From Candidatus Bathyarchaeota archaeon (GTDB taxonomy: Archaea; Thermoproteota; Bathyarchaeia; Bathyarchaeales; SOJC01): 64,000 bases of DNA. Below, in pieces: positions 1 to 64,000 of the stretch. Below the pieces are notes generated by a model, which made no database searches, was not told the origin of the DNA, and saw only the letters and a list, made by a program, of their open reading frames with translations. The stretch covers positions 1 through 64,000 of the forward strand of contig JAGLZW010000020.1 in assembly GCA_023131225.1 (NCBI GenBank). The letters are read 5' to 3'. How positions within the stretch are numbered: position 1 is the stretch's first letter; every line of letters starts with the position of its first letter. The position numbers were made by a program, and so were the translations under genes.

Positions 1-261
1 GTAGTCCTATACACCCTAAGAGAAATCGAGGACATGATATATGGCCCAAAAGGACAGAACAACCTGAGAATGAGCCATCTGCTGCTCACAGATCAGTACC
101 TCGCCTCCAGCAAGGAGAAGGACAGGGTTCATAGGCTTTTGCAGATCTCAAAGAACAGAAAAGTGAAGACAAGAGTAGTCAACGCGGAAACCTCAGCAGG
201 CAAGCGGATCAGCCAATTCGGAGGCATAGTTTTCTTCACCATGAGCGCATCTCAGCAATGA
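1..261 (+). CDS. Pelota-like mRNA surveillance protein, C-terminal end (partial)
   Basis: The reading frame is open from the first base of the window, so the gene starts upstream and only about 86 residues are visible. The visible part resembles the eRF1 domain 3 / pelota C-terminal fold: a hydrophobic LLLTD strand, a charged helix, then a segment AETSAGKRISQFGGI matching the E-x-G-x-x-L-x-x-F-GGI signature that ends pelota and aRF1 proteins. Pelota with its GTPase partner rescues stalled ribosomes. aRF1 is the alternative; the visible region cannot fully separate the two. The C-terminal tail after GGI is a little longer than usual. Confidence 0.55.
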   Translation, partial: VVLYTLREIEDMIYGPKGQNNLRMSHLLLTDQYLASSKEKDRVHRLLQISKNRKVKTRVVNAETSAGKRISQFGGIVFFTMSASQQ

Positions 262-324
262 TGGTTAATGTGCTTATCGCGCGCGCAACTCAATTTGATA
301 GCTTTCCATTGTTTCTCCACCATC

Positions 325-729
325 TCAGGAATGCGCGCGTTTTCGGTTTTTTGCTTTTTCAACTACAGACTCGATGAAAGACGTTTTCGCCTTAACATAA
401 CCTTCACGATCTGAACCATACTTCGCTGCCAGTCCTTTTCTTCAACTCGTAATACTCTTGAGCAACTTCAGGATGAGTTCGAAGGTAATCACGAAAGTGC
501 AAATGTCTTTTCTAGAAATCGCTTGTCGGTTCAACCATATGCAAGTGATAATGTTGTTCTCTTGTTGGTTTGCCTTTGGAAATAGCGTCTTTCAGACATT
601 GACTCTCCATATTCCGGAACGTACTCATAGTCAATACTAGCAAGGGGTTCAATACATTTCTCAGCGTCATCTTGGTGATTAACTGCAACAGTGACATCGA
701 TCATTGGTTTTGCACGCGCGTCACTTTTG
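325..729 (-). pseudogene. GrpB-family (UPF0157) protein, decayed
   Basis: Read on the minus strand, three fragments in shifting frames line up with the GrpB family. The first carries ARAKPMIDVTVAV and YEYVPEY-x-ESMSERRYF. After a frameshift near 568 comes KGKPTREQHYHLHMVEP and, after an in-frame TAG, HLHFRDYLRTHPEVAQEYYELK. After a second frameshift near 435 comes LAAKYGSDREGYVKAK and the end. The TAG sits where the family usually has Trp (SDF-W-xxH), fitting a TGG-to-TAG change. The N-terminal nucleotidyltransferase half is missing; homology stops about 90 bases from the tRNA-Gly gene. At least three lesions make this a clear pseudogene. Confidence 0.72.
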
Positions 730-818
730 AGAAATTGATAATTTAAGGTATCCATTGCTGATAAAAAAAATCCGCTTGGTTTGGGTTTATTAAAAATAAA
801 ATAAGTGTCTGGCATTGT

Positions 819-896
819 TGGTGCGGCCGCCGGGATTTGGACCCGGGTTAACGGCTTGGAAGGCCGACGTCCTAAACCAGACTAGACCACGGCCGC
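819..896 (-). tRNA. tRNA-Gly (anticodon UCC)
   Basis: The reverse complement folds with a 7-bp acceptor stem GCGGCCG/CGGCCGC, discriminator A and an encoded CCA. The anticodon loop CTTCCAA gives anticodon UCC. The anticodon stem has four good pairs and a T-T mismatch at its base. The T loop reads TCCAAAT instead of TTCAAAT, so the position normally modified to pseudouridine-55 is C. The acceptor stem is identical to that of the tRNA-Gly(CCC) near 8.8 kb. It reads GGA and possibly GGG codons if functional; the T-loop change leaves a small chance that it is a decayed copy. Confidence 0.8.
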
Positions 897-975
897 TCAT
901 CGCTAGCTAGTAATAAAACACTGTGCTTTAAATTAAAATTTCGCGTATCTATCTTCCTGTGAGGCTCTGAGAAAA

Positions 976-1710
976 ATGACGAAGATTAAGGCAGTGATTT
1001 TCGATTTCATCGGCACGTTGACAGAATTAGTCGGGTACTCCCTTGAAAAGGCAGAAAAAAAACTGTTCAGAAGTCTTGTTACAGACGGTTACAATATCAA
1101 CTGCGAAAGCTTCCTCAAAGCCTATAAAAAAGCATGCCAAAAATATCGTGAAATCCGCTACGAGCAATTGATCGAGGTTGCCAACGCGGTTTGGGTTTCT
1201 GAAGCCTTAAGCTATCTAGGATACGCCACCACGCCGCAGGAGGAGAGCATCAAAACTGCAGTAAATGTTTTTTTTCAGGGCTATCTAAAGGCATTGAGAC
1301 TGCGACCTTTCGCTAAATCAACGCTGCAAAGACTGTCTCAAAACTACAAGCTTGGACTTCTTTCCAATTTCACTTATGCGCCTGTCATTTATGCAGGGCT
1401 AGGAAAGCTGAGGATTAACGGTTTTTTCGATGCTGTGCTTGTTTCGGAAGCAGTTGGCTGGCGTAAACCAAACCCAAAGGTTTTCCAGGAAGCTTTGAAA
1501 AGATTGCGTGTGAAAGCTTACGAGACCATTTATGTGGGTGACAACCCACTGGAAGATATTCAAGGAGCTAAAAGCGTTGGCATGAAAACAGTATTCATCC
1601 CATCCCAGTTCAACAGCTCAGAGGACATGCAAAAGGCAGATCAGTCCGCAGATTATGTCATAGAAAAACTCAGCGACATCACCAGAATCGTCAAGATGCT
1701 CCCGTCTTAA
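976..1710 (+). CDS. HAD-superfamily hydrolase
   Basis: A 244-residue protein with the HAD fold motifs in order: motif I FDFIGTLT near residue 10, motif II LLSNFT near residue 136, a motif III lysine in WRKPNPKVF near residue 165, and motif IV YVGDNPLEDIQGA near residue 191. A helical cap lies between motifs I and II. In typical phosphatases motif I is DxD; here the second Asp is replaced by Ile, as in non-phosphatase members, so the reaction cannot be named. The gene stands alone downstream of the tRNA-Gly, with an A/T-rich TATA-like stretch about 45 bases upstream, and converges on the acyl-CoA synthetase gene with only 7 bases between stops. Confidence 0.9.
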   Translation: MTKIKAVIFDFIGTLTELVGYSLEKAEKKLFRSLVTDGYNINCESFLKAYKKACQKYREIRYEQLIEVANAVWVSEALSYLGYATTPQEESIKTAVNVFFQGYLKALRLRPFAKSTLQRLSQNYKLGLLSNFTYAPVIYAGLGKLRINGFFDAVLVSEAVGWRKPNPKVFQEALKRLRVKAYETIYVGDNPLEDIQGAKSVGMKTVFIPSQFNSSEDMQKADQSADYVIEKLSDITRIVKMLPS

Positions 1711-1717
1711 CGCACTC

Positions 1718-4408
1718 TCAAGGCTCAAGTGTTGCTTTAACGATTTTTTTTATTGAGGAAAAGTCAATTGCAAACCCTTTCTTCTGGAACAGTTCGATAG
1801 AACGGCTGTTATCACGTAGAATAAGTCCATAGATAGATTCAAGGTTTTTATCTCTGGCAATCTCGATTATGCAGTCCATCATCTTTGAACCTAGGCTAAG
1901 TCTCTGCCAAGGATCACCTACAACGATGGCAACTTCAGCTGTCTTAAAGTCTGGAGGCTCCAGTATCATACGCACTACGCCTATCATCTTCTTTTCTCCG
2001 TCCTCAGTTAACTCGGCGATTATGGCAATTTCTCTGTCGTAGTCGATGTTCGTGTACCTTACTAGAGTTGCATGCGACCACACCCTCATGGGACTGAAGA
2101 AGCGAAAACGCTGTGTCTCATCTGAAAACGTTTTCCATAGTTCATTCTCTAACGGTTCATCTTCAGGCATTATTGGACGAAGCAACACAGGTCTGTTGTC
2201 TTTGAGTTTCCATTGCCACTCGTACTTTTTCGGGTAGGGACATATGATTAAATGATCGTGAGGCGGAAGCTCTTTAAAAACGAGATCGTTGTCTATGATC
2301 ATACGGGCGTCTAGGGCTATAGCGTCTTCGCTGTCAACAATCAACGGGTTGATGTCCACTTCTTTTATTTGGGGGAAGTCCACGAGCATCTCGGAAAATT
2401 TGACCATTATTTCTTCAAGGCGTTTGGTGTTTGCAGGTGGCATACCTCTGAAGCCTTTAAGAAGCTGATATACTTTGGTGCGCTCCATTATCCTTCGAGC
2501 CAGTGTCCTGTTAAGCGGTGGAAATCCTATGGCCCTGTCTCGGAACAATTCAACAAAAACTCCACCCATTCCAAAAAGAACGACGTGCCCGAAAAGCAGG
2601 TCCTTTTTTGAGCCGATGATGACCTCATAGCCTCTCTTTGTTATCATAGGCTGCACTGTCACGCCTTGAATTTCTGCTGAGGGAACATTCTTCTTCACGT
2701 TTTTAACGATTTTCTGGTAGGCTTCTCTTAGCTCTGCTTCATCCTTCAAGTTCAGCACTACACCGCCAACATCGGTTTTATGCGTGACTTGCGGCGAATA
2801 AACCTTCAAGACAACAGGGTATCCCATCTGAGTGGCTGTTGAAGCAGCTTCGTCTTCTGTTTTTGCCAGTTGGGTCTTTACAGTGGGGATGCCATAGGCT
2901 TCTAGAAATGCTTTAGCTTCTGTTTCGGTAAGAATCTCACGACCTTCTTTTGCCACCTTCTGCATCATGTTCATTAAAGGCTGTTTAGGCGTGTGAAGTT
3001 CAATTGGCAATTCTTCAGGAGTCTCGTAGAGCTGCTCCAAATTTCGCGTATGCTGATACATATACAGGTAAGTCCTAACAGCTTGCTCAGGCGTTGCATA
3101 CGTCGGAAGCCTATTGCGGTTAAGAATTCCGTTGGCTTCTTCGACATCTTCCTTTCCCATCCAAGATGTCAAAATAGTTTTGGCAGCGCCTCTACAGGCT
3201 TCCACCACTGCCATAGCTACCTCTGCGGGATCTGTGACGCCTTGAGGTGTGAATATCATTAGCAGACCGTCGATGTTATCGTCTTGGCGGCATATCTTGA
3301 TGACTTCAGCATATCTTTCGGGTGTGGCATCTCCCAGAATATCGATGGGGTTCCCTCTGCTCCAGTAATGGGGCAGAACTTGGTTCAATGCTTGTATCGT
3401 GTCTGGGTTTAGCTGTGCTAGTTCCCCGCTTTGAGCGATTAGGGCGTCAGTTGCCATGACGCCGGGACCGCCAGCGTTGGTTATTATCGCCAAGTTAGGT
3501 CCCTTAGGGGTGGGTTGCATCCCTAAGACTTCAGAGCAGTTGAAAAGATCTTCGATTTCTTCGACTCTAGTAATGCCGGCTCTTCGGAATGCAGCGTCGT
3601 AGACTTCGTCTTTGCCCGTTAGAGAACCTGTGTGGCTTGTTGCTGCTTTGGCGCTTTCGCTAAATTTTCCTGCTTTTACGACGATTATGGGTTTGGTTCT
3701 GGCGAAGTGACGGGCGGCGCTCATAAATTTTCTGGCGTTGGTGAGACCTTCAATGTACATGATTATGCTTCGTGTCCGCGGGTCGGTGCCGAAATAGTCA
3801 ATGAGGTCCCCAAAATCTACGTCTATCATGGACCCTATGGAAACGAAATTGCTGAACCCTATGTTTTCGCTGTTTGCCCAGTCTAAGATTGCGGTGCACA
3901 AAGCACCACTTTGAGAGATGAAAGCTATGTTGCCGGGCAATGCCATCTTAGCTGCGAAGCTAGCGTTGAGCCTGTTGTGGGGGCGTATTACACCTAAGCA
4001 GTTGGGTCCTATGATTCTCATGTTGTATTTTTTCTTAATTTCAAGAATTTTGTCTTCTAATGCTTTTCCTTCCGCGCCTACCTCTTTGAACCCCGCAGAG
4101 ATAATTATAATGCCTTGTATTCCCGCTTTGCCACATTGTTCCACTATATCTGGAACGATTCTGGCTGGTGTCGCGATTATCGCCAAGTCCACCTGTTTTG
4201 GAAGGTTTTCGACGTTTAGGTAGGCTTGTATGCCTTGTACACTTGGTTTTTTTGGGTTTACGGGGTAGACCACTCCACGGTAGCCAACACCGATGAGGTT
4301 GCGCAGGAGTCTATAACCGACGGACCCTTCTTCATCGCTGGCGCCGATTATGGCTATGCTGTCTGGGTTGAAGATTTTGTCTAGTGTTCGGAGGCTCATC
4401 TTGTGCAA
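1718..4408 (-). CDS. ADP-forming acyl-CoA synthetase fused to a GNAT acetyltransferase domain
   Basis: An 896-residue single-chain enzyme. The order is: Rossmann CoA-binding domain (residues about 8-140, with IAIIGAS), succinyl-CoA-ligase-like domain with the phosphohistidine motif SHTGSLTG (His about 259), a second ligase domain, an ATP-grasp domain (about 490-720, including KVYSPQVTHKTDVGGV), and a C-terminal GNAT domain (about 745-890, with VGDPWQRLSLGSKMM as acetyl-CoA loop). The family makes acyl-CoA plus ADP and Pi, or in reverse ATP from acetyl-CoA; related Pat proteins acetylate lysines. The phosphohistidine is retained, which favours a working synthetase half. It is a single gene facing the GYD gene in the same direction. 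Confidence 0.93.
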   Translation of the reverse strand: MHKMSLRTLDKIFNPDSIAIIGASDEEGSVGYRLLRNLIGVGYRGVVYPVNPKKPSVQGIQAYLNVENLPKQVDLAIIATPARIVPDIVEQCGKAGIQGIIIISAGFKEVGAEGKALEDKILEIKKKYNMRIIGPNCLGVIRPHNRLNASFAAKMALPGNIAFISQSGALCTAILDWANSENIGFSNFVSIGSMIDVDFGDLIDYFGTDPRTRSIIMYIEGLTNARKFMSAARHFARTKPIIVVKAGKFSESAKAATSHTGSLTGKDEVYDAAFRRAGITRVEEIEDLFNCSEVLGMQPTPKGPNLAIITNAGGPGVMATDALIAQSGELAQLNPDTIQALNQVLPHYWSRGNPIDILGDATPERYAEVIKICRQDDNIDGLLMIFTPQGVTDPAEVAMAVVEACRGAAKTILTSWMGKEDVEEANGILNRNRLPTYATPEQAVRTYLYMYQHTRNLEQLYETPEELPIELHTPKQPLMNMMQKVAKEGREILTETEAKAFLEAYGIPTVKTQLAKTEDEAASTATQMGYPVVLKVYSPQVTHKTDVGGVVLNLKDEAELREAYQKIVKNVKKNVPSAEIQGVTVQPMITKRGYEVIIGSKKDLLFGHVVLFGMGGVFVELFRDRAIGFPPLNRTLARRIMERTKVYQLLKGFRGMPPANTKRLEEIMVKFSEMLVDFPQIKEVDINPLIVDSEDAIALDARMIIDNDLVFKELPPHDHLIICPYPKKYEWQWKLKDNRPVLLRPIMPEDEPLENELWKTFSDETQRFRFFSPMRVWSHATLVRYTNIDYDREIAIIAELTEDGEKKMIGVVRMILEPPDFKTAEVAIVVGDPWQRLSLGSKMMDCIIEIARDKNLESIYGLILRDNSRSIELFQKKGFAIDFSSIKKIVKATLEP

Positions 4409-4492
4409 ACTCCTTTACAAGAGTGATAGGTAGGGTTATGTTCTCGTAATGAATTAGCTTTTTGGAAAAAAAAGATGGAGATTCTGAGGGGT

Positions 4493-4783
4493 TTATTTTT
4501 TCTTTATGGATGCGATGAACTCGTCTATGGGGATAGCGGGTATTGTTGTTATTTGTATGGTTCCTCGAGAGCCCAACTCTATGGAGACTTTGGCGACAGT
4601 TTTGTTGTCTGGGGCTTCAACTATATTAACGAAGTCATAGTTGCCCAATGTTGCGTATTGCGAGAGCACTTTGACGCCAAAAGCTTCGAGTTCTCTGTTA
4701 ACTTCTTTGATTCTTTCAGGTCTCTCTCTAACAGTTTTCCAGCCTTCATTGGTTAGCTTTGAAAGTAGAATATAGCGTGGCAT
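4493..4783 (-). CDS. GYD-domain protein
   Basis: A 96-residue protein matching the GYD family: N-terminal PRYILLSKLTNEG, central GNYDFVNIVEAPD holding the family tripeptide region (here NYD), and a C-terminal I-P-x-x-E-F segment. It is full length for this small ferredoxin-like fold. The family has no firm biochemical role. It lies about 85 bases upstream of the acyl-CoA synthetase on the same strand, so the two may be co-transcribed. Confidence 0.85.
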   Translation of the reverse strand: MPRYILLSKLTNEGWKTVRERPERIKEVNRELEAFGVKVLSQYATLGNYDFVNIVEAPDNKTVAKVSIELGSRGTIQITTIPAIPIDEFIASIKKK

Positions 4784-4991
4784 GTAGTTTCTTTCTCCAA
4801 CGACTCTATTTAGCTGTCTTTAGATTTGTGCTTTTTGGAAAAACAAAGCTGCCTAGTCTGACGTGATGTCTGTCACTGTTCTAACACGGTAACAGTTGAT
4901 TTTTTGTTAAAACAGCAGTTTTGGTCTGAGAAATCCTATCAGTTCATTATGTACGGTTAACATTTCAGCATGTGTAAATATAAACACTTGA

Positions 4992-5618
4992 CTAAAGCAC
5001 ACCGATTAACGCTAGCCCATCTTTTACAAAAATTAATGAAAACAAGATTAGCACAATCCCTAAGGCACGAACAACCCACAGATAATACTTGCTTTCAAGA
5101 AAACCCTTAGATTTATCCACAATCAAAGTGATACCTATCTTCGATCCGACAAGTAAACTGTAAAACCCCAAAACGAAAAGGCCCATTGCCGAAAAGTGAA
5201 CATCCAAGCTCTTGAAAATTATTGGACCACCAATGGAAAGCCAAAACAGGTAAGGAGAAGGACTTGAGAAGTTCGCAACAACACCTCGCCTCAGAGCATT
5301 CTTTTTTCCAAGTCTAACTTCAAATTCATCAACTCTCACCCTCAAATTCTCAACACCCAAATAAACTAAATAACCAGCACCAAGCAAAGAAACTGCCCCT
5401 ATGACAAAACTATGTCCAGCCAAGTTAGATAACACAAATAAAACAAACAGAACAATCGGTACATCAGTAACCAAAGGCGCAATCGCAACCTTAACTCCCT
5501 CCCTCCTCCCAAACTTTAAAGTCTCAGAAAAAACCAAAGCCGAAAGAGGACCTGGAGAAACTCCCGCAACCAAACCGAAAAATACGCCTAAACCTAGAAA
5601 CTCAAGCCCACTAGCCAT
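4992..5618 (-). CDS. LysE/RhtB-family amino-acid exporter
   Basis: About 208 residues with five to six hydrophobic segments. The N-terminal block GLVAGVSPGPLSALVFSETL is the LysE/RhtB signature, with the conserved SPGP turn. The protein should export an amino acid or related metabolite across the cytoplasmic membrane; the substrate is not readable. I prefer the ATG at 5618 (MASGLEFLG) to an upstream in-frame start at 5666, because the extra residues are polar and precede the first membrane helix. Confidence 0.85.
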   Translation of the reverse strand: MASGLEFLGLGVFFGLVAGVSPGPLSALVFSETLKFGRREGVKVAIAPLVTDVPIVLFVLFVLSNLAGHSFVIGAVSLLGAGYLVYLGVENLRVRVDEFEVRLGKKNALRRGVVANFSSPSPYLFWLSIGGPIIFKSLDVHFSAMGLFVLGFYSLLVGSKIGITLIVDKSKGFLESKYYLWVVRALGIVLILFSLIFVKDGLALIGVL

Positions 5619-5722
5619 ATCAAGAGACACCACACGAAACCTTGCATTATTGGTGCGCACACACACAATTTAATCCTTTGACAATAGGATATCAATGGAA
5701 AGTGGAAAGAATGAGAGTTAAC

Positions 5723-5754
5723 GGGTGATATCTCCCTTTGTTGCCGGTTCAAAA
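5723..5754 (+). repeat. Dispersed repeat copy 1 (GGGTGATATCTC...GTTCAAA)
   Basis: GGGTGATATCTCC is followed 10 bases later by GGTTCAAAA. The same two boxes at 22-24 base offset occur at 7713, 41816 (minus) and 44663 (minus). The second box resembles the tRNA T-arm / B box. Copy 1 lies in the divergent gap between the LysE gene and a small membrane protein gene. Confidence 0.75.
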
Positions 5755-5843
5755 TCTCTCCCGACCCACAATTACAACTCAAAAGGAGACTCGTCATATT
5801 TTTATATACCCTCCAACTGTAACTACAGTTTTGAGGAATCCTA

Positions 5844-6038
5844 ATGGGTGAAACGATTGAAAGGGGACTTAAGAAATTTGGCGTCACCGTCTCAAAGCCT
5901 ATCCTTGCTCTGATTGCCATAATCTTCGGCATTCTAGTAATAGTCTTTCCAGATCTCCTCCAATGGATCATCGGATTGTACTTCATAATACAAGGTTTGC
6001 TATTCTTCGTCGACTACCTCGAGCTGAGGAAAGGATAG
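5844..6038 (+). CDS. Small membrane protein, DUF308-like
   Basis: A 64-residue protein with two hydrophobic helices (about residues 20-35 and 40-57) separated by the short turn FPDLLQW. The pattern resembles one hairpin unit of DUF308/HdeD-like proteins, which usually have three such hairpins, so this is at most a single-unit member. A T/A-rich stretch (TTTTTATATA) about 40 bases upstream is a good archaeal TATA box. Function is unknown. Confidence 0.65.
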   Translation: MGETIERGLKKFGVTVSKPILALIAIIFGILVIVFPDLLQWIIGLYFIIQGLLFFVDYLELRKG

Positions 6039-6150
6039 CGAGAAATCTACTGTAAGCCTTCACAACCCTTTCTCTTTTTCTAGCCCTTTTGCAACCACTA
6101 TTCTTCTTTGCAGCAACTGTTTCTTCTTACATCAGTGTGCGCGTAACTAG

Positions 6151-7242
6151 TTAGTCACATTTGGAGTTGTTGTACGCATCTAGCAAATCCTTTAGCTGAA
6201 GAGCATTTTGCCTGTTCTCATCTTGGGGGTCAGAGCCAAGGGGGTATTCTGCTAGGAATTCATCAGCGTCTTCGATTACTTCGTCAACATCCACTGATTC
6301 ATCACAGTAACAGAAATCCGGACAAGCTCCAGACAGTCTGTTCAATTTTGCTGCGATAAGCTGGGCAGCGAGCATTCGGGTTGCATCCTTTGCATTAGCT
6401 CCTTCCAGTATATCGATGGCCTCTTCTTTCGTGTAATTCGTGTCTCCGATTTCTATCCAGTCCATAGACCATGCGTCAGGATGATTCTTCCAATACCCCA
6501 TACTGTGCGGGTAAAGACAAGGATGGACAATCTTGGTGGTCCAGGATGCTTCGGCATAAAATGTTGTTTCGTTTAGCTGGCCCCAGACAGTAGCTGTGTT
6601 CGTTAGGTTGCCTTCAATGCTGCAGGGGATCGTGTAAGTTAGGTTGAAAATGTTGGTTTCTCCCGTGTTCAGGTCTCCTTTCCAAGCGAACCCGAGCATT
6701 TCATCTTCCACAAGGACATCAAAGAGATCATCTTCACCAGTGTTGGTCACTGTAATCGTATATTCTATTGCTTCACCTTTTCGGGCACATTCGGGTCCAA
6801 CCTTTACAATTGTGAGGTAGCGCTCAGCTATTATTGTAACTGCTTGAGTGGAACTGGATGAGTATGCCCCTGAAGAATCGACACATTCTACAAAAACCTC
6901 GTTGACCAGAGGATTGGGGTCGGTGTCGATGGCTTCTCTATGGAAGGTGTAGGTCATGCCTGTCATGTTTCTTGCCTCTAGGAAGGGAATGGTGTCGTTA
7001 AATCCAAGCATGGGATCAGTTACATTGATGTTGTACAGGTCATAGTCAGAGGGATTATAGACTTTTATCTGATACTCGACGATGTCGCCTACATACGCAA
7101 AGCTGTCAGCATTCTTGAGCACTCCAACACCATGAAAAGGCGTTTGCAGCTGAGTGGCAAAAACATACGCAAGCGAAGCACCCACTAGCACAATTGTGAC
7201 AGCCAACACTACAGATTTTCTGATACCAATCATGTTTATCAT
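6151..7242 (-). CDS. Secreted protein with DUF11-like repeats
   Basis: A 363-residue protein beginning with a signal peptide (basic RKS then a hydrophobic stretch to about residue 30). Two beta-sandwich domains follow: one with GDIVEYQIKVYNPSDYDLYN and one with GEAIEYTITVTNTGEDDLFD, the hallmark of DUF11 / conserved-repeat surface domains. A C-terminal region from about residue 240 begins with SMGYWKNHPDAW and is rich in acidic residues and paired cysteines (CPDFCYC). No C-terminal membrane anchor is visible. It is likely exported; binding partner unknown. The gene is flanked by dispersed repeat copies 1 and 2. Confidence 0.82.
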   Translation of the reverse strand: MINMIGIRKSVVLAVTIVLVGASLAYVFATQLQTPFHGVGVLKNADSFAYVGDIVEYQIKVYNPSDYDLYNINVTDPMLGFNDTIPFLEARNMTGMTYTFHREAIDTDPNPLVNEVFVECVDSSGAYSSSSTQAVTIIAERYLTIVKVGPECARKGEAIEYTITVTNTGEDDLFDVLVEDEMLGFAWKGDLNTGETNIFNLTYTIPCSIEGNLTNTATVWGQLNETTFYAEASWTTKIVHPCLYPHSMGYWKNHPDAWSMDWIEIGDTNYTKEEAIDILEGANAKDATRMLAAQLIAAKLNRLSGACPDFCYCDESVDVDEVIEDADEFLAEYPLGSDPQDENRQNALQLKDLLDAYNNSKCD

Positions 7243-7381
7243 CTACTACTCTGAGACTAGCAATTATTTCAGTATTCCCCTATATTCCTTCTAGAAGATC
7301 TCTCTATTCTTGCTTTAACTAAATGGTCAGACCGATTAAGTTTTATTGTTTTGCTTCTCAAAGTGTGAGTGATGAGGTGAT

Positions 7382-7540
7382 ATGATGGGAAAGAAAAAGA
7401 CAAAAAAAGTCGAGGAAGCCGCAGAGAAGACTGGCGAAGCAGTTGGAAAAGGCATTAAGAAAGGTTTTGGGATAGCCAAAGGCATCGGAAAGGGAATAGT
7501 GAAGGGCGTCAAAGGAGAAGAGAAGAAAAAGAAGAAATAG
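7382..7540 (+). CDS. Small lysine-rich protein (52 aa)
   Basis: An ORF of 52 codons that starts MMGKKKTKKVEEAAEKTGEA and continues with an amphipathic glycine/lysine helix repeating GKGI-KKG motifs, ending in a poly-lysine tail. It has a strong Shine-Dalgarno GAGGTGAT directly before the ATG, a TATA-like TTTTATTG about 40 bases upstream and a poly-T tract after the stop, so it looks like a complete small transcription unit. No family recognised; a nucleic-acid- or membrane-associated helix is plausible. Confidence 0.65.
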   Translation: MMGKKKTKKVEEAAEKTGEAVGKGIKKGFGIAKGIGKGIVKGVKGEEKKKKK

Positions 7541-7558
7541 CCCCTGCGCCTTCCAACA

Positions 7559-7575
7559 TTTTTTTATTTTTTTTT
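7559..7575 (+). terminator. Poly-T transcription terminator
   Basis: Sixteen T in seventeen bases begin 18 bases after the stop of the lysine-rich small gene. Runs of T in the non-template strand are the usual archaeal termination signal. Confidence 0.55.
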
Positions 7576-7712
7576 GGCACATCGCAGTTGGCAGATTAGA
7601 TACTTCAAATAGGAACATGTTTCTGCAATTGACAAATTCTGACTTTAAACATATTTCATATACATATAGGCATATACACCTGGGTCAAACAGGTAAAAAA
7701 ATGGGGGAGATT

Positions 7713-7744
7713 GGGTGATATCTCCATTAGTCGCGGGTTCAAAC
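7713..7744 (+). repeat. Dispersed repeat copy 2 (GGGTGATATCTC...GTTCAAA)
   Basis: GGGTGATATCTCC followed by GGTTCAAAC at the same 23-base offset as copy 1. Here the first box is the right arm of a GGAGAT...ATCTCC hairpin, and the second box is a CGGG-TTCAAA-CCCG hairpin. An outer pairing CTGGGTC (7680-7686) with GGCCCAG (7747-7753) encloses both, giving a 74-base three-stem structure of tRNA-like length but without a D arm. Confidence 0.75.
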
Positions 7745-8163
7745 CCGGCCCAGTTTATGGAAAGTTTCTTATGACGATTTAAGGATAAGAACAGTCGAAG
7801 GACGCAGTTGGGGCGTGAATGAGAATTTGAAGCTGGAATTGCTCGGTTCAATCCAGTTAATTGCAGGAATAGTCTTGATTATGCTTTAGCCATTCTACTC
7901 TTCGGAGTGGTGGTCTGTGGGATGAGGGTTTCAAGCAATTTCTTCCTAATTGAAACAATCTTGCATTACGCACCCCGCGACTATCTGCGTTACTCACGAA
8001 AACCCCGATAATACTTAACTGTATTATACTCTGCGCACCCGCATCTAAATTTAAGATGAGTTATTACGGAGAAACATACTATTTCTATAAGGTAAAATGC
8101 AAAAAGAAATTTGAAAGGAATCCGAACAAACTTGTAAAATAGTCGAGGATTCTACCTGTATGT
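7745..8163. other. Gene-poor stretch with one possible mini-ORF
   Basis: No gene of normal length is visible between repeat copy 2 and the SSB gene. A 28-codon plus-strand ORF at 8056-8142 begins MSYYGETYYFYKVK and is lysine-rich; it has no clear Shine-Dalgarno site and its reality is doubtful. The remainder shows nothing I can name. Confidence 0.4.
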
Positions 8164-8637
8164 TTAGTATCTTCTTCCTTGCTGATAACTTCTTCTTTCA
8201 CCGTCTCTGCGATATCGCCTTTCCTGTTCGTATCGTTTATTAGACAAGTTGTTTTCTGTGTTGACTTCTGTAATGGGGGATTCTTCCAGAAGTTCGAAGC
8301 TGCCATATCTTCCTATGTTCAGGCGCATGTTTCCTCTGAACAGGTTTACGTAACCGTTAGTGATGCGCAGGGAAGATCCCTCGTTTATTTTGTCTATGTT
8401 GTCATCCCAGACCGTCATGTATACACATCCTGTTTCATCTCCAACCAAGGCGTCTGCAACTTTCCGTACGGAATAATCTCTCCCCGTGACGTTTCTAACT
8501 TCACTTTTGGAAATCACCTTCACAATCGTGTTCACTTCTCTCGAATTTGTAGTTAATTTCTCTATTTTCAGCAACTCTTCACTTTCGGGTTGTTCTTTAT
8601 CTGACATATCTTCAACGCTCGTTTCTATTAGACTCAT
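8164..8637 (-). CDS. Single-stranded DNA-binding protein, single OB fold (RPA/SSB type)
   Basis: About 157 residues from the preferred ATG at 8637. The OB fold covers roughly residues 25-120 and shows the archaeal SSB signature: VNTIVKVISKSEVRNVTGRD, then VADALVGDETGCVYMTVWDD, then ITNGYVNLFRGNMRLNIGRYG. The C-terminal 35 residues are a flexible tail rich in Arg, Tyr and Gln, unlike the acidic tail of bacterial SSB. It protects ssDNA in replication and repair. A longer frame to 8706 reaches into sequence shared with the other tRNA locus, so the shorter start is more likely; ATG at 8607 is also possible. Confidence 0.87.
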   Translation of the reverse strand: MSLIETSVEDMSDKEQPESEELLKIEKLTTNSREVNTIVKVISKSEVRNVTGRDYSVRKVADALVGDETGCVYMTVWDDNIDKINEGSSLRITNGYVNLFRGNMRLNIGRYGSFELLEESPITEVNTENNLSNKRYEQERRYRRDGERRSYQQGRRY

Positions 8638-8761
8638 CAAGAACACAGTTCTTAAGAGTTGCGGTACAAGCAGCATGGGCGCGCACGGATACCCTAATGT
8701 ATCCATTGTTGGCGGAAAATTCCGTTTGGGTTTATTGAATATGAAAAGTGTATGGCATTGT

Positions 8762-8838
8762 TGGTGCGGCCGCCGAGATTTGAACCCGGGTCGCCGGCTT
8801 GGGAGGCCAGTGTCCTAACCATGCTAGACTACGGCCGC
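8762..8838 (-). tRNA. tRNA-Gly (anticodon CCC)
   Basis: The reverse complement gives a complete cloverleaf: acceptor GCGGCCG/CGGCCGC, D arm with GTTAGGAC, anticodon stem CTGGC/GCCGG around loop CTCCCAA (anticodon CCC), T loop TTCAAAT, discriminator A and encoded CCA. About 75 bases downstream of its 3' end resemble the corresponding flank of the tRNA-Gly(UCC) at 0.8 kb, so the two genes probably arose by duplication. Confidence 0.93.
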
Positions 8839-9021
8839 ACACACATCCATTCAATATAACCAACAAAAAAATAAAACCTTTTCATCTCCAAACAATCAAA
8901 CATGTTAGAAGCCTATCTAAAGCCAAATGGAACAGTCCCGTCCAGATGCCACATACTCCCAAGCCTTCACAAAGCTTTAGAAACCACTACTCGCCCATAA
9001 TCTCCAACCATACAGGAGCAA

Positions 9022-9609
9022 ATGCAACTCTTGAAAAACACAACGACGCCAAAATTCTTGATAACCACGTCACGCAGTCCTAATCAGGCATTAAGAAGCT
9101 TCTGCAACGACCTAAATCGTTCTATACCAAACTCTATAAGAATCAACCGTGGCAAGTCAAACCTGGACGCCGTAGCAGTAAAAGCATTAGAACACGAAGC
9201 TGAAAAAATCATAATGGCCGATCGCTGGAAAGGCGGCCTAGGAAAAATCCAACTGTTCACACTTGGCGATGCTGGCTTGGTTCAATTCCACCCTATAATA
9301 TACGTGAAAAACGTGAGACTTCAGAAAACATTCAGACATGCACAAACCGAAGCAGCCAAATCCTTAATTCTCCAAACAGAAGCCAAAATCCCATTCAAAG
9401 CTCACAAGCTCGCAAAAGCCCTCTCCAAGTTCTTCAATATTCCAAAACTATCCATCGATGAAGCACCACCTCAAAACATGCAAGCGTCGATGCATATCTC
9501 ACTCAACCCCACACGGCGCATCCAAATCACATTCATAGATGCAAAACAAGAAATAGAAGTCGGTCCGCGAATAACAGTCTCGCACCTAATTTGGAAGACA
9601 CAGAAATGA
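9022..9609 (+). CDS. Brix-domain ribosome biogenesis protein (archaeal Imp4-like)
   Basis: A 195-residue protein. PKFLITTSRSPNQALRSFC near residue 10 and IRINRGKSNLDAV near residue 38 are the Brix-domain opening; a compact half-Brix fold follows. Archaeal Brix proteins take part in rRNA processing and large or small subunit assembly. Its TGA overlaps the ATG of the next gene (ATGA), so it heads a translation-coupled operon with pcc1, prefoldin beta, DUF3194 and a DHH phosphoesterase, an arrangement common in TACK archaea. Confidence 0.86.
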   Translation: MQLLKNTTTPKFLITTSRSPNQALRSFCNDLNRSIPNSIRINRGKSNLDAVAVKALEHEAEKIIMADRWKGGLGKIQLFTLGDAGLVQFHPIIYVKNVRLQKTFRHAQTEAAKSLILQTEAKIPFKAHKLAKALSKFFNIPKLSIDEAPPQNMQASMHISLNPTRRIQITFIDAKQEIEVGPRITVSHLIWKTQK

Positions 9610-9869
9610 AGAGAAACGCAGTTATCCACTTTGAACTTGCCTCAAAAAAACAGTTAGAAATCTTGTTAAATGCTTTGATGCCTGAGACAAAAAAACCAGC
9701 GACATCTAGATCGAAAGTCTCTATTAAAGGCGAAGGCAAGAAGCTAATTATACGAATCGAAGCTAAAGACACCTCAGCCCTCAGAGCAACGCTAAATTCG
9801 TACCTTCGATGGGCTGCCCTTGCAAAAGACACGTACGAGGCCGCAGTGAGCCTTGAAAAGACAGTGTAA
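9606..9869 (+). CDS. pcc1: KEOPS complex subunit Pcc1
   Basis: An 87-residue protein starting at the ATG that overlaps the Brix stop. It has the small Pcc1 alpha/beta layout: a first strand AVIHFELAS, helix KQLEILLNALMPE, strands KVSIKGEGKKLIIRIEAKD, and the family ending DTSALRATLNSYLRWAALA. Pcc1 is the dimerising subunit of KEOPS, which installs threonylcarbamoyl on A37 of ANN-decoding tRNAs together with Kae1 and Bud32. An in-frame TTG at 9591 would add five residues but lacks an independent ribosome site. Confidence 0.9.
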   Translation: MKRNAVIHFELASKKQLEILLNALMPETKKPATSRSKVSIKGEGKKLIIRIEAKDTSALRATLNSYLRWAALAKDTYEAAVSLEKTV

Positions 9870-9937
9870 AAACACTTAATTAACACGACATTATATTGCT
9901 GAGAAAAGAGCTGCATGCAACGTTTTGAGGAATAAAA

Positions 9938-10312
9938 ATGAGCGACATATCACAGCTTCCCCCTCACGTTCAAGAACGATTACTCAGACTACAACAGCTT
10001 CAACGCAACACCCAAGCAATTTTAGCACAGAAACAACAAGTAGAATTAGAATTAAATGAAACCGAACAAGCCTTAACCGAATTGAAAAACCTAACTAAAA
10101 ACGCCGTAGTCTACAAATCCATCGGCTCACTCCTAGTACAGTCCAAAAAAACCAAAGTCGCGACCGAACTAAAAGAACGCAAAGAACTTCTAAATACACG
10201 CGTAGAAGTCCTAAGCAAACAAGAAGAAAGACTACGCAACCAACTCAATCAATTACAAGCAAAACTCAAACGCGATCTGGGCGCTGGCCTTTCAAGCTCC
10301 ACAACACCTTAG
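9938..10312 (+). CDS. pfdB: Prefoldin subunit beta
   Basis: A 124-residue protein with the prefoldin beta pattern: N-terminal coiled-coil helix (LPPHVQERLLRLQQLQRNTQ), beta hairpin with AVVYKSIGSLLVQ near residue 65, and C-terminal coiled coil. The beta subunit forms, with alpha, the hexameric chaperone that hands unfolded proteins to the thermosome. It sits 68 bases after pcc1 and 7 bases before the DUF3194 gene. Confidence 0.94.
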   Translation: MSDISQLPPHVQERLLRLQQLQRNTQAILAQKQQVELELNETEQALTELKNLTKNAVVYKSIGSLLVQSKKTKVATELKERKELLNTRVEVLSKQEERLRNQLNQLQAKLKRDLGAGLSSSTTP

Positions 10313-10319
10313 CCCTCTG

Positions 10320-10631
10320 GTGAGATTCTTGCTGGAGATAGGCATACCTGAGCTTACTGAAGACCAAATGCAAGCATTATCGGAAATCGCAGAAAAAGCT
10401 GCCCGAAATCATGTTTTATCAAAGGTTCCTCAACGGAAAATTTTAACGTTGGACATCGCTGTCGAAACCGTGGGCTCCAAGCCCGTCACAGTTTCAGTTG
10501 ACGTTGATCTGACCTTATCTCCGCTAATAAAGAAAGCCAGTGCAGAAAAACTTGTTAGCGAGGCTACAGAAAGAGCCTTCGAAGCAATAGAACAGTGTTT
10601 AAGGGAGCTAAGTTGCAAATCCAAGACATAA
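10320..10631 (+). CDS. DUF3194 family protein
   Basis: A 103-residue archaeal protein starting with GTG. IGIPELTEDQMQALSEIAEKAA and the two-strand block LTLDIAVETVGSKPVTVSVDVDLTLSP match the DUF3194 family, which in archaea is almost always next to prefoldin beta. The biochemical role is not known; the operon suggests a link to ribosome assembly, tRNA modification or chaperone function. Confidence 0.86.
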   Translation: MRFLLEIGIPELTEDQMQALSEIAEKAARNHVLSKVPQRKILTLDIAVETVGSKPVTVSVDVDLTLSPLIKKASAEKLVSEATERAFEAIEQCLRELSCKSKT

Positions 10632-11605
10632 CCGCTCTCTTAGATAAAATTGACGCCAGACTTGTTGTTTTATTATGCCATCATAATGCAGACCCGGACG
10701 CAATTGGAGCCGCCTTCGCCTTTTCCAGTTTGCTCGAGCGCCTTCGTCCCCGATTACAAACAGAAATCGCAGCAGCACAAGGTCCCAGCCGCTTATCCAA
10801 ACACTTGCTCACCAGTTTACCGATAAAGCTAACACCCAATCCCCCCATTGAGGAAGCTGATGCAATTGTGTTGTTGGATACAAATACCATTCAGCAGCTG
10901 GACGATTGGGCAAAAAGAGTTGAAGCTTCTGATGCTCCAATAATCGTAATTGACCACCATGCTAGTCACCCAGAGACAGAGCGGTTGGCAACTCTTACTG
11001 TGGCAGATGAAAACGCGTCGTCTACTTGCGAAATCATCTACAAGTTTTTCATGGACATGAACGTTCGATTCTCGGAGGCGGAAGCTAAATCGCTGTTTCT
11101 AGGCATAGCCTTTGATACACGTCATTTTATTTTGGCAAACTCTGTAACGCTCAAAATTGCTGCTGATTTGATTGATGCAGGTGTAAATGCAAGGGAAGCT
11201 TTGGGTCTTCTTTCTTTGCCGATGGAAGAGTCTGAGCGTATAGCGCGGTTGAAGGCATCAAAGAGAGTTAAGCTTCTCAAAGTTGGAGACTGGATTATTG
11301 CATTTTCGCATGTGGGTTCTTATCAAGCTTCTGCTGCCAGAGCCTTAATCTCGTTGGGTGCCCACGTGGCCATCGTAGCGGGTCAAAGAGATGAAAAATT
11401 GAGAATTAGCATGCGAGCGTCTCGCAAATTCTATCAAGCAACTGGCTTACACCTTGGTCGTGACTTGGCGAAGCCACTAGGCGAGTATTTTGGAGGCATG
11501 GGTGGTGGTCATGCGATTTCTGCAGGAGCTAACGGAGAAGGCGATTTGAAAGCTTGCCTTAAGCACTGTGTTAGATTATTGAAAGAAAAATTGAAGGGCA
11601 GTTGA
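10613..11605 (+). CDS. DHH-DHHA1 family phosphoesterase (RecJ/NrnA-like)
   Basis: About 330 residues. Metal-binding motifs of the DHH domain are all present: LCHHNADPDAIG near residue 30, VLLDTNT near 90, IVIDHHAS near 120, and GIAFDTRHF near 170. The C-terminal DHHA1 substrate domain contains MGGGHAISAGA. Members hydrolyse short oligonucleotides, ssDNA or cyclic dinucleotides with Mn2+; the exact substrate is unclear. I prefer the TTG at 10613 because GGGAG lies five bases before it; the GTG at 10595 has no such site. It overlaps DUF3194 and closes the operon. Confidence 0.9.
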   Translation: MQIQDITALLDKIDARLVVLLCHHNADPDAIGAAFAFSSLLERLRPRLQTEIAAAQGPSRLSKHLLTSLPIKLTPNPPIEEADAIVLLDTNTIQQLDDWAKRVEASDAPIIVIDHHASHPETERLATLTVADENASSTCEIIYKFFMDMNVRFSEAEAKSLFLGIAFDTRHFILANSVTLKIAADLIDAGVNAREALGLLSLPMEESERIARLKASKRVKLLKVGDWIIAFSHVGSYQASAARALISLGAHVAIVAGQRDEKLRISMRASRKFYQATGLHLGRDLAKPLGEYFGGMGGGHAISAGANGEGDLKACLKHCVRLLKEKLKGS

Positions 11606-11686
11606 TAAGCGCAGAGAAGTGGAACCGTAAATATTTTAAGATAAAAAGTGGCTTGACTAAAATAGTAATGGAACAGGGTTGACATA

Positions 11687-12154
11687 ATGACTGAAGAGAA
11701 AAAAAAAGATGCAGCGCAGGAATGGCACAGAAAGTTTGCAGTTAACTGCTTTAACCTTGTATGGAGCCTCTTAGATAAGAAAGATAGAACTAAAGAAGAA
11801 GATGATAAAATGGTGCATGCTGCTCACGCTTCACGATTCCATTGGGGTGAAATCGGAACAGCTGTTGAATTTGAGAGGGGTGAATGGCAGATTTCCCGTG
11901 TATACTCAGTTCTGAAAAAGCCTCAATCAACGCTCTATCACGCGGAGAGGTGTTTAGAAATCTGCAAAAAGAACAGCATTGGAGATTTTGACATCGCTTT
12001 TGCTTATGAAGCAATGGCAAGAGCATACGCTGTTGCAGGAGAGAAAGCAGAGTGTAAGAAATACGTTGATTTGGCTAAGGAAGCTGGAGAGCAAATAAAA
12101 GGCAAAGAGGATAAAAAGTATTTCTTTAGTGAACTCAAAACCATTCCATGTTAA
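11687..12154 (+). CDS. Conserved hypothetical protein, TPR-like helical
   Basis: A 155-residue, mostly helical protein. A conserved-looking patch HAAHASRFHWGEIG lies near residue 45, followed by two helix pairs resembling tetratricopeptide units (STLYHAERCLEICKKN, then FDIAFAYEAMARAYAVAGE). Such proteins are widespread in bacteria and archaea as unnamed helical-repeat scaffolds. The gene has its own TATA-like sequence (ATATTTTAAG near 11630). Confidence 0.7.
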   Translation: MTEEKKKDAAQEWHRKFAVNCFNLVWSLLDKKDRTKEEDDKMVHAAHASRFHWGEIGTAVEFERGEWQISRVYSVLKKPQSTLYHAERCLEICKKNSIGDFDIAFAYEAMARAYAVAGEKAECKKYVDLAKEAGEQIKGKEDKKYFFSELKTIPC

Positions 12155-12253
12155 CACTGAGAAATAACTACCTATTGCCAGTTATTATCTCACAACAGAA
12201 ATAAGTTAGTGGGAAGGCTTAGGAACATACATGTAGAACTTCTTGGGATAACC

Positions 12254-12820
12254 ATGGATCAGGACATTAAGAAGAAAGTTAAGATAATTGAACTCACCAG
12301 AAACAATGCTCCGCCAAAATTGAAGTATAGATATGTAACATCCAACTACTATGACTTGTCGATCTGCCACAAAGCAGAATCTTGGAGAATAGAATTAACT
12401 CTAAAACCTTTTGAGAAAACCTTAAACAAAGGTCATGAATCCAAGCTTTTCAGTGAATACGTCAAAGAATCAAGAGTGTTCGCTGCCGAATTAGATGGCG
12501 AACAGATAGGCTGGATTGAGATAGGATATCACAAATGGAACAAAAGGATGAGGGTCTGGCAGTGTCTTGTCAAAGAAGAGTTTCGTAGAAGAGGCATAGG
12601 AACGCTGTTGATGAAACAAGCCATCAAAATCGCCAAGGAAAGAAGGGCAAGAACGCTGGTTCTGGAAACACAGACTTGTAATGTTCCATCAATCAACTTC
12701 TATTTAAAGCATGGATTCGAGCTTATCGGCTTTGACACAATGCATTATTCCAACGAGGACATAGAAAAGAAGGAAGTTAGGCTGGAACTAGGCTTAACTC
12801 TACAGTACACATTGCAGTAA
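12254..12820 (+). CDS. GNAT-family N-acetyltransferase
   Basis: About 188 residues from the ATG at 12254. The acetyl-CoA-binding motif A is VKEEFRRRGIGTLLMKQAI (RRxGxG type) around residue 115, followed by TLVLETQTCNVPSINFYLKHGFELIG, the typical motif B with NxxxxxFYxKxGF. The first 70 residues are a less conserved N-terminal extension. Substrate unknown. A GTG at 12209 would add 15 residues. Confidence 0.82.
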   Translation: MDQDIKKKVKIIELTRNNAPPKLKYRYVTSNYYDLSICHKAESWRIELTLKPFEKTLNKGHESKLFSEYVKESRVFAAELDGEQIGWIEIGYHKWNKRMRVWQCLVKEEFRRRGIGTLLMKQAIKIAKERRARTLVLETQTCNVPSINFYLKHGFELIGFDTMHYSNEDIEKKEVRLELGLTLQYTLQ

Positions 12821-12883
12821 GACAGGATTTACTGATTATCCACAAATTCCAAGGTCCTGCTTTGCGTGCGCAGAGTGACAGTT

Positions 12884-13699
12884 TCATTTTATCCCTATAT
12901 TGAATATTATTCCTTCTTTTTTGATGCAGTTGACTTCTCTGAATCCTGCTTCTTTCAATACTTCGGTGTAGTCTCGCCATGTCCACTTAATAAGATTCAT
13001 TATGAAGGCAATTTCTGCGCGCATTTCCCTGTGTTCTTCAAGTATATAGATGCGGTTTTCAAGGACACCTTCTAAAGTTTTATCATAGACTGTAAGCATT
13101 GTTAGTTTTGTTCCGTTTTTCTCATAAGGTGGAAGAATTTCAAATTGCCTATGTTTTTTCCATTCCTCTTCGATTAGTTTTCTTAAATTTGACTTAGACC
13201 ATTCAGGAAGAACCCCGTGAAGAACAAAAATACCATCTTCGTTTAGCACAGAATGGACGCCTTTGGCTGATGCTTTCAAAGTTTCACGTGTTCTAATCCA
13301 ATCAAATGCATCACTATAGACACAGTCAAACTTGCGCTCACATATACTACCCAAGTCTTCGTAACGAGAATGAAAAAATCTAATATTCAATCCCTCCTCT
13401 TTTGCAAGCTGCGGTGCATATCTTATGGCAATTGGACTACTATCGGAACCTTCGACTTCATAACCCATTTCGGCTAAAATGATTGTCTTTAAGCCAAGTC
13501 CACAAGAGCAATCTAGGATGCTGTTAACCTGGAATTCGGGGAGAATTGAATACAGTGCACGACGTAAATCTTCAATTTCCTTTCTAAAATTCAATTTCCA
13601 AGTTGTCTTTAAGAACCAGTCCCACTTCCAGATAGTATCCCAAGAAGCTTCCTCATTGGAGCAAATTGAAACGTCTACAGGTTCGCTCTCCATATTCAC
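12884..13699 (-). CDS. SAM-dependent methyltransferase
   Basis: A 271-residue class I methyltransferase. Motif I is ILDCSCGLGLKTIILAEMGYEVEG (residues about 60-80), with the acidic SAM-ribose ligand in GSDSS right after, and motif IV FDCVYSDAFDWI near residue 125. An HTH-free C-terminal beta region follows, ending GFREVNCIKKEG. The core resembles glycine/sarcosine N-methyltransferase-like enzymes, but the substrate is not determined. Confidence 0.85.
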   Translation of the reverse strand: MNMESEPVDVSICSNEEASWDTIWKWDWFLKTTWKLNFRKEIEDLRRALYSILPEFQVNSILDCSCGLGLKTIILAEMGYEVEGSDSSPIAIRYAPQLAKEEGLNIRFFHSRYEDLGSICERKFDCVYSDAFDWIRTRETLKASAKGVHSVLNEDGIFVLHGVLPEWSKSNLRKLIEEEWKKHRQFEILPPYEKNGTKLTMLTVYDKTLEGVLENRIYILEEHREMRAEIAFIMNLIKWTWRDYTEVLKEAGFREVNCIKKEGIIFNIGIK

Positions 13700-13863
13700 T
13701 TAACCTTCAATACACACTACCATTTCAAGTGGCTAAGTATTTGATGAAATCAGTATTTAAAAATCACATCTCGAAGCGCAAACAACCTTTTTTCTGTTCT
13801 TGCGCACGAAAAACGGCGCTGAAGAAATGGCATCTTCATGTTGCGGTTAGGTTCTATGAGTGT

Positions 13864-14481
13864 CTACTTGTCATGAACGCTGTTATCTATGGCGATTACG
13901 AATCCAAGGAGCAGCCTTTTATCGTAATTAGAATCCAGAATTTTGATGGCGTAGGTATCTGAAAAATCGAAGAGACCGCCCAACACTAGGTCTTTGAAGA
14001 AGTCGCTTTTGCCTATTTTTGCCTTCAACTTGCCATCCATGTCTTTCACCTCAAAGCTTTTTCCTAAGAAGTTGCCTTTAGCTTCCAGAAGCTTTCGTCC
14101 TTCGTTGTCTTCCAACCAGAGTTTTGGACGGAATAGAGTTAGAATCTTCCGATTTGTCCTCCCCAGCAACCGCCCTTCGACATCTTTGATCATATAAGAT
14201 GGTCGCATGGAAACCAGCTTCTTGTTAATGGTAAAAACCTGAGTTCCATCTACCTCAGACACTTCTGTTAGAGCTCTTAGTGATATGACTCGTCTGTGCA
14301 TTTTCCCCACAGAGGTACCATCTTGATTGAAGATGTCGCCGCTTCCCCAATCCCACCACTTCTCCTTGAGTACGTAGTAATTCAATTCGGGACTAAGGAG
14401 CCCCATGCCAGCAACAGAATCCATTTTCGTCACATCGACATTTACATTCAAATTGGATTCCATATTATCACAACAACCCAT
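13864..14481 (-). CDS. LURP-one-related / phospholipid-scramblase-like (Tubby C-terminal fold) protein
   Basis: A 205-residue protein. The repeated strand pattern YYVLKEKWWDWGSGDIFNQDG, SYMIKDVEGRLLGRTNRK, KLWLEDNEGRKLLEAKG and FEVKDMDGKLKAKIGK is the beta-barrel repeat of the LOR/scramblase superfamily, followed by the hydrophobic central helix near the C-terminus (KRLLLGFVIAIDNSV). Biochemical role in archaea is unknown. It is a lone gene. Confidence 0.76.
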   Translation of the reverse strand: MGCCDNMESNLNVNVDVTKMDSVAGMGLLSPELNYYVLKEKWWDWGSGDIFNQDGTSVGKMHRRVISLRALTEVSEVDGTQVFTINKKLVSMRPSYMIKDVEGRLLGRTNRKILTLFRPKLWLEDNEGRKLLEAKGNFLGKSFEVKDMDGKLKAKIGKSDFFKDLVLGGLFDFSDTYAIKILDSNYDKRLLLGFVIAIDNSVHDK

Positions 14482-14783
14482 TTTCTATCAATATGTTGCG
14501 AAGCTATGAGATGGAGTCAACAAATAGTTTGTGAAGGGAGAATCCATTTTTTGCATGACCAGCTTTATCCCTTGATTGCTCTCAAAAACCTAGAGAAAAG
14601 TTCGTCGTCTAGCTTGCGCGCTCGAGCACTGTACAATAGGTTAATATACTGCCGTTTCTTGTCATGAGTAAGTAAAACGCACTGATTTCACACAGTTTTG
14701 CTGTGACAGTCTTCTAGTCGGAATGTGAGCACTTATCCGATTTTTAAGGAGTTGCCGTTTTATAAAAATAAGGAGGCATACAT
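14482..14783. other. Intergenic region with promoter of the beta-CASP gene
   Basis: No supported gene. The right end holds a TATA-like TTTTATAAAAATA (about 14758-14770) and an AAGGAGG Shine-Dalgarno site six to seven bases before the beta-CASP ATG. The TATA box is so close to the start that it would give a nearly leaderless transcript if used; an alternative TTTTTAAGGAG lies near 14741. Confidence 0.45.
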
Positions 14784-16043
14784 ATGAAAATTCATTTCCT
14801 CGGAGGAGTCCGAGAAGTAGGCGGCTCTTGCATCGCCATCGAAACTAACTACGGGAAAGTTGCCCTAGATTATGGAATCAAGATTGGAGAGAAAACTGCT
14901 AATCAGTTTCCAAGGGATTTCGACGCGGTGATCATCAGCCACGCCCATTTAGATCATTCAGGCAGTCTCTTAGACTTATCCCGCACAAACTCTGTGATAG
15001 TTGGGTCAAGGATGACTCGCGATGTCACCACTGACCTTTTACGTGATATGGTAAAGATTCAACGCATGAATGGAAACAACTTCCCATATAATAATCATGA
15101 CGCAGACAATGTAAAGAAATCGTGGTGGATTCGGGATTCTGTTGCATTGCCCGGAATGCTAATTCGCTTATACCCAGCAGGACACGTTGCTGGAGCAAGA
15201 ATGATCGGCATCCAAACTGAGGGCAAAGAGATACTCTATACAGGAGACTTTTGTCTTCACGACACAGAAATTCTGGAAGGAAGTAAACTAGAGAACCTGC
15301 CAAAAGAACCTGAAGCACTAATTGTCGAGTCAACTTACGGGGGGACAATTAGGCTGCGAAGAAGCGAACTTGTTGACCAGCTTCTGGAGCGAATTCTCTG
15401 CACAATTGAGAGAAAGGGAAATGTTTTGATCCCTGCATTCGCCTTCCACAGAAGTCAGGAGATGGCAAAGAGAATCGACCAAGCCATGGAAGATGGCGTC
15501 CTGCCAAAATACCACGTTTACACAATATCCAAGCTGGCCCATAAAATCACAGGATACTTCAACAGCCAAAAGCAACTCTTCACTAAAAACATCCAAAAGG
15601 AAAACGAACCATTCAACTATCGACATGTAAGGCAACTTCGTCGAACCGAGCAGATTAAAGAACCTGCAATAGTCATATGCACCTCAGGTTTCGGCCACGC
15701 GGGTGCAAGCCTTCACTTGCTAAACGAGTGGGCAGCGGACGAGAACAACTCCGTAATCATAAACTCAGGCTACCTTCCTCCGGAAAGCCCGCTGAAAGTT
15801 GCCAAGGAAAAAGGAGAACTCATCAAGAACGGAACCAAAGTCCCTGTGCGAGCAGAAGTTGAACAAATAGAACTCTCTGGACACGCTGACCAAGTAGAAT
15901 TGATTCAACTAGTGGAAACGTTAAGGCCGAAGAGCACATTCCTAGTCCACGGAGAACTAGAGCAAGCGCAAGCTCTTTCAAAAGAGATTTCTGGAATAAC
16001 CGAAGTGCACATACCAGAGACAAGAGAAACAATCTTCATATAA
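14784..16043 (+). CDS. Beta-CASP metallo-beta-lactamase RNA nuclease (archaeal aCPSF-like)
   Basis: A 419-residue protein: MBL domain with motif 1 LDYGIKIG, motif 2 ISHAHLDHSG near residue 55, motif 3 YPAGHVAGA near 135 and motif 4 YTGDF near 155; the beta-CASP domain inserts between about 190 and 330 (VLIPAFAFHRSQEM), and the closing motif is LSGHADQVEL near 365 and LVHGE near 390. No KH domain, so it belongs to the shorter aCPSF2-like group that cleaves or trims RNA. A strong AAGGAGG precedes the ATG. Confidence 0.91.
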   Translation: MKIHFLGGVREVGGSCIAIETNYGKVALDYGIKIGEKTANQFPRDFDAVIISHAHLDHSGSLLDLSRTNSVIVGSRMTRDVTTDLLRDMVKIQRMNGNNFPYNNHDADNVKKSWWIRDSVALPGMLIRLYPAGHVAGARMIGIQTEGKEILYTGDFCLHDTEILEGSKLENLPKEPEALIVESTYGGTIRLRRSELVDQLLERILCTIERKGNVLIPAFAFHRSQEMAKRIDQAMEDGVLPKYHVYTISKLAHKITGYFNSQKQLFTKNIQKENEPFNYRHVRQLRRTEQIKEPAIVICTSGFGHAGASLHLLNEWAADENNSVIINSGYLPPESPLKVAKEKGELIKNGTKVPVRAEVEQIELSGHADQVELIQLVETLRPKSTFLVHGELEQAQALSKEISGITEVHIPETRETIFI

Positions 16044-16263
16044 CAACTATCTCGAACACAGGTATGCTGCATGCATGCGTGAATGTCAAAGCCGAGTTAG
16101 AGTTTGAAGAGCGCATGTGTACCGTCCTATGAGCTATTGTTGCATTACATGGTTGCAGGCTTTGACAGCTTTTTGATAGGATTTACTATCAATTTTATAA
16201 TCTATCTAGTAATGCGCGCGCGTTTTTGGAGTTTTCGAAGTCTCAACACGGTGATTTTTGTGT

Positions 16264-18537
16264 TTAACCCCATTCTCGTCCGTATTTGCTGGCCATGGTA
16301 ACTATGTCGAAGATGTCAACCTTGCCGCCTGAAGGAGATAGATCGGCACCTGGAAACCACTTCTTGTCCGGCACACCAGTTCCTTGGCTGCCGTAGGCTC
16401 CTGCTGCAATAACAATGTCGTAAATGTCGATCTTGTAGCTGCCGTTCCGTGGCTTTGGCCCACTCTCCCACTTCCAGACGAAGTCAACCTCGCCCAGCAG
16501 CGGTGTTTCCATCCAGTAGTAAGGGTTACGCTTCAACGTTAGGCTTCCACCTACTCCAGGTGAAAAGTCGGTTGCGTAGTACATCCCAGCCCCCTCAAAG
16601 ATTGTCTGCCAAGGCAAATCGCCAGGTGTGTAGCCGATGGAGTCTCCATATTGCCAGTAGTCTACAACAACTATTGCGTTGGCTGTCAGATTTACGAAAA
16701 CTTCCAGCTTACCCTCTGGGTCATATGGCAATTCGTTTTGTTCAATTATGTTGTAATCACTGAATATGTTTATGGGGGTACCGTTCACTGTTACCGAGTT
16801 TATCCAGACTGGCTTGCCGCTTAAGTTGACAGGGCCTGGAGTTGTAAGGTTGATTCCTTCAACGAAAGTTTCCGTGCTCTGGCTTCCGAGTGTGGGTTGC
16901 TGCATCCATGTATCCATTGGTAGAATGTACCCGGCAGCTTTGTAGGTGTTCCGGTAGCTTAAGGAGTCGAAGTAAATGTCAACCTGTTGCGTATCGACAA
17001 TGTCAATGTGATGAAGGGAGTCGAACGTGGAACTCCACCAGTCTGCTGGGGCTTGAATGCTGTACCAAGCGCTGAAGAAGTAGTGGCTGGCGTTGACGTT
17101 GGCTTTTTGGTTGCCAGTTACGGGTTCGGCAAAGTAGCAATTGTCCCTGAACCACCATGTAACCTTTGTCTTATCCTGATTATCATCGTTCCAAGTGCTA
17201 ATCTCCCAGTCCCGAACAAAGCCAGCTTGCTCAACTGAAAGGTCATAAGGAGGCGCATCGAAGCCACTGTAAAGGTTCATTCTATTCAAACATTGATAAT
17301 CATAGAACCAGGTTGAGTAGATGATATTCATGGCATTAGGTGCACTTTTCATTCCAAATCTGATGGCTGTTCCATCTTGTTTGTAGGCATTCATGAAGGT
17401 GTAGGAGTTTTCAGGTCCCTTACCTTCCATGTTGACAATGCCTAAAACGTTTCTGCTGTAAGCCCAAAAATCGCAGCTGCTCCACAATGGAATGGTTATG
17501 CATTGTTCGGTGAAGTAGCCCAAAGCTTTTTTTGTATTTTCGAGGGCTTCCTCATAGGGAATGATGCCATGCCAGGCATCATGTAGAAGCGGAAAAAGCT
17601 TGGGATGGTTTGGGTCTCCGTTGCAGTCAACGCCAGTAACGTAGTTAGGTCCATAGGGATACCAAAACTCGTGGCAATACAATTGGTACAAGGTTATTGG
17701 TGGGAACCCTCCCACGCTCCAGCCCCCCGTGTAAATGTGGTAATCCATGTCACGAAACACCCTTTCCGTGAGAACTGGGTACGGTACTGTCACAGGTATG
17801 CCGTGCTTTCTCATGTTGTCAACAAGATGATTGCCAGCTTCTAATCTTCTTACGTCACCAAATCTAATCACAAAAATCAAATTGTCCAAGTCCTGTCCAG
17901 CCTTAGAGTGGCCTGCAGGATAGGTTCGAATGTACTCGGCTGAGCCTGGAAAAACAGCATCGTAGTATGGGTTCGGCGTCTCGCCCTGTACGAATCCCTC
18001 TGCGTCCAAAGTGGCTACCGCCGCGACGGGGTTATACTCGTACGGATAGTTGGGATACCACATCGACTCGTTTCTCCAACCTTTATACGGAGCTGCAATA
18101 GGCTGGTCAATCCTTTCGGCAAAACCTTCACACGCTTCCTCTATAATGTATTCTTTGTCAGTTAGCCACGCTAAAGCTTGCCTGAAGCCTTGGTAGTTCG
18201 TAGGCGAGCGTATTCCAGGATAAGTGGCAATCGTGCAGTTATTGTTGATATCAAACTGGTACATCAGAGAATCAGCAACTGGTGCCAACACGATATTTGA
18301 GTCAGCGATTGCGTCCTCATAAAGTTCCTTTGTGATTTCATAACCAACAATGTCGATTTCTGCAGTCTTTAGTGCAGCATATGCGCTTGAAATGTTACCG
18401 TAGAAGTTGATGATGAGGTCTTCAGTTCTAGGTCCTCTTGTTGGTGATGCGGCCTTGGCAGCCTCCGAAATTGCTGACAAGGAAAATACCAAAATCAGCG
18501 TTAACACTAAAGGACTTACCTTCTCAACTTTTCCCAA
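16264..18537 (-). CDS. Extracellular solute-binding protein (family 5) with C-terminal dockerin-like repeats
   Basis: A 757-residue exported protein: signal peptide to about residue 27, then a family 5 (peptide/nickel) binding fold in which TNYQGFRQALAWLTDKEYI and LTLKRNPYYW are typical landmarks. The last 60 residues carry two short repeats, KIDIYDIVIAAGAYG and KVDIFDIVTMASKYG, which match the F-helix half of dockerin-type calcium repeats; the calcium-loop part is degenerate in the first. The gene has no permease or ATPase neighbours. A surface protein tethered through a dockerin-cohesin contact, rather than a free transporter subunit, is one reading. Confidence 0.87.
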   Translation of the reverse strand: MGKVEKVSPLVLTLILVFSLSAISEAAKAASPTRGPRTEDLIINFYGNISSAYAALKTAEIDIVGYEITKELYEDAIADSNIVLAPVADSLMYQFDINNNCTIATYPGIRSPTNYQGFRQALAWLTDKEYIIEEACEGFAERIDQPIAAPYKGWRNESMWYPNYPYEYNPVAAVATLDAEGFVQGETPNPYYDAVFPGSAEYIRTYPAGHSKAGQDLDNLIFVIRFGDVRRLEAGNHLVDNMRKHGIPVTVPYPVLTERVFRDMDYHIYTGGWSVGGFPPITLYQLYCHEFWYPYGPNYVTGVDCNGDPNHPKLFPLLHDAWHGIIPYEEALENTKKALGYFTEQCITIPLWSSCDFWAYSRNVLGIVNMEGKGPENSYTFMNAYKQDGTAIRFGMKSAPNAMNIIYSTWFYDYQCLNRMNLYSGFDAPPYDLSVEQAGFVRDWEISTWNDDNQDKTKVTWWFRDNCYFAEPVTGNQKANVNASHYFFSAWYSIQAPADWWSSTFDSLHHIDIVDTQQVDIYFDSLSYRNTYKAAGYILPMDTWMQQPTLGSQSTETFVEGINLTTPGPVNLSGKPVWINSVTVNGTPINIFSDYNIIEQNELPYDPEGKLEVFVNLTANAIVVVDYWQYGDSIGYTPGDLPWQTIFEGAGMYYATDFSPGVGGSLTLKRNPYYWMETPLLGEVDFVWKWESGPKPRNGSYKIDIYDIVIAAGAYGSQGTGVPDKKWFPGADLSPSGGKVDIFDIVTMASKYGREWG

Positions 18538-18639
18538 TAATTTCTTCTCCCTTTTTTGTCCACTTTAACACTTTCACAGAGTGATATTAATTATTTGTGT
18601 AACATTCTTCTATGAACCCTAAACGGGAGTCATCTGTTC

Positions 18640-18679
18640 TTTACTTATGATAAGTTCCATAAGTAAAGGAACTTATCAT
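18640..18679. repeat. Interlocked inverted repeats (A-B-A'-B')
   Basis: TTTACTTAT (18640-18648) is the reverse complement of ATAAGTAAA (18659-18667), and ATGATAAGTTCC (18647-18658) is the reverse complement of GGAACTTATCAT (18668-18679). The two perfect inverted repeats are interleaved, so only one simple hairpin can form at a time unless a pseudoknot forms. It lies upstream of the solute-binding protein gene and 200 bases left of the element. Confidence 0.7.
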
Positions 18680-18724
18680 TAAATATCTATTGCGTGAACG
18701 CGTGCGCGGTTAGTCTGTTATGAG

Positions 18725-18878
18725 CTAACCAGTCGTTATAAACTCCTTTGGTATTTTGTTGAACTTGTCTGCTGCGGTAATGGATGGAAGATGACCTTTA
18801 CCCTTAAATATGTACATTTCAGATCCAGAAATTTTTTCATGCATATGCTCAGCGGCATCCAACGTGATGGAAACTGAA
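18725..18878 (-). pseudogene. Alpha/beta hydrolase, C-terminal remnant
   Basis: On the minus strand an open frame reads ITLDAAEHMHEKISGSEMYI and then KGKGHLPSITAADKFNKIP before a TAG. This is the last strand-helix of an alpha/beta hydrolase with the catalytic histidine in GHLP. Homology begins right at the left repeat of the integrated element, and no N-terminal part is found beyond the right repeat, so the gene was already truncated or was lost with the insertion. Confidence 0.6.
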
Positions 18879-18879
18879 A

Positions 18880-18914
18880 AATAGTTGACTAGTTTTTAAG
18901 TAGCTACTCTTAAA
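18880..18914 (+). repeat. Left attachment repeat of the integrated element
   Basis: 35 bases identical to 27109-27143. The core AGTAGCTACT is a perfect 10-bp palindrome and lies between TTTA and CTTAAA, so most of the right half is an imperfect palindrome. No tRNA gene is present at this site. Confidence 0.88.
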
Positions 18915-19001
18915 ATCCCCCCTTTTTTTTGTGTTGCTGAAGTCGCACCTTCGGGCTTGTTCTTCTATGAATAAAAACTTTAAAGAATAAAAGCCAATCT
19001 C

Positions 19002-19739
19002 TTGTTGAGGTTCTCTATGACTTTGCGCGGGAATTGGGATTGGCTCATAGGTTCAATTTCAACTGGATTAGCTGTAGGCGCAAGCCTACTAGTCTCTTCT
19101 GAGGTTTTTGCGGTTTTGATAGGCACTCTTGTCGGGTTGGGTGTATCCTATTTTGTTCAGTCTAGAACTCAAAAGAGAGCGTGGAAACGGGAGTATTCTG
19201 TCAAAATTGTAGAGGAAGTCTATGGTGCGCTTTTCAAGGAATTCCAAAATGTTTTAGCTGAATTGGAAAAGAAGGTGGCCCATCACGTTCATTTAATGGA
19301 GTGGAGCGAGATAAAGAGAAGTTACAAATATTTTATGGTTGATAAAGAATTTAGAAGAAAGATAGATTTCTTCGATTCAAGGCTTAGCACCTTCTCTGAT
19401 TCCATCTCAAGAGCTAGAGATTTTATTTCCGATTTTTTGGTTGAGGAAACAAGAAAAGCGTTTGGGATTGAAGGGGAATTAGGCTTTGCAAAACTTAATG
19501 TTGTTCTAGGAAGAGGAAAACGAGGGACAGCTCGTCGAGACATTGATTTGGTTGAGTGCGTTCTAAGAAGAAAGCACCCGAAGGAAGCAGCTTTGGAAAT
19601 CTGGCCAGGCTATTCAATTCAAAGTGCTGATGTCGAGATTACAGGTGGTGAAGGTCAATATGATAGAAGCGACCTTCGACGTTTCGAGGAATATTGGGAA
19701 AAAAGCTTAGAGAGAGCAAAGAGAAACATAAAGCTTTGA
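19002..19739 (+). CDS. Hypothetical membrane-anchored protein (element gene)
   Basis: A 245-residue protein starting with TTG (ATG at 19017 is an alternative). Two hydrophobic helices fill residues about 15-50; the rest is cytosolic, with a helical coiled stretch (about 60-140) and a basic/acidic C-terminal part. No family recognised. The TGA stop is followed in frame by 30 more coding-like codons (HIWKENEELKKICVNIRDEL...) up to a TAG at 19830-19832, so the protein may once have been longer. It is the first gene inside the left repeat and is followed by another membrane protein, suggesting a two-gene cargo unit. Confidence 0.7.
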   Translation: MLRFSMTLRGNWDWLIGSISTGLAVGASLLVSSEVFAVLIGTLVGLGVSYFVQSRTQKRAWKREYSVKIVEEVYGALFKEFQNVLAELEKKVAHHVHLMEWSEIKRSYKYFMVDKEFRRKIDFFDSRLSTFSDSISRARDFISDFLVEETRKAFGIEGELGFAKLNVVLGRGKRGTARRDIDLVECVLRRKHPKEAALEIWPGYSIQSADVEITGGEGQYDRSDLRRFEEYWEKSLERAKRNIKL

Positions 19740-19838
19740 CATATCTGGAAAGAAAACGAGGAACTGAAGAAAATATGTGTCAACATCAGAGACGAATTGA
19801 TTAAAAGAATTGAAGAGCCATGGAACATATAGCATGCA

Positions 19839-20354
19839 GTGAAATATGTGATTATAATGGGAAACAACCAAGAACCCGAAGAAATTCAGTGCCGTAAGCT
19901 TCTAGTGGACACTTATTCAGCGCAATTGAGAACACATGGGCAACTGATTATAGGTTTCGCTATTATACTACTTACTTTTTTAGAAATCAGGGTGAGGATG
20001 CTAGAATACGCGCTCTCAATCTCGGTTACACAGTTTTGTATATTTTACTTCGGCATATTTCTAATAGGTTTCGCTTTATGGTACTTGTTTTTGAGACATT
20101 TCGTGTATGGAAAACTACTTGATGTTGCGATACACGCAAAACCAAGATCAGGAAAAGAACATCTTTTCGATAGGATTTTTGATGCTGTAATGCGTGACGT
20201 GTTGAGTCGTAGAATGTTTGTTGTTATTCCTTGTTGCATGTTTCTTTCCACAGAAGGCAGAAGGTGGCGACGGTTACAGATGTCACTTGGAGTCCTTTTA
20301 TGCATAATTCTTGCTATTGCCACAACGTATCTTGTATGGATATTAGTTGGATAA
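19839..20354 (+). CDS. Hypothetical membrane protein (element gene)
   Basis: A 171-residue protein with GTG start (or ATG at 19857). Three strongly hydrophobic segments are visible: about residues 35-50, 62-86 and 148-170. The loop between the second and third contains a basic stretch (RHFVYGKLLDVAIHAKPRSGKEH). The layout of an N-terminal soluble helix plus a membrane hairpin is seen in small effector-type membrane proteins, but no family match is evident. Same strand as the preceding membrane protein, 100 bases apart. Confidence 0.65.
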   Translation: MKYVIIMGNNQEPEEIQCRKLLVDTYSAQLRTHGQLIIGFAIILLTFLEIRVRMLEYALSISVTQFCIFYFGIFLIGFALWYLFLRHFVYGKLLDVAIHAKPRSGKEHLFDRIFDAVMRDVLSRRMFVVIPCCMFLSTEGRRWRRLQMSLGVLLCIILAIATTYLVWILVG

Positions 20355-20389
20355 TCTGCGCATGCTACTAGAAAAAAGAAGGGGTTGTT

Positions 20390-20692
20390 TTATGGTTCTG
20401 AGATTTTCCAGAGCATGACACGTACATATTCCCAATTTTCATCATTACCATGCTTATGTATAGTGATACTGTTAGGTGTTAGTTTGTGCCAGTAAACTCC
20501 TCGATAATCGTTTGCAACTACTCCTATAGTATTCACAAATCCTCCGTACTCCATTTGATGAGGTGCCCTTTTCAAAGTCTTCTTACCTGTCATGTAGACA
20601 ACGACTTCTGTTGTGTTCAAGGAGTGAACGATTTCTTTGTCTCCTGGAGACAAAGACAGCCAACCACTATCAAAATCAGGTTTTTTCAGCAA
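20390..20692 (-). CDS. Small beta-rich protein, tail-fibre/H-type-lectin-like
   Basis: A 100-residue beta-rich protein. FDSGWLSLSPGDKEIVHSLN at the start, VVVYMTGKK in the middle, YWHKLTPNSITIHKHGND and VRVMLWK at the end match the pattern of small beta-sandwich domains found at the ends of phage tail fibres and in H-type lectins (D-S-G-W..., L-x-H-x-L, V-x-V-x-x-x-G, Y-W-x-x-L-x-x-x-x-I). The match is by pattern only. If right, it could be a virion or surface-binding protein of the element. Confidence 0.65.
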   Translation of the reverse strand: MLKKPDFDSGWLSLSPGDKEIVHSLNTTEVVVYMTGKKTLKRAPHQMEYGGFVNTIGVVANDYRGVYWHKLTPNSITIHKHGNDENWEYVRVMLWKISEP

Positions 20693-20730
20693 GAGCTTCT
20701 TTCCCTCTTAATGTTTTTCTGTCTCAGTTT

Positions 20731-21216
20731 TTATGACTTGTGGAAAAACTTGCTTAGTATTATCATGTCTTTCTTCTCTTCATCCTTATGGAGGAAGCCT
20801 TCTTGATCAAAGCCAAGATGTCTATAGAACTTAGCTGCTACTTTGTTGTGTGCAAAGACTTCTAGCCTTGTCTTGTGACAGCCTTTCTTTTTACAATCAA
20901 AAAATGTTTTTTCCATAAGCTGCTTTCCAAAACCTTTCCTTCTGTAGTCTTGCTTCACATAGATGCCCAGAATGTGTCCTACTCCCCTTCTCACCCGATA
21001 ATCAATATAACCCACAATTGTGCTTCCAACCCGATAAACTAGAACTTGATAGCCCTCTAATCTTTCCTCAAAGGCAAATTTTCTAAATGATTTCCTTAGC
21101 TCTTCCAATGAAAAACCTTGAGAATGAAACATCCCCTCATCCGAACCAGCCCTTATCATGTCAACAATATCTGGAACATCTTCAACTCTAGCTTCTCTTA
21201 TTGAACTAGAATCCAT
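20731..21216 (-). CDS. GNAT-family N-acetyltransferase (element gene)
   Basis: About 161 residues. It starts with the common IREARVEDVPDIVDMI strand-helix; motif A is IYVKQDYRRKGFGKQLMEK and motif B is RLEVFAHNKVAAKFYRHLGF. It is a full single GNAT domain; the substrate is unknown. A GTG at 21231 would add five residues. A 21-base segment at its 3' end recurs just upstream of the gene. Confidence 0.88.
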   Translation of the reverse strand: MDSSSIREARVEDVPDIVDMIRAGSDEGMFHSQGFSLEELRKSFRKFAFEERLEGYQVLVYRVGSTIVGYIDYRVRRGVGHILGIYVKQDYRRKGFGKQLMEKTFFDCKKKGCHKTRLEVFAHNKVAAKFYRHLGFDQEGFLHKDEEKKDMIILSKFFHKS

Positions 21217-21289
21217 CAACAATAATCCCACATATCAAAGATTAAGCTTCAGTTTTATGACTTGTGGAAGCAACTTCTAACGCAATTAT

Positions 21290-21454
21290 TTAAGAGAGCT
21301 TTCTTCCGCATTTTGGACAAGCCGCAGGATATTCTTTCATGCTGACTCCGCATAGGAAACATATGCAGATGTTGCACTGGAGACAATGCCGATTAGCTCC
21401 AGTGATTCTTTGTCCACAAAAATAACAAGGCTTGGTTAGACACGTATCAGACAT
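21290..21454 (-). CDS. Small zinc-ribbon protein (54 aa)
   Basis: A short minus-strand ORF (MSDTCLTKPCYFCGQRITGA...) with eight or more cysteines arranged as CxxC pairs: CYFCG, CLQC, CICFLCG and CPKCGRKLS. This is a double zinc-ribbon without other domains. Such mini-ribbons are common in archaeal viruses and as chromosomal regulators. It lies upstream of, and on the same strand as, the acetyltransferase, so the two may form one transcript. Confidence 0.62.
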   Translation of the reverse strand: MSDTCLTKPCYFCGQRITGANRHCLQCNICICFLCGVSMKEYPAACPKCGRKLS

Positions 21455-21644
21455 AGTGTCTTCTTTTCAGAAGAGGGTATTTAGAGACTTTGAAGTAACG
21501 ACAAATGGCAAAGCAGAGAGAAGAGTGAAACAGATCTTAGTTCAAGAAGCTATGCATGCATGCATGAAGTTAATCCAATTCTGCAAGAAAAAAAGAGTTA
21601 TATTTATAATTTATTGTGGGATAGAGAGAAGCGGGTGAAAGTGT

Positions 21645-21758
21645 TTGAGTTTTAATGGTCTATCGCCCAGCTACATCTTAGGCAACGTTATAGGCTACAT
21701 ACTGATCGGTTTAGTGATATTTTATGTAGCTCGTTGGCTTTACCGCAAACGAAAATAA
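21645..21758 (+). CDS. Single-pass membrane micro-protein (37 aa)
   Basis: Starts with TTG preceded by GGGTGAAAG, a good Shine-Dalgarno site, and by TTATATTTATAAT about 40 bases upstream, a strong TATA box. The peptide is MSFNGLSPSYILGNVIGYIL followed by IGLVIFYVARWLYRKRK: one membrane helix and a basic cytosolic tail. Small single-helix proteins are frequent in archaeal virus genomes. No homolog recognised. Confidence 0.52.
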   Translation: MSFNGLSPSYILGNVIGYILIGLVIFYVARWLYRKRK

Positions 21759-21900
21759 AAAAAAGAGAGGACTTAGCTGTTTCTGCTCTTGCTAATGAGA
21801 ATCATAGCCATGACCCCCATCACGCAAAAACAGAGCATGCATGCTTTCAGAAATGTTGTTGCGTTGAACTTGCCTTTTCACCACTCAAGAGTTGCAGTTT

Positions 21901-22290
21901 CTAACTTGCCTCTTCTTCCTTTTTAGCCCAAAAAACAGGATTCGTCAAAGTGATAAAGCGATCCTGTAATTCAACCAAAGGAAGATCATCCCGCAAAGCC
22001 AACATGACCAGCGCTGACATTGGTAACTCAACTTTCTCGCGCCTAACCCAATCCATCTCGATACTGCAAGCTGGCAAAATCTCAGGTACAGCGTTGCGTT
22101 TTAAGTGGATTAGAATAACATCTTCATTTTCGTCCATGGCGATAATTCTATCTTTCAAGTTGAAGATTTGCGGTTGCCTTAAGATTTCTTTTTTGCTTAC
22201 GAAGACGGAAACATAGTCGGGGGGAATAGTGACTTGTTTGGCTTTTATAATGCTGACGCGGTTGCGGTTGAACAGTTTTGGAAACTTCAT
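21901..22290 (-). CDS. Hypothetical protein (element gene)
   Basis: A 129-residue alpha/beta protein that starts MKFPKLFNRNRVSIIKAKQV. It includes strands FVSKKEILRQPQIFNLKDRII and DVILIHLKRN and an acidic C-terminal end. It overlaps the upstream gene by four bases and is translated with it. No family recognised; pairing with a small DNA-binding-like protein suggests a role in the element's regulation or maintenance. Confidence 0.65.
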   Translation of the reverse strand: MKFPKLFNRNRVSIIKAKQVTIPPDYVSVFVSKKEILRQPQIFNLKDRIIAMDENEDVILIHLKRNAVPEILPACSIEMDWVRREKVELPMSALVMLALRDDLPLVELQDRFITLTNPVFWAKKEEEAS

Positions 22291-22478
22291 TTTTTACGCC
22301 CCTTCTTACGAGTTTTCCTCTTCTTTGGCTTCGCATTTGGCCTGCTGCCAAGCACATTATTCAAAAACTTCTTATCCAACTGCGACATCCTCGCCATAAT
22401 GCGGTCAAATTCATCCTTCTTACGCCTACGATACTCACGCATATACTCATTGTAGGATTCGCGGTTTTTTCGTGGCAT
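22287..22478 (-). CDS. Small very basic protein (element gene)
   Basis: A 63-residue protein. The N-terminal MPRKNRESYNEYMREYRRRK and the lysine/arginine-rich C-terminal tail give about one basic residue in three. The N-terminal helix resembles small phage DNA-binding peptides annotated near terminase or replication genes. It is divergent from the winged-helix gene at 22553, with TTATAATATAAATG in the shared 74-base gap as a probable bidirectional promoter region. Confidence 0.65.
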   Translation of the reverse strand: MPRKNRESYNEYMREYRRRKKDEFDRIMARMSQLDKKFLNNVLGSRPNAKPKKRKTRKKGRKK

Positions 22479-22552
22479 ATGTAAATCTTCTCTAAGATTA
22501 CATAATCCTTTTATAATATAAATGTGTTTAGTATATTGAGATTACATAATCC

Positions 22553-23410
22553 ATGAGCAATACACCAACTAAAAGTTGCAACTTTCACTATGGTAGAGAG
22601 CTTACAGATAAAGAGAAGCAAGTTGTAAAAATTGTTGATAGCTGCTCTTATCCGATAACACCTACGGAAGTAAGCGCCTTAACGAAATTCAAGCATGCTA
22701 CGGTCAGATTCTATCTAAGAAAGCTTGAAAAAGGCGGGTTTGTACGCCGCAAGTATCGGGGGCATTACGTTTCTGTCAAGAACGTACCAACTAAAAGTAG
22801 TAGCGTGGTCGGTGCGTTTGGTGCTGTTGCTCCTATGCTTCATAGTATCCGATTGAGGTTTGTGGATGTTGGTTTGTGGCCTCGTAGTTGGGTTCGGGTG
22901 TTTGGAAGTGTGGTTAAGGTTACTTTTACGGTGTATAAGAATAGATCTGCTTTGGTGTTTGTTGACTGTATAGGAGATGTTAGTTTAGATTATCCCGCTT
23001 TCAGACTTGTCATGGATTGTATTCAGAAAGAGGTTCGGAGTCCAAATTGGGCTTCTTGTAGGGTCACAAATTTCGAGTTTAACTATGATTTTCACGGTAT
23101 CAAATTGGATGGTGTTCAAGGTGTTACTTTGAAGGCTTTTGACGGCAGCTTTCACAGGATTTACAATAAGCGGTTTGGGTTGCGTGATGAAGTTAAGGTT
23201 GTTGGGTCAAAAAGTGTAGCAGATGTTTTAGCTCTTATGCAAGGTGGAGTGTCCACTTACAACATAGTGCAACTTCTTTTTGCGAATTTTCAGGAGACTA
23301 AGAAGTATGTTGAGGCTACTCAGTTTCAGAATAGGCTCGTTGTTGATGCGGTTAGTCAAATGCGCAGACTCGCAGACGCGGTTTCTAAGAGAGGCGATCC
23401 TGGTGGTTAG
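22553..23410 (+). CDS. Winged-helix DNA-binding protein, possible initiator or regulator
   Basis: A 285-residue protein. Residues about 18-75 are a winged helix: LTDKEKQVVKIVDSCSYPIT, then PTEVSALTKFKHATVRFYLRKLEKGGFVRRKYRGHYV. The remaining 200 residues are alpha/beta and unrecognised. A winged helix on a larger unknown domain would fit a replication initiator or master regulator of a small archaeal element. It overlaps the next gene by eight bases. Confidence 0.75.
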   Translation: MSNTPTKSCNFHYGRELTDKEKQVVKIVDSCSYPITPTEVSALTKFKHATVRFYLRKLEKGGFVRRKYRGHYVSVKNVPTKSSSVVGAFGAVAPMLHSIRLRFVDVGLWPRSWVRVFGSVVKVTFTVYKNRSALVFVDCIGDVSLDYPAFRLVMDCIQKEVRSPNWASCRVTNFEFNYDFHGIKLDGVQGVTLKAFDGSFHRIYNKRFGLRDEVKVVGSKSVADVLALMQGGVSTYNIVQLLFANFQETKKYVEATQFQNRLVVDAVSQMRRLADAVSKRGDPGG

Positions 23411-23810
23411 TATTCCTAAGGTTACCTATAACGGGTTCACTAGCTTTCACCTAGCTAAGTGGCCTATTCCCAGTAAGCGTGTTGCCACTGCTACTATTGA
23501 CTTGAATCGGAAGCTGTCGTTTAAGAACGCTGATTTCTGCATAGACGCTATTATTAACAGTTATCGGTATGGCCGCGAGCTTCAATTTGTCACTTTGAGT
23601 CGTGTTCCTCCCGTTGTTGAGCCACGTACAGATAAGCAGCATACTTATTACCGCATGGAAAGTGGGTATCTTCCTTTGGATTACGAGACGGCAAACTTGC
23701 TTATTGAGTTGGGCTATAAAATTCATAGCATTTTGGATCGTGAGAAACCGTTGAGAATTGGAGCTGCTAAGGTTGTTTCTGCTGGGTCGAGTCTTGCGGA
23801 GTTGATGTAA
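23403..23810 (+). CDS. Hypothetical protein (element gene)
   Basis: A 135-residue protein. I place the start at the GTG at 23403, which overlaps the end of the winged-helix gene; the longer frame from 23280 only duplicates coding sequence of that gene. It reads IPKVTYNGFTSFHLAKWPIP and later YYRMESGYLPLDYETANLLIELGYK. Mixed alpha/beta, no family recognised. Its coupling to the winged-helix gene suggests a shared function. Confidence 0.65.
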   Translation: MVSIPKVTYNGFTSFHLAKWPIPSKRVATATIDLNRKLSFKNADFCIDAIINSYRYGRELQFVTLSRVPPVVEPRTDKQHTYYRMESGYLPLDYETANLLIELGYKIHSILDREKPLRIGAAKVVSAGSSLAELM

Positions 23811-23869
23811 ACACGACTTTAACGGATATGGGTTGAGGCAAATTGACCCTAACCTAAAGGTGTTAAAAA

Positions 23870-24277
23870 ATGGCGAATATTGGAAAGTGGAAATTTCCCA
23901 AACAAATAGAGAATTGGGTAAGCCTAGAAGAATACGAGAAAAACGTAGAGATGTATGGCTCTCCTTGTTGGCATAAACTTACTTGTTGGTATTGTGGTGA
24001 GACTTTCATTGCTAAGTGTAGTTCAAGGCGTTACTGTTCCTATAGGTGTAGGAACGACGCTTGGATAGAACGACGTAGAGCTTATCGCAAACTTGCTAGA
24101 AAGAAAAAATGTGGCTACTGTGGGAAAGAGTTTCAAGCAAGGCGTAAAGACGCTAAGTTTTGCTGTGATAGTCATAGAGTTTTGGCTTGTCTCAAAAGAA
24201 AACGTGAGATGTTAGAAAAAGTTATTGGTACTGTCTGTAAATCTGAAGAACCAATGGCTATTAAGGTGGTGACTTAA
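23870..24277 (+). CDS. Double zinc-finger protein (element gene)
   Basis: A 135-residue basic protein with two treble-clef-like fingers in tandem: CWYCGETFIAKCSSRRYCSYRC near residue 41 and CGYCGKEFQARRKDAKFCCDSH near residue 82. This C-x2-C...C-x3-C/H pattern is frequent in phage and archaeal virus proteins. It is likely to bind nucleic acid. The next small gene begins one base after its stop. Confidence 0.76.
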   Translation: MANIGKWKFPKQIENWVSLEEYEKNVEMYGSPCWHKLTCWYCGETFIAKCSSRRYCSYRCRNDAWIERRRAYRKLARKKKCGYCGKEFQARRKDAKFCCDSHRVLACLKRKREMLEKVIGTVCKSEEPMAIKVVT

Positions 24278-24278
24278 C

Positions 24279-24455
24279 ATGACGGATTCAAAATTCGAGG
24301 ATGTTGGCACGTTGACGTTGTCTAGTTCTGGAAAATCCTGCAAGCTTTCGTATCTCGGCTTTATCACGTGCTTTGTTTCTTTGAAGGATTTGAAGCTTGT
24401 GCTTGAGGGGAAGGCGAAGACCGCGCCGATTTGGAAAGTGAAAAGGAGAGAGTAA
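24279..24455 (+). CDS. Small hypothetical protein (58 aa, element gene)
   Basis: MTDSKFEDVGTLTLSSSGKS, then a beta-rich middle SYLGFITCFVSLKDLKLVLE and end APIWKVKRRE. The pattern of two beta strands followed by V-S-L-K-D-L-x-x-V-L-x-G and a basic end resembles small beta-barrel regulators in archaeal mobile elements, but I cannot assign it. It starts one base after the previous stop and ends three bases before the next start. Confidence 0.65.
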   Translation: MTDSKFEDVGTLTLSSSGKSCKLSYLGFITCFVSLKDLKLVLEGKAKTAPIWKVKRRE

Positions 24456-24458
24456 AAA

Positions 24459-24674
24459 ATGGCAGATCCGAAACCCGCGCTAGCGTTGCTCGTTATTCTA
24501 GGCTTAGTCTCTCTCTTCTGCTGGGTTGCGCTGCCTTCAGTGATGAGAAGCGCCACAGTGATTCATGGTAACGTAGCGTTTCAAATATCTACTTATGTCT
24601 TGTTTGCTGTTCCCCTGGTGCTAGCTGGCTTGGTTGGTTTTATTCTGTTCTTGAAGAGTAGGGGATCAGATTGA
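24459..24674 (+). CDS. Two-helix membrane protein (71 aa, element gene)
   Basis: Two hydrophobic helices (about residues 8-27 and 45-65) with a short polar loop and a basic end. It follows a GGAGAG Shine-Dalgarno sequence and overlaps the next gene by four bases. Small two-helix proteins of this kind can be holin-like or virion membrane proteins; no specific evidence for either. Confidence 0.65.
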   Translation: MADPKPALALLVILGLVSLFCWVALPSVMRSATVIHGNVAFQISTYVLFAVPLVLAGLVGFILFLKSRGSD

Positions 24675-25051
24675 GGGCTAGATTAAAAGAGGCAGATGTT
24701 CAATTTATCCTAAACTTGTTGCATAAGGAGAAGGAAAGACATGACGTTGAAATGGAAGACCTGCAACATGAAATCGACCTCTTGGAAGTGTGGGTTAAGA
24801 AGTGGAGGTGGAAATTGATTAACTACTCGTATTTCGAGTTTAGAGACGGGTTCAAATATATGAAGTCTCGCCTTTCTTTTTTGAAAAGTCAACAACACTT
24901 CGTAAAGATGTTCAGATACTCACGTGTTTTGCACTATCTAACCAGAAGGTATGAATCCATGTTGCGGGGCAAGGCTGGCCGACCGTTGGGCGTGTCTAGT
25001 TGGGGTTATTCTGACCTTAAGGCAGTTCTTGAAGAAGGAAAGCGCCCATAA
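24671..25051 (+). CDS. Coiled-coil hypothetical protein (element gene)
   Basis: A 126-residue, highly charged helical protein that begins with TTG inside the TGA of the previous gene. Residues about 15-50 form a coiled coil (HKEKERHDVEMEDLQHEIDL), followed by further aromatic-rich helices. No family recognised. It closes the compact run that starts at 22553. Confidence 0.65.
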   Translation: MRARLKEADVQFILNLLHKEKERHDVEMEDLQHEIDLLEVWVKKWRWKLINYSYFEFRDGFKYMKSRLSFLKSQQHFVKMFRYSRVLHYLTRRYESMLRGKAGRPLGVSSWGYSDLKAVLEEGKRP

Positions 25052-25248
25052 ACGTTGAACTTGTCACAATCGCGTATATACACATTAATTGATAGTATCT
25101 CTATTCTAGAGAGAAAAAGGCTTTCTTTTGAATTGAAAGCTTGTAAAACATGGTTATTTAAGAGTAGAAGCATAAACTTAAATTGATTCCATAACAACGT
25201 AGTAAAGTATTACGGCAAATGTGAAATGATTGGAAAGAAGCGGATAGA

Positions 25249-26115
25249 ATGCCAAAAATCTGGAAGCGTTGTTTTGTAATTATGCCTTTTTCTCAAACCA
25301 GCAAAGAGCACACAGAGGAATATTGGACAAGGCATTTCAAATCATTCTTGAAGCCTCTTATCGAAGAAAGTCGAGAGGTTAAAGCATACCGCTCGGAACC
25401 ATTACGAGGAGATGTTCTAAAACAAATAATCACCGAGCTTGTTATTTCTCCTATAGTTGTCGCAGATCTAACAGATAGAAACCCTAATGTTTTTTGGGAA
25501 CTTGGAGTTCGTCAAAGTTTCAAGCATGGCACAATTACAGTTGCCGAGATTGGCACAGAGATTCCATTTGATATGACTGTCAAGGGCGTTTTATTTTACT
25601 ATCCCAAAAATCACATAAAAAATGCAGAATTCTCTAAACGATTTAAGACAGCTGTCGGAGACTGTTTGTCTCATCCAGACACCCCAGACAGCCATGTCTT
25701 AGAGACTATTTCGGGCAGAGGAACACTGTATCAAATCTTAAGGCGAGGTGAAGCCTTACGGCGAGTGGAGGGATTGATTATTGAAACCGAGTGGAATGAG
25801 AGTGTGATAAATTCTCTTTATGAAGTCATCAAAGAAAAAGGAAGGATTCCAACATGGCGTCTACAATCATGTTCACTTGAATTGCTTATGACTCATCGCT
25901 ATCTTGAAGAAGATCCCATATTCTATAAATTCGCTCGAAAGTGGTATACTTGGATTTGCACGACGAATGAACAACTCACAGCGATAGAAGTCGCCGAAGA
26001 GTCTTCCAAAAAATGGTTGCAGAAAAGCCACACTAAAAAAAATCTCAAGGAACATTGCTCTACCTTCAAGAAAGAAGTCATTAAAATTCGTGAAAAGCTG
26101 GCCTCTTCATTTTAG
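25249..26115 (+). CDS. DRHyd/TIR-like nucleotide-processing protein, putative defence effector
   Basis: A 288-residue protein. The first 140 residues carry the landmarks of nucleoside 2-deoxyribosyltransferase-like / TIR-like (DRHyd) domains: CFVIMPFSQ, then YRSEPLRGDVLKQIITELV, then VVADLTDRNPNVFWELGVRQS with the conserved acidic residue in WELG. Proteins with this fold hydrolyse nucleotides or NAD and often act in antiviral systems. The C-terminal half (about 150-288) is helical and has no recognised domain; it may be a sensor. It stands alone between the compact viral-like genes and the recombinase, the usual place for cargo. Confidence 0.8.
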   Translation: MPKIWKRCFVIMPFSQTSKEHTEEYWTRHFKSFLKPLIEESREVKAYRSEPLRGDVLKQIITELVISPIVVADLTDRNPNVFWELGVRQSFKHGTITVAEIGTEIPFDMTVKGVLFYYPKNHIKNAEFSKRFKTAVGDCLSHPDTPDSHVLETISGRGTLYQILRRGEALRRVEGLIIETEWNESVINSLYEVIKEKGRIPTWRLQSCSLELLMTHRYLEEDPIFYKFARKWYTWICTTNEQLTAIEVAEESSKKWLQKSHTKKNLKEHCSTFKKEVIKIREKLASSF

Positions 26116-26247
26116 ATTAGGATCGGCCCATTGATTACCAATTCATGTGTGCATGTAGTCTCGTCATTGAGTCTCAACATAATCTTAAATGAAGTCTTTG
26201 CAGTATAATATTTTGAGCCTAGTAAGGCTAGGCTAACTGGTGAAAAG

Positions 26248-27039
26248 ATGCAAAGCCTGACGGAACAACATGGAAACAAAGGGAAAGAAGGTTATTGGAA
26301 TGACAGAAGTTTTCATAGGCGTTCTATAGAAGATTTGGAAGTGCGAAGTTTCTGTGGCATGCAAATATTCTATGACATGATAGAAGCTGCAGACAATAAG
26401 GATCGCTATAGCCCATACGAATATCCGTATTGCAGTGAAAGAGATAAGGCTCTCTTGTCTTGTCTCTTTGAAACTGGAGGCCGAGAACTAGAGGTTGCTA
26501 TGCTACGCAAAGAAATGTTTGACGTAGATGAAGAGTTCGTAATTGTCAGAGACATGCCATTGGTTAAACGCTACAAAAGAACAAAGCTAACCGACAAAGC
26601 CACTGGAGAAGTCATTGTAGTTACTAAGTCGATAAAAGATTTCAGAACCCTTACCTTCAAACGTGATGAACCTCTAGCTGAATTTGTAGTCCAATGGATA
26701 GATCAAGCAGAAGATTACTTATTCCCCTCAAGACGCAACGGCAAATTTCCACACTTACACCCGACAAGAATCTATCAAATCATAGACGATCTAAGCCTAG
26801 TAGCAGGACACAACCAGCAAATCATAGATAGAGAAGGCAACTTGATAATGCGGAACGGTGAACCAATAACTAGAGGCGCTATGTGGCCACATAGAATTAG
26901 AAGCGAAAGAGCAAGCTATCTGGGATCAGTGCTAAAGTGGAATCTAGAGAAGATTATGCGGTTCTTCGGTTGGAAAACTACAGAGATAGCCATGCGATAC
27001 GCACACAAATCTGTCGAAGATATGAAAACGTGGTTTTAG
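26248..27039 (+). CDS. Tyrosine recombinase (integrase) of the integrated element
   Basis: A 263-residue protein with catalytic residues in the expected order: Arg79 in TGGRELEVAML, His215-x-x-Arg218 in WPHRIRSERASYL, Trp242 in FFGWKTTEIA, and Tyr251 in MRYAH. A basic strand with Lys lies between Arg79 and His215. The N-terminal DNA-binding part is short. It is intact, not split by the attachment site as in SSV1-type integration. It lies 70 bases from the right repeat, as expected for the enzyme that made the insertion. Confidence 0.89.
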   Translation: MQSLTEQHGNKGKEGYWNDRSFHRRSIEDLEVRSFCGMQIFYDMIEAADNKDRYSPYEYPYCSERDKALLSCLFETGGRELEVAMLRKEMFDVDEEFVIVRDMPLVKRYKRTKLTDKATGEVIVVTKSIKDFRTLTFKRDEPLAEFVVQWIDQAEDYLFPSRRNGKFPHLHPTRIYQIIDDLSLVAGHNQQIIDREGNLIMRNGEPITRGAMWPHRIRSERASYLGSVLKWNLEKIMRFFGWKTTEIAMRYAHKSVEDMKTWF

Positions 27040-27108
27040 AATATGTGGCCGTCAATGTCTCAAAACTTTCTTTCGTTTAAGAGTAGATACGAAGTATGGA
27101 AAATGAGG

Positions 27109-27143
27109 AATAGTTGACTAGTTTTTAAGTAGCTACTCTTAAA
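27109..27143 (+). repeat. Right attachment repeat of the integrated element
   Basis: 35 bases identical to 18880-18914. It lies 38-72 bases before the start of the ECF ATPase gene, and its TTTTTAAG could serve as that operon's TATA box, so integration would restore the promoter. A near copy of the inverted core, TTTAAGAGTAGATAC, is found just inside at 27076-27090. Confidence 0.88.
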
Positions 27144-27180
27144 TGAAAGAGAGTTTCGCAGTTATGGTGAGCGACCTAGG

Positions 27181-28029
27181 TTGGCAGTCATCAAAGCTAA
27201 GGGCTTAACGTACACTTATCCGAACGCCACAAAACCTGCTATTCAAGAAATCTCCCTGAAAATAGAAAAAGGCGAGTTCGTCATCTTAACAGGCCCAAGC
27301 GGATGTGGAAAAACCACTCTATGCCGATGCCTTAACGGTTTGATTCCACACTTCTACCAAGGAGATCTAAAAGGCGAAATTCAAGTCGTCGGCCTAGACG
27401 TAGCAGACACTCCAATTCACAAACTTGCCTCTCACGTTGGACTTGTATTTCAGAATCCAGAAAATCAATTGTTCGCTTTATCTGTTGAAAAAGACGTTGC
27501 GTTCGGGCTAGAAAACCTTGGCGTCCCAAGAGAAAAAATGCGCAAACAGGTGGATTGGGCCCTGGAGACTGCTGGCATCTATGACCTGCGAGAAAGAGCA
27601 CCACACGAGCTTTCTGGAGGACAACAGCAACGAGTAACCATTGCAAGCATCATAGCAATGCACCCAGAAATTATGGTGCTGGACGAACCAACCTCCTTTC
27701 TAGACCCTCTTGGCGCCCAAAAAATCTTCAAAGTCATAGATGAACTAAACAAGTCTTTAGGTATGACGGTAATCTTGGTTGAGCACCGATTAGATTTGGC
27801 GGCAAGATACGCCAACCACGTTATTGTAATGGATAAAGGAGAAATTGTCTTAGACGGCGACCCCAGAACGGTTTTAAACTCTCAAAAAGCTCGTTTACTA
27901 GGGGTTGGAATACCGAAAGCAACAAGACTATATCAAATTCTTAAAGAAGAAAACGGACTGAGCACAGAAAAAGTGCCCGTGACAGCAGACGAAATCGCAG
28001 TGCTCTTGCGGGAGGTTTTGAAAACGTGA
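27181..28029 (+). CDS. ECF transporter ATP-binding subunit A1
   Basis: A 282-residue ABC ATPase starting with TTG: Walker A GPSGCGKTT near residue 39, Q loop FQNPENQLF near 90, signature LSGGQQQR near 147, Walker B IMVLDEPTSF near 165 and H-loop VEHR near 203. The NPENQLF Q-loop is typical of energy-coupling-factor ATPases for vitamins and metals. It overlaps the second ATPase by four bases; the operon A1-A2-T has no S component beside it. Confidence 0.9.
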   Translation: MAVIKAKGLTYTYPNATKPAIQEISLKIEKGEFVILTGPSGCGKTTLCRCLNGLIPHFYQGDLKGEIQVVGLDVADTPIHKLASHVGLVFQNPENQLFALSVEKDVAFGLENLGVPREKMRKQVDWALETAGIYDLRERAPHELSGGQQQRVTIASIIAMHPEIMVLDEPTSFLDPLGAQKIFKVIDELNKSLGMTVILVEHRLDLAARYANHVIVMDKGEIVLDGDPRTVLNSQKARLLGVGIPKATRLYQILKEENGLSTEKVPVTADEIAVLLREVLKT

Positions 28030-28844
28030 TAGAAGTCGAAGATATTCACTTCACTTATCCAATAGGCATCGAAGCGCTAAAAGGCGTCTCTCTAACAATC
28101 AAAGACGGCGAATTCATAGCCATAATGGGTCAAAACGGCGCTGGAAAAACAACATTAATAAAACATTTTAATGGGCTGCTGAAACCGACAAAGGGAGAAG
28201 TCTTAGTTGACGGTGTAAACACAAAAAACACAAGTGTAGCTAAGCTCGCTAGAAACGTGGGATTCGTCTTTCAAAATCCTGACAATCAACTTTTCTGCGA
28301 AACGGTGGAGGAAGAAGTTGCTTTCGCCCTCAAAAATTTTGGCTTCAAAGAAACTACATGGAAAAAGAGAGTAACGTGGGCTCTAAACCTGCTAGGGCTA
28401 ACAGAATATCGGAAAACTTCGCCTTTCATGCTAAGCGGAGGTGAAAGAAAACGCGTTGCTTTAGCGTCGGTACTTGCGTGGAACCCGAAAGTTGTGGTAA
28501 TGGATGAACCTACAATAGGACAAGACTACCAGCAGAAAGAAATACTTCGCCAATTCATAATCCAATTGAACACCCAAGGAAAAACCGTTGTAGTAGTTAC
28601 TCATGATGTAGAGTTTGTGGCAGAATGTAACCCCCGTGTTATACTAATGTCTGAAGGAAAAATTGTCGCAGACGGTGTCGGGAACAAAGTACTCACAGAT
28701 GTTGACCGTTTAACTCAAGCTTCCATAGTGCCACCGCAAATAACTCAAATTTTTATGCAATTAGCAGATTTTGGACTACCAGTTGACATAATTGACATTT
28801 ACGAGGCACGAGAAATTTTACTTAAACGGTTGGGTAAAAAATGA
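28026..28844 (+). CDS. ECF transporter ATP-binding subunit A2
   Basis: A 272-residue ABC ATPase: Walker A GQNGAGKTT near residue 35, Q loop FQNPDNQLF near 85, signature LSGGERKR near 138, Walker B VVVMDEPTIG near 156 and H-loop VTHD near 192. It should form a heterodimer with A1 beneath the T subunit. It overlaps both neighbours by four bases. Confidence 0.9.
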   Translation: MIEVEDIHFTYPIGIEALKGVSLTIKDGEFIAIMGQNGAGKTTLIKHFNGLLKPTKGEVLVDGVNTKNTSVAKLARNVGFVFQNPDNQLFCETVEEEVAFALKNFGFKETTWKKRVTWALNLLGLTEYRKTSPFMLSGGERKRVALASVLAWNPKVVVMDEPTIGQDYQQKEILRQFIIQLNTQGKTVVVVTHDVEFVAECNPRVILMSEGKIVADGVGNKVLTDVDRLTQASIVPPQITQIFMQLADFGLPVDIIDIYEAREILLKRLGKK

Positions 28845-29629
28845 GCGTTTTTGATGGCTTAAGGTTTAGAAGAGTTTCGTCACCCATCCACATGCTGGAT
28901 CCGCGAATCAAGTTTCTCTATGTTTGCTCAATTTTCGTAGTTGCCATAATTTTCTGGGAGTTGCTCCCACTGATCATCTTGTTTCTGATGCAGATTCCAT
29001 TTGTTCTTTTGGCACGTGTTCAGAAAGAATGGGTACGGTCTCTCAGAGGAGCAGCATTTCTAGCTGCGATTATTTTCAGTACAAACCTCATTTTCAGATT
29101 TATATATGCAAACTACACGTTAATGGTTCACGATGTTGAATATGCTTCAGCGATGATGTTGCGCTTCGTGGTGCTTATCGAGTCTTTCTCAATATTCTTT
29201 TTAACTACCTCACCAGACCATTTGGGCTTGGCTTTAGAACAAAGCCGCGTTCCATACGAGTTCTGTTTCGCTTTCACCACCGCTGTACGGTTCGTTCCGG
29301 TCTTAGCTGATGAGGCCCAAACGATTATGGATGCTCAGAAGTCGAGGGGACTAGAGCTTGAGAAGGGCAATTTTTTGAAGAGAGTACGAAACTACATTCC
29401 AATTCTCATCCCTCTAATCATCAGCGCCATCCGTAGAAGTCTCGAGCTTGCAGAAGCTATGGAATCAAGGGCTTGGGGTGCCATTGATAAACGTACTAAC
29501 CTGTACATTTTGAAAATAAGGAAAGCTGACTATTTGCTAATTCTAATTTCCATTTTTATACTGATTGCCGGTGTTTACATAAAGCTTTACGTGTTTGTAC
29601 CATCATTTTCCGACTTCTTAGGGCTGTAA
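28841..29629 (+). CDS. ECF transporter transmembrane subunit T
   Basis: A 262-residue membrane protein with about five helices and the EcfT coupling motifs: MLDPRIKFLY near residue 19 and the two A-R-G-type coupling motifs AQKSRGLELE near 166 and AMESRAWGA near 205. It joins the two ATPases to interchangeable S components. An S-like protein is encoded at 60755, but there is no direct link to this operon. Confidence 0.9.
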   Translation: MSVFDGLRFRRVSSPIHMLDPRIKFLYVCSIFVVAIIFWELLPLIILFLMQIPFVLLARVQKEWVRSLRGAAFLAAIIFSTNLIFRFIYANYTLMVHDVEYASAMMLRFVVLIESFSIFFLTTSPDHLGLALEQSRVPYEFCFAFTTAVRFVPVLADEAQTIMDAQKSRGLELEKGNFLKRVRNYIPILIPLIISAIRRSLELAEAMESRAWGAIDKRTNLYILKIRKADYLLILISIFILIAGVYIKLYVFVPSFSDFLGL

Positions 29630-29720
29630 AACTTCCGCGAAAAACTTGTACTGTTAAACTAAACGGTAACCACAAGATTTTTAAAAAGTAGGAAAGTATT
29701 GCCTCTTTCGGCGAAAAAGA

Positions 29721-30320
29721 TTGAAGATGCTTGAAGCCGCAGCCAAGGAAATCCTCGTCGGCGCACAAAAAGCCATAGCAGCACTGGATTCTGACCAAGT
29801 AGAAACGATGCTAAAGATGATAATCAAATCCCAAGACAAGAGAATCTTCATTGTAGGCATGGGCAGGAGCGGGTTTGTCGGCCGTTCCTTCGCGTTGCGC
29901 TTGATGAATCTAGGGTTTAATGTGTATTTCTTAGGCGAGACTATAACACCAGCAGCAGGAAAAAACGATTTAGTCATCGCCATCTCGGGAACTGGCATGA
30001 CGAAGATGGTGTTAATCGCAAGTACGGCTGCAAAGGATGTTGGTGCAAAGGTCATCGCTGTTACTACTTATGACAAGTCTTCTCTAGGAGACATCGCAGA
30101 CCACGTGGTTGTTCTTACAGGTCGAACAAAGATGGGCTGGCCCAGAGAAGAGAATTATCTTTCAAGACAGATCTTGGGCGAACGTGAACCCCTAAGTCCT
30201 CTCGGCAGTATCTTCGAAAATAACTGCATGATATTCCTTGACAGCTTTATTGTAGAGCTTATGTACCGTTTAAATAAGACCGAGGAAGAATTAAGGCAAA
30301 AACATGCAACAATAGAATAG
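29721..30320 (+). CDS. hxlB: 6-phospho-3-hexuloisomerase (SIS domain)
   Basis: A 199-residue SIS-domain protein. IFIVGMGRSGFVGRSFALRLMNLGF near residue 37, AISGTGMTKMV near 90 and VVLTGRTKMGWP near 130 are the features of hexuloisomerase PHI. PHI interconverts 3-hexulose 6-phosphate and fructose 6-phosphate in the ribulose monophosphate pathway, which archaea use to make pentoses and to fix or release formaldehyde. The usual partner Hps is not in this window, but a Fae domain is present at 45 kb. TTG start; ATG at 29727 is possible. Confidence 0.88.
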   Translation: MKMLEAAAKEILVGAQKAIAALDSDQVETMLKMIIKSQDKRIFIVGMGRSGFVGRSFALRLMNLGFNVYFLGETITPAAGKNDLVIAISGTGMTKMVLIASTAAKDVGAKVIAVTTYDKSSLGDIADHVVVLTGRTKMGWPREENYLSRQILGEREPLSPLGSIFENNCMIFLDSFIVELMYRLNKTEEELRQKHATIE

Positions 30321-30331
30321 AGGCAGATGCG

Positions 30332-30409
30332 ATGCGGGCTAAATGGAAAAAGAAACGAATGAAGCGGGAGAAGAGAAAGCGGGAGCGGCGAAGGAAGAGG
30401 TACAAATAG
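30332..30409 (+). CDS. rpl41e: Large ribosomal subunit protein eL41
   Basis: A 25-codon gene: MRAKWKKKRMKREKRKRERR and a basic end. The MRAKWKKKR start and near-total Arg/Lys content are diagnostic of eL41, the smallest ribosomal protein. It follows the hexuloisomerase by 11 bases, preceded by GAGGCAG as ribosome-binding site. Confidence 0.88.
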   Translation: MRAKWKKKRMKREKRKRERRRKRYK

Positions 30410-30424
30410 TCCTCAGTTTTCCGT

Positions 30425-32473
30425 TTAGCTATCAGCCAAGGAAACAAAATTTGCCTTTTCAAGATCACGTATAAATTTCAACACGTGTTCTGCACTTGTT
30501 TCACCGTACTCCGCTGAAACTGCCCTTGTAATCTTGTACACTGTACGTTTTCCGTCCATAAAATTTAAGATTTCATACGTTTTCTTTCTGAAGCCTTTGT
30601 CTTTCTTTCCAATCTCCTCATACCATTCGTACTCTTTCTCGCCCAACGCTTTCTTCAAAGCGTCTACATTGAGGGGGCCTTTGAACAATCGTTTTGGAGT
30701 TAAACTTTTTGCTTCTCTTGCTGCTTCGCTTTCTTTCAGCTGAGTAGGAAGAGTGATTTTTGCTATTTTCGTGGCATGGGCTAGGGTTTCTTTGAATCGT
30801 TCAATTTCAAGTTGGCTATAACGCTCTACGTCTTCCGTGTATTTCGCGATGATGTTTTCTAACTCTGGGCTACCTCCTAGCCTTTTCACCGAGTTTATTG
30901 CCTCTTTTTCCCGCCAAACTATATGCTCCACTTTATTCTTGAAGTTGAATGCTGTTTTGGCAAGTTCTTCTGCCAACTCGGCAGAGTCAAAGCTGTTCTT
31001 CTTCTGGAACAAAGTTGTAACAGCTTCTTCGGCTGCTTCCCGCAGTCTAGCCATCGCTCCCCACCTCGTTAGGTTTGCCATGAAAATTGCATCTCCAACA
31101 GTGGCGTTGGCAAGGGTTAGGGCTGCAACCGTAGCTATCCAGCCGACACGTTTTAAGCTGTTTTCACTAACTTTGTCAATTGAATCCATGCTTGAATGGT
31201 AGTAAAGGTCTGGCCACTGAAGCAGCATAATGCATGGAACAGCAAAGGTGGAGTCGTTGAATTCTGCATGGTCGCTTCCACCGCTGAAGGCGTTGATGGA
31301 GTATCGGAATGTGGATGCTGAGCCAAATGCTGTTTTCGGGTCAAACTCCTCTACAGAGCGTTCAAGGAGGCTGAAAACGTAGTCGTTAAGATACGATGGA
31401 TTAGAATCTGGAGTTTTGTCTAGGTTTAGAGTAGACTTGCAGAGCTCTTGATTTTGACCTACCATGTCAAGATTTATACCAGCTACTAACTTGGACGCTA
31501 AATCTTCATGGTGATATAGAAACGCGATTGTACCGAAAGTTTCCGGTACCCAAAGAAAGCGTATGGTTCTTGCTGGCCTCTCGATTTTGCCAGACTCTAT
31601 AAGCCTCTGTATGGTACGGGCGATTTCTAGAAGTAAGCCGCTGCCAGAGGCGTTGTCGTTTGCGCTTGGTTTTGGATGACAGAGGTGTGCAACTAGAAAG
31701 ATTTCTTCGTTTGGCTTTAAGTTGCCTTGTATTGTAGCTGTTACGACATCTAAGTTGCCGGGGAATAGTTTCGCGTCGACTTTAGCTTTCAGCATTATAG
31801 ATTTGTCGCCTTTGAGTAACGCTCGCAAGTGGTTTCCTTGTCGCTTGCTGAGGGAAAAACCGAAACTTACCTTGTCTAATTCTTCTTTTGTAGGCCAGAT
31901 GGATTGGTAGGCGTGGGCGTCAGGTATGTCAACGCTTTCCCGAACGTTTTCCATCTCATGCGTTATGGTGTCAGTTATGACCCCGGCGGCGCCATACTTG
32001 TAGACTGCTTGTTCATGAACCTTTTTTGCTCTACCAGTTGCCAAAACGAATTTGCCTCTTACGTCCTTTCCCTCATAATGTTTTGGTTTGGTTCCTTCGC
32101 CTACATCAATTAGCTCGGCTGTTATGCCTTGAGTTGGTGTGGCTTTGCTGTAAGCGTGGAGACATGTAGGCACATCTTCGTATCTGACAATGAGTTTCTT
32201 TTCAGGTTCAACCAAGTGTAGTTCGGCGCTTTTGACTTCCCATCCAATTGGAGAAGTCCATGTCCAATATTTTTTGGCGCCATCTGAGGTGAATTGTTCG
32301 ATTTTGGCATCTTTGAGACCGAGTCTGTGCAGTGTGTCTCTGACGTATTCGGCGGCTTTGTGGAACATTGTGGATGCTTGAATTCGGTGGAAACAGGTGA
32401 TTTGGATGACGTAAGACTTGGCAACTTCTCCGGAAAGTTCATCTTTCACTATCTTTTCAAACGTTACTTTCAT
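30425..32473 (-). CDS. M28-family aminopeptidase-like protein with C-terminal winged helix
   Basis: About 682 residues from the ATG at 32473, which has GAGGG six bases upstream. A PA-type insert (YGAAGVITDTITHE) is near residue 170; the zinc peptidase core shows HLCHPKPSANDNASGSGLL near 270, PETFGT near 310, LDMVGQN near 340 and GGSDHAEFND near 400, providing the usual His-Asp-Glu-Asp-His ligands. The last 60 residues form a helical winged-helix-like segment (KRTVYKITRAVSAEYGETSA). It resembles the DUF4910-type M28 proteins. No signal peptide, so cytosolic. The stop of eL41 converges on it. Confidence 0.86.
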   Translation of the reverse strand: MKVTFEKIVKDELSGEVAKSYVIQITCFHRIQASTMFHKAAEYVRDTLHRLGLKDAKIEQFTSDGAKKYWTWTSPIGWEVKSAELHLVEPEKKLIVRYEDVPTCLHAYSKATPTQGITAELIDVGEGTKPKHYEGKDVRGKFVLATGRAKKVHEQAVYKYGAAGVITDTITHEMENVRESVDIPDAHAYQSIWPTKEELDKVSFGFSLSKRQGNHLRALLKGDKSIMLKAKVDAKLFPGNLDVVTATIQGNLKPNEEIFLVAHLCHPKPSANDNASGSGLLLEIARTIQRLIESGKIERPARTIRFLWVPETFGTIAFLYHHEDLASKLVAGINLDMVGQNQELCKSTLNLDKTPDSNPSYLNDYVFSLLERSVEEFDPKTAFGSASTFRYSINAFSGGSDHAEFNDSTFAVPCIMLLQWPDLYYHSSMDSIDKVSENSLKRVGWIATVAALTLANATVGDAIFMANLTRWGAMARLREAAEEAVTTLFQKKNSFDSAELAEELAKTAFNFKNKVEHIVWREKEAINSVKRLGGSPELENIIAKYTEDVERYSQLEIERFKETLAHATKIAKITLPTQLKESEAAREAKSLTPKRLFKGPLNVDALKKALGEKEYEWYEEIGKKDKGFRKKTYEILNFMDGKRTVYKITRAVSAEYGETSAEHVLKFIRDLEKANFVSLADS

Positions 32474-32547
32474 GGAAAACCCTCTATTCCTCATCAACCA
32501 CTCTTGCGTGTTTAAGATTTTTGCAAAAGGAAAAGGGAAAAAAGCGG

Positions 32548-33870
32548 TTACTTTGGCCTTGTTAATTGTATGTCTTTTGCCAGAACGTATGGCGCTAGTG
32601 ATGGGGGTTCAGCTTCAAGCCACCAATGTACATGCTGCCTTTCCTTTGATATCCCTGTGATTTGGCTTAGTAGTCTAAGGGCGTTGTCGCTTAGCCGCAA
32701 GTCTTTCAATGACTGCTTAATTTCACCGTTTTCTATTAGGAATATGCCGTCTCGCGGGATTGTGGAAAAGTCTCCAGTTGCGTAGTTTTGGAATCGGGTG
32801 TACCACGTGTTAGTGAGGTACAAGCCACGTTTTACTTGGCTGAAAAGCTCATCTTTGCTCATATCTCCTGGATCCATTTCAATGTTCCACGCTGCCGGCT
32901 GCACCAATCCAGCGTTGCCCGTTGTTTTAGTCTTGAAGATTTTTGCAGTTGACGTGTTGTGAAGGTATGTCTTAAGCACGCCTTTATCTATGAATATGTT
33001 CTCCTGAACAGGAAAACCTTCATCATCAAAGACACAGTTACTTACTGAGTACTCTGCAGGTTTATCCCGTAGTGTGACTATGTCAGACGCAACTTTCTGG
33101 CCGAGTTTTTTCACAAATATCGACAACTGAATCATAACGCTATACGCAGATGCCATTCCACCCCATGTGCCCAACATTGAACCAAAGAACAGTGGGTCAA
33201 AGATAACGTCATACTTGCCATCCTCGCCTTGCTTTGGATTCCTAGCTAACTTCGCGATTTCGCCAGCTTTTTCTCCAGCTCTAGAAGGGTTGAAATCCTT
33301 TAGTGACGAACAGCACTCTACGCCGTGTCCTGAGGCGTCTCTCTGCGAGAAAGCTCTGATTGACAACTCGATTGCCGACCTTGCATCTTGCCCAGTCGGA
33401 CCTTCAGAAGAGACAAGGTAAACGTCTTCATACTTCGTGTAGAGGATGCCTCCTGCGTCGACTTCTCCGGCTTCTTTTTCTGCGGCTTCTATAGCCTCGA
33501 AGACGTATCCAGAGGGGTTTTCCAGTTCTCGGAGCTTCTTGTCTGCCGTTGCCTTTGGGTATTTGAATGTACCTTTGGCTATTCCGCCGTACGTTGGGTT
33601 TTCCTTTGACACCTTAGCTAGCTTGAATAGTTGTTCTATGGTTTTGTCTGTGTTTTGGAAGTTTCGTATTTGGGTCGCGACTAATCGTTTGTTCCATGCT
33701 AGTGCAACGTCTGTTACATAGTCGTTCCACGCCACTGTGATGTCTATTTGGTTGTTGCTGAACCGTGTTTGTCTGTACAGTCCAAAGGTTGTTTTGGCGA
33801 GAACTTCATCTGCGCCTAGAGTTTTACCTTTCTTTATTATGGCTTCTGTTTTCGCTAAGACTTCACTCAT
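32548..33870 (-). CDS. pmbA: TldE/PmbA-family metalloprotease partner protein
   Basis: A 440-residue protein of the TldD/PmbA family without the HExxxH metal site, so it is the TldE-type non-catalytic partner. Landmarks are VALAWNKRLVATQIRNFQNTD, then DASGHGVECCSS and FPVQENIFIDKGVLKTYLHN, and the end IPRDGIFLIENGEIKQSLKD. It overlaps the tldD gene by four bases, matching the obligate heterodimer. These proteins trim unstructured peptides and mature some modified peptides. Confidence 0.9.
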   Translation of the reverse strand: MSEVLAKTEAIIKKGKTLGADEVLAKTTFGLYRQTRFSNNQIDITVAWNDYVTDVALAWNKRLVATQIRNFQNTDKTIEQLFKLAKVSKENPTYGGIAKGTFKYPKATADKKLRELENPSGYVFEAIEAAEKEAGEVDAGGILYTKYEDVYLVSSEGPTGQDARSAIELSIRAFSQRDASGHGVECCSSLKDFNPSRAGEKAGEIAKLARNPKQGEDGKYDVIFDPLFFGSMLGTWGGMASAYSVMIQLSIFVKKLGQKVASDIVTLRDKPAEYSVSNCVFDDEGFPVQENIFIDKGVLKTYLHNTSTAKIFKTKTTGNAGLVQPAAWNIEMDPGDMSKDELFSQVKRGLYLTNTWYTRFQNYATGDFSTIPRDGIFLIENGEIKQSLKDLRLSDNALRLLSQITGISKERQHVHWWLEAEPPSLAPYVLAKDIQLTRPK

Positions 33871-35297
33871 TTTACGTACACCTCTCCTAAACGAATAACT
33901 GAACCGCCTGTATAGACAGGAATTCCCTGCGCCGGGTCGCCTTTACCACATGTTGCCGCTTCAAATTCAACTTTTTTAGATATAGCGTCAACACTGCTCC
34001 ACCAAGTCTTGGTAGAGGTTTCGATAACAGGTCTTGCAACCGGATGTTTCAGTTCTCCGTTTTCTATTAGGTAAGCCTCTCTGCCTACATAGCGTTGATT
34101 GAAACGTCTATCGTCTATGTTCCATTCTGTGAAGGATTTCATGTAGATTCCATGTTTTACATCTTCGATAATTTCTTCTTCTGTCCAGTCGCCAGGCAGC
34201 AAGAAGGTGTTCGCCATTCGCACAATGGCTTCTCTAGAATAACTATTTGCCCTAGAAGAACCGTTACTTCTCGTGCCAAGTTTGGCTGCAGTTTCTCTGT
34301 TCTGTAGGAACTCGTTTATTATGCCATCTTTATACAGGTATCTTCGTCTTGCTTTGATTCCTTCGTCATCATACTCATAATAACCATAACTGTTTGTCAC
34401 AGTTGGGTCATCTACTATGGTCACTATATCGTTGCCAATTCTAGTCCCTATCCAGTATGGACCTCCAAGATATATGAAGGAACGCCCTGCCTGGCTCATT
34501 TCTCGTCCAAGTATGCGATCTGCTTCAATTGGGTGCCCACAAGACTCGTGGGAGGCAATGCCTGTAACTTCTCTTCCGCAAACTAAATCCATCTTTCCAG
34601 ATTTGACAGCTTTTCCTTCTTTGATTAACTTTTGCAGCACCTTCGCTTCATAGAGCAGTGCCTCAGCCATCTTCCACTCGCCGAAAGATTCCCATCCTCC
34701 GCTGCGTCCAAATTGCTTGTAAGCTTGTTCTGGCTTGCCATTTTCAACTACGGTTATGAAGGCGAAGGCTGCTATTTGTGGCACGAAGGACGAAATTGCT
34801 GAACCTTCAGAGTTCACAAAGTATTTTTCTATGAGGTTTATTGAGCAAGCCATCATTCTTCCAGGAATTTTAATTTTTTGAGACGCAAGGGTTTTGTCGA
34901 CTTCCATCAACTCGTCTATCTTCTTTTCCGGCGGAATATCTTCAATCTTTTCTTTCTGTTCAACGCTCCATTTCGTTTTGACGCCTTTTTCGTCTGCAAA
35001 GGTAATCTTGTCTTTGCGCCTTGCCATCGTGGCAAACCTGTACGCCGTCTCCACGACTGTTTTTGCTTCATCTTTTGTCCATTTGTTAGTTGACGCAAAA
35101 CCAAGTCCGCCGTTGGCAAGTATTCTTACACAGAACCCGCTGTCGATAGTTGAGACAAAAGCGTCTAGAGCACCGTTTTTAATCACCAGTTCTTCGTGTT
35201 TTGTGCTGTGGGCTCTTGCTTCTGCGTACTCGACTTTCTTGCTTCGGGCATAATCCAATGCATAGTCCACTATGTCCTTATCCAAACGTGTTTTCAC
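33867..35297 (-). CDS. tldD: TldD-family metalloprotease
   Basis: A 476-residue protein with the TldD metal-binding motif GIASHESCGHPIEADR near residue 253 (HExxxH). Other family landmarks are GRSFIYLGGPYWIGT, DEGIKARRRYLYKDGI and NGSSRANSYSREAIVRM. It should form a heterodimer with the adjacent TldE. The start is the first ATG of the frame. Confidence 0.92.
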   Translation of the reverse strand: MKTRLDKDIVDYALDYARSKKVEYAEARAHSTKHEELVIKNGALDAFVSTIDSGFCVRILANGGLGFASTNKWTKDEAKTVVETAYRFATMARRKDKITFADEKGVKTKWSVEQKEKIEDIPPEKKIDELMEVDKTLASQKIKIPGRMMACSINLIEKYFVNSEGSAISSFVPQIAAFAFITVVENGKPEQAYKQFGRSGGWESFGEWKMAEALLYEAKVLQKLIKEGKAVKSGKMDLVCGREVTGIASHESCGHPIEADRILGREMSQAGRSFIYLGGPYWIGTRIGNDIVTIVDDPTVTNSYGYYEYDDEGIKARRRYLYKDGIINEFLQNRETAAKLGTRSNGSSRANSYSREAIVRMANTFLLPGDWTEEEIIEDVKHGIYMKSFTEWNIDDRRFNQRYVGREAYLIENGELKHPVARPVIETSTKTWWSSVDAISKKVEFEAATCGKGDPAQGIPVYTGGSVIRLGEVYVK

Positions 35298-35465
35298 CTA
35301 TGCTTAATCTAGCTAATGTACGAGGGTAAATATGTTTCCAAAAGAAATCTTCAACTTGCGATTCGATTCTAATTCAGAATCCTTACCGCTTCTTCATAAC
35401 GATTATTGCCCTCATAAAATAACTTAGATACAAAGCTTCACTGTGCGAAGGAACAACCATTGTCC

Positions 35466-37082
35466 ATGAAGTTAGCTAAAACGCTGATGTTCTTGCCCTT
35501 GCTAGCATGTATCTTAGCCTCTTCGCTCACCATCATCGCCTCAGGTCTTATCTATGAGAAGGATTGGACCTTTAACTACATCAACGAGCCACCTTACGGC
35601 AACTGGACTTTTGCGCGCAGACCAGCCAGCCCTATGAAGATTAATGCATCTCAGATTCAAATTGGCGCCAATTGGACATACGTCTACGCCTTAGCCGCAA
35701 ATCACACTTATCACGTCTATTGCTATGGAGATTGGATAAATGACGGGGCTACACCAGAAACCGACTACGACATATACGTCTATAACCCCCAAGGAGAACT
35801 AGAGGGCTATCACACTGAGGCCGCAGGGCTTCCTGAGCACTTAGGAACCACCGTAGACTATCCTTTTTTCACGCCGAAGTATTCGGGCAACTACAGCTTC
35901 GTCATCCGAAACGATCCCAGAGAAAGCCAAGCTGCAGACGCCGCCACGCTCATGGTGATTGAGCATGTTAAACCAAATATGTGGCACAGCCGTTTCATCG
36001 AAGGAAAACAGGGAAACATGTCTGTGGAAAACACTAGTTGGGCATATGAGTTCACTGCCAGCAGCGAACGCATTGAAATTCAAGTTGAAGTACCTGACAC
36101 TTTGGATATGTACGAGGCAAGGCTGTATTTTATGGCAAACCCTGCAAACAATATGGGCGAACGGTTGAATGATGTTCCTTTGGCTTGGGAGCCGGGACTC
36201 TATGGCGAAATAAGTGGTTTTTTTGGCGGTTACAACCTGGACAGTGAAGGTCCTAGAGGTGAAGCTTATGCGAGCTGCGAGTATTTTGGGCAAGACATGT
36301 TAATCAACTACACAGCGCCGTACAAGGAAGAAAGTCTCTATCATCTTGTTTTGATTGGCGAGCTTGGCTCAGGAAACGTAAGCTTTAGAGTTAAAACAAA
36401 CTTTGGGGATTCGGTGTTACAACTGGCAACTCCCATTCAGAAAGTCTATCCCAACAACGAAACCGTTATCACCGCAGTTTCAAACAACTCGAACATTCAG
36501 CAAGCTTTCCTCTACTATTCCATCAACAACTGGAACACCTCCAGTGTTACAGAGATATTGGTAAGCAACCGCACTTGCAACGGAACAATTTCTGGACAAG
36601 AAGCTGGCATAACGGTGGATTACCGTGTGGAAGCCTTTGATTTCCTCGATAACATGATGAATCTTAGCGGCAGCTACACAGTAAAGCACCCAACTCATGT
36701 GAACTTCACTTTAAGCAGTGAAGCCGTAACGCTTGGAGAAAACGTGTCAATAAGCGGCTTCGCGCGACCCGCGCCAGAAAGTGAGGATGCACGTGTAAAA
36801 CTAGTTTTCACATCTTCAAACGGGTCAATCGTTGAGCAAATCTGCTACGTGCAAACAGACGGAAACTTTTCAGCAGGCTTTAAACCACCGTTTCTTGGCC
36901 CTTGGAGTGTACGAGCACAGTTCGTGGAAGACGATGTGCGATATGAATCCTTCAGCGATACCTTCCAGTTTGTTGTCGTAGAACCTTCTTTTATGGTCAA
37001 GTATTCGATGTATATTTATGCTGGTGTCGGTGCAGCGTTTACGGTAGCAATTATTGCGGTTATGATTCGAAGAAGACAGTAG
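35466..37082 (+). CDS. Exported membrane-anchored surface protein
   Basis: About 538 residues. Signal peptide KLAKTLMFLPLLACILASSL, a large extracellular region with many N-x-S/T sequons, and a C-terminal membrane helix followed by RRRQ. The region around residues 50-190 (WTYVYALAANHTYHVYCYGD, TDYDIYVYNPQGE) resembles an archaeal pre-peptidase C-terminal-like beta domain; around residue 395 an Ig-like fold begins (ALSSEAVTLGENVSISGFARP pattern). Likely a glycosylated cell-surface protein. TTG at 35460 would add two residues. Confidence 0.8.
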   Translation: MKLAKTLMFLPLLACILASSLTIIASGLIYEKDWTFNYINEPPYGNWTFARRPASPMKINASQIQIGANWTYVYALAANHTYHVYCYGDWINDGATPETDYDIYVYNPQGELEGYHTEAAGLPEHLGTTVDYPFFTPKYSGNYSFVIRNDPRESQAADAATLMVIEHVKPNMWHSRFIEGKQGNMSVENTSWAYEFTASSERIEIQVEVPDTLDMYEARLYFMANPANNMGERLNDVPLAWEPGLYGEISGFFGGYNLDSEGPRGEAYASCEYFGQDMLINYTAPYKEESLYHLVLIGELGSGNVSFRVKTNFGDSVLQLATPIQKVYPNNETVITAVSNNSNIQQAFLYYSINNWNTSSVTEILVSNRTCNGTISGQEAGITVDYRVEAFDFLDNMMNLSGSYTVKHPTHVNFTLSSEAVTLGENVSISGFARPAPESEDARVKLVFTSSNGSIVEQICYVQTDGNFSAGFKPPFLGPWSVRAQFVEDDVRYESFSDTFQFVVVEPSFMVKYSMYIYAGVGAAFTVAIIAVMIRRRQ

Positions 37083-37172
37083 CACGCAACTATTCTGCAT
37101 AGGTTTTTAGCTATTCAGATAAATCTTTAAGCTAGACAGTGGACACAAACAAAACACCTAGGAGACACGAGA

Positions 37173-38321
37173 ATGGCTAAACAACTCTCTCCAGGCATGC
37201 ATTTCATGCAAGGAAACAAAGCCTTAGCCGAAGCTGCAATCATTGCTGGATGCAGATTTTTTGCTGGCTACCCGATTACTCCCGCCAGTGAAATCGCTGA
37301 GCACATGGCAAAACGTCTTCCACAAGTTGATGGAATCATGATTCAAATGGAAGATGAAATAGCTTCGATGGCGGCTTTGATTGGAGCAAGCTGGACAGGC
37401 GCCAAGGTGATGACCGCAACTTCTGGTCCTGGCTTCAGCCTCATGCAAGAAAACATTGGATATGCTTTCATGACTGAAACTCCATGCGTTATAGCTGATA
37501 TCCAAAGAGCCGGACCAAGCACGGGACAGGCTACGAAGTGTGGTCAGGGCGATGTTATGCAGGCTCGCTGGGGCACCCATGGGGATTATGCATCAATAGT
37601 GTTATCTCCGAATTCGGTGCAGGAAATGTTTGACCTAACCGTTCGTGCTTTTAATCTGGCTGAGAAATATCGCGCACCCGTTATTTTACTTGGTGACGAA
37701 ATTGTAGCTCACATGAGAGAGCAAATGTTTGTACCACCTCTAGAAGAAATAGAGATCATTGACAGACGGAAGCCGAAACCTGGAGACGAGTCATTCTTTG
37801 GTGGTGAGGAGGTGCCACCTATGCCGTCCGTAGGTGAAGGCCACGACGTTGCTGTGACGGGTTCAACTCACGACGAGTTTGGAATGCGTTTCACAGCCGA
37901 CCCGGAAGTTCACCGCCGTCTTGTAACGCGGCTTGTCGGAAAAATCAGGAATAATGCTGAATCATTAACGGATTTCGAAGCCTTTAATATGGATAGCTGC
38001 GAGGTTGGCATTGTCACTTTTGGAAGTACTTCTCGTGCAGTTTATAAGGCAGTAGAAATGGCCACAGAGAGCGGGATTAAAGCTGGTTTTATTAGGTTGA
38101 AGACGATTTGGCCTTTTCCTGAAAAACCCATCCAAATGATGGCGCAGAAAGCTGAGACAATTATTGTACCTGAGATGAACTTGCAGCAGATTTTCTTTGA
38201 GGTGCAGAGAGTTGTTTGTGGTGCTGCAGAAGTTGTTTCTGTTAACAAGATTGGTGGCGGAGAAATGTTGACGCCTGAGGAACTTTTTTATGAAATCAAA
38301 AGGAGCGTCGAGAAACAATGA
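37173..38321 (+). CDS. korA: 2-oxoacid:ferredoxin oxidoreductase, alpha subunit
   Basis: A 382-residue protein with the pyrimidine-binding and domain II fold of 2-oxoacid:ferredoxin oxidoreductases: GNKALAEAAIIAGCRFFAGYP at the start, MEDEIASMAALIGASWTGAK near residue 60, TSGPGFSLMQENIGYA, QRAGPSTGQATK near 113, and VTFGSTSRAVYKAVEMA near 275. The KorA type converts 2-oxoglutarate to succinyl-CoA or the reverse. Overlaps of four bases join korA-korB-korC; a separate ferredoxin-like korD is not next to it. Confidence 0.9.
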   Translation: MAKQLSPGMHFMQGNKALAEAAIIAGCRFFAGYPITPASEIAEHMAKRLPQVDGIMIQMEDEIASMAALIGASWTGAKVMTATSGPGFSLMQENIGYAFMTETPCVIADIQRAGPSTGQATKCGQGDVMQARWGTHGDYASIVLSPNSVQEMFDLTVRAFNLAEKYRAPVILLGDEIVAHMREQMFVPPLEEIEIIDRRKPKPGDESFFGGEEVPPMPSVGEGHDVAVTGSTHDEFGMRFTADPEVHRRLVTRLVGKIRNNAESLTDFEAFNMDSCEVGIVTFGSTSRAVYKAVEMATESGIKAGFIRLKTIWPFPEKPIQMMAQKAETIIVPEMNLQQIFFEVQRVVCGAAEVVSVNKIGGGEMLTPEELFYEIKRSVEKQ

Positions 38322-39139
38322 GCGAAGCTTTTTCCAGCAAAAATTATCTTCGAGATATACGATTCCCCTTCTGTGAAGGATGCGGCGGCACCACCGTGGC
38401 TACTTGCTTTCTCAGGGCTGTTCACGAGCTTGGTCACCGAGATCTCCAAGGATTCGTCTTCTGCAGCGGCATCGGCTGTTCTTCGTGGATTCCATCACCA
38501 CACTTTAAGGCAGATTCTATCCATACTACACATGGGCGAAGCATTCCAGTCGCGACCGGCATCAAGCTTATGCGACCTGACTTGGATGTGGTTGTTTTTG
38601 GCGGCGACGGTGACATTGTCGGAATAGGGCTAAGCCATTTGATCCACGCGGCGAGAAGAAACCTTGACATTACCGTGATTATGGTGAACAACATGATTTA
38701 TGGCATGACTGGTGGGCAAGTGGCTGCAACAACTCCTTTGAAGACGAAAACCACTACTACTCCTTACGGCGGCTTTGAACGCCCCTTAGACGCCGTTCAC
38801 CTCGTCGTCTCTGCGGGAGCATGTTATGCTGCAAGGTCGACCACAGCGCACGTAAATCAGCTAAAAGAAGTCATTAAGAAGGCGTTGACTACGAAAGGTT
38901 TCAGCTTCGTTGAAGCAATAAGTCAGTGCCCAACGGCTTATGGTCGCCGCGTTGGTTTCAAGAACGCTGGAGAGATGCTTCTTTGGTTAAAGAAGCAAAG
39001 CATAACGGTTGAGGAGGCAGAGAAGCTGACTGAAAAGGAACTAGAAGAGAAGATAGTTGTCGGCGAATTCGCTTCCAGAAGGCATCCATCTTTAACTGAA
39101 AACATCCGAGCAATGTCAAAGGAGGCAAAGAGGCGATGA
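38318..39139 (+). CDS. korB: 2-oxoacid:ferredoxin oxidoreductase, beta subunit
   Basis: A 273-residue thiamine-diphosphate subunit. Cluster cysteines are in FPFCEGCGG and FCSGIGCSSW; the ThDP-magnesium motif is GGDGDIVGIGLSHLIHAARR near residue 95 followed by MVNNMIYGMTGGQ. It also has THGRSIPVATGIKL. The gene overlaps both neighbours by four bases. The end carries a charged extension (AEKLTEKELEEK) beyond the fold. Confidence 0.92.
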   Translation: MSEAFSSKNYLRDIRFPFCEGCGGTTVATCFLRAVHELGHRDLQGFVFCSGIGCSSWIPSPHFKADSIHTTHGRSIPVATGIKLMRPDLDVVVFGGDGDIVGIGLSHLIHAARRNLDITVIMVNNMIYGMTGGQVAATTPLKTKTTTTPYGGFERPLDAVHLVVSAGACYAARSTTAHVNQLKEVIKKALTTKGFSFVEAISQCPTAYGRRVGFKNAGEMLLWLKKQSITVEEAEKLTEKELEEKIVVGEFASRRHPSLTENIRAMSKEAKRR

Positions 39140-39660
39140 CTAGTGTTGAAGTGCGAATCTGCGGACTTGGAGGACAAGGAGTCGTCCTTGCAGGCCAAAT
39201 ACTTGGGCGTGCTGCAGTCTACGACGGAAAAAACGTGGTGCAAACCCAGAGCTACGGAGCAGAAGCCAGAGGAAGCGCCGCAAAAAGCGAAGTAATAATC
39301 TCAGACCAGAAAATAGGCTATCCGATGGTGAGAAAATGTGACATCCTCGTGGCAATGAGCCAGAGCGCCATAAATGCACACATTAAAGACTTGAAAGAAA
39401 ACGCCACCTTGCTAGTCGATAAAGATTTAGTGAAGCAAATCCCAGAAATCAAAGCCAAAGTCTACAACCTGCCAACAACCAAAGTTGCTGAAACACAATT
39501 AAGATCTAAGATGTACGCAAATGTCGTAATGCTCGGCGCATTAACAGAAATCACTAAAATCGTAAGTAAAGAAGCTATGAAAAAAGCCATCACAACCAGC
39601 GTCAGAGCAGACACTATAAAAACAAATCTATGCGCCTTCGAAGAAGGCATCAACCTATAA
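39136..39660 (+). CDS. korC: 2-oxoacid:ferredoxin oxidoreductase, gamma subunit
   Basis: A 174-residue gamma domain: RICGLGGQGVVLAGQILGRAA at the start, QSYGAEARGSAAKSEVIIS near residue 45, VMLGALTEITKIVSKEAMKKAI near 130. It completes the KorABC complex. No fourth subunit follows. Confidence 0.92.
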   Translation: MTSVEVRICGLGGQGVVLAGQILGRAAVYDGKNVVQTQSYGAEARGSAAKSEVIISDQKIGYPMVRKCDILVAMSQSAINAHIKDLKENATLLVDKDLVKQIPEIKAKVYNLPTTKVAETQLRSKMYANVVMLGALTEITKIVSKEAMKKAITTSVRADTIKTNLCAFEEGINL

Positions 39661-39958
39661 AATGCACATGTCACGCCGCCTAAGAAAACAACCCATATTT
39701 GAGGTTTATAGGGAACCTATTTGATTCCCAAATAAAACCTAGAGAGGTTTAGCCACAAACGCATACACCGAAACCCACAATCATATTTGGAGCCCTTCTG
39801 GAAGGGTGTAAACCAATCCTCTTTTTTCAAAAGAGTCGTCCAGCTTGGACACTGACCCCAGTGGAGATGTCTCCCGCAAATTCCCTCTTTTTTGGCACAT
39901 TCGCTGAAATGTTTCCTAACATGGAGCGGACGCACGAGCTAACCCTGAGTGGTTTTGG
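39661..39958. other. Intergenic region between korC and the cohesin/dockerin gene
   Basis: The two genes converge here, so no promoter is expected. No supported gene is seen. On the minus strand GGAATTTGCGGGAGACATCTCC (39867-39888 region, two boxes) resembles the left flank and first box of dispersed repeat copy 4, but without the GTTCAAA box. Confidence 0.4.
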
Positions 39959-41032
39959 CTACCAACTTTCGCCGTAGTTTCCTGCTGCAGTTACTATGTC
40001 GTAGATGTCGATGTAACCGTCGTCGTCTATGTCGTTGTTTGGATCGTATCGTTGATCTTGGATTGTTACGCCGTAGACGCCAGCCATGCGAACTATGTCA
40101 AATATGTCAACGTCACGGTCTCCGTCAACATCTCCTGGTAGAGTAACAAATATTGCGCCATTGGTTATTGAGTTGTCAGCTGTTTCGATATCAGTGGTGG
40201 ATTCCACTATTGCATGAACTACCCAATTTCCTTTAACAAGACCCGAAGTGTCTAGTGGTACTGTAAATGCTTCAACGCTTCCTTGAGACAAGGTGAATCC
40301 ATGTAGTGTGTTAACTCGTGTATAGTTCGCATAAACTGCTATGTCGAATGTCTCGAGGTATTCGCCTTGATTTTCAACGACTACGATCACATCAGTACTG
40401 TATCCCTGACCAACTACAGGAAACGGCAAGCAACCATTCTTTGATGTTGAAACCTCCAGTACTGCTAAATCATGATTTTCCACATTCCACCCTAACAATC
40501 TCACCACAGCATCTTCACAAACGCAATCAATGTAAACAAGATCGCAAATCTCAAAATGAACATTAACGTCAACAAAAGTCTGCGGATGACCCACCATCAC
40601 AAAGGTCATGACGAAAACTGTTCCATTACCATTGAAAGATGGTCCAAGTGTACCATAAGTCACATGGTAGGTTCCACTAGTTACAGTATCTGCCAGTTTA
40701 ATTTCGGGTACATGAAGAACACCACCATAAGGACTTGGGGGAATGGGTGTTGGGTAATCTTCCACTGGAACGGTCACCGTGTGATTTTCATGGAAAAGAT
40801 GGTTTGCATTCCAGCTGATTTCTATATCCAAACCCGATAGATTGTAAGCATTCTCAACTATACAGGCAATAGTGACCTCCTCGCCAGGATGGTCAAGCAC
40901 GGTGAAACTAGGAATCAAGCGTACACGAGCTGTTGGCTCCCCTACCGTGAATGTCCAAGGCACAAAGGACAATAAGGAAAGGAGGAAGGTTATGGGAACA
41001 ACCAATGCATAAAAGGCTCTTTTCATCTTCAC
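39959..41032 (-). CDS. Secreted cohesin-like and dockerin domain protein
   Basis: A 357-residue exported protein. After a signal peptide (to about residue 30), residues 35-165 form a cohesin-like beta sandwich (GEEVTIACIVENAYNLSGLD, then IEISWNANHL, and GNGTVFVMTFVMVG). A CARDB-type domain follows (HDLAVLEVSTSKNG, VIVVVENQGEYLETFDI). The last 60 residues are a complete two-repeat dockerin: DVDGDRDVDIFDIVRMAGVYG-type and DIDDDGYIDIYDIVTAAGNYG-type, with acidic calcium loops. It may bind other surface proteins through either end. There is no enzyme domain. Confidence 0.87.
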   Translation of the reverse strand: MKMKRAFYALVVPITFLLSLLSFVPWTFTVGEPTARVRLIPSFTVLDHPGEEVTIACIVENAYNLSGLDIEISWNANHLFHENHTVTVPVEDYPTPIPPSPYGGVLHVPEIKLADTVTSGTYHVTYGTLGPSFNGNGTVFVMTFVMVGHPQTFVDVNVHFEICDLVYIDCVCEDAVVRLLGWNVENHDLAVLEVSTSKNGCLPFPVVGQGYSTDVIVVVENQGEYLETFDIAVYANYTRVNTLHGFTLSQGSVEAFTVPLDTSGLVKGNWVVHAIVESTTDIETADNSITNGAIFVTLPGDVDGDRDVDIFDIVRMAGVYGVTIQDQRYDPNNDIDDDGYIDIYDIVTAAGNYGESW

Positions 41033-41182
41033 TTCTCATCACTATTCTCAGATATTTTTTGAACCGGAGAATTCGACGGTCTCCTCAATTCTTCCCATAT
41101 GTATCATAGTTGAGGTTTAAAATAAAATTGTCGGTGTGCCTTCCACTTTCAAGAATCAGAACATGCGCGCGCATAACTATAT

Positions 41183-41653
41183 CTAGAGCCCTATTCCTTC
41201 TTCCGGCATCCATTCTGACCAATCTGAAAGCCATTCAGGAATCTTTGCCCTTTTCACTCGATCACACACGGGGAAGTAAGCCTTTAGATCGACAATCGGT
41301 GTGCCATCATAGGCATCAATATCTGCAACTCTAATGATTCCTTTCATTTCGTCTACTTGGAGGATTTTGCATGTTGTCATGGCAATTGGATTTGGACGGT
41401 ATTCTGCTCGAGTTGCGAACACGCCTGTTATTTTTCCTTTAGCATAAGGAGGCTCGCACTGAAGTATGGTCCGACTCTTTTCGTTGTCATGTTTGTGCGC
41501 CCACCAAAACACCATTACGTGGCTGAAGTGATCGAGTTGCTTTAAAGCTGGTTTGAAAGGTTCAGAAATCTCTAGGTTGATGTTTTTCTCATTTCTTCGG
41601 ATATACCCGATTGGAAACATCTGAAAAGAACGTTCGCTACTTTTGCTGGTCAT
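41183..41653 (-). CDS. trmO: tRNA t6A37 methyltransferase TrmO (UPF0066)
   Basis: About 156 residues. FQMFPIGYIRRN at the start, LDHFSHVMVFWWAHK near residue 45, FATRAEYRPNPIAMTTCKI near 82 and ADIDAYDGTPIVDLKAYFP near 108 are the UPF0066/TrmO signature; the RxxxRPNPI block binds SAM. TrmO methylates N6 of t6A37 in tRNA-Thr. The ATG at 41653 has GGAGTGAT at the right distance; a GTG three codons earlier does not. Confidence 0.91.
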   Translation of the reverse strand: MTSKSSERSFQMFPIGYIRRNEKNINLEISEPFKPALKQLDHFSHVMVFWWAHKHDNEKSRTILQCEPPYAKGKITGVFATRAEYRPNPIAMTTCKILQVDEMKGIIRVADIDAYDGTPIVDLKAYFPVCDRVKRAKIPEWLSDWSEWMPEEGIGL

Positions 41654-41783
41654 GTCAATCACTCCTTTAGTTGGAATTCAGATACTAGCACTCGAACCTT
41701 ATAACTCTGCGGCTTAAGAAGCATTTTCAGAAAAAGAGAGTCAGGAAGGTAGCTGTCCAAGATGTTGAAGTGAAGTCGCTGGG

Positions 41784-41816
41784 ATTTGAACCCCCCACAC
41801 ACGAGAGATATCACCC
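41784..41816 (-). repeat. Dispersed repeat copy 3 (GGGTGATATCTC...GTTCAAA)
   Basis: On the minus strand GGGTGATATCTC is followed by GGTTCAAAT at a 24-base offset. The left flank GGAGATT gives the same GAGAT...ATCTC hairpin as copy 2. It lies downstream of the UvrD-type helicase gene, 55 bases after its stop. Confidence 0.75.
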
Positions 41817-41870
41817 AATCTCCTCTTTTTTCTAGTATACCCTGTCCTACACGCGTCTCTTAGACGTTAA

Positions 41871-44540
41871 TTATTTAGAAATTGATCTTGTATACCTGCA
41901 AGCTGGATAATTGCTGCAGCCAAAGAATTTTGAATATCTACCTCTTCTCAAAACGAGATATCCATCTTCACAATGAGGACATTTCGTGCCCTTAAATGAG
42001 CAACTTCTATTTGAGCAAATATAGTACATTGCAAACTCGTCAGGGTCTGGATTTTCATGGAGAAAACCCACACCACATTGAGGACAAACATGCGGTTTGT
42101 ATTCACAGTATGGATAGTTATTACACGAATGGAACTTTCCATATTCACCTTGTCGAAGCACAATGACCCCTGTTTTACACTTAGGACACAAAACAGTACC
42201 ATCTCCTCTGCTGCCCTCAACTATAACTTCATAGTCACTACTTTCAATCTCACAAACAAAAGTTGATGGATCATTCTTGTCGGCAATTAAGTACACATGC
42301 TTCTTGGCCCTTGTTACGGCGACATAAAATAACCTCCTCTCTTCAGCGTTTGGAATTTGCTCCTTCTTTGCCAGAACAAGGTCTAATACAGGGTCATCTT
42401 GGATTTGCGATGGGAACGCAAAACGCTGGGAAGTCAATCCAATGACAATAACATAATCCGCCTCTTTTCCTTTGGAGCTATGTGCAGTTGAATATTCAAT
42501 CCTTAGCTTGGGGAATTTCTCTCGAAGTTGAGAAAGATTAGCAGGTTCTTGATGGTTATATCTCCCGATTACGAATACATGGGCACCCTCCTCTTCGGAG
42601 GATTCGATACGTTTCAGCACAGCATGCATACACGCATCTTCATCAGTCTCTGTCCACAACAAGGTAACCGGTGGATCAGCAGACTCGACATAAGAAGTGA
42701 GCTGCTTCTTAATCTGATTAGGATTCTTCAGAATGAACTTCGTCGAGAAATCGCAGAGTTTGTTGTCAAATCTAAAGGTTTTGTCTAAGATTAGATTTTC
42801 AGATGGCTCAAAGTGATCCTCGAAATCAGTCATGATAGATATATCACCCCCATTAAACCTGTAGATGGCCTGCCAGTCGTCTCCCACGCAAAACAGCTTT
42901 GCAGAGGGGTTGCAGTCAACTAAAGCCTTCAACAACCTGAATCTACTATATGAAATGTCCTGGAATTCATCCACAAGAATATACTTGAATTCAGAACTGT
43001 ATGAATGCTCAGTTACATATTTTTCCGCCCTGTTTATCATATCGTCAAAGTCAATCTCTTCGCCAAGGCTCTCCTCATAGTCATGGTAAATCTCAGAGAA
43101 AATTTCGAGAAATGCCTCGTATCGTCTGCGATCTGGCAGTTCCCTTGACTGCTCAAGCAACTCGCGTGTAGACTTATGCGAAGACTTGAATAGATTGAGA
43201 AAGGTTGCCAATAATCCGACAAAGGGGTGTACCAATCCCAGTCCATTTAACCTATCAAACATCTGTTCCGGGGGAATTGGGTTGAATTCTACGCCTTCCG
43301 AAGCGAGTTTACTTTTAAGCTCCTCGAGCAAAATTCCCTCAAGTTTCTCCCAACTATAGGTTTCTATCAATGTGGTTTGATTCTTGTGATGCGCCTGCCG
43401 TTTCCAATTCATCTCTGCAATGTATTCTTTTCTATCGATGAAGGACGCAGTATTATTGTTCCTATCTACGCCAAAATGCTCTATGTAAATATGGTATTCT
43501 GGTAGGTAAAAATCAGGCTTATATTGTCGACGCCATTTTGAGGAGAGATCAACCTCGTAGTCGCGTTCATACTCGTAGTCAATTTCATTCATGTACAAGA
43601 AGTTGGCTATCTCACATTCTTCAAGGCTTTTAACTAAGTCTCCGTTAAGCGAGCGAACTTGATTGTTACGGAGAAAATCAATGTATTCGCCTTTTGATTT
43701 GAAGTTGAATTCGCTTTTATATGGTGTTCTATGAAATGCAAAATACCTATTTAACTTGTCAAGAAACTCCCGATTTTCATTTCTCTTGTCAATGAACCCT
43801 TGAATCGCTTTGCGAAGTTTGAGCTTATCCCGAGATAGTTCGGAGACCGATGGGACTTTGCCCTCAACGCTGTTAATGATTTTCAAACCAAGGCTATGAA
43901 ACGTCTTTGCTTCGAGTTCTCTTGGGCGATGCTTTAACTTGTAAACTCTGTTTTTCAGCTCTTTCCTGACTTCTCTGGCGAAGGAGATCAACAGGATTTC
44001 ATTGGACTTGGCCAGTTTTTTCTCTAGTAGATACGCCGCCTTACCAATAATAGTGCTAGTTTTCCCAGTTCCAGCTCCAGCTACGACTAAGTTGTGTTTT
44101 TCATCTGTTATTATTGCACGCCTCTGACTCTCGGTAAGAGGATGCACCTCCACATCATCAAAGAAATCTTGGTATTTTTGCAGTTCGTGCTGAATATATT
44201 CTTCATTCTTTTTCTTGATTAGAGTTGCTCCATTTTCAAATGCGGATTCCAGCGCTTTTAACTCGTCATCAAATCCGGTTTCTATATCCTTTTGACTGTA
44301 TTGCTGAACGAGAGGTCGCAGATAATTCCAACTAGCATGCCAATCTGAATATTCAGCTTTTGATATGTAGTATTTAGAATCGAGTACTGAGCGAAATGAT
44401 GCAACTGCGTTTAAAATCTCTTCCCGCTTCTCATTTAGCTTCTGTTGCAGATGCGCTAATTGATGTTTTCGATGTGTACTGAATATGACCAATAAGGCTA
44501 CTGCAACGAAGATTAAGACTATATACAGCAAGAGATCCAA
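41871..44540 (-). CDS. UvrD/Rep-family helicase with nuclease-like insert and topoisomerase-type zinc fingers
   Basis: An 889-residue protein. A membrane helix occupies residues 3-20, then a coiled coil. Walker A VVAGAGTGKTST (about 152-163) and Walker B ILVDEFQD (521-527) define an SF1A helicase; FRFDNKL, STAHSSKGKEADYVIVIG and LFYVAVTRAKKHVY are motifs IV-VI. Between the lobes (about 315-400) is a PD-(D/E)xK-like block KPDFYLPEYHIYIEHFG. The C-terminal end holds topoisomerase C4 zinc fingers (CPKCKTGVIVLRQGEYG, CPHCEDGYLVLRRGRYS). The architecture recalls helicase IV. Direct copies of the dispersed repeat flank the gene. Confidence 0.9.
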   Translation of the reverse strand: MDLLLYIVLIFVAVALLVIFSTHRKHQLAHLQQKLNEKREEILNAVASFRSVLDSKYYISKAEYSDWHASWNYLRPLVQQYSQKDIETGFDDELKALESAFENGATLIKKKNEEYIQHELQKYQDFFDDVEVHPLTESQRRAIITDEKHNLVVAGAGTGKTSTIIGKAAYLLEKKLAKSNEILLISFAREVRKELKNRVYKLKHRPRELEAKTFHSLGLKIINSVEGKVPSVSELSRDKLKLRKAIQGFIDKRNENREFLDKLNRYFAFHRTPYKSEFNFKSKGEYIDFLRNNQVRSLNGDLVKSLEECEIANFLYMNEIDYEYERDYEVDLSSKWRRQYKPDFYLPEYHIYIEHFGVDRNNNTASFIDRKEYIAEMNWKRQAHHKNQTTLIETYSWEKLEGILLEELKSKLASEGVEFNPIPPEQMFDRLNGLGLVHPFVGLLATFLNLFKSSHKSTRELLEQSRELPDRRRYEAFLEIFSEIYHDYEESLGEEIDFDDMINRAEKYVTEHSYSSEFKYILVDEFQDISYSRFRLLKALVDCNPSAKLFCVGDDWQAIYRFNGGDISIMTDFEDHFEPSENLILDKTFRFDNKLCDFSTKFILKNPNQIKKQLTSYVESADPPVTLLWTETDEDACMHAVLKRIESSEEEGAHVFVIGRYNHQEPANLSQLREKFPKLRIEYSTAHSSKGKEADYVIVIGLTSQRFAFPSQIQDDPVLDLVLAKKEQIPNAEERRLFYVAVTRAKKHVYLIADKNDPSTFVCEIESSDYEVIVEGSRGDGTVLCPKCKTGVIVLRQGEYGKFHSCNNYPYCEYKPHVCPQCGVGFLHENPDPDEFAMYYICSNRSCSFKGTKCPHCEDGYLVLRRGRYSKFFGCSNYPACRYTRSISK

Positions 44541-45011
44541 GAGTCAGGCTCCCAATTCATTTTGTCGTGTTGACCTAAAAAATTAGTCCTGTCATGCGTG
44601 TGCGTTCCCGTTTCATTGTGGAGGGGCGCATGATTTGAACTATAGAAAAAGGAGATATCACCCAACACCGGCAAATTCCTACGGAATTTCCCCCGCAAAC
44701 CTATCTTTTTTATTCCTAAAGATCAAGGGGTTAGGTTTAAAACTTCGGTTTAAATTATCGGGGTTTGAGTTTTCATCCAGATCTGACGCGCGCGCGCTCG
44801 TTTCAATACTCGAAAGTGACATCGCAAAACCTCTCGTCCTTTCAATGTGGAGATCTTAAAATCATCAAGCCTGATTCCCTCATACTTGTCCAGAAACTTC
44901 TCTGCCTGTCCTTCTGACCCTCTGGAAACACTCTGCCTACGCCTTCACTGACTCTGGTTTTGAAGAGAAACTCAAGGTTGTAAGGCTACGCATAAGTAAA
45001 TGAAGCATCAA
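44541..45011. other. Intergenic region upstream of the helicase gene
   Basis: It holds repeat copy 4 and an alternating CG run (ACGCGCGCGCGC near 44786). On the minus strand, 44795-44920 has an open stretch (EGQAEKFLDKYEGIRLDDFK, then GREVLRCHFRVLK) that looks protein-like but lacks a start and a family, so it may be a gene remnant. Nothing else could be named. Confidence 0.4.
44633..44663 (-). repeat. Dispersed repeat copy 4 (GGGTGATATCTC...GTTCAAA)
   Basis: On the minus strand GGGTGATATCTCC is followed by AGTTCAAAT at a 22-base offset. It is in the same orientation as copy 3 and lies 93 bases upstream of the helicase start, so the two copies form a direct repeat 2.85 kb apart. Confidence 0.72.
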
Positions 45012-46499
45012 CTAAGGTGTGTATTTGAAGGGGTGCTTCGACCGGTCCTTATTCTCCGTAACCTCATCTGCCGATGGTCTTCCCTCAATAGCTCTTCGAA
45101 TAGCGTGCCGCATAGCCTTGTAATTATTAATGTACACTCTTTGCCGATTAACCGCCGACGGATGTACGAAAACATTCGCAATAATAATCAAATCTTCTGC
45201 AGCCCCTTTTGGAATGCTGCCATCCGCCAAACTGTCCGCGACTGCTTTAGCCACGCCGGCCTGCGCCGGTCCATAAACCATACTCGCCTGCCGCATGTTC
45301 TTAATTGTCACCGTGGGAACCATCAACGTGACAGGCTTTACCAAGACATTGGGCTCCAGAATAGCTACAAGCGCCTCATGTCCCGGAGTCGGATTTGCCT
45401 TCGCCTTCGCGTATGCCTCACCAACGGGACCGTCTTTCTTGCCAATCATCAGGTCGATGTGCGCCACTTCTGCATCCTTCCCAGCCAAAGCCTCACCCAC
45501 ACGCAGTTTGAAATCATGAATTACTTCAGGTGTTATGTGAACAGCCGTAAACCTTTCTTCCAAAGCTTTCTCCTCAATCTCAAACTTAACTGGTTTAGCC
45601 TTTATCTTGCCAATCTTCTCCAAATCCAGCCGCAACTCTTCCCTCGCCTCATACGTAAGCTCACCGCCAACGCTAAGCGGCAATCTTACACGCCCAACCT
45701 TAATTCCTATCATGTTCAAAGCCTCCTTAGCGCCCACCGCGCCACTCTGAGCCGTAATCCTTGCGATTTTCTGAACCTTGTATTGCAGCTCACGAGCCCT
45801 CTGCAAATCGCCCTTTTGTACGTTGTTGTAAATTTCAACCCAAATATCAGGAATGAAGTTGGCACTTGCCAAGATTGCTCCACTGGCTCCAGCAGCCAAA
45901 GCCGCCATGACCACCTCGTCATGACCACACATCACGTTAATTTTGTCGCGAACCTTTTCTAAAACTGCCAAAATGAAGCTAAGTTGCCCGCTGCTGTCTT
46001 TGACGCCGACTATGTTGGGTATCTGCGCGAGGTCTTCCACCATCTGCCATGGCAAGGGTAGTCCGGTGCATTGAGGTATGTTGTAGAGGATTAATGGCAA
46101 ATCCACCTTAGACGCAATGGTGAAATAGTGCTCGTAAATTCCTCTGCTGGTAGGCTTTAGGTAGTAAGGTGTCACAATTAAAGCTGCGTCAGCACCAGCA
46201 TCCTTTGCATACTTTGTCATCTCTAACGCTTGTTCGGTTCCGCTTGCTCCGGTGCCCGCTACAACGGAAACTCTGCCGTTAACTTCATCAACAACAACGT
46301 CAATAACATGCTTCCTTTCTTTGATAGTCATGTTTATGAACTCACCAGTAGTCCCACAAGGAACAACACCGCTAACGCCGAGCTCAATACAGTGATTAAC
46401 AAGCACACGCATTTGCTCTTCATCAACCTGCTTTCTGTCATCAGCAAAAGGTGTCACTAAGGCAGGCATGATCCCTTTAGGCTTGAACATCAACTCCAA
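45012..46499 (-). CDS. Dihydrodipicolinate-synthase-like aldolase fused to formaldehyde-activating enzyme (Fae)
   Basis: A 495-residue two-domain protein. Residues 1-295 are a class I aldolase of the DapA/NAL family: GTTGE (47-51), the phenol Tyr in LILYNIPQCTG (Tyr139) and the Schiff-base Lys in VGVKDSSG (Lys167). Residues about 315-475 are a Fae domain: VGEALAGKDAEVAHIDLMIG with the catalytic His347, then VTIKNMRQASMVYGPAQAGVA and IIIANVFVHPSAV. Fae condenses formaldehyde with tetrahydromethanopterin. Known archaeal fusions join Fae to Hps; a join to a DapA-type aldolase is uncommon to my knowledge. Substrate of the aldolase half is unknown. Divergent from the gene at 46663. Confidence 0.88.
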   Translation of the reverse strand: MELMFKPKGIMPALVTPFADDRKQVDEEQMRVLVNHCIELGVSGVVPCGTTGEFINMTIKERKHVIDVVVDEVNGRVSVVAGTGASGTEQALEMTKYAKDAGADAALIVTPYYLKPTSRGIYEHYFTIASKVDLPLILYNIPQCTGLPLPWQMVEDLAQIPNIVGVKDSSGQLSFILAVLEKVRDKINVMCGHDEVVMAALAAGASGAILASANFIPDIWVEIYNNVQKGDLQRARELQYKVQKIARITAQSGAVGAKEALNMIGIKVGRVRLPLSVGGELTYEAREELRLDLEKIGKIKAKPVKFEIEEKALEERFTAVHITPEVIHDFKLRVGEALAGKDAEVAHIDLMIGKKDGPVGEAYAKAKANPTPGHEALVAILEPNVLVKPVTLMVPTVTIKNMRQASMVYGPAQAGVAKAVADSLADGSIPKGAAEDLIIIANVFVHPSAVNRQRVYINNYKAMRHAIRRAIEGRPSADEVTENKDRSKHPFKYTP

Positions 46500-46662
46500 C
46501 TCCTTTACAATTTATCGTGTCTTGTACACATTTAAGTCCTTCACTCTACGTTGACCAGTGTGAATTGACACTGATTTCGCAGAGCTATTCTTATAAATAC
46601 TGCTAACATTATAACGCAACATAAGGCGCCCTTAAAAGTCAATAGAAAACTTGGAGGAGCAT

Positions 46663-47949
46663 GTGTTGAACAACCTCAAACATAAATTGAGAATCAAGGA
46701 AGAAAATCTAAAGAAAATTAACGATTTCCTTCTAAAAGAAGACAACCCTCTTGTAGACAATTTACTTAAAATTATTGAAAAATATGGCAGTGTCGAAGAG
46801 ATTAACCGAAAGGCTCGAGAAGCCCGTAAACTCGAAAACCTCATGAGTCAACTAAAGGCAAAGAACTCACCCTTTGTAAGAGATCTTGAGTGGCTTATTG
46901 AACAACGGGACAACGACGCTTTTATCAGCATTCCCAATTATCGCAGGAAAATTCTAGGAGATAAAGCAGATTCTACGACGTTCAATGAGTCATTCGCCGT
47001 CACCCTCGAAATCAGCGCGTGCAACTTTTTCCCTTGGGTTATAGAAGAAGCAAAAAAAGCCATTGCACAGCAGGACCTTATGCCCAGTCGCTTTATTCGC
47101 GTCCACTCCATGAAAGAGCAAAATGAAGACAATGAACTCTTGGCGTTTGCAGCAGCAATGCAGATTGTAGGCGCTTCGTACGTGGAAACGTTAGATACAA
47201 AGGGAACTCTACCTGGACCCGATGGCCTACCCATTAACGTTCACCTAGGTGGACCCGAGACTATCACCGGATATTTTGGCGGCGTCGGGATGCCAAACGA
47301 ATACGCTTTGAAGTGGGTTGATGAATTTCTGCACTATTACACTAAATACGGCATTCAACAGGTGTTGAATATAAACATAGGAAGCGTAATGCTGGGATAC
47401 TGGCTCCACAAGCTTGGAATCGACATCGAATTCAAAATTTCAGTATATCTAGGCAACGATAACCCTTACTCTTGCTTCTGGACGCTAATGACCGCTAAGC
47501 TCTTTAGTCGTGACGACAGCACCAGCCCACTTGTAGGCTTCAACCTTGCAAATTCCGTCAACAACGAGACAATTGAAATTTCAGCCTATATACGAAAAGC
47601 TTTCGACTTTGAAGACATTGTACGCATTGAGCATCACATAGTAGAAACTTACAAAAGCATTGTCAGACAGCCATACGACCGACTTGACGAACTTCTGGAA
47701 ATCGCCGACCATGTGAAGAACATTAGCGCTAAACATGAGGGCGGGGTGCTCGAAGTTGAGAAAACTCGGGAACACCCCTCGGACATCTTGGAATACTTTG
47801 TCCCCCAAAAGGACATTCTTGCGCAGAATTTGATGCCGAAACTAACAATCAACTATCTGGACAAGCATGACTCGATGAACAGAACTGCCAAAGCCCTCAC
47901 CGAACGAGGATTAACCTTCATCGCCGCTCAGAAACTGCACAAGAAATAA
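46663..47949 (+). CDS. Conserved hypothetical protein, divergent from the DapA-Fae gene
   Basis: About 428 residues starting at GTG, which has GGAGG five bases upstream. The first 110 residues are helical and charged; a larger alpha/beta region follows with glycine-rich loops (NVHLGGPETITGYFGG near residue 195, LNINIGSVMLGYW near 240). The alternating strand/helix rhythm suggests a barrel-type enzyme. No family recognised. The 160-base gap to the Fae fusion gene is a likely shared promoter region, so a joint role in C1 or amino-acid metabolism is possible. Confidence 0.7.
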   Translation: MLNNLKHKLRIKEENLKKINDFLLKEDNPLVDNLLKIIEKYGSVEEINRKAREARKLENLMSQLKAKNSPFVRDLEWLIEQRDNDAFISIPNYRRKILGDKADSTTFNESFAVTLEISACNFFPWVIEEAKKAIAQQDLMPSRFIRVHSMKEQNEDNELLAFAAAMQIVGASYVETLDTKGTLPGPDGLPINVHLGGPETITGYFGGVGMPNEYALKWVDEFLHYYTKYGIQQVLNINIGSVMLGYWLHKLGIDIEFKISVYLGNDNPYSCFWTLMTAKLFSRDDSTSPLVGFNLANSVNNETIEISAYIRKAFDFEDIVRIEHHIVETYKSIVRQPYDRLDELLEIADHVKNISAKHEGGVLEVEKTREHPSDILEYFVPQKDILAQNLMPKLTINYLDKHDSMNRTAKALTERGLTFIAAQKLHKK

Positions 47950-48102
47950 GGGTACTGATGCTTACAGCGAAGCTTACCACGTTGTCGTCTTAGGACGCCT
48001 TACCATTAAGAAAATCGTTGTTACAACGAAGATTCCTGTAGTTATTATGAAGATGTACATCAAACCTGTTGAGTTATTCTCACCGATCTGCTGACCTTCT
48101 AA

Positions 48103-48690
48103 CTATTGATACTTCTGCTGTAAATCGGTATAGTTTGCCTCCAGCGAAGTATAGTTGGCCTGCAAGTCATCACGGAAACTGTTCAGCGAATCATAAGCTT
48201 GTCTCAGATTTTCGTAGGCCTTATTTTGGATAAATGTGGCCTGAAAACCATGGACGTTATTCACAGGTGTGGGTATATCTCCTTTGATGTCCCACTTGTA
48301 CCTCAACTTGCCAGAAATCAAGCCGGGCAAGGCATCCACAGGTATGACCATTTCATAGTGCTGCTCGTAGGTTTGTCCTAAATCGAAGTCGAAGTTTTCG
48401 AGGAAGTTTATGTATTTGATTGAAGTTTCAGTCAGATTCTCCGTCAAGCAAGAAATGTTTCCGTTGATGAAATCTATGTGGATTTTTGCTGACGCGTTGA
48501 CCCTTATGGTGATATTTATTTTATCTCCAGGCCAAGCTTGAATTGGAGACACTACTTCCATGAGTAGACCCCCTTGAGTAAATGAGTATGTTTGTCTTTC
48601 CTCAGTTTCCGAGAATACGGGTGCACTCACGCATATAGTTGTAAGAATCACTGTTGCTATCAGTAAAGATACTAATCGTTTAGTGTTCAA
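48103..48690 (-). CDS. Exported protein with C-terminal coiled coil; in-frame TAG before a membrane anchor
   Basis: A 195-residue protein with signal peptide (residues 1-28), a beta-rich domain (about 35-150) and a coiled coil with repeated LEANYTDLQQKYQ-type units. After the TAG at 48103-48105 the same frame continues for 43 codons to a TAA at 47974-47976 and encodes a typical membrane anchor: GLMYIFIITTGIFVVTTIFL followed by MVRRPK. The anchored form would match other archaeal surface proteins. A recent nonsense mutation, an assembly error or readthrough (for example at UAG) are possible. Confidence 0.8.
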   Translation of the reverse strand: MNTKRLVSLLIATVILTTICVSAPVFSETEERQTYSFTQGGLLMEVVSPIQAWPGDKINITIRVNASAKIHIDFINGNISCLTENLTETSIKYINFLENFDFDLGQTYEQHYEMVIPVDALPGLISGKLRYKWDIKGDIPTPVNNVHGFQATFIQNKAYENLRQAYDSLNSFRDDLQANYTSLEANYTDLQQKYQ

Positions 48691-48815
48691 TTTTCTTCCA
48701 CCTTTTAGAAGTGCTTATTTGGTTCTATCAAACGGTATTTAACGGTTTTCTAACATTATTTTGAAAAATTAGAACTATTTTAAGCGTATTTTTAATTTTT
48801 GCTATCGAAAATCTG

Positions 48816-49061
48816 CTATTCCAATGCGCGTATAAAGCGTTGGTATACATACAGGAAGTAAATAAGAGCAAATAAAGTAAGCACGACTTCAAACGACAAA
48901 ATCAGCTGGTTATGCTCCACTGCGAAAAAGTAGCCTTTCATAACAATGTCCGAGAAAACAAGAATCTGCAGAAATATAGCTCCTCCAATACAGCTAAATC
49001 CCAAACAGTGGACAAATTGTCGTAAGCGTTGGTCAACTCTCACGTTAAACAAGTCTATCAA
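48816..49061 (-). CDS. Small membrane protein (81 aa)
   Basis: Two hydrophobic helices (about residues 17-37 and 51-70) separated by a short polar loop. It starts MIDLFNVRVDQRLRQFVHCL. No family recognised. No neighbouring gene is coupled with it. Confidence 0.6.
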   Translation of the reverse strand: MIDLFNVRVDQRLRQFVHCLGFSCIGGAIFLQILVFSDIVMKGYFFAVEHNQLILSFEVVLTLFALIYFLYVYQRFIRALE

Positions 49062-49155
49062 GAATACAATAGCAAATCGCTTATCTTAAGGTTTACGAAA
49101 CCAAACATAAAATGTAACATAATAATTCCTTCTTTAGATTTTGAATAGCTACGGC

Positions 49156-49403
49156 TCATTCTCTAAAGAGAAATCTTTTTCCTTCTTCTGTAAGCTTTAC
49201 GGAATATTTGCTGAATAGTTTCTTGAACAGAGTTGGATGCTCCGTTCACCTTTCGCGGATAGAGGTACCCTGCAAAGTATTTCGCTTGTTTGGAGAACGA
49301 TAAGCCGAAGTCTAAAAAGACTTTAGTGTCTCTGTCTTGGAGAAGAATTGTTGCCGCCTATCTCGTTGATTCCACCGAAAAAAGTTAGGTTTATCTTATT
49401 CAT
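49156..49403 (-). pseudogene. MBL-fold nuclease-like protein, N-terminal remnant
   Basis: The ATG lies inside the end of the kinase gene (ATGAATAA overlap). The frame reads INLTFFGGINEIGGNN, then after a one-base shift near 49340 LLQDRDTKVFLDFGLSFSKQ, AKYFAGYLYPRKVNGA, which is the typical opening of a metallo-beta-lactamase (RNase J-like) protein. The region after that is a short unrelated-looking tail; in another frame it reads LFKKLFSKYSVKLTEEGKRF. The metal-binding motifs HxHxDH and beyond are missing, so the gene is a truncated, frameshifted remnant of a former operon partner of the kinase gene. Confidence 0.66.
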
Positions 49404-51102
49404 TGTTTCTCTTTTTTCCCATTTTTTTGCAGATGTTTGCTATTACTAGAATAATGTGAGGTAAGGTGAATACGCTGAAGATTTTTGTGTATTTTGCGGA
49501 AGCAGCCTTCTTTATATTTTCTCTTCTTCCTCCTGCCTCTAGATAGCCTTCTACAAAAGAAGAAGCAATTATTCTAGCGGGTTCGCCAGAGTGAATTGGA
49601 AGAATGTAATGGCCTGAGTAGTAAAGGAACTCTGCAATGTCCCAAGGTTGGTTTCCGTTTCTTGTTGCTTGTTCAAGGTCCAAAAAGCATATTTCGCCGT
49701 CACCTGTAACAAGTATGTTTTCAGGCTTGCAGTCTCCGAGAGCTACACCCAACGAATGTATCTCTGCGATTTCGTTTCCAACTGCTTTAATAATTTCACT
49801 GTTCTTTATTCTGCCTTCTTTTGTTGATGAGGTAATTATTTGTTTGATTATTTCACCTAGTTTTTCTCCTTCGATATACTCTTCGAAAATCAAACGCTCT
49901 TTAAGGCTGACGTAAAGAATGTGGGGAACAGCGACGCCGTGTTTGCTAAGAAACTGGTTGATGGAGTATTCTCTTTCGAGCCGCGTTTTTCCAAGCATAG
50001 CAAATGATTGAGTACCTAGAGTCCAAAGGGCTAAGGGAAACCATTTTAAACCCAGCCAATCGTCGAACTTTTTTACTACGATCTTCTGTGTTTCATGATT
50101 TTTTTGAAGGCAAAGTAAGAAGACACTATTTAGAACGCCGCCTATTTTTTCAATTGTCATTTTTAACGCTTCTCCGCCAGGCACAGTCTTTCGTACGAAG
50201 TCTTGGATGTTTGTTTTGTCGGAAAAAGGAACTGGACCGAGAGGTGTGGGCATTAATAGATATTTTTCTGTTTCTTCTAGTTCTCGAAGTAATTTTTTTC
50301 CTGTTCTTTGATGAGAACTTCTTGCAAAGAAGCTTTGGTCTTGTAGGAAAGCCGTTGTTATTTTTAAGGAGATGCTTTGAATATAGGGCAATAGAGCTTT
50401 TTGGATGGACATGGAGATGTTGGAAATTTTTGTTCTCTTGCGTTTTGTTGCTTCTATAAAATCTTTGTCAACTCTTATGTAGCCATTAGAAAACGCTATG
50501 TAGTTTTCTGTTTCTAATTCCCTTAGAGCTTTTAGGTAGCCATTCATAATAAAATTGACATTTTGTTTTCTCGTCTTTCTCTTGAACATGTTTAAGACGC
50601 TGTACCTTAAAGGTGGGAAAAGTCTCGCCCTTCTTCGTATAACTTCATACATGAAGTACTCTGGTTTAATGAGAAGCTCCACGGATAATTCGGGGTATTG
50701 CAGGATTATGCTTTTTAGGAGCTCCAACGCAAACCGTTTTTTCATTTTCACCTCCATTTCTTTCAAATAGGTGGGGTTTTTCCATGGTTTGTAAGGTACA
50801 GTGATTATTTCTGCAGTGAATTCGCCGAGTTTTCCATGTTCTATGTCGCTTTCGAACGCTTTTCGGTCGATTGCTAGAATAGAGAGATTGACATTGTTTA
50901 CTTGTTTGGTCAAATTGCGTATCTTGGGAGAGTAGTTGGGTATTATTATTAAGGCGTTTATGCCCTTTTTTTTATCGGCGCATCCGTATACTCTCGGACC
51001 ATAAAAGCAAGCAGCAAAAATATCTTTAGAGCTTACAATCTCTTTGCACAGTTTTAGAATTTGTTCTTTTTCAACTGCCTCGTTGCTGACAAGTCGGGTC
51101 AT
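49396..51102 (-). CDS. Bud32/RIO-like protein kinase fused to a degenerate nucleotidyltransferase-like domain
   Basis: A 568-residue protein. Residues about 350-560 are an atypical kinase: a lysine-containing strand with RLIFEEYIEGE (hinge), the catalytic loop LGVALGDCKPENILV (normally HGDxxxxN) near residue 475 and the metal-binding DLEQ in CFLDLEQATRNGN near 493. The N-terminal 130 residues resemble a nucleotidyltransferase fold (FAACFYGPRVYGCADKKKGI) without its acidic pair. The middle is helical. The combination is not one I recognise. It is followed by the remnant at 49156. Confidence 0.8.
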   Translation of the reverse strand: MTRLVSNEAVEKEQILKLCKEIVSSKDIFAACFYGPRVYGCADKKKGINALIIIPNYSPKIRNLTKQVNNVNLSILAIDRKAFESDIEHGKLGEFTAEIITVPYKPWKNPTYLKEMEVKMKKRFALELLKSIILQYPELSVELLIKPEYFMYEVIRRRARLFPPLRYSVLNMFKRKTRKQNVNFIMNGYLKALRELETENYIAFSNGYIRVDKDFIEATKRKRTKISNISMSIQKALLPYIQSISLKITTAFLQDQSFFARSSHQRTGKKLLRELEETEKYLLMPTPLGPVPFSDKTNIQDFVRKTVPGGEALKMTIEKIGGVLNSVFLLCLQKNHETQKIVVKKFDDWLGLKWFPLALWTLGTQSFAMLGKTRLEREYSINQFLSKHGVAVPHILYVSLKERLIFEEYIEGEKLGEIIKQIITSSTKEGRIKNSEIIKAVGNEIAEIHSLGVALGDCKPENILVTGDGEICFLDLEQATRNGNQPWDIAEFLYYSGHYILPIHSGEPARIIASSFVEGYLEAGGRRENIKKAASAKYTKIFSVFTLPHIILVIANICKKMGKKRNNE

Positions 51103-51197
51103 TGCTGCCGCATAGACTATAAGATTTTATCGTGCTTAAAAGCTATCTTCAAAGTATAAATATGCCATTTCCTTAACAACATCAAAGAGGTGATTGT

Positions 51198-51353
51198 GTG
51201 GCCAAAGAAGGTGAAACTGGAAAAGATGCTTCAAATCTTCTTGAAAGAGTTGTGCGACTTGAAGTTAAAGTTGAGGAACTCACCAAACGCCTTGACAACC
51301 TCTCAAACTACGCCAAAGAACTCTATACCTATCTACAAAAGATGAGATCATAG
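51198..51353 (+). CDS. Small coiled-coil protein (51 aa)
   Basis: GTG start preceded by GAGGTGATT. The peptide MAKEGETGKDASNLLERVVR continues as a heptad-rich helix LEVKVEELTKRLDNLSNYAKEL. TATA-like TATAAATATGCC lies about 40 bases upstream. Likely a small oligomerising helix; function unknown. Confidence 0.6.
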   Translation: MAKEGETGKDASNLLERVVRLEVKVEELTKRLDNLSNYAKELYTYLQKMRS

Positions 51354-51512
51354 AAACAGAAAAAAGGTCGAAGTAATGACGGAGATATCTGCAACACGCA
51401 TAGTGGGTTTCCAAATATAACAAGTGAGCTACATTTCTCCAATAATGGCACATATATAAATCTTATAAGGAAGGTCAAAAGAAAAGGATAGCTAAGGTGA
51501 AAGCATCTGAAT

Positions 51513-51767
51513 TTGATAACGATATTACAAGCAGAATGGGAAGTCGCTGGGTTAGCTGGGCTCTTTTGCATTATACCGGTCGTCTTCTTTCTCATAGCAA
51601 TCCTACTATGCGTTTGGGTATATAGGGACGCTGAATCACGAGGAATGAATGGCACGCTTTGGCTTATCATTGTTCTAATCACTGGCATCTTCGGGTTAAT
51701 CATATACCTAATCGTGAGAAAAGACAAGAGTCCTAGCTCTTCAGTGCCTCCTAGCCCCCCTGCTTAG
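51513..51767 (+). CDS. Small membrane protein of the PLDc_N-like type
   Basis: An 84-residue protein with two hydrophobic helices. WVYRDAESRGMNGTLWLIIV followed by GIFGLIIYLIVRKDKS is the pattern of the phospholipase-D-nuclease N-terminal (PLDc_N) motif, seen in small membrane proteins (Y-R-D-A-x-x-R-G-M-x-G). Starts at TTG. Function unknown. Confidence 0.68.
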   Translation: MITILQAEWEVAGLAGLFCIIPVVFFLIAILLCVWVYRDAESRGMNGTLWLIIVLITGIFGLIIYLIVRKDKSPSSSVPPSPPA

Positions 51768-51875
51768 AAATATGACTAGAGTTTGTCCCAGTAACGGTTA
51801 AGGGTTAACGTTCTCATAGGTAGAGCTACGATTGTTTTAAATTAGAGTATAATATCAACAACTATTTGTGTCACT

Positions 51876-52502
51876 ATGCCACCCATCGAAGATGTTTTTG
51901 TCGATATTTTCAATTCTGTTGGCCACCTAGTATGTCATCAGATACCAAACCGAACGCTCATTATCGGCAACTACTATCTTCCTGTATGCGCCAGATGTAC
52001 GGGTGCATACCTTGGTTTCTACTTAGGCTATCTTCTGCTGCCTATGCGTAGAGAAGAAGCATGTGGTCCCCCCAACCTCTGGGTCACACTTCTCATGCTT
52101 GCGCCAATTACAATTGATGTTATAACTCAATGGGTTGGCTTGAGAACAAGCACAAACGAGCTTAGGCTAATAACCGGACTACTGTTTGGATTGGCTCTGG
52201 CTCCGTTGCTGGTATATTCACTATCACAGATTCCAATGAGCAGAAAACTTCCTATTCTGCGGAATTTCCTTCCTGAGAGCGTTAGGTTTGATGATAAAGA
52301 CTCTTGGCTTGGTGGTAAAGCTCTAGGACTTGGTTTGCTAATCGCTGTTACTCTATTCTTTTTTATCAACTCAATCGTCGGATCTGCCAATTATCTTTTC
52401 TACTGGTTGTTGAGCCCTCTAATCATCATCTCTATCGCTTTGCACATTTTTCTTCTACCGATTTATCTAGTGATTTCGTTCTTTGCTCATGTAAGAAAGT
52501 AA
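51876..52502 (+). CDS. DUF2085 family membrane protein
   Basis: A 208-residue protein with about five membrane helices. VGHLVCHQIPNRTLIIGNYY and LPVCARCTGAYLGFYLGYLL carry the conserved CHQ and CARC-G residues of DUF2085. The cysteines could bind a metal or heme; function is unknown. It converges on the ABC permease genes. Confidence 0.86.
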   Translation: MPPIEDVFVDIFNSVGHLVCHQIPNRTLIIGNYYLPVCARCTGAYLGFYLGYLLLPMRREEACGPPNLWVTLLMLAPITIDVITQWVGLRTSTNELRLITGLLFGLALAPLLVYSLSQIPMSRKLPILRNFLPESVRFDDKDSWLGGKALGLGLLIAVTLFFFINSIVGSANYLFYWLLSPLIIISIALHIFLLPIYLVISFFAHVRK

Positions 52503-52530
52503 TTCAGCTCAGCACACTTGTACAAATGAG

Positions 52531-53313
52531 TCACTTTCGTTCAATTATCTTCATGTAGGCAAACGTGCCAGCCGTAGCAAAAACCATTGAGAAAACCACT
52601 AGATTTCTTATCATGTCAAACGTGAAAGGCGGGGTCCCTAGAAGAAACGATCTGATAAGGTCTGCGCCACTGGTTAGAGGGTTAAGTTCAGCCAACATCA
52701 CTATAGGCTGAGGCATCACACCTTCCGCTCCAAGCGTTTGGATAAGCGACAACGGATAAAAGATGCTGCTACAGAAAAACAGTACATAGTAAACTAAGCC
52801 TCTTGCAGTAACGAATTTCTCAAAGCTCGTTGTGGAAACTGCCGTGGCTATGCTCAAACCTGAAATTCCAGTTGCCAACATGAAAAGGGCGAACAAAATT
52901 ACAAGTAGCTGCAACAATGATGGAAAGCCAAGAAAAAGAAAAGTTGTCAAGAGCAGCGGCGACATGTACACCATTCCCCTCAATCCACCTGCAAGCAACC
53001 TGCCAATGGCGAGTTCCAAACGTGTAATGGGAAGGCTGAGCAGGTAATGGTGAATTTGGCGACGAACCTCCATATTTATTTCCCGACCAATCATGAAGGC
53101 TGAAGCAAATAAACCCACTATGGTGACGCCTGGGGCAAAAAAGTTGAAATAACTCGTGATTTCCTTCATTATCTCTTGGCTCACCATCTGATTGTACACT
53201 ACGGCCATAACAAATAGATCGGCAAGATTCATACTTATGAGAGCGGCTAACCACCATTTGTAACGAAAGAAGTTTCTGAAATCATGTTCAATTACATGTA
53301 GAATCGCTTTCAC
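52531..53313 (-). CDS. ABC-2 type transporter permease (second of two)
   Basis: A 260-residue membrane protein with about six helices, of the ABC-2 family: REINMEVRRQIHHYLLSLPITRLELAIGRLLAGGLRG near residue 74, PLSLIQTLGAEGVMPQPIVMLAELNPLTSGADLIRSF-type end (in two blocks). The motif L-N-P-L-T is conserved. It starts right after the stop of the first permease, forming an exporter with the ATPase gene at 54109. Substrate unknown. Confidence 0.88.
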   Translation of the reverse strand: MKAILHVIEHDFRNFFRYKWWLAALISMNLADLFVMAVVYNQMVSQEIMKEITSYFNFFAPGVTIVGLFASAFMIGREINMEVRRQIHHYLLSLPITRLELAIGRLLAGGLRGMVYMSPLLLTTFLFLGFPSLLQLLVILFALFMLATGISGLSIATAVSTTSFEKFVTARGLVYYVLFFCSSIFYPLSLIQTLGAEGVMPQPIVMLAELNPLTSGADLIRSFLLGTPPFTFDMIRNLVVFSMVFATAGTFAYMKIIERK

Positions 53314-54093
53314 CTATTGCCAACCTCCGCCCTCAAGGCGTCTCTCATAGACTGTTACGCTGATAAACACGAATGTGAAAAAGAATATGACCAAGCCAAT
53401 TATCGCTGCTAACGGCATCGGATTCAAAGTTAAGTATTCTTCAATACCTTCAATACCTACACCCCAACGAAACAGATCAGAAGCAAAAGTAACTGGATTG
53501 AAATTTGTCAGAGATGCATATACTTGACTTGCGTCTTGAACGAAAACTTGAGGGTACATAGCTGTGCTAAGACGAATTATGAAGGCATTTATAACTCCCA
53601 TGAGAATGTCAAAGCGGTCACCAGATTTCAATGCAACCGCAATCGTAATGCTCATCCCAGAAACGCCAAAAGCGAACAAGAAAAGGGCTGAAAGAGCAAT
53701 TAGAAAGCTAAGCGGATTTGCCAGCCCAATCACAAATAATGCTATCGCCATGAGCGGGCCCACAAAAATGAAGCTACGTATTTCACCACCAACGGATCTT
53801 CCCAACACAAGTTCTTTTCGGGAAACTGGAAGACTAAGCAGATACTCGAAAACTCCGTGTTCAGCCTCTTCAAAGATGTCATACCCAATAAACACAGAAG
53901 CTGAATACAACATCATTATTACGACGCCTGCAACATAATACTCAAAATAAATATCTGCTAACTCAGGCACAACCATGCGAGAGGCAATTAAGCCGAAGAA
54001 AGCGATTTGAGTTGCAAACCATATGGCTCGCAGGATTATAAGGAACTTGTACTGCAAGAACATCCGTAGATCTCTTTCAACAACGAATAACAA
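53314..54093 (-). CDS. ABC-2 type transporter permease (first of two)
   Basis: A 259-residue membrane protein paralogous to its downstream neighbour: EEAEHGVFEYLLSLPVSRKE near residue 75 aligns with the same region there, and FNPVTFASDLFRWGVG near 205 replaces LNPLTSGAD. The two permeases likely form a heterodimer with two copies of the ATPase. It is 15 bases downstream of the ATPase gene. Confidence 0.88.
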   Translation of the reverse strand: MLFVVERDLRMFLQYKFLIILRAIWFATQIAFFGLIASRMVVPELADIYFEYYVAGVVIMMLYSASVFIGYDIFEEAEHGVFEYLLSLPVSRKELVLGRSVGGEIRSFIFVGPLMAIALFVIGLANPLSFLIALSALFLFAFGVSGMSITIAVALKSGDRFDILMGVINAFIIRLSTAMYPQVFVQDASQVYASLTNFNPVTFASDLFRWGVGIEGIEEYLTLNPMPLAAIIGLVIFFFTFVFISVTVYERRLEGGGWQ

Positions 54094-54108
54094 TTTCTTC
54101 GTTTATTT

Positions 54109-55074
54109 TCACCCCGGAGGGCCCTTTTGCTCTGCTGCTTCAATGGTCAACCCTGTGTAATGCACAAACACGTCATCAAGTGATGGTTCGCTCATATTTA
54201 TTGATAGAATTGGTAAGTCGTTTTTCATAAATAGCTTCATAATTTGAGGAACAACTTCTTCCACTTTATTCAAATGTACTCTCAAGTCGTTAGGCTTTAG
54301 TAATACTACGTCTACAACTTCTTGAAAACTTTTCAGCTCTTCCAAAGCATTTTGCGGTACTTCTTTTTCAAGCCGAATCTCAACTACATCGCCTCCAGGA
54401 ATGCTGTCTTTCAACGTTTTAGGCGTGTCACAAACTAGCAACTTACCTTTATGCATAATACCAACGCGATCAGAAAGCATGTCTGCCTCATAAAGCTCGT
54501 TAGTAGCCAAAATTATCGTGGAGCCTTCGTCTCGAAGTTCTCGAATCATAGCCCAAATCTTGTGTTTGCCAACAACATCTATTTGGGCGGTAGGTTCGTC
54601 AATGAAGGCTATTTTGGGTCTTTGAATTAGAATCTTAGCAATCTCAACGCGCTTTCTCATTCCGCCAGAAAGACCATGAACTTTCTTCTTTCTGTAATCC
54701 CAGATATTTACGTCTTCCAATACCTGCCTGACTCTTCTCTTCCGTTCTTGCGTTGAAAGACCACAAATTTTTGCGTGCCAATTCAAAACATCCCATGGCG
54801 TACTAACCCAGAGAAGCTTAGGCTCTTGAAAACAAATCCCAATAAGCTTCCGCACATCATCAGGTCGCTTCCTAACGTCATATTCGCCGACAATAGCCGT
54901 GCCTGCGGTTGGCTTAATCACTGTTGTAAGCATGAGAACAGTAGTTGTTTTCCCAGCGCCATTAGGACCTAGCAATCCAAAAATTTCTCCATCCTCGATG
55001 CTCAAGTTCAGATGGTCCACTGCAACCAAGTCTTCGAAACGCTTTGTCAAATCAATTGTGTGAATAATAGGCAT
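54109..55074 (-). CDS. ABC transporter ATP-binding protein (drug-export type)
   Basis: A 321-residue ABC ATPase: Walker A GLLGPNGAGKTT near residue 34, Q loop GICFQEPKLLW, signature LSGGMRKRVEIA near 139, Walker B PKIAFIDEPTAQ near 155 and H-loop ATNE near 190. A DrrA-like C-terminal extension of about 100 residues follows. It drives the two permeases behind it. No regulator is adjacent; two PadR regulators lie 1 kb away and could control it. Confidence 0.9.
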   Translation of the reverse strand: MPIIHTIDLTKRFEDLVAVDHLNLSIEDGEIFGLLGPNGAGKTTTVLMLTTVIKPTAGTAIVGEYDVRKRPDDVRKLIGICFQEPKLLWVSTPWDVLNWHAKICGLSTQERKRRVRQVLEDVNIWDYRKKKVHGLSGGMRKRVEIAKILIQRPKIAFIDEPTAQIDVVGKHKIWAMIRELRDEGSTIILATNELYEADMLSDRVGIMHKGKLLVCDTPKTLKDSIPGGDVVEIRLEKEVPQNALEELKSFQEVVDVVLLKPNDLRVHLNKVEEVVPQIMKLFMKNDLPILSINMSEPSLDDVFVHYTGLTIEAAEQKGPPG

Positions 55075-55169
55075 GGATACACCTTCGTTGATTTACAGAT
55101 TTTATTGGAACCAGAAATAATGAAGCCCTCAACTGATAAGCATATCGTAGAGTTAAACCCTGCAATTAA

Positions 55170-55788
55170 TTAGCGTTCTAACAAACTAAACGCAGCATCT
55201 TGCGCCCCTTCTATAACCGCTTCTTCATCAAGCGTCTTCACTTCACGATTTTCCATCACTACTTCACCATCTACGATCACACCGTCAACATCGCATCCAT
55301 GAGCAGAATAAACAAGACCAGCACACAAATCATGTAATGGCACTAAATTTGGTTTCTTAAAATCAATCAAAATAATATCTGCCCGCTTCCCAACCTCAAG
55401 TGAACCAACTTTCTCCTCCAGCCCCAAAGCTTCAGCTCCTCGGATGGTCGCCATCTCCAAAACTTCCCTACTAGATAGAGCAGAAGGATCTCCAGATATC
55501 GCCTTTTGAAGTAACGCGGCAACTTTCATGCTTTCAAACATGCCAAAACTGTTATTGCTTGCAGCCCCATCAGTGCCAAGACCAACAGTCACGCCCGCAT
55601 CCATCAACTCCTCAACCTTCGCCACACTCTGAGCCAACTTTAGGTTCGAAACAGGCCCAGAAGAGAACAATCATAAACATCTTGAGATCTGAGTTTTGCC
55701 TTCAAAGGCCAAATGATTTCACTAGGCCATGTCTTCAACGTTGCGTCTTCAGCTAAGCCTCGAAAAAGCGTCATGCATGCATTGCACA
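55170..55788 (-). pseudogene. MtaD-like amidohydrolase, decayed
   Basis: The 3' part (55170-55670) reads as the C-terminal half of an S-adenosylhomocysteine/5'-methylthioadenosine deaminase: SNLKLAQSVAKVEELMDAGV, GLGTDGAASNNSFGMFESMK and GSLEVGKRADIILIDFKKPN. Upstream another frame carries an N-terminal piece, NACMTLFRGLAEDATLKTW and IIWPLKAKLRSQDVYDCSLL. The middle, including the metal-binding and catalytic residues, is deleted, and the N-terminal HxH region is missing. So the gene is no longer functional. Confidence 0.76.
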
Positions 55789-55966
55789 ATTCTTTATGAT
55801 TAGGTCGACTTCCTCAGATCTCACCTATCTCCAACCTTAATAACAGTTTTAGCTGATCAAAATACAATCAATGGAGTGTTAAAAGATTATTTGCTCTGTT
55901 AACCATGAAGGTAAATAGTGAAAAGGGGACTCGTATAGCAGGGTGAAAGATTTGAGAGAAGGAAAA

Positions 55967-56368
55967 TTACCCTTTAGCAGCAGGGTTCTTCATTGTTGAG
56001 CATATTGGTTTTTGCAGAATGCCATTGACTAAATCTTTGCTCAGGCCTATATTGCTGATTTTGCGGCAGATATGATTCAGCGAGTTTTCAGTGAAACTTA
56101 GAAGGTTTATTCCTTCATTTGTAAGATTGTAAACTTTCCTTGGTCTTTCGTTGCTGAGGTCCCATTGACTTTTGATGTAGCCTTTCTTTTCTAGGCTGCT
56201 TAGGAGAGGGTATATTGTGCTGGGACCAAAGTAGACTCCGAAGTTTTTGCGTATACTTGAGATTATTTGGTATCCGTGCATCGGTTTTGCGTTTAGGAAT
56301 TGAAGTATGACGAGGTCTAGAAGCCCCTTCATCAGTTTGTTCTGAACTTCTCTTTTTTGTTGTCCCAT
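55967..56368 (-). CDS. PadR-family transcriptional regulator
   Basis: A 133-residue winged-helix protein: LLDLVILQFLNAKPMHGYQI near residue 15, VYFGPSTIYPLLSSLEKKGYI near 46 and RKVYNLTNEGINLL near 83, all typical of PadR. The C-terminal dimer helix is short. A 22-bp palindrome lies 56 bases upstream and is the probable operator. It is divergent from another PadR gene. Confidence 0.9.
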   Translation of the reverse strand: MGQQKREVQNKLMKGLLDLVILQFLNAKPMHGYQIISSIRKNFGVYFGPSTIYPLLSSLEKKGYIKSQWDLSNERPRKVYNLTNEGINLLSFTENSLNHICRKISNIGLSKDLVNGILQKPICSTMKNPAAKG

Positions 56369-56394
56369 TTTTTTTTACCTCTTGTAGACGCGTT

Positions 56395-56411
56395 GAACAG
56401 TTAGGCTGTTC
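56395..56411. promoter_or_regulatory. Inverted repeat upstream of PadR gene
   Basis: GAACAG-TTAGG-CTGTTC, a perfect 6-bp inverted repeat 27 bases upstream of the left PadR gene. It may be a second operator half or a hairpin in the leader. Confidence 0.4.
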
Positions 56412-56423
56412 ATCGCATATACA

Positions 56424-56445
56424 ATATGTCTCTCAAGAGACATAT
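56424..56445. promoter_or_regulatory. Palindromic candidate PadR operator
   Basis: ATATGTCTCT-CA-AGAGACATAT is a perfect 10-bp inverted repeat with a two-base centre. PadR family operators commonly carry ATGT...ACAT ends, which are present here. It lies between the two divergent PadR genes, so it could control both. Confidence 0.62.
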
Positions 56446-56597
56446 CTCAAGACTTATTATACATTAAACAGCAATATAAGGGTTAATGTGACTACAAGTC
56501 ATAAAAGAGCATATTAACCCAGTATACTTATTCTAAAAACTGAATGATCCCTATAAGGGAAACACATTAAAACGCTGAAATATGAGATGTCTGAAAC

Positions 56598-56942
56598 ATG
56601 ACACCTATGTCTGAGAGCTTCAAGAAGGGAATTGTTCGACGCATATTCAGAAGCTTTCTTGACGTGATGGTTTTAAGACTGGTGCAGATCGAGTCGATGT
56701 GGGGCTACAAGATTATTAAATGTGTGGAAGAACAACATGAAATAACACTGCGCCATGGTGCACTGTATCCTTTACTTAATAACTTGGAAAAGAAGGGATT
56801 TTTAAGAAGCAGAAAAGAGGCTAAAGGAGGACGTGTAAGGAAAGTTTATGAAATAACGTCGAAGGGCATACAGCTAGTGGAAGCATACAACGAGTTCTTG
56901 AAGGAACAAATACAAAAACAAGACAGTAGAACAGCAAATTAA
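56598..56942 (+). CDS. PadR-family transcriptional regulator
   Basis: A 114-residue winged-helix protein: FLDVMVLRLVQIESMWGYKI near residue 18, TLRHGALYPLLNNLEKKGFL near 50 and RVRKVYEITSKGIQLV near 80. It is similar to, but not a close copy of, the divergent PadR protein. It is followed after 64 bases by the prenyl-synthase-like gene on the same strand, which may be its target. Confidence 0.9.
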   Translation: MTPMSESFKKGIVRRIFRSFLDVMVLRLVQIESMWGYKIIKCVEEQHEITLRHGALYPLLNNLEKKGFLRSRKEAKGGRVRKVYEITSKGIQLVEAYNEFLKEQIQKQDSRTAN

Positions 56943-57006
56943 GTAACATATTGGTTTTTAAGAAAAGTACATCAGATAGACTGTTGTTGAAGTCCAGGGG
57001 TTTGCT

Positions 57007-58044
57007 ATGAAAGAAAAAAAAAGCGTAACTGAGGAAACAGGAGAAAAACTTCTTGAAAAAGTCAGAAGGCTATGTGAAAATGAAGGGCTGGAGGGGTGGA
57101 AGCTAGCACAGAAGACAATGCTGAAGGAAAAAGCAGACAGTCCAAAACTTCAAGAAATCATTGAATACATGATGCTCAAGTACAAGCCTGACTACTTCAG
57201 ACCAGCACTCCTTTCTTTCTGTTGCAAAGCCGTGGGAGGAAATCCGAAGACTACGATTCCCACTGGGGCAGCCTTGACATTGTTCGCATGGGCTATTGGC
57301 ATACATGACGACATAATTGATCGATCAAGAATGAAGAATAAACATCCTACTGTTCTGGGAAAATTCGGCAAAGATCTTGCTTTGATTTTAAGTGATGTTC
57401 TCTTTTTTAAAGGTTTCACACTGTTAAGAAAAACATTGGACTCTGAAATATCTGTTGGAAGACTTGTAGAAATTTTGGAAACAATAGAGAAAATATGGTT
57501 TGAGCAAAGTGCAGGAGAAACGCTTGAAATTCAATCTAGGGGATCAACAGATGTAACGTCCAAAGCATGTCTCGAAAAAATTCGAATGAGAGCGTCGGAG
57601 ATGGAAGCGTGCACGCGCATAGGTGGGATTCTCGGTGATGGATCAAGAAAACAAATAGAAGATTTGGGTGCCTATGGAAGACTCGTTGGCATGATGAGCA
57701 TTCTAAGAAATGAGTTGATAGATATGTTAGAGTTTAACATGCTAAGGCATCGTATACGAAGAGAATCTTTGCCATTACCCATAATCTATGCATTGCAAGA
57801 CCAACGAATAAGACCCCAACTTATCTCACTTATCACAAAGTCAAAATTGACTAAAAGAGACTTGCGAAACATTTCAAAGCTCTCAGATCGTTCCGGTGGA
57901 ATTGAATACATAGCAAACCTTATTGATAGAATGGCTCAAGAATCATGCGCTTATGCTAAATCCTTTAGAAGTAAAGAGCTAAAAATAATTGGGACATCGT
58001 CCCTTATAAGCTCGAAAGAGTGGAGACCACTACTTTCAAACTAG
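57007..58044 (+). CDS. Polyprenyl-synthase-like protein with a modified second Asp motif
   Basis: A 345-residue all-helical protein with the first aspartate-rich motif intact: AIGIHDDIIDRS near residue 100 followed by HPTVLGKFGKDLALILSDVL. The usual second motif (DDxxD) aligns with RNELIDMLEF near 240, which lacks the paired Asp, and the downstream basic GK-x-T becomes RRESLPLP. Standard enzymes join C5 units to make prenyl diphosphates. With only one complete Asp-rich motif it may be a terpene-synthase-like or regulatory subunit. It follows a PadR regulator. Confidence 0.8.
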   Translation: MKEKKSVTEETGEKLLEKVRRLCENEGLEGWKLAQKTMLKEKADSPKLQEIIEYMMLKYKPDYFRPALLSFCCKAVGGNPKTTIPTGAALTLFAWAIGIHDDIIDRSRMKNKHPTVLGKFGKDLALILSDVLFFKGFTLLRKTLDSEISVGRLVEILETIEKIWFEQSAGETLEIQSRGSTDVTSKACLEKIRMRASEMEACTRIGGILGDGSRKQIEDLGAYGRLVGMMSILRNELIDMLEFNMLRHRIRRESLPLPIIYALQDQRIRPQLISLITKSKLTKRDLRNISKLSDRSGGIEYIANLIDRMAQESCAYAKSFRSKELKIIGTSSLISSKEWRPLLSN

Positions 58045-58272
58045 AAGTATCTACCCCAGTCTGATATGGGCCTTGCTGGAACCTTTGGAGCCTTCTTCTC
58101 TCTCGCCATTTTAATCCCAAACTGTATTTGTGTAGAACTGTTTATTTAAGCCTTTTGTTCTACACATGAACACTATTAGAATCTGAATCCTTGATGTGTA
58201 TTTCCAGTTCTTAACTTTAATTTAAGCGATGAGTTCAAGATAGACTCGTAAATTACTTACGTAGTGCAAGTG

Positions 58273-59502
58273 ATGCCCTTCCAATTTGGAAAAAACCACA
58301 GTTTCACAAGACATCATATCATAGCTCTGCTTCTTTTGTTTAACTCATTTTCTTGGTATTTTCTAGGATTATTAATGGTCGACAAACTCGCTAGCGTTGT
58401 CGCTGAGAACAGCCTTACAAATCTTTACTTGAGGTCAGCTTTTCCTCTTTCCATAATTGTGTCCGCTTTGATCGGGTCAATTTTTTGGTTAAGAGCTCGA
58501 AAAACCAGTTTCTTTTACATTTGGTTGTTTTTTGGAACCATTGCCTCGCTATTTCCAGCAGTTCCAATTGGCAACTCATTTGCCGGCGCAATTATCGTCA
58601 TTGTTGTATTGGGCATCTCATTGGGATTTGGCATGCCCTCACTCTTACGTTCTTTTACAGAATCTGTACCTATTGAAAACCGAGGAACGATTGGTGGAAT
58701 CACGTTTTTTATGGTTACAGCTAGCGCGCCTTTTGTTATAGTAACTATGTCGATGTTGGATCTAGTACAAAGCGCGATGTTCTTCGCAATTTGGAGGAGT
58801 TGGAGCATACCCATACTACTCGCATTCCCAAAAAAAAGTAAATCCCAGCTTCATTATGAAAGGAAAACATCTTTTCGTAGCATATTTAATAATAAGGCCT
58901 TTGTCTTGTATTTTCTGGCGTGGCTTATGTTCTCTATGGTAGACGGCTTTGAGGCTCGTATCACATTCCTGCACAAAGAGGGACTTGGTTTTGCTATGAA
59001 TGTTGTCGAGCCTATCTTTGCAGGATTTTCGGCGCTAATTGGAGGAGTAGTAGCTGATCGTATGGGACGAAAAAGAGTAATAGTCTTTGGTTTTGTATCA
59101 TTGGGTATTGCCTATGCGATCCTAGGAATAGCTTCACAGCTATGGATCTCATGGTTTTTGTATTTTGCTATAGATGGTATTGCAATTGGATTATTGTGGA
59201 TGATGTTTACGATAGTAATCTGGGGAGAACTGTCAAGGTTTAATACTGAAAAATATTATGCTGTTGGAGAGGCTCCATTCTTTTTAACTATGATAGCTTC
59301 TCTGCTGTTTGCCCCTTATGTTGCGTTGATTCCTGAAACCAGCGCGTTCTCTTTGGCAGCGTTCTTTCTCTTCATAGCAGTAATACCCTTATTATATGTA
59401 CGAGAAACTTTGCCTGAAAAGAAAATTCAACAACGCCAACTCGAGATATATACTGAAGAAGCTCTCAAACTGAGACAAAAAGTTGAACAGAAATCAAAGT
59501 AA
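58273..59502 (+). CDS. Major facilitator superfamily transporter
   Basis: About 409 residues with eleven to twelve membrane helices and the MFS motif A between helices of the second half (GGVVADRMGRKRVIVFG near residue 260). The first half contains a glycine-rich helix (GISLGFGMPSLLRSFTES). A GTG at 58264 would add three residues. The substrate is unknown. Confidence 0.84.
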   Translation: MPFQFGKNHSFTRHHIIALLLLFNSFSWYFLGLLMVDKLASVVAENSLTNLYLRSAFPLSIIVSALIGSIFWLRARKTSFFYIWLFFGTIASLFPAVPIGNSFAGAIIVIVVLGISLGFGMPSLLRSFTESVPIENRGTIGGITFFMVTASAPFVIVTMSMLDLVQSAMFFAIWRSWSIPILLAFPKKSKSQLHYERKTSFRSIFNNKAFVLYFLAWLMFSMVDGFEARITFLHKEGLGFAMNVVEPIFAGFSALIGGVVADRMGRKRVIVFGFVSLGIAYAILGIASQLWISWFLYFAIDGIAIGLLWMMFTIVIWGELSRFNTEKYYAVGEAPFFLTMIASLLFAPYVALIPETSAFSLAAFFLFIAVIPLLYVRETLPEKKIQQRQLEIYTEEALKLRQKVEQKSK

Positions 59503-59656
59503 CACTACCTCCAATCCTAATCAATACCCCAAGTTTTTCTATACCGAAAACTTGACCTCTTACATCTATTAGCTGCCTACTCGTCGATCCAGCCTTAAGT
59601 ACGCTAAAGATATATTATCCAATACGCTTACTACCATCCTCTTTGGAAGGAAAAGC

Positions 59657-60568
59657 ATGACACTCATCGATGACATTCTTAAAATCAAACGCGAAAAGGA
59701 AGCAATAATTCTAGCTCACAATTATCAACGCCCAGAAATCCAAGACATTGCAGACTATGTAGGCGATAGCATAGAGCTTAGTCGCCGGGCAAAAGAAGAA
59801 CAAGATGCAAAAATAATAGTGTTCGCTGCCGTGAATTTTATGGCTGAATCAGCTGCCATTCTCAACCCAGAAAAAAAAGTGCTATTACCATGCACTGGTT
59901 CAAGATGCCCCATGGCTTACATGCTTCCGGCCGAACAGGTGCAAGCATGGAAACAAAAATATCCAGATACGCCGGTCGTGCTTTACGTCAATACCTTAGC
60001 GGAAGCCAAAGCAGAATGCGACATCTGCTGCACCTCTGCAAACGCAGTGAAAATTGTTGAAGCTCTTGATGCAGAGACCGTGCTTTTCGGTCCTGACTAT
60101 AACCTAGCAGAATATGTCCAAGAGAAAACCGGAAAAAAAGTCATTCCCATTCCTCCTCAAGGCTTCTGCCCTACACACATACTGTTCATGAAAGAAGACA
60201 TCATGGCGCAAAAGCAAACCCACTCAGACGCTGTTGTGGCAGTGCATCCAGAATGCTCTGAGGAGGTCAGAGGAATTGCAGACTTCATCGGAAGCACCTC
60301 ACAAATCTGCAGATACGCAAAAACTTCAACTGCAAAGAAGTTTATCATCGGCACCGAAGTTGGGATTCTTCACAAACTGAGAAAGGAAAACCCGCATAAA
60401 CAATTCGTTCCCGCCTATGAAGATGCCACATGCAACGCTATGAAACTCACCACCTTAGAAAGGCTTTATCGCTCGCTCAAAGAGGAACAGAACCTCATTA
60501 CTGTTTCAAGTAGCATTGCAGAGAGAGCAAAAAGAGCTTTGGAGAAAATGTTTGCATTAACTAAATAA
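59657..60568 (+). CDS. nadA: Quinolinate synthase
   Basis: A 303-residue protein with all landmarks of NadA: ILAHNYQRPEIQDIADYVGD near residue 18, the [4Fe-4S] cysteine ligands Cys84 (TGSRCPMAY), Cys171 (QGFCPTH) and Cys259 (DATCNAMK), and VHPECSEEV near 196. It condenses iminoaspartate and DHAP to quinolinate in NAD synthesis. nadB and nadC are not next to it. A TATA-like TATATTATCC lies about 45 bases upstream. Confidence 0.95.
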   Translation: MTLIDDILKIKREKEAIILAHNYQRPEIQDIADYVGDSIELSRRAKEEQDAKIIVFAAVNFMAESAAILNPEKKVLLPCTGSRCPMAYMLPAEQVQAWKQKYPDTPVVLYVNTLAEAKAECDICCTSANAVKIVEALDAETVLFGPDYNLAEYVQEKTGKKVIPIPPQGFCPTHILFMKEDIMAQKQTHSDAVVAVHPECSEEVRGIADFIGSTSQICRYAKTSTAKKFIIGTEVGILHKLRKENPHKQFVPAYEDATCNAMKLTTLERLYRSLKEEQNLITVSSSIAERAKRALEKMFALTK

Positions 60569-60754
60569 CTTGAAACATATGGGCTAAATAATGCTGCAGT
60601 GTCCATTTTCAGCATTTTTGGCTACAGACAATTTTCTATTTATGATTGGCTAGGCCACAAAATCTGGTTAATGAAGAAGAGATGTATCAGAACTGTGAAA
60701 GTTTAAATAAGAGTGTTACGTTTCTTTGAAAAAGTATTACTTGAGAGTGATTTC

Positions 60755-61339
60755 ATGGCTTACTTCGGAACCCGCGAGTTAGCAGGGATAGCAATGTTTG
60801 CAGCATTATGGGGGGTCCTAAACGTAACTGTATCGCCCGCCTTCTTCCAAGTATTTCACTTGCCCTTCTGTTGCGACCTAATAGGTTTTTCGACCTTGAT
60901 ACTGGCGATATGGTGGACAAGAAAAGTCGGAACAGCCACATTTGTAGGCTTAATCGCACTGATAATCAACATGACTGTCAGACCAACAGCTCTCCACTTC
61001 TTCGGCTTCTTTGCCGCCGCTATTGTATTTGACGTTCTCGCATTCTTCATTGGATACAAACGATTATTTGAAAAGAGACTCTTAGGTTCAATCAGCCTAT
61101 TTGCAATCTCTGTTTTCTCGGCAGCTGTGGCAGGCTTAATCATAGGGTCATTATTCATGACGCCAACAGCCATAACAAAATGGGGAGGAGTATTAGGGTG
61201 GGCAGGGTTACACGCTGTAGGCGGTGTTATAGGCGGCGCAATAGGCGTAACCTTAATGAATGCTCTAATTGCTAGAGGCATAACTGCAAAAGTTGAAATA
61301 TTGAAAGGCACCGAAGGCTTGAAGGAAGGGTCAGGGTGA
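60755..61339 (+). CDS. Putative ECF-type substrate-binding (S) membrane protein
   Basis: About 194 residues from the ATG at 60755, which has GAGAGTGAT upstream; the frame extends to 60713 but without a ribosome site. It has five to six hydrophobic helices with the opening TRELAGIAMFAALWGVLNV, typical of S components (ThiW/BioY-like size). It shares a four-base overlap with the FmdE gene, so the two are co-translated. A coupling to the A1-A2-T module at 27-29 kb is conceivable but speculative. Confidence 0.72.
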   Translation: MAYFGTRELAGIAMFAALWGVLNVTVSPAFFQVFHLPFCCDLIGFSTLILAIWWTRKVGTATFVGLIALIINMTVRPTALHFFGFFAAAIVFDVLAFFIGYKRLFEKRLLGSISLFAISVFSAAVAGLIIGSLFMTPTAITKWGGVLGWAGLHAVGGVIGGAIGVTLMNALIARGITAKVEILKGTEGLKEGSG

Positions 61340-61785
61340 CTCTTGAGCGCAATATATCCTTGGAGTTCACATCTATTTTGGAGAGGGCTGCAGAGTTTCA
61401 TGGGCATCTAGGGCCATTTCTGGCTATCGGCGTTAAAATGGGACTAACCGGACTAAACCAGTTGGAAATAATAAAAAATAAATCGCTAACAATTGCAGCG
61501 TCATTACCGCTTCGCGTTCCTTTTTCATGCATTATAGACGGTCTTCAAATCACAACAAGCTGTACTATTGGCAATCGAAAACTCACCCTAAAAGACTCAG
61601 AGAAAATTCAAGCAAAGTTCACAAGAAAGGACAATGGACGAAAAATAGTTGTCGCTTTGAATCAGTCAACGTTTGAAAAGCTAAAATCTCAGCTTTTGCA
61701 AGAAACATTGCCAGACGAAAAGGTTCGCGAGCTAGCTTGGAAAGTTGCTACTGTACCCGAAACCGAACTCTTCGTCATAACCTAG
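61336..61785 (+). CDS. FmdE-domain protein (formylmethanofuran dehydrogenase subunit E-like)
   Basis: A 149-residue protein starting at GTG. AAEFHGHLGPFLAIGVKMGL near residue 17 and VPFSCIIDGLQITTSCTIGN near 56 are the FmdE family hallmarks, including the histidine and cysteines thought to bind a metal. The common C-terminal zinc ribbon is absent. Many FmdE proteins lie away from the dehydrogenase operon and act in metal or cofactor handling; the membrane protein encoded just before may supply the ligand. Confidence 0.86.
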   Translation: MTLERNISLEFTSILERAAEFHGHLGPFLAIGVKMGLTGLNQLEIIKNKSLTIAASLPLRVPFSCIIDGLQITTSCTIGNRKLTLKDSEKIQAKFTRKDNGRKIVVALNQSTFEKLKSQLLQETLPDEKVRELAWKVATVPETELFVIT

Positions 61786-61828
61786 AAAACATTTAAGAAA
61801 ATAGTCTGCTTCTCCTTAAACGGTTATT

Positions 61829-62245
61829 ATGGACGACTTGGAAATCGCTAAGCAAAGGCTAAAAGACAAAAATCTAAACTTGGTATTTGTGAAAAACTTC
61901 AGACCAATCTTCGAGACGAAAACAGATGGACTCCACGGTTTTTTAGAGGCGATAAAGGAATTGGATGGCAATCTCTTAGGTGCCTCAGTTGCAGACAAAA
62001 TTATCGGCAAAGCCGCAGCACTACTCTGCGCTTATTCAGATGTCGCAGCAGCTTTTACAGTTACACTGAGTAAAGGCGGTCTAGAAATTTTAAAAACATA
62101 TAATATCCGTCACGAATTTGAAAACCTCGTTCCAACAATTCTTAACGTGAAAAAAACCGACAAGTGCCCTCTTGAAAAGCTTGTGGCAAACATTACTAAT
62201 TCTGAAGAAGCCTATGAAAAAATAAGCCGATTTTGCTGCTTGTAA
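61829..62245 (+). CDS. DUF1893 family protein
   Basis: A 138-residue protein with LGASVADKIIGKAAALLCAY near residue 52 and LVPTILNVKKTDKCPLEKLV near 104, matching DUF1893 (a small cytidine-deaminase-like family, usually with G-K-A-A and C-P-x-E). Catalytic function is unproven. It follows the FmdE gene by 43 bases with a TTAAGAAAAT TATA-like sequence, so it may have its own promoter. Confidence 0.85.
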   Translation: MDDLEIAKQRLKDKNLNLVFVKNFRPIFETKTDGLHGFLEAIKELDGNLLGASVADKIIGKAAALLCAYSDVAAAFTVTLSKGGLEILKTYNIRHEFENLVPTILNVKKTDKCPLEKLVANITNSEEAYEKISRFCCL

Positions 62246-62401
62246 CCATAAATGCACACATCACAATAAAATCTCAGCCAATAACTAGTGAGTGTGCAGC
62301 AAACACGTTTTCCATGAGCTACTCATATTTTGGGGTCTATTAACCGCCATTTTGAAGCTCATAGCAAAGAGCCTAATCTAGAGTAACACACACTGCGAAA
62401 A

Positions 62402-64000
62402 TTATTCTGGGAAATCTTTGAGCCTTTTCTTCACAATCTCGCTAACAAGTCCACCTTTGACTCTGCCCCGCACCCTTTTCATCACCAAACCCATGAGTAA
62501 CCCAAAAGCTTTCTCTCCACGCTCTACTAAAAGACCCCGATTCTCCTCAATTAGGCTATCAACAATTCTTTCAAGTTCACTCTGCGAAAGTATATCCAAA
62601 CCTAGAGCGTCAACAGCCTCAACAACCTTTGCCCCTTCATGCTCCGACAGCCAAACAATTATATCTGAAGTAGCTTCCTTTGCAACTTCGCCTAAACCCA
62701 TTAGATAAAACAACTCGATAAGTTGCTCGTCAGACACATTCCCAACTTCCACACCGTCACGCTTCAAAGCTTTCAATGTCTCAGTCAAAACAACAGCAAC
62801 TAATTTAGGTGAAGCGTTTGTGGTTTTCACAATCGTGTCAAAAAGTCTCTGTTTCCTTGATCTCTCTAATTGATCAATTAGTTTGTCACTTAATTTTAGA
62901 ATTTCCTTCAGCTCGATTCTATATGCTTTAGGTAATTTCGGAAGATGAGAGAATAATCGAACTATGTAACTTTTGGCTATTTGGATGGGGGGTACATCGG
63001 TTTCTGGGTACATGCGAGCGGCGCCAGGCCTAGGTCGCATATAGCGAGTTGATCCATCTGGTTTTGCAGCACGGGTTTCCTGCGGTACTTCCTTCAAGGT
63101 TTCCTTTGCCCGCTCGTTTACTGCCCTCAAAGCATCAGACGCGTTTTCTAAAAAATCCGCAACAAAAACTACAGCATCGCCTGACTTTACATTCATGACG
63201 CGTTTTAACTTGTCAAGTTCTTCTGCCGTGATTCCATAAGCAGGCAACTCGTCTGTGTGGAAGATGCCGCCTACGCGCCCCCAAAAACGAGCCCTATATG
63301 CCATCTCTGTTCCTAACCTAACGCCGGGTATCAATTCTTTCTTCAAGAGGCCTTCAAATTTTGGCAATTTAACAGCTAGAACTCTCTTGTTTCTCTCTGC
63401 AGCAACACAAATGACTTTGCATTTAGTGGTCGCGAAAACATATGTTACATCTACAAACTCGTCCTTGATGTCTTCTTCTCCAACTCCACGCTTCGCCAAT
63501 TCATCTCTTATTTTTAGAAGATTAAGCTGCCGCTGAACCTCGTTCTCAACAACCAAAGAAACAAGCTCAAGCTCCTGCACTCCTTTAACCTCCACAAGGG
63601 CACCGTCGCGAATAGAAATGTTCAGGTCTTGGCGTATAGTGCCCAAGCCCCTTTTCACCCTCCCCGATGCCCGCAGAATCCGTCCAATAGCCAGCGCAAC
63701 CTCTTCCGCTTCTTGAGGCGTATAAATAACCGGAGCGGTTGCAACCTCGACAAGAGGAATGCAAAGACGGTCAATGCGATATCGAAGGATATTATTATCT
63801 TCGCCCATCTTTCGAGCTGCATCTTCTTCAAGGCCCACGTGCTGAATTGGAATAGTCTTCTTGGTTTCAACCTTACCGTTAAAGGCTACTACACAGGTCC
63901 GCTGGAAACCAGTGGTGTTTGAGCCGTCTATGACGGTTTTCCGCATGATATGAATTTCATCAATAGGCTTCGCCTTCAGCATAAGTGAAATGATGAGTGC
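62402..64000 (-). CDS. gatE: Glutamyl-tRNA(Gln) amidotransferase subunit E (partial)
   Basis: The frame is open to the right edge, so the N-terminal part (about 100 residues) is missing; about 532 residues are visible. GSNTTGFQRTCVVAFNG, DNNILRYRIDRLCIPLVEVATAP and RGLGTIRQDLNISIRDGALVEVKGVQELELV belong to the GatB/GatE catalytic cradle, then comes an inserted AspRS-like (GAD) domain with YGITAEELDKLKRVMN typical of GatE, and the helical and YqeY tail (about 360-530). GatDE converts Glu-tRNA(Gln) to Gln-tRNA(Gln) in archaea. gatD is not visible here. Confidence 0.93.
   Translation of the reverse strand, partial: ALIISLMLKAKPIDEIHIMRKTVIDGSNTTGFQRTCVVAFNGKVETKKTIPIQHVGLEEDAARKMGEDNNILRYRIDRLCIPLVEVATAPVIYTPQEAEEVALAIGRILRASGRVKRGLGTIRQDLNISIRDGALVEVKGVQELELVSLVVENEVQRQLNLLKIRDELAKRGVGEEDIKDEFVDVTYVFATTKCKVICVAAERNKRVLAVKLPKFEGLLKKELIPGVRLGTEMAYRARFWGRVGGIFHTDELPAYGITAEELDKLKRVMNVKSGDAVVFVADFLENASDALRAVNERAKETLKEVPQETRAAKPDGSTRYMRPRPGAARMYPETDVPPIQIAKSYIVRLFSHLPKLPKAYRIELKEILKLSDKLIDQLERSRKQRLFDTIVKTTNASPKLVAVVLTETLKALKRDGVEVGNVSDEQLIELFYLMGLGEVAKEATSDIIVWLSEHEGAKVVEAVDALGLDILSQSELERIVDSLIEENRGLLVERGEKAFGLLMGLVMKRVRGRVKGGLVSEIVKKRLKDFPE

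Follow-up and report, generated by a model that had tools for sequence, protein, structure and literature searches.

Gene and domain architecture

The window analyzed here is a stretch of 64,000 nucleotides from a Candidatus Bathyarchaeota archaeon. An uninterrupted ORF of 495 codons occupies positions 45012..46499 and joins a DapA-type aldolase to a formaldehyde-activating enzyme (Fae). The fusion had been recognized in a sequence-only reading of the window; its strand, not given there, is the minus strand. The called start is a TTG codon. Alignments with most relatives begin only at residue 4, an internal methionine, so the true start probably lies three codons further in, at the ATG at 46490 (Met4). 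A long plus-strand ORF runs across the same region (45000..45962); nothing supports it, and it most likely arises as a side effect of the minus-strand gene.

The 495-residue protein begins with a DHDPS/NAL-type class I aldolase domain (residues 7–294, 45618..46481, minus strand; Pfam PF00701, E 1.8e-80) and ends with a Fae domain (residues 334–491, 45027..45500, minus strand; Pfam PF08714, E 2.2e-62; TIGR03126, 213.8 bits against a cut-off of 118). These are connected by a linker of residues 295–333 (45501..45617, minus strand), which is predicted to be mostly disordered between residues 305 and 330 (pLDDT <50). In NCBIfam, both dapA (251 bits) and one_C_fae (213.8 bits) score above their cut-offs. 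Only the DHDPS and Fae domains pass the Pfam cut-offs, and an Hps domain is absent from the chain.

Distribution and origin of the fusion

A scan of GTDB contigs yielded 45 loci, nearly all from Bathyarchaeota, and the majority are full-length fusions. Eight of these loci sit in records titled “chromosome”, while the record title of one (L036) says Thermoproteota and nothing finer. Among the 398 sampled genomes of the phylum, 20 contain the full fusion and all 20 belong to the class of the window. We aligned 41 full-length fusion proteins, several of them from chromosome-level records, which are 55–86% identical to the window protein. In separate trees of the two halves, every fusion lies on one side of a fully supported branch (100/99), and a single fusion event is the simplest reading since both trees group all fusions. 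Moreover, the dN/dS values of close pairs are 0.025–0.037 for the aldolase half and 0.015–0.092 for the Fae half, while those of the linker range from 0 to 0.47, so that it is mostly less constrained than the domains. These alignments and trees show a genuine, conserved fusion of single origin, both halves of which are under strong purifying selection.

An assembly error at the join, which the sequence-only reading had named as what would overturn it, is ruled out by the full-length fusions in dozens of genomes, including the eight “chromosome” records. The probability of an assembly chimera or annotation artefact is negligible: nothing in its favour was found, and the fusion is kept, with one origin, in dozens of independently assembled genomes. 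We found no description of a DapA-Fae fusion in the open-access literature. Both domains are known, and it is their combination that appears to be new.

Catalytic residues and identity of the aldolase half

The aldolase half shares the fold of the DHDPS/NAL superfamily (DapA, NanA, KDG aldolase, HOGA, YagE) and its GTTGE and YNIP motifs, and the features of the class I members are present, namely the PF00701 match, the Schiff-base lysine and the Thr-Thr/Tyr relay. The best PDB match of its structure model is 2yxg, with a TM score of 0.95 on the target. The E. coli DapA enzyme uses Lys161 for the Schiff base, Tyr107, Tyr133 and Thr44 for the proton relay, and Arg138 to bind aspartate semialdehyde (PMC4977564). 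In the fusion, Thr50-Thr51 of GTTGE (46347..46352, minus strand) are the proton relay and pyruvate-binding motif, Tyr139 (46083..46085, minus strand) aligns with E. coli DapA Tyr133, and Lys167 in KDSSG (45999..46001, minus strand) is the Schiff-base lysine. T51, Y113, Y139 and K167 occur in all 41 fusions and T50 in 40 of them. The residues listed earlier from the sequence, that is G49-T50-T51-G52-E53, Y139, K167 and H347 in VAHIDL, are all present with the same numbering. As that reading held, the active sites of both halves look competent, considering these residues and the retained active histidine of Fae.

The fusion is distinguished from the rest of the superfamily by a fusion-specific SVGGEL-type insertion, the Fae tail and the loss of the Arg138 equivalent. 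The last position is taken by Cys144 (46068..46070, minus strand) in the window protein, and by Cys in 35, Leu in three, Ala in two, Val in one and Arg in none of the 41 fusions. In the alignment, the arginine is retained in E. coli DapA, in the DapA of genome G352 and in three stand-alone relatives (L080, L082, L083). The fusion is the sole DHDPS-family gene of its own genome. DapB (PF05173) is absent from this genome and from 19 of the 20 fusion-bearing genomes, while G352 has a separate DapA gene adjoining DapB besides the fusion.

We rejected an identity as the DapA of lysine synthesis, because the arginine is gone in 41 of 41 fusions, the own genome lacks DapB and G352 combines the fusion with a DapA and a DapB of its own. 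It is therefore highly improbable that the protein is an ordinary DapA of this pathway with an incidental Fae domain, even though the closest PDB matches are DHDPS enzymes and the dapA model TIGR00674 gives 251 bits against a cut-off of 206.15; this score is weak evidence alone, since the residue test fails in the same protein.

The Fae half and the H4MPT pathway

The Fae domain (PF08714/TIGR03126) is complete and contains the active-site histidine, His347 in VAHIDL (45459..45461, minus strand), which canonical Fae shares with at least 90% of the fusions and which is invariant in alignment A3. From 13 canonical Fae sequences, with at most one exception allowed, we defined 73 canonical-invariant columns, and 47 of them, active histidine included, are retained in at least 90% of the fusions. 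The fusion thus resembles stand-alone Fae (TIGR03126, PDB 1y5y/1y60) in the whole domain, the active histidine and most invariant residues. It differs in its C-terminal place and in four substitutions, T375E, K396T, K454R and L465H: all 41 fusions carry them, and the canonical sequences compared do not vary at these sites. Because of these four changes, the use of H4MPT by the fusion is not certain.

The H4MPT pathway is present in the organism, as MCH was found in its genome and altogether in 46 of the 50 genomes compared. In G348, a well-covered genome with the fusion, no MCH was detectable. The own genome (G000) has five MCH matches (contigs C2, C13 and C26, three of them on C2) versus one in most relatives; these would be paralogues or contaminating contigs.

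The own genome contains a second Fae in a separate Fae-Hps (L001, 594 bits; NF009833), while genome G142 has no Fae match besides the fusion. The Fae-Hps in L001 (796–2223, minus strand, own-genome contig C13) is extended at its N-terminus by about 80 residues, which match a helix-turn-helix weakly. Within the class, many frames encoding Fae-Hps have 475–515 codons, versus about 403–427 in others. Going by these features, the extended Fae-Hps could be a DNA-binding formaldehyde enzyme.

Genomic neighbourhood

The gene that most often accompanies the fusion is divergent to it, at 46651..47949 (plus strand); it encodes a protein of 432 residues and belongs to cluster 1, present in 31 of 43 fusion loci. 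This protein belongs to no known family: Pfam and NCBIfam gave no match at E<=0.001, relaxed thresholds brought up nothing convincing, and its low-confidence structure model (pLDDT 64) has no fold match with E <= 0.001. Members of cluster 19, directly upstream of the fusion in three further loci (L027, L029 and L032), are distantly similar to it (72%). A second copy of it was seen in G276 at 676186–677280.

The other neighbours are sporadic, and none of these dehydratase types and ferredoxin oxidoreductases is general across fusion loci. In the window, three ORFs at 37173..39660 (plus strand; POR_N in ORF 37173–38321) encode 2-oxoacid:ferredoxin oxidoreductases. These are loose neighbours and a possible sink for pyruvate or 2-oxoacids; such genes are also near the fusion in L018, L024, L037 and L038. 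An aldehyde:ferredoxin oxidoreductase-like gene (cluster 17; by Pfam for the L034 copy) is found near the fusion in L016, L021 and L034. In L034, a galactarate/altronate-dehydratase-type enzyme is divergently adjacent to the fusion, and enzymes of this type make 2-keto-3-deoxy acids. In three loci (L004 6981–7967, L009 7211–8167 and L110 1901–2887), the fusion is followed on the same strand, after about 60 bases, by a threonine/serine-dehydratase-like gene, and the two probably form one operon. Stand-alone DHDPS and Fae genes side by side were not seen among the neighbourhoods listed.

Amino-acid pathways in fusion-bearing genomes

We compared gene presence in 50 genomes, 20 with and 30 without the fusion. 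Homoserine dehydrogenase (HSD) is present in none of the 20 and in 28 of the 30 (Fisher p 5e-12, relatedness ignored). As a control, strong HisA/HisF matches were counted, and these are likewise found in one of the 20 versus 28 of the 30. ASADH above cut-off (2/20 versus 25/30) and DapB_C (1/20 versus 24/30) are also rarer in the fusion-bearing genomes. In the single-contig genome G276, tblastn found no histidine biosynthesis genes save a generic aminotransferase match to hisC, and no match to tryptophan synthase, argB/argC, leuA, ilvC/ilvD, aspartate kinase, ASADH, HSD, dapB/dapF/lysA or metB/metE; the queries were from E. coli and may overlook archaeal enzymes that have diverged, and G276 contains 9,800 N bases. 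Gene content therefore suggests that the carriers are mostly amino-acid auxotrophs and that the exclusion of HSD mostly reflects this auxotrophy, because the HisA/HisF control and G276 show the same broad gene loss.

A PRK06450-type “threonine synthase” is annotated in nine fusion-bearing genomes and in G297 (L095–L100, L111 and others), including G276 and others that are otherwise auxotrophic. Either the gene may be misannotated, or these organisms may use an unusual way to make threonine.

Proposed function and alternatives

We tentatively propose, at somewhat less than an even chance, that the fusion is a bifunctional formaldehyde-exchanging pyruvate aldolase coupled to H4MPT. We infer the shared intermediate, the substrate and the direction as follows. 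A class I (Schiff-base) pyruvate aldolase and the Fae domain would share formaldehyde, and the net reaction would be 4-hydroxy-2-oxobutanoate (HOB, 2-keto-3-deoxytetronate), or a close formaldehyde-yielding 2-oxo acid, + H4MPT <-> pyruvate + methylene-H4MPT + H2O, with HOB as the simplest candidate substrate. For this proposal we count the complete domains, the intact catalytic residues, the loss of the DapA-specific arginine, the single origin, the purifying selection, the presence of the H4MPT pathway, the precedent of Fae-Hps, G142 with its single Fae match, and the neighbours of galactarate/altronate-dehydratase type in L034 and of aldehyde:ferredoxin oxidoreductase type in L016, L021 and L034; the four changed Fae positions, the fusion-bearing G348 without detectable MCH and the lack of adjacent stand-alone DHDPS and Fae genes among the neighbourhoods listed are counted against it. 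In the cleavage direction, C1 units would pass to H4MPT and pyruvate to ferredoxin oxidoreductases. Cleavage seems more likely, since it fits the mostly auxotrophic, presumably fermentative hosts, while synthesis fits genomes like G201. The fusion-bearing G276 yielded no homologue of sugar-acid dehydratases (UxaA/GarD, RhmD, DgoD, IlvD), which leaves 2-keto-3-deoxytetronate without a general source.

Known Fae assembles as a pentamer, most DHDPS enzymes as tetramers. Because these symmetries differ and the linker is predicted to be disordered, the two sites of one chain are unlikely to be joined by a fixed tunnel, and formaldehyde would probably be transferred by proximity. According to the sequence-only reading, fusion with Hps is the one widely known Fae fusion of archaea, and the literature we found agrees. 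In Fae-Hps (H4MPT hydro-lyase / 3-hexulose-6-phosphate synthase), Fae is likewise in one chain with a formaldehyde-producing or -consuming aldolase, and it was proposed that Fae recovers the formaldehyde which the aldolase releases (PMC5241800). However, the partner there is Hps of the OMP decarboxylase family instead of a DHDPS-type Schiff-base aldolase, and the order is reversed, with Fae N-terminal in Fae-Hps and C-terminal here.

In its net chemistry, the proposed enzyme would be a modular pyruvate hydroxymethyltransferase, whose aldolase and formaldehyde loader do the work of the one-domain PanB or SHMT, which transfer C1 units between pterins and oxo or amino acids. The construction is unrelated, as the two functions are in separate domains in the fusion. 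The own genome encodes both PanB and SHMT, and a replacement for PanB was rejected for this genome since PanB is present there. PanB is rare in the class and was found in 8 of 20 genomes with the fusion and 3 of 39 without. It is thus absent from most Bathyarchaeia sampled (present in 11 of 59), also from genomes that do have histidine genes and a homoserine dehydrogenase gene.

Each half could also act differently. The aldolase half may cleave or make a larger 2-keto-3-deoxy acid whose aldehyde is not formaldehyde, while Fae detoxifies or recycles formaldehyde from elsewhere, such as the reverse RuMP route. The family is broad, and the nearest stand-alone relatives of the aldolase half are 39–45% identical, some of them beside sugar-metabolism-like genes; the galactarate-dehydratase-type neighbour in L034 and the Fae-Hps of the own genome, a formaldehyde source, also agree with such a role. 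Nevertheless, Fae is already joined to Hps in that genome, so a second Fae on an unrelated aldolase needs a reason, and no sugar-acid dehydratase was found in G276. We consider this alternative rather unlikely. It is quite doubtful, and less probable than this, that the Fae half has given up H4MPT chemistry and serves the aldolase as a formaldehyde-binding, regulatory or oligomerising domain. The four fixed substitutions point in that direction, whereas the active histidine, the aspartate and most other invariant positions are retained, the dN/dS of the Fae half is as low as that of the aldolase half, and the fusion is the only Fae match in G142.

The absence of HSD from the fusion-bearing genomes suggested that the fusion supplies HOB and hence homoserine, a link weakened by the HisA/HisF control. 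In this synthetic direction, pyruvate and a C1 unit would give HOB, which a transaminase would convert to homoserine, with threonine formed from that; the fusion would so replace HSD. Within genus g22, G324 and G352 have the fusion without HSD and G317 is the opposite. G201 has neither HSD nor ASADH, and its homoserine kinase (250 bits) adjoins threonine synthase (280 bits). G160, also without HSD, retains histidine genes and ASADH and has a gene of homocysteine biosynthesis at 1.7 kb from the fusion; G352, with ASADH and Dap genes and no HSD, is the third suggestive genome. Furthermore, the chemistry works in engineered E. coli, where RhmA catalyzes the HOB aldolase step of the homoserine cycle, pyruvate + formaldehyde -> HOB (PMC8879981). 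The fusion would resemble this step if our proposal is right, although that system is synthetic and uses a promiscuous class II aldolase and no H4MPT. Against the route stand the loss of strong HisA/HisF in 19 of the 20 fusion-bearing genomes, the missing his, trp, arg, leuA, ilvC/ilvD, lys and met genes of G276, and the family of the window's organism (f1), which is mostly without a recognizable threonine synthase; ThrB is above cut-off in G201 only among the fusion-bearing genomes. We therefore regard replacement of HSD as unlikely in general. It is equally improbable, in our estimate, that a natural H4MPT-linked pyruvate hydroxymethyltransferase makes HOB and that at least some lineages like G201 feed it into homoserine and threonine without aspartate kinase, ASADH and HSD.

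Significance

The fusion is a trap for annotation: the protein scores as DapA yet is without the residue that defines DapA, and many of its hosts have no remaining lysine pathway. To our knowledge, the HOB aldolase step to homoserine is so far known only from engineered E. coli, and a route as considered for G201 would, if true, be its natural counterpart. Beside Fae-Hps, DapA-Fae would be the second type of Fae fusion, and it would strengthen the idea that archaea hold free formaldehyde low by joining formaldehyde aldolases physically to Fae. Bathyarchaeota are among the most abundant groups of sediment archaea, and in them the fusion would connect the C1 pool of methanopterin with aldol reactions of the pyruvate type.
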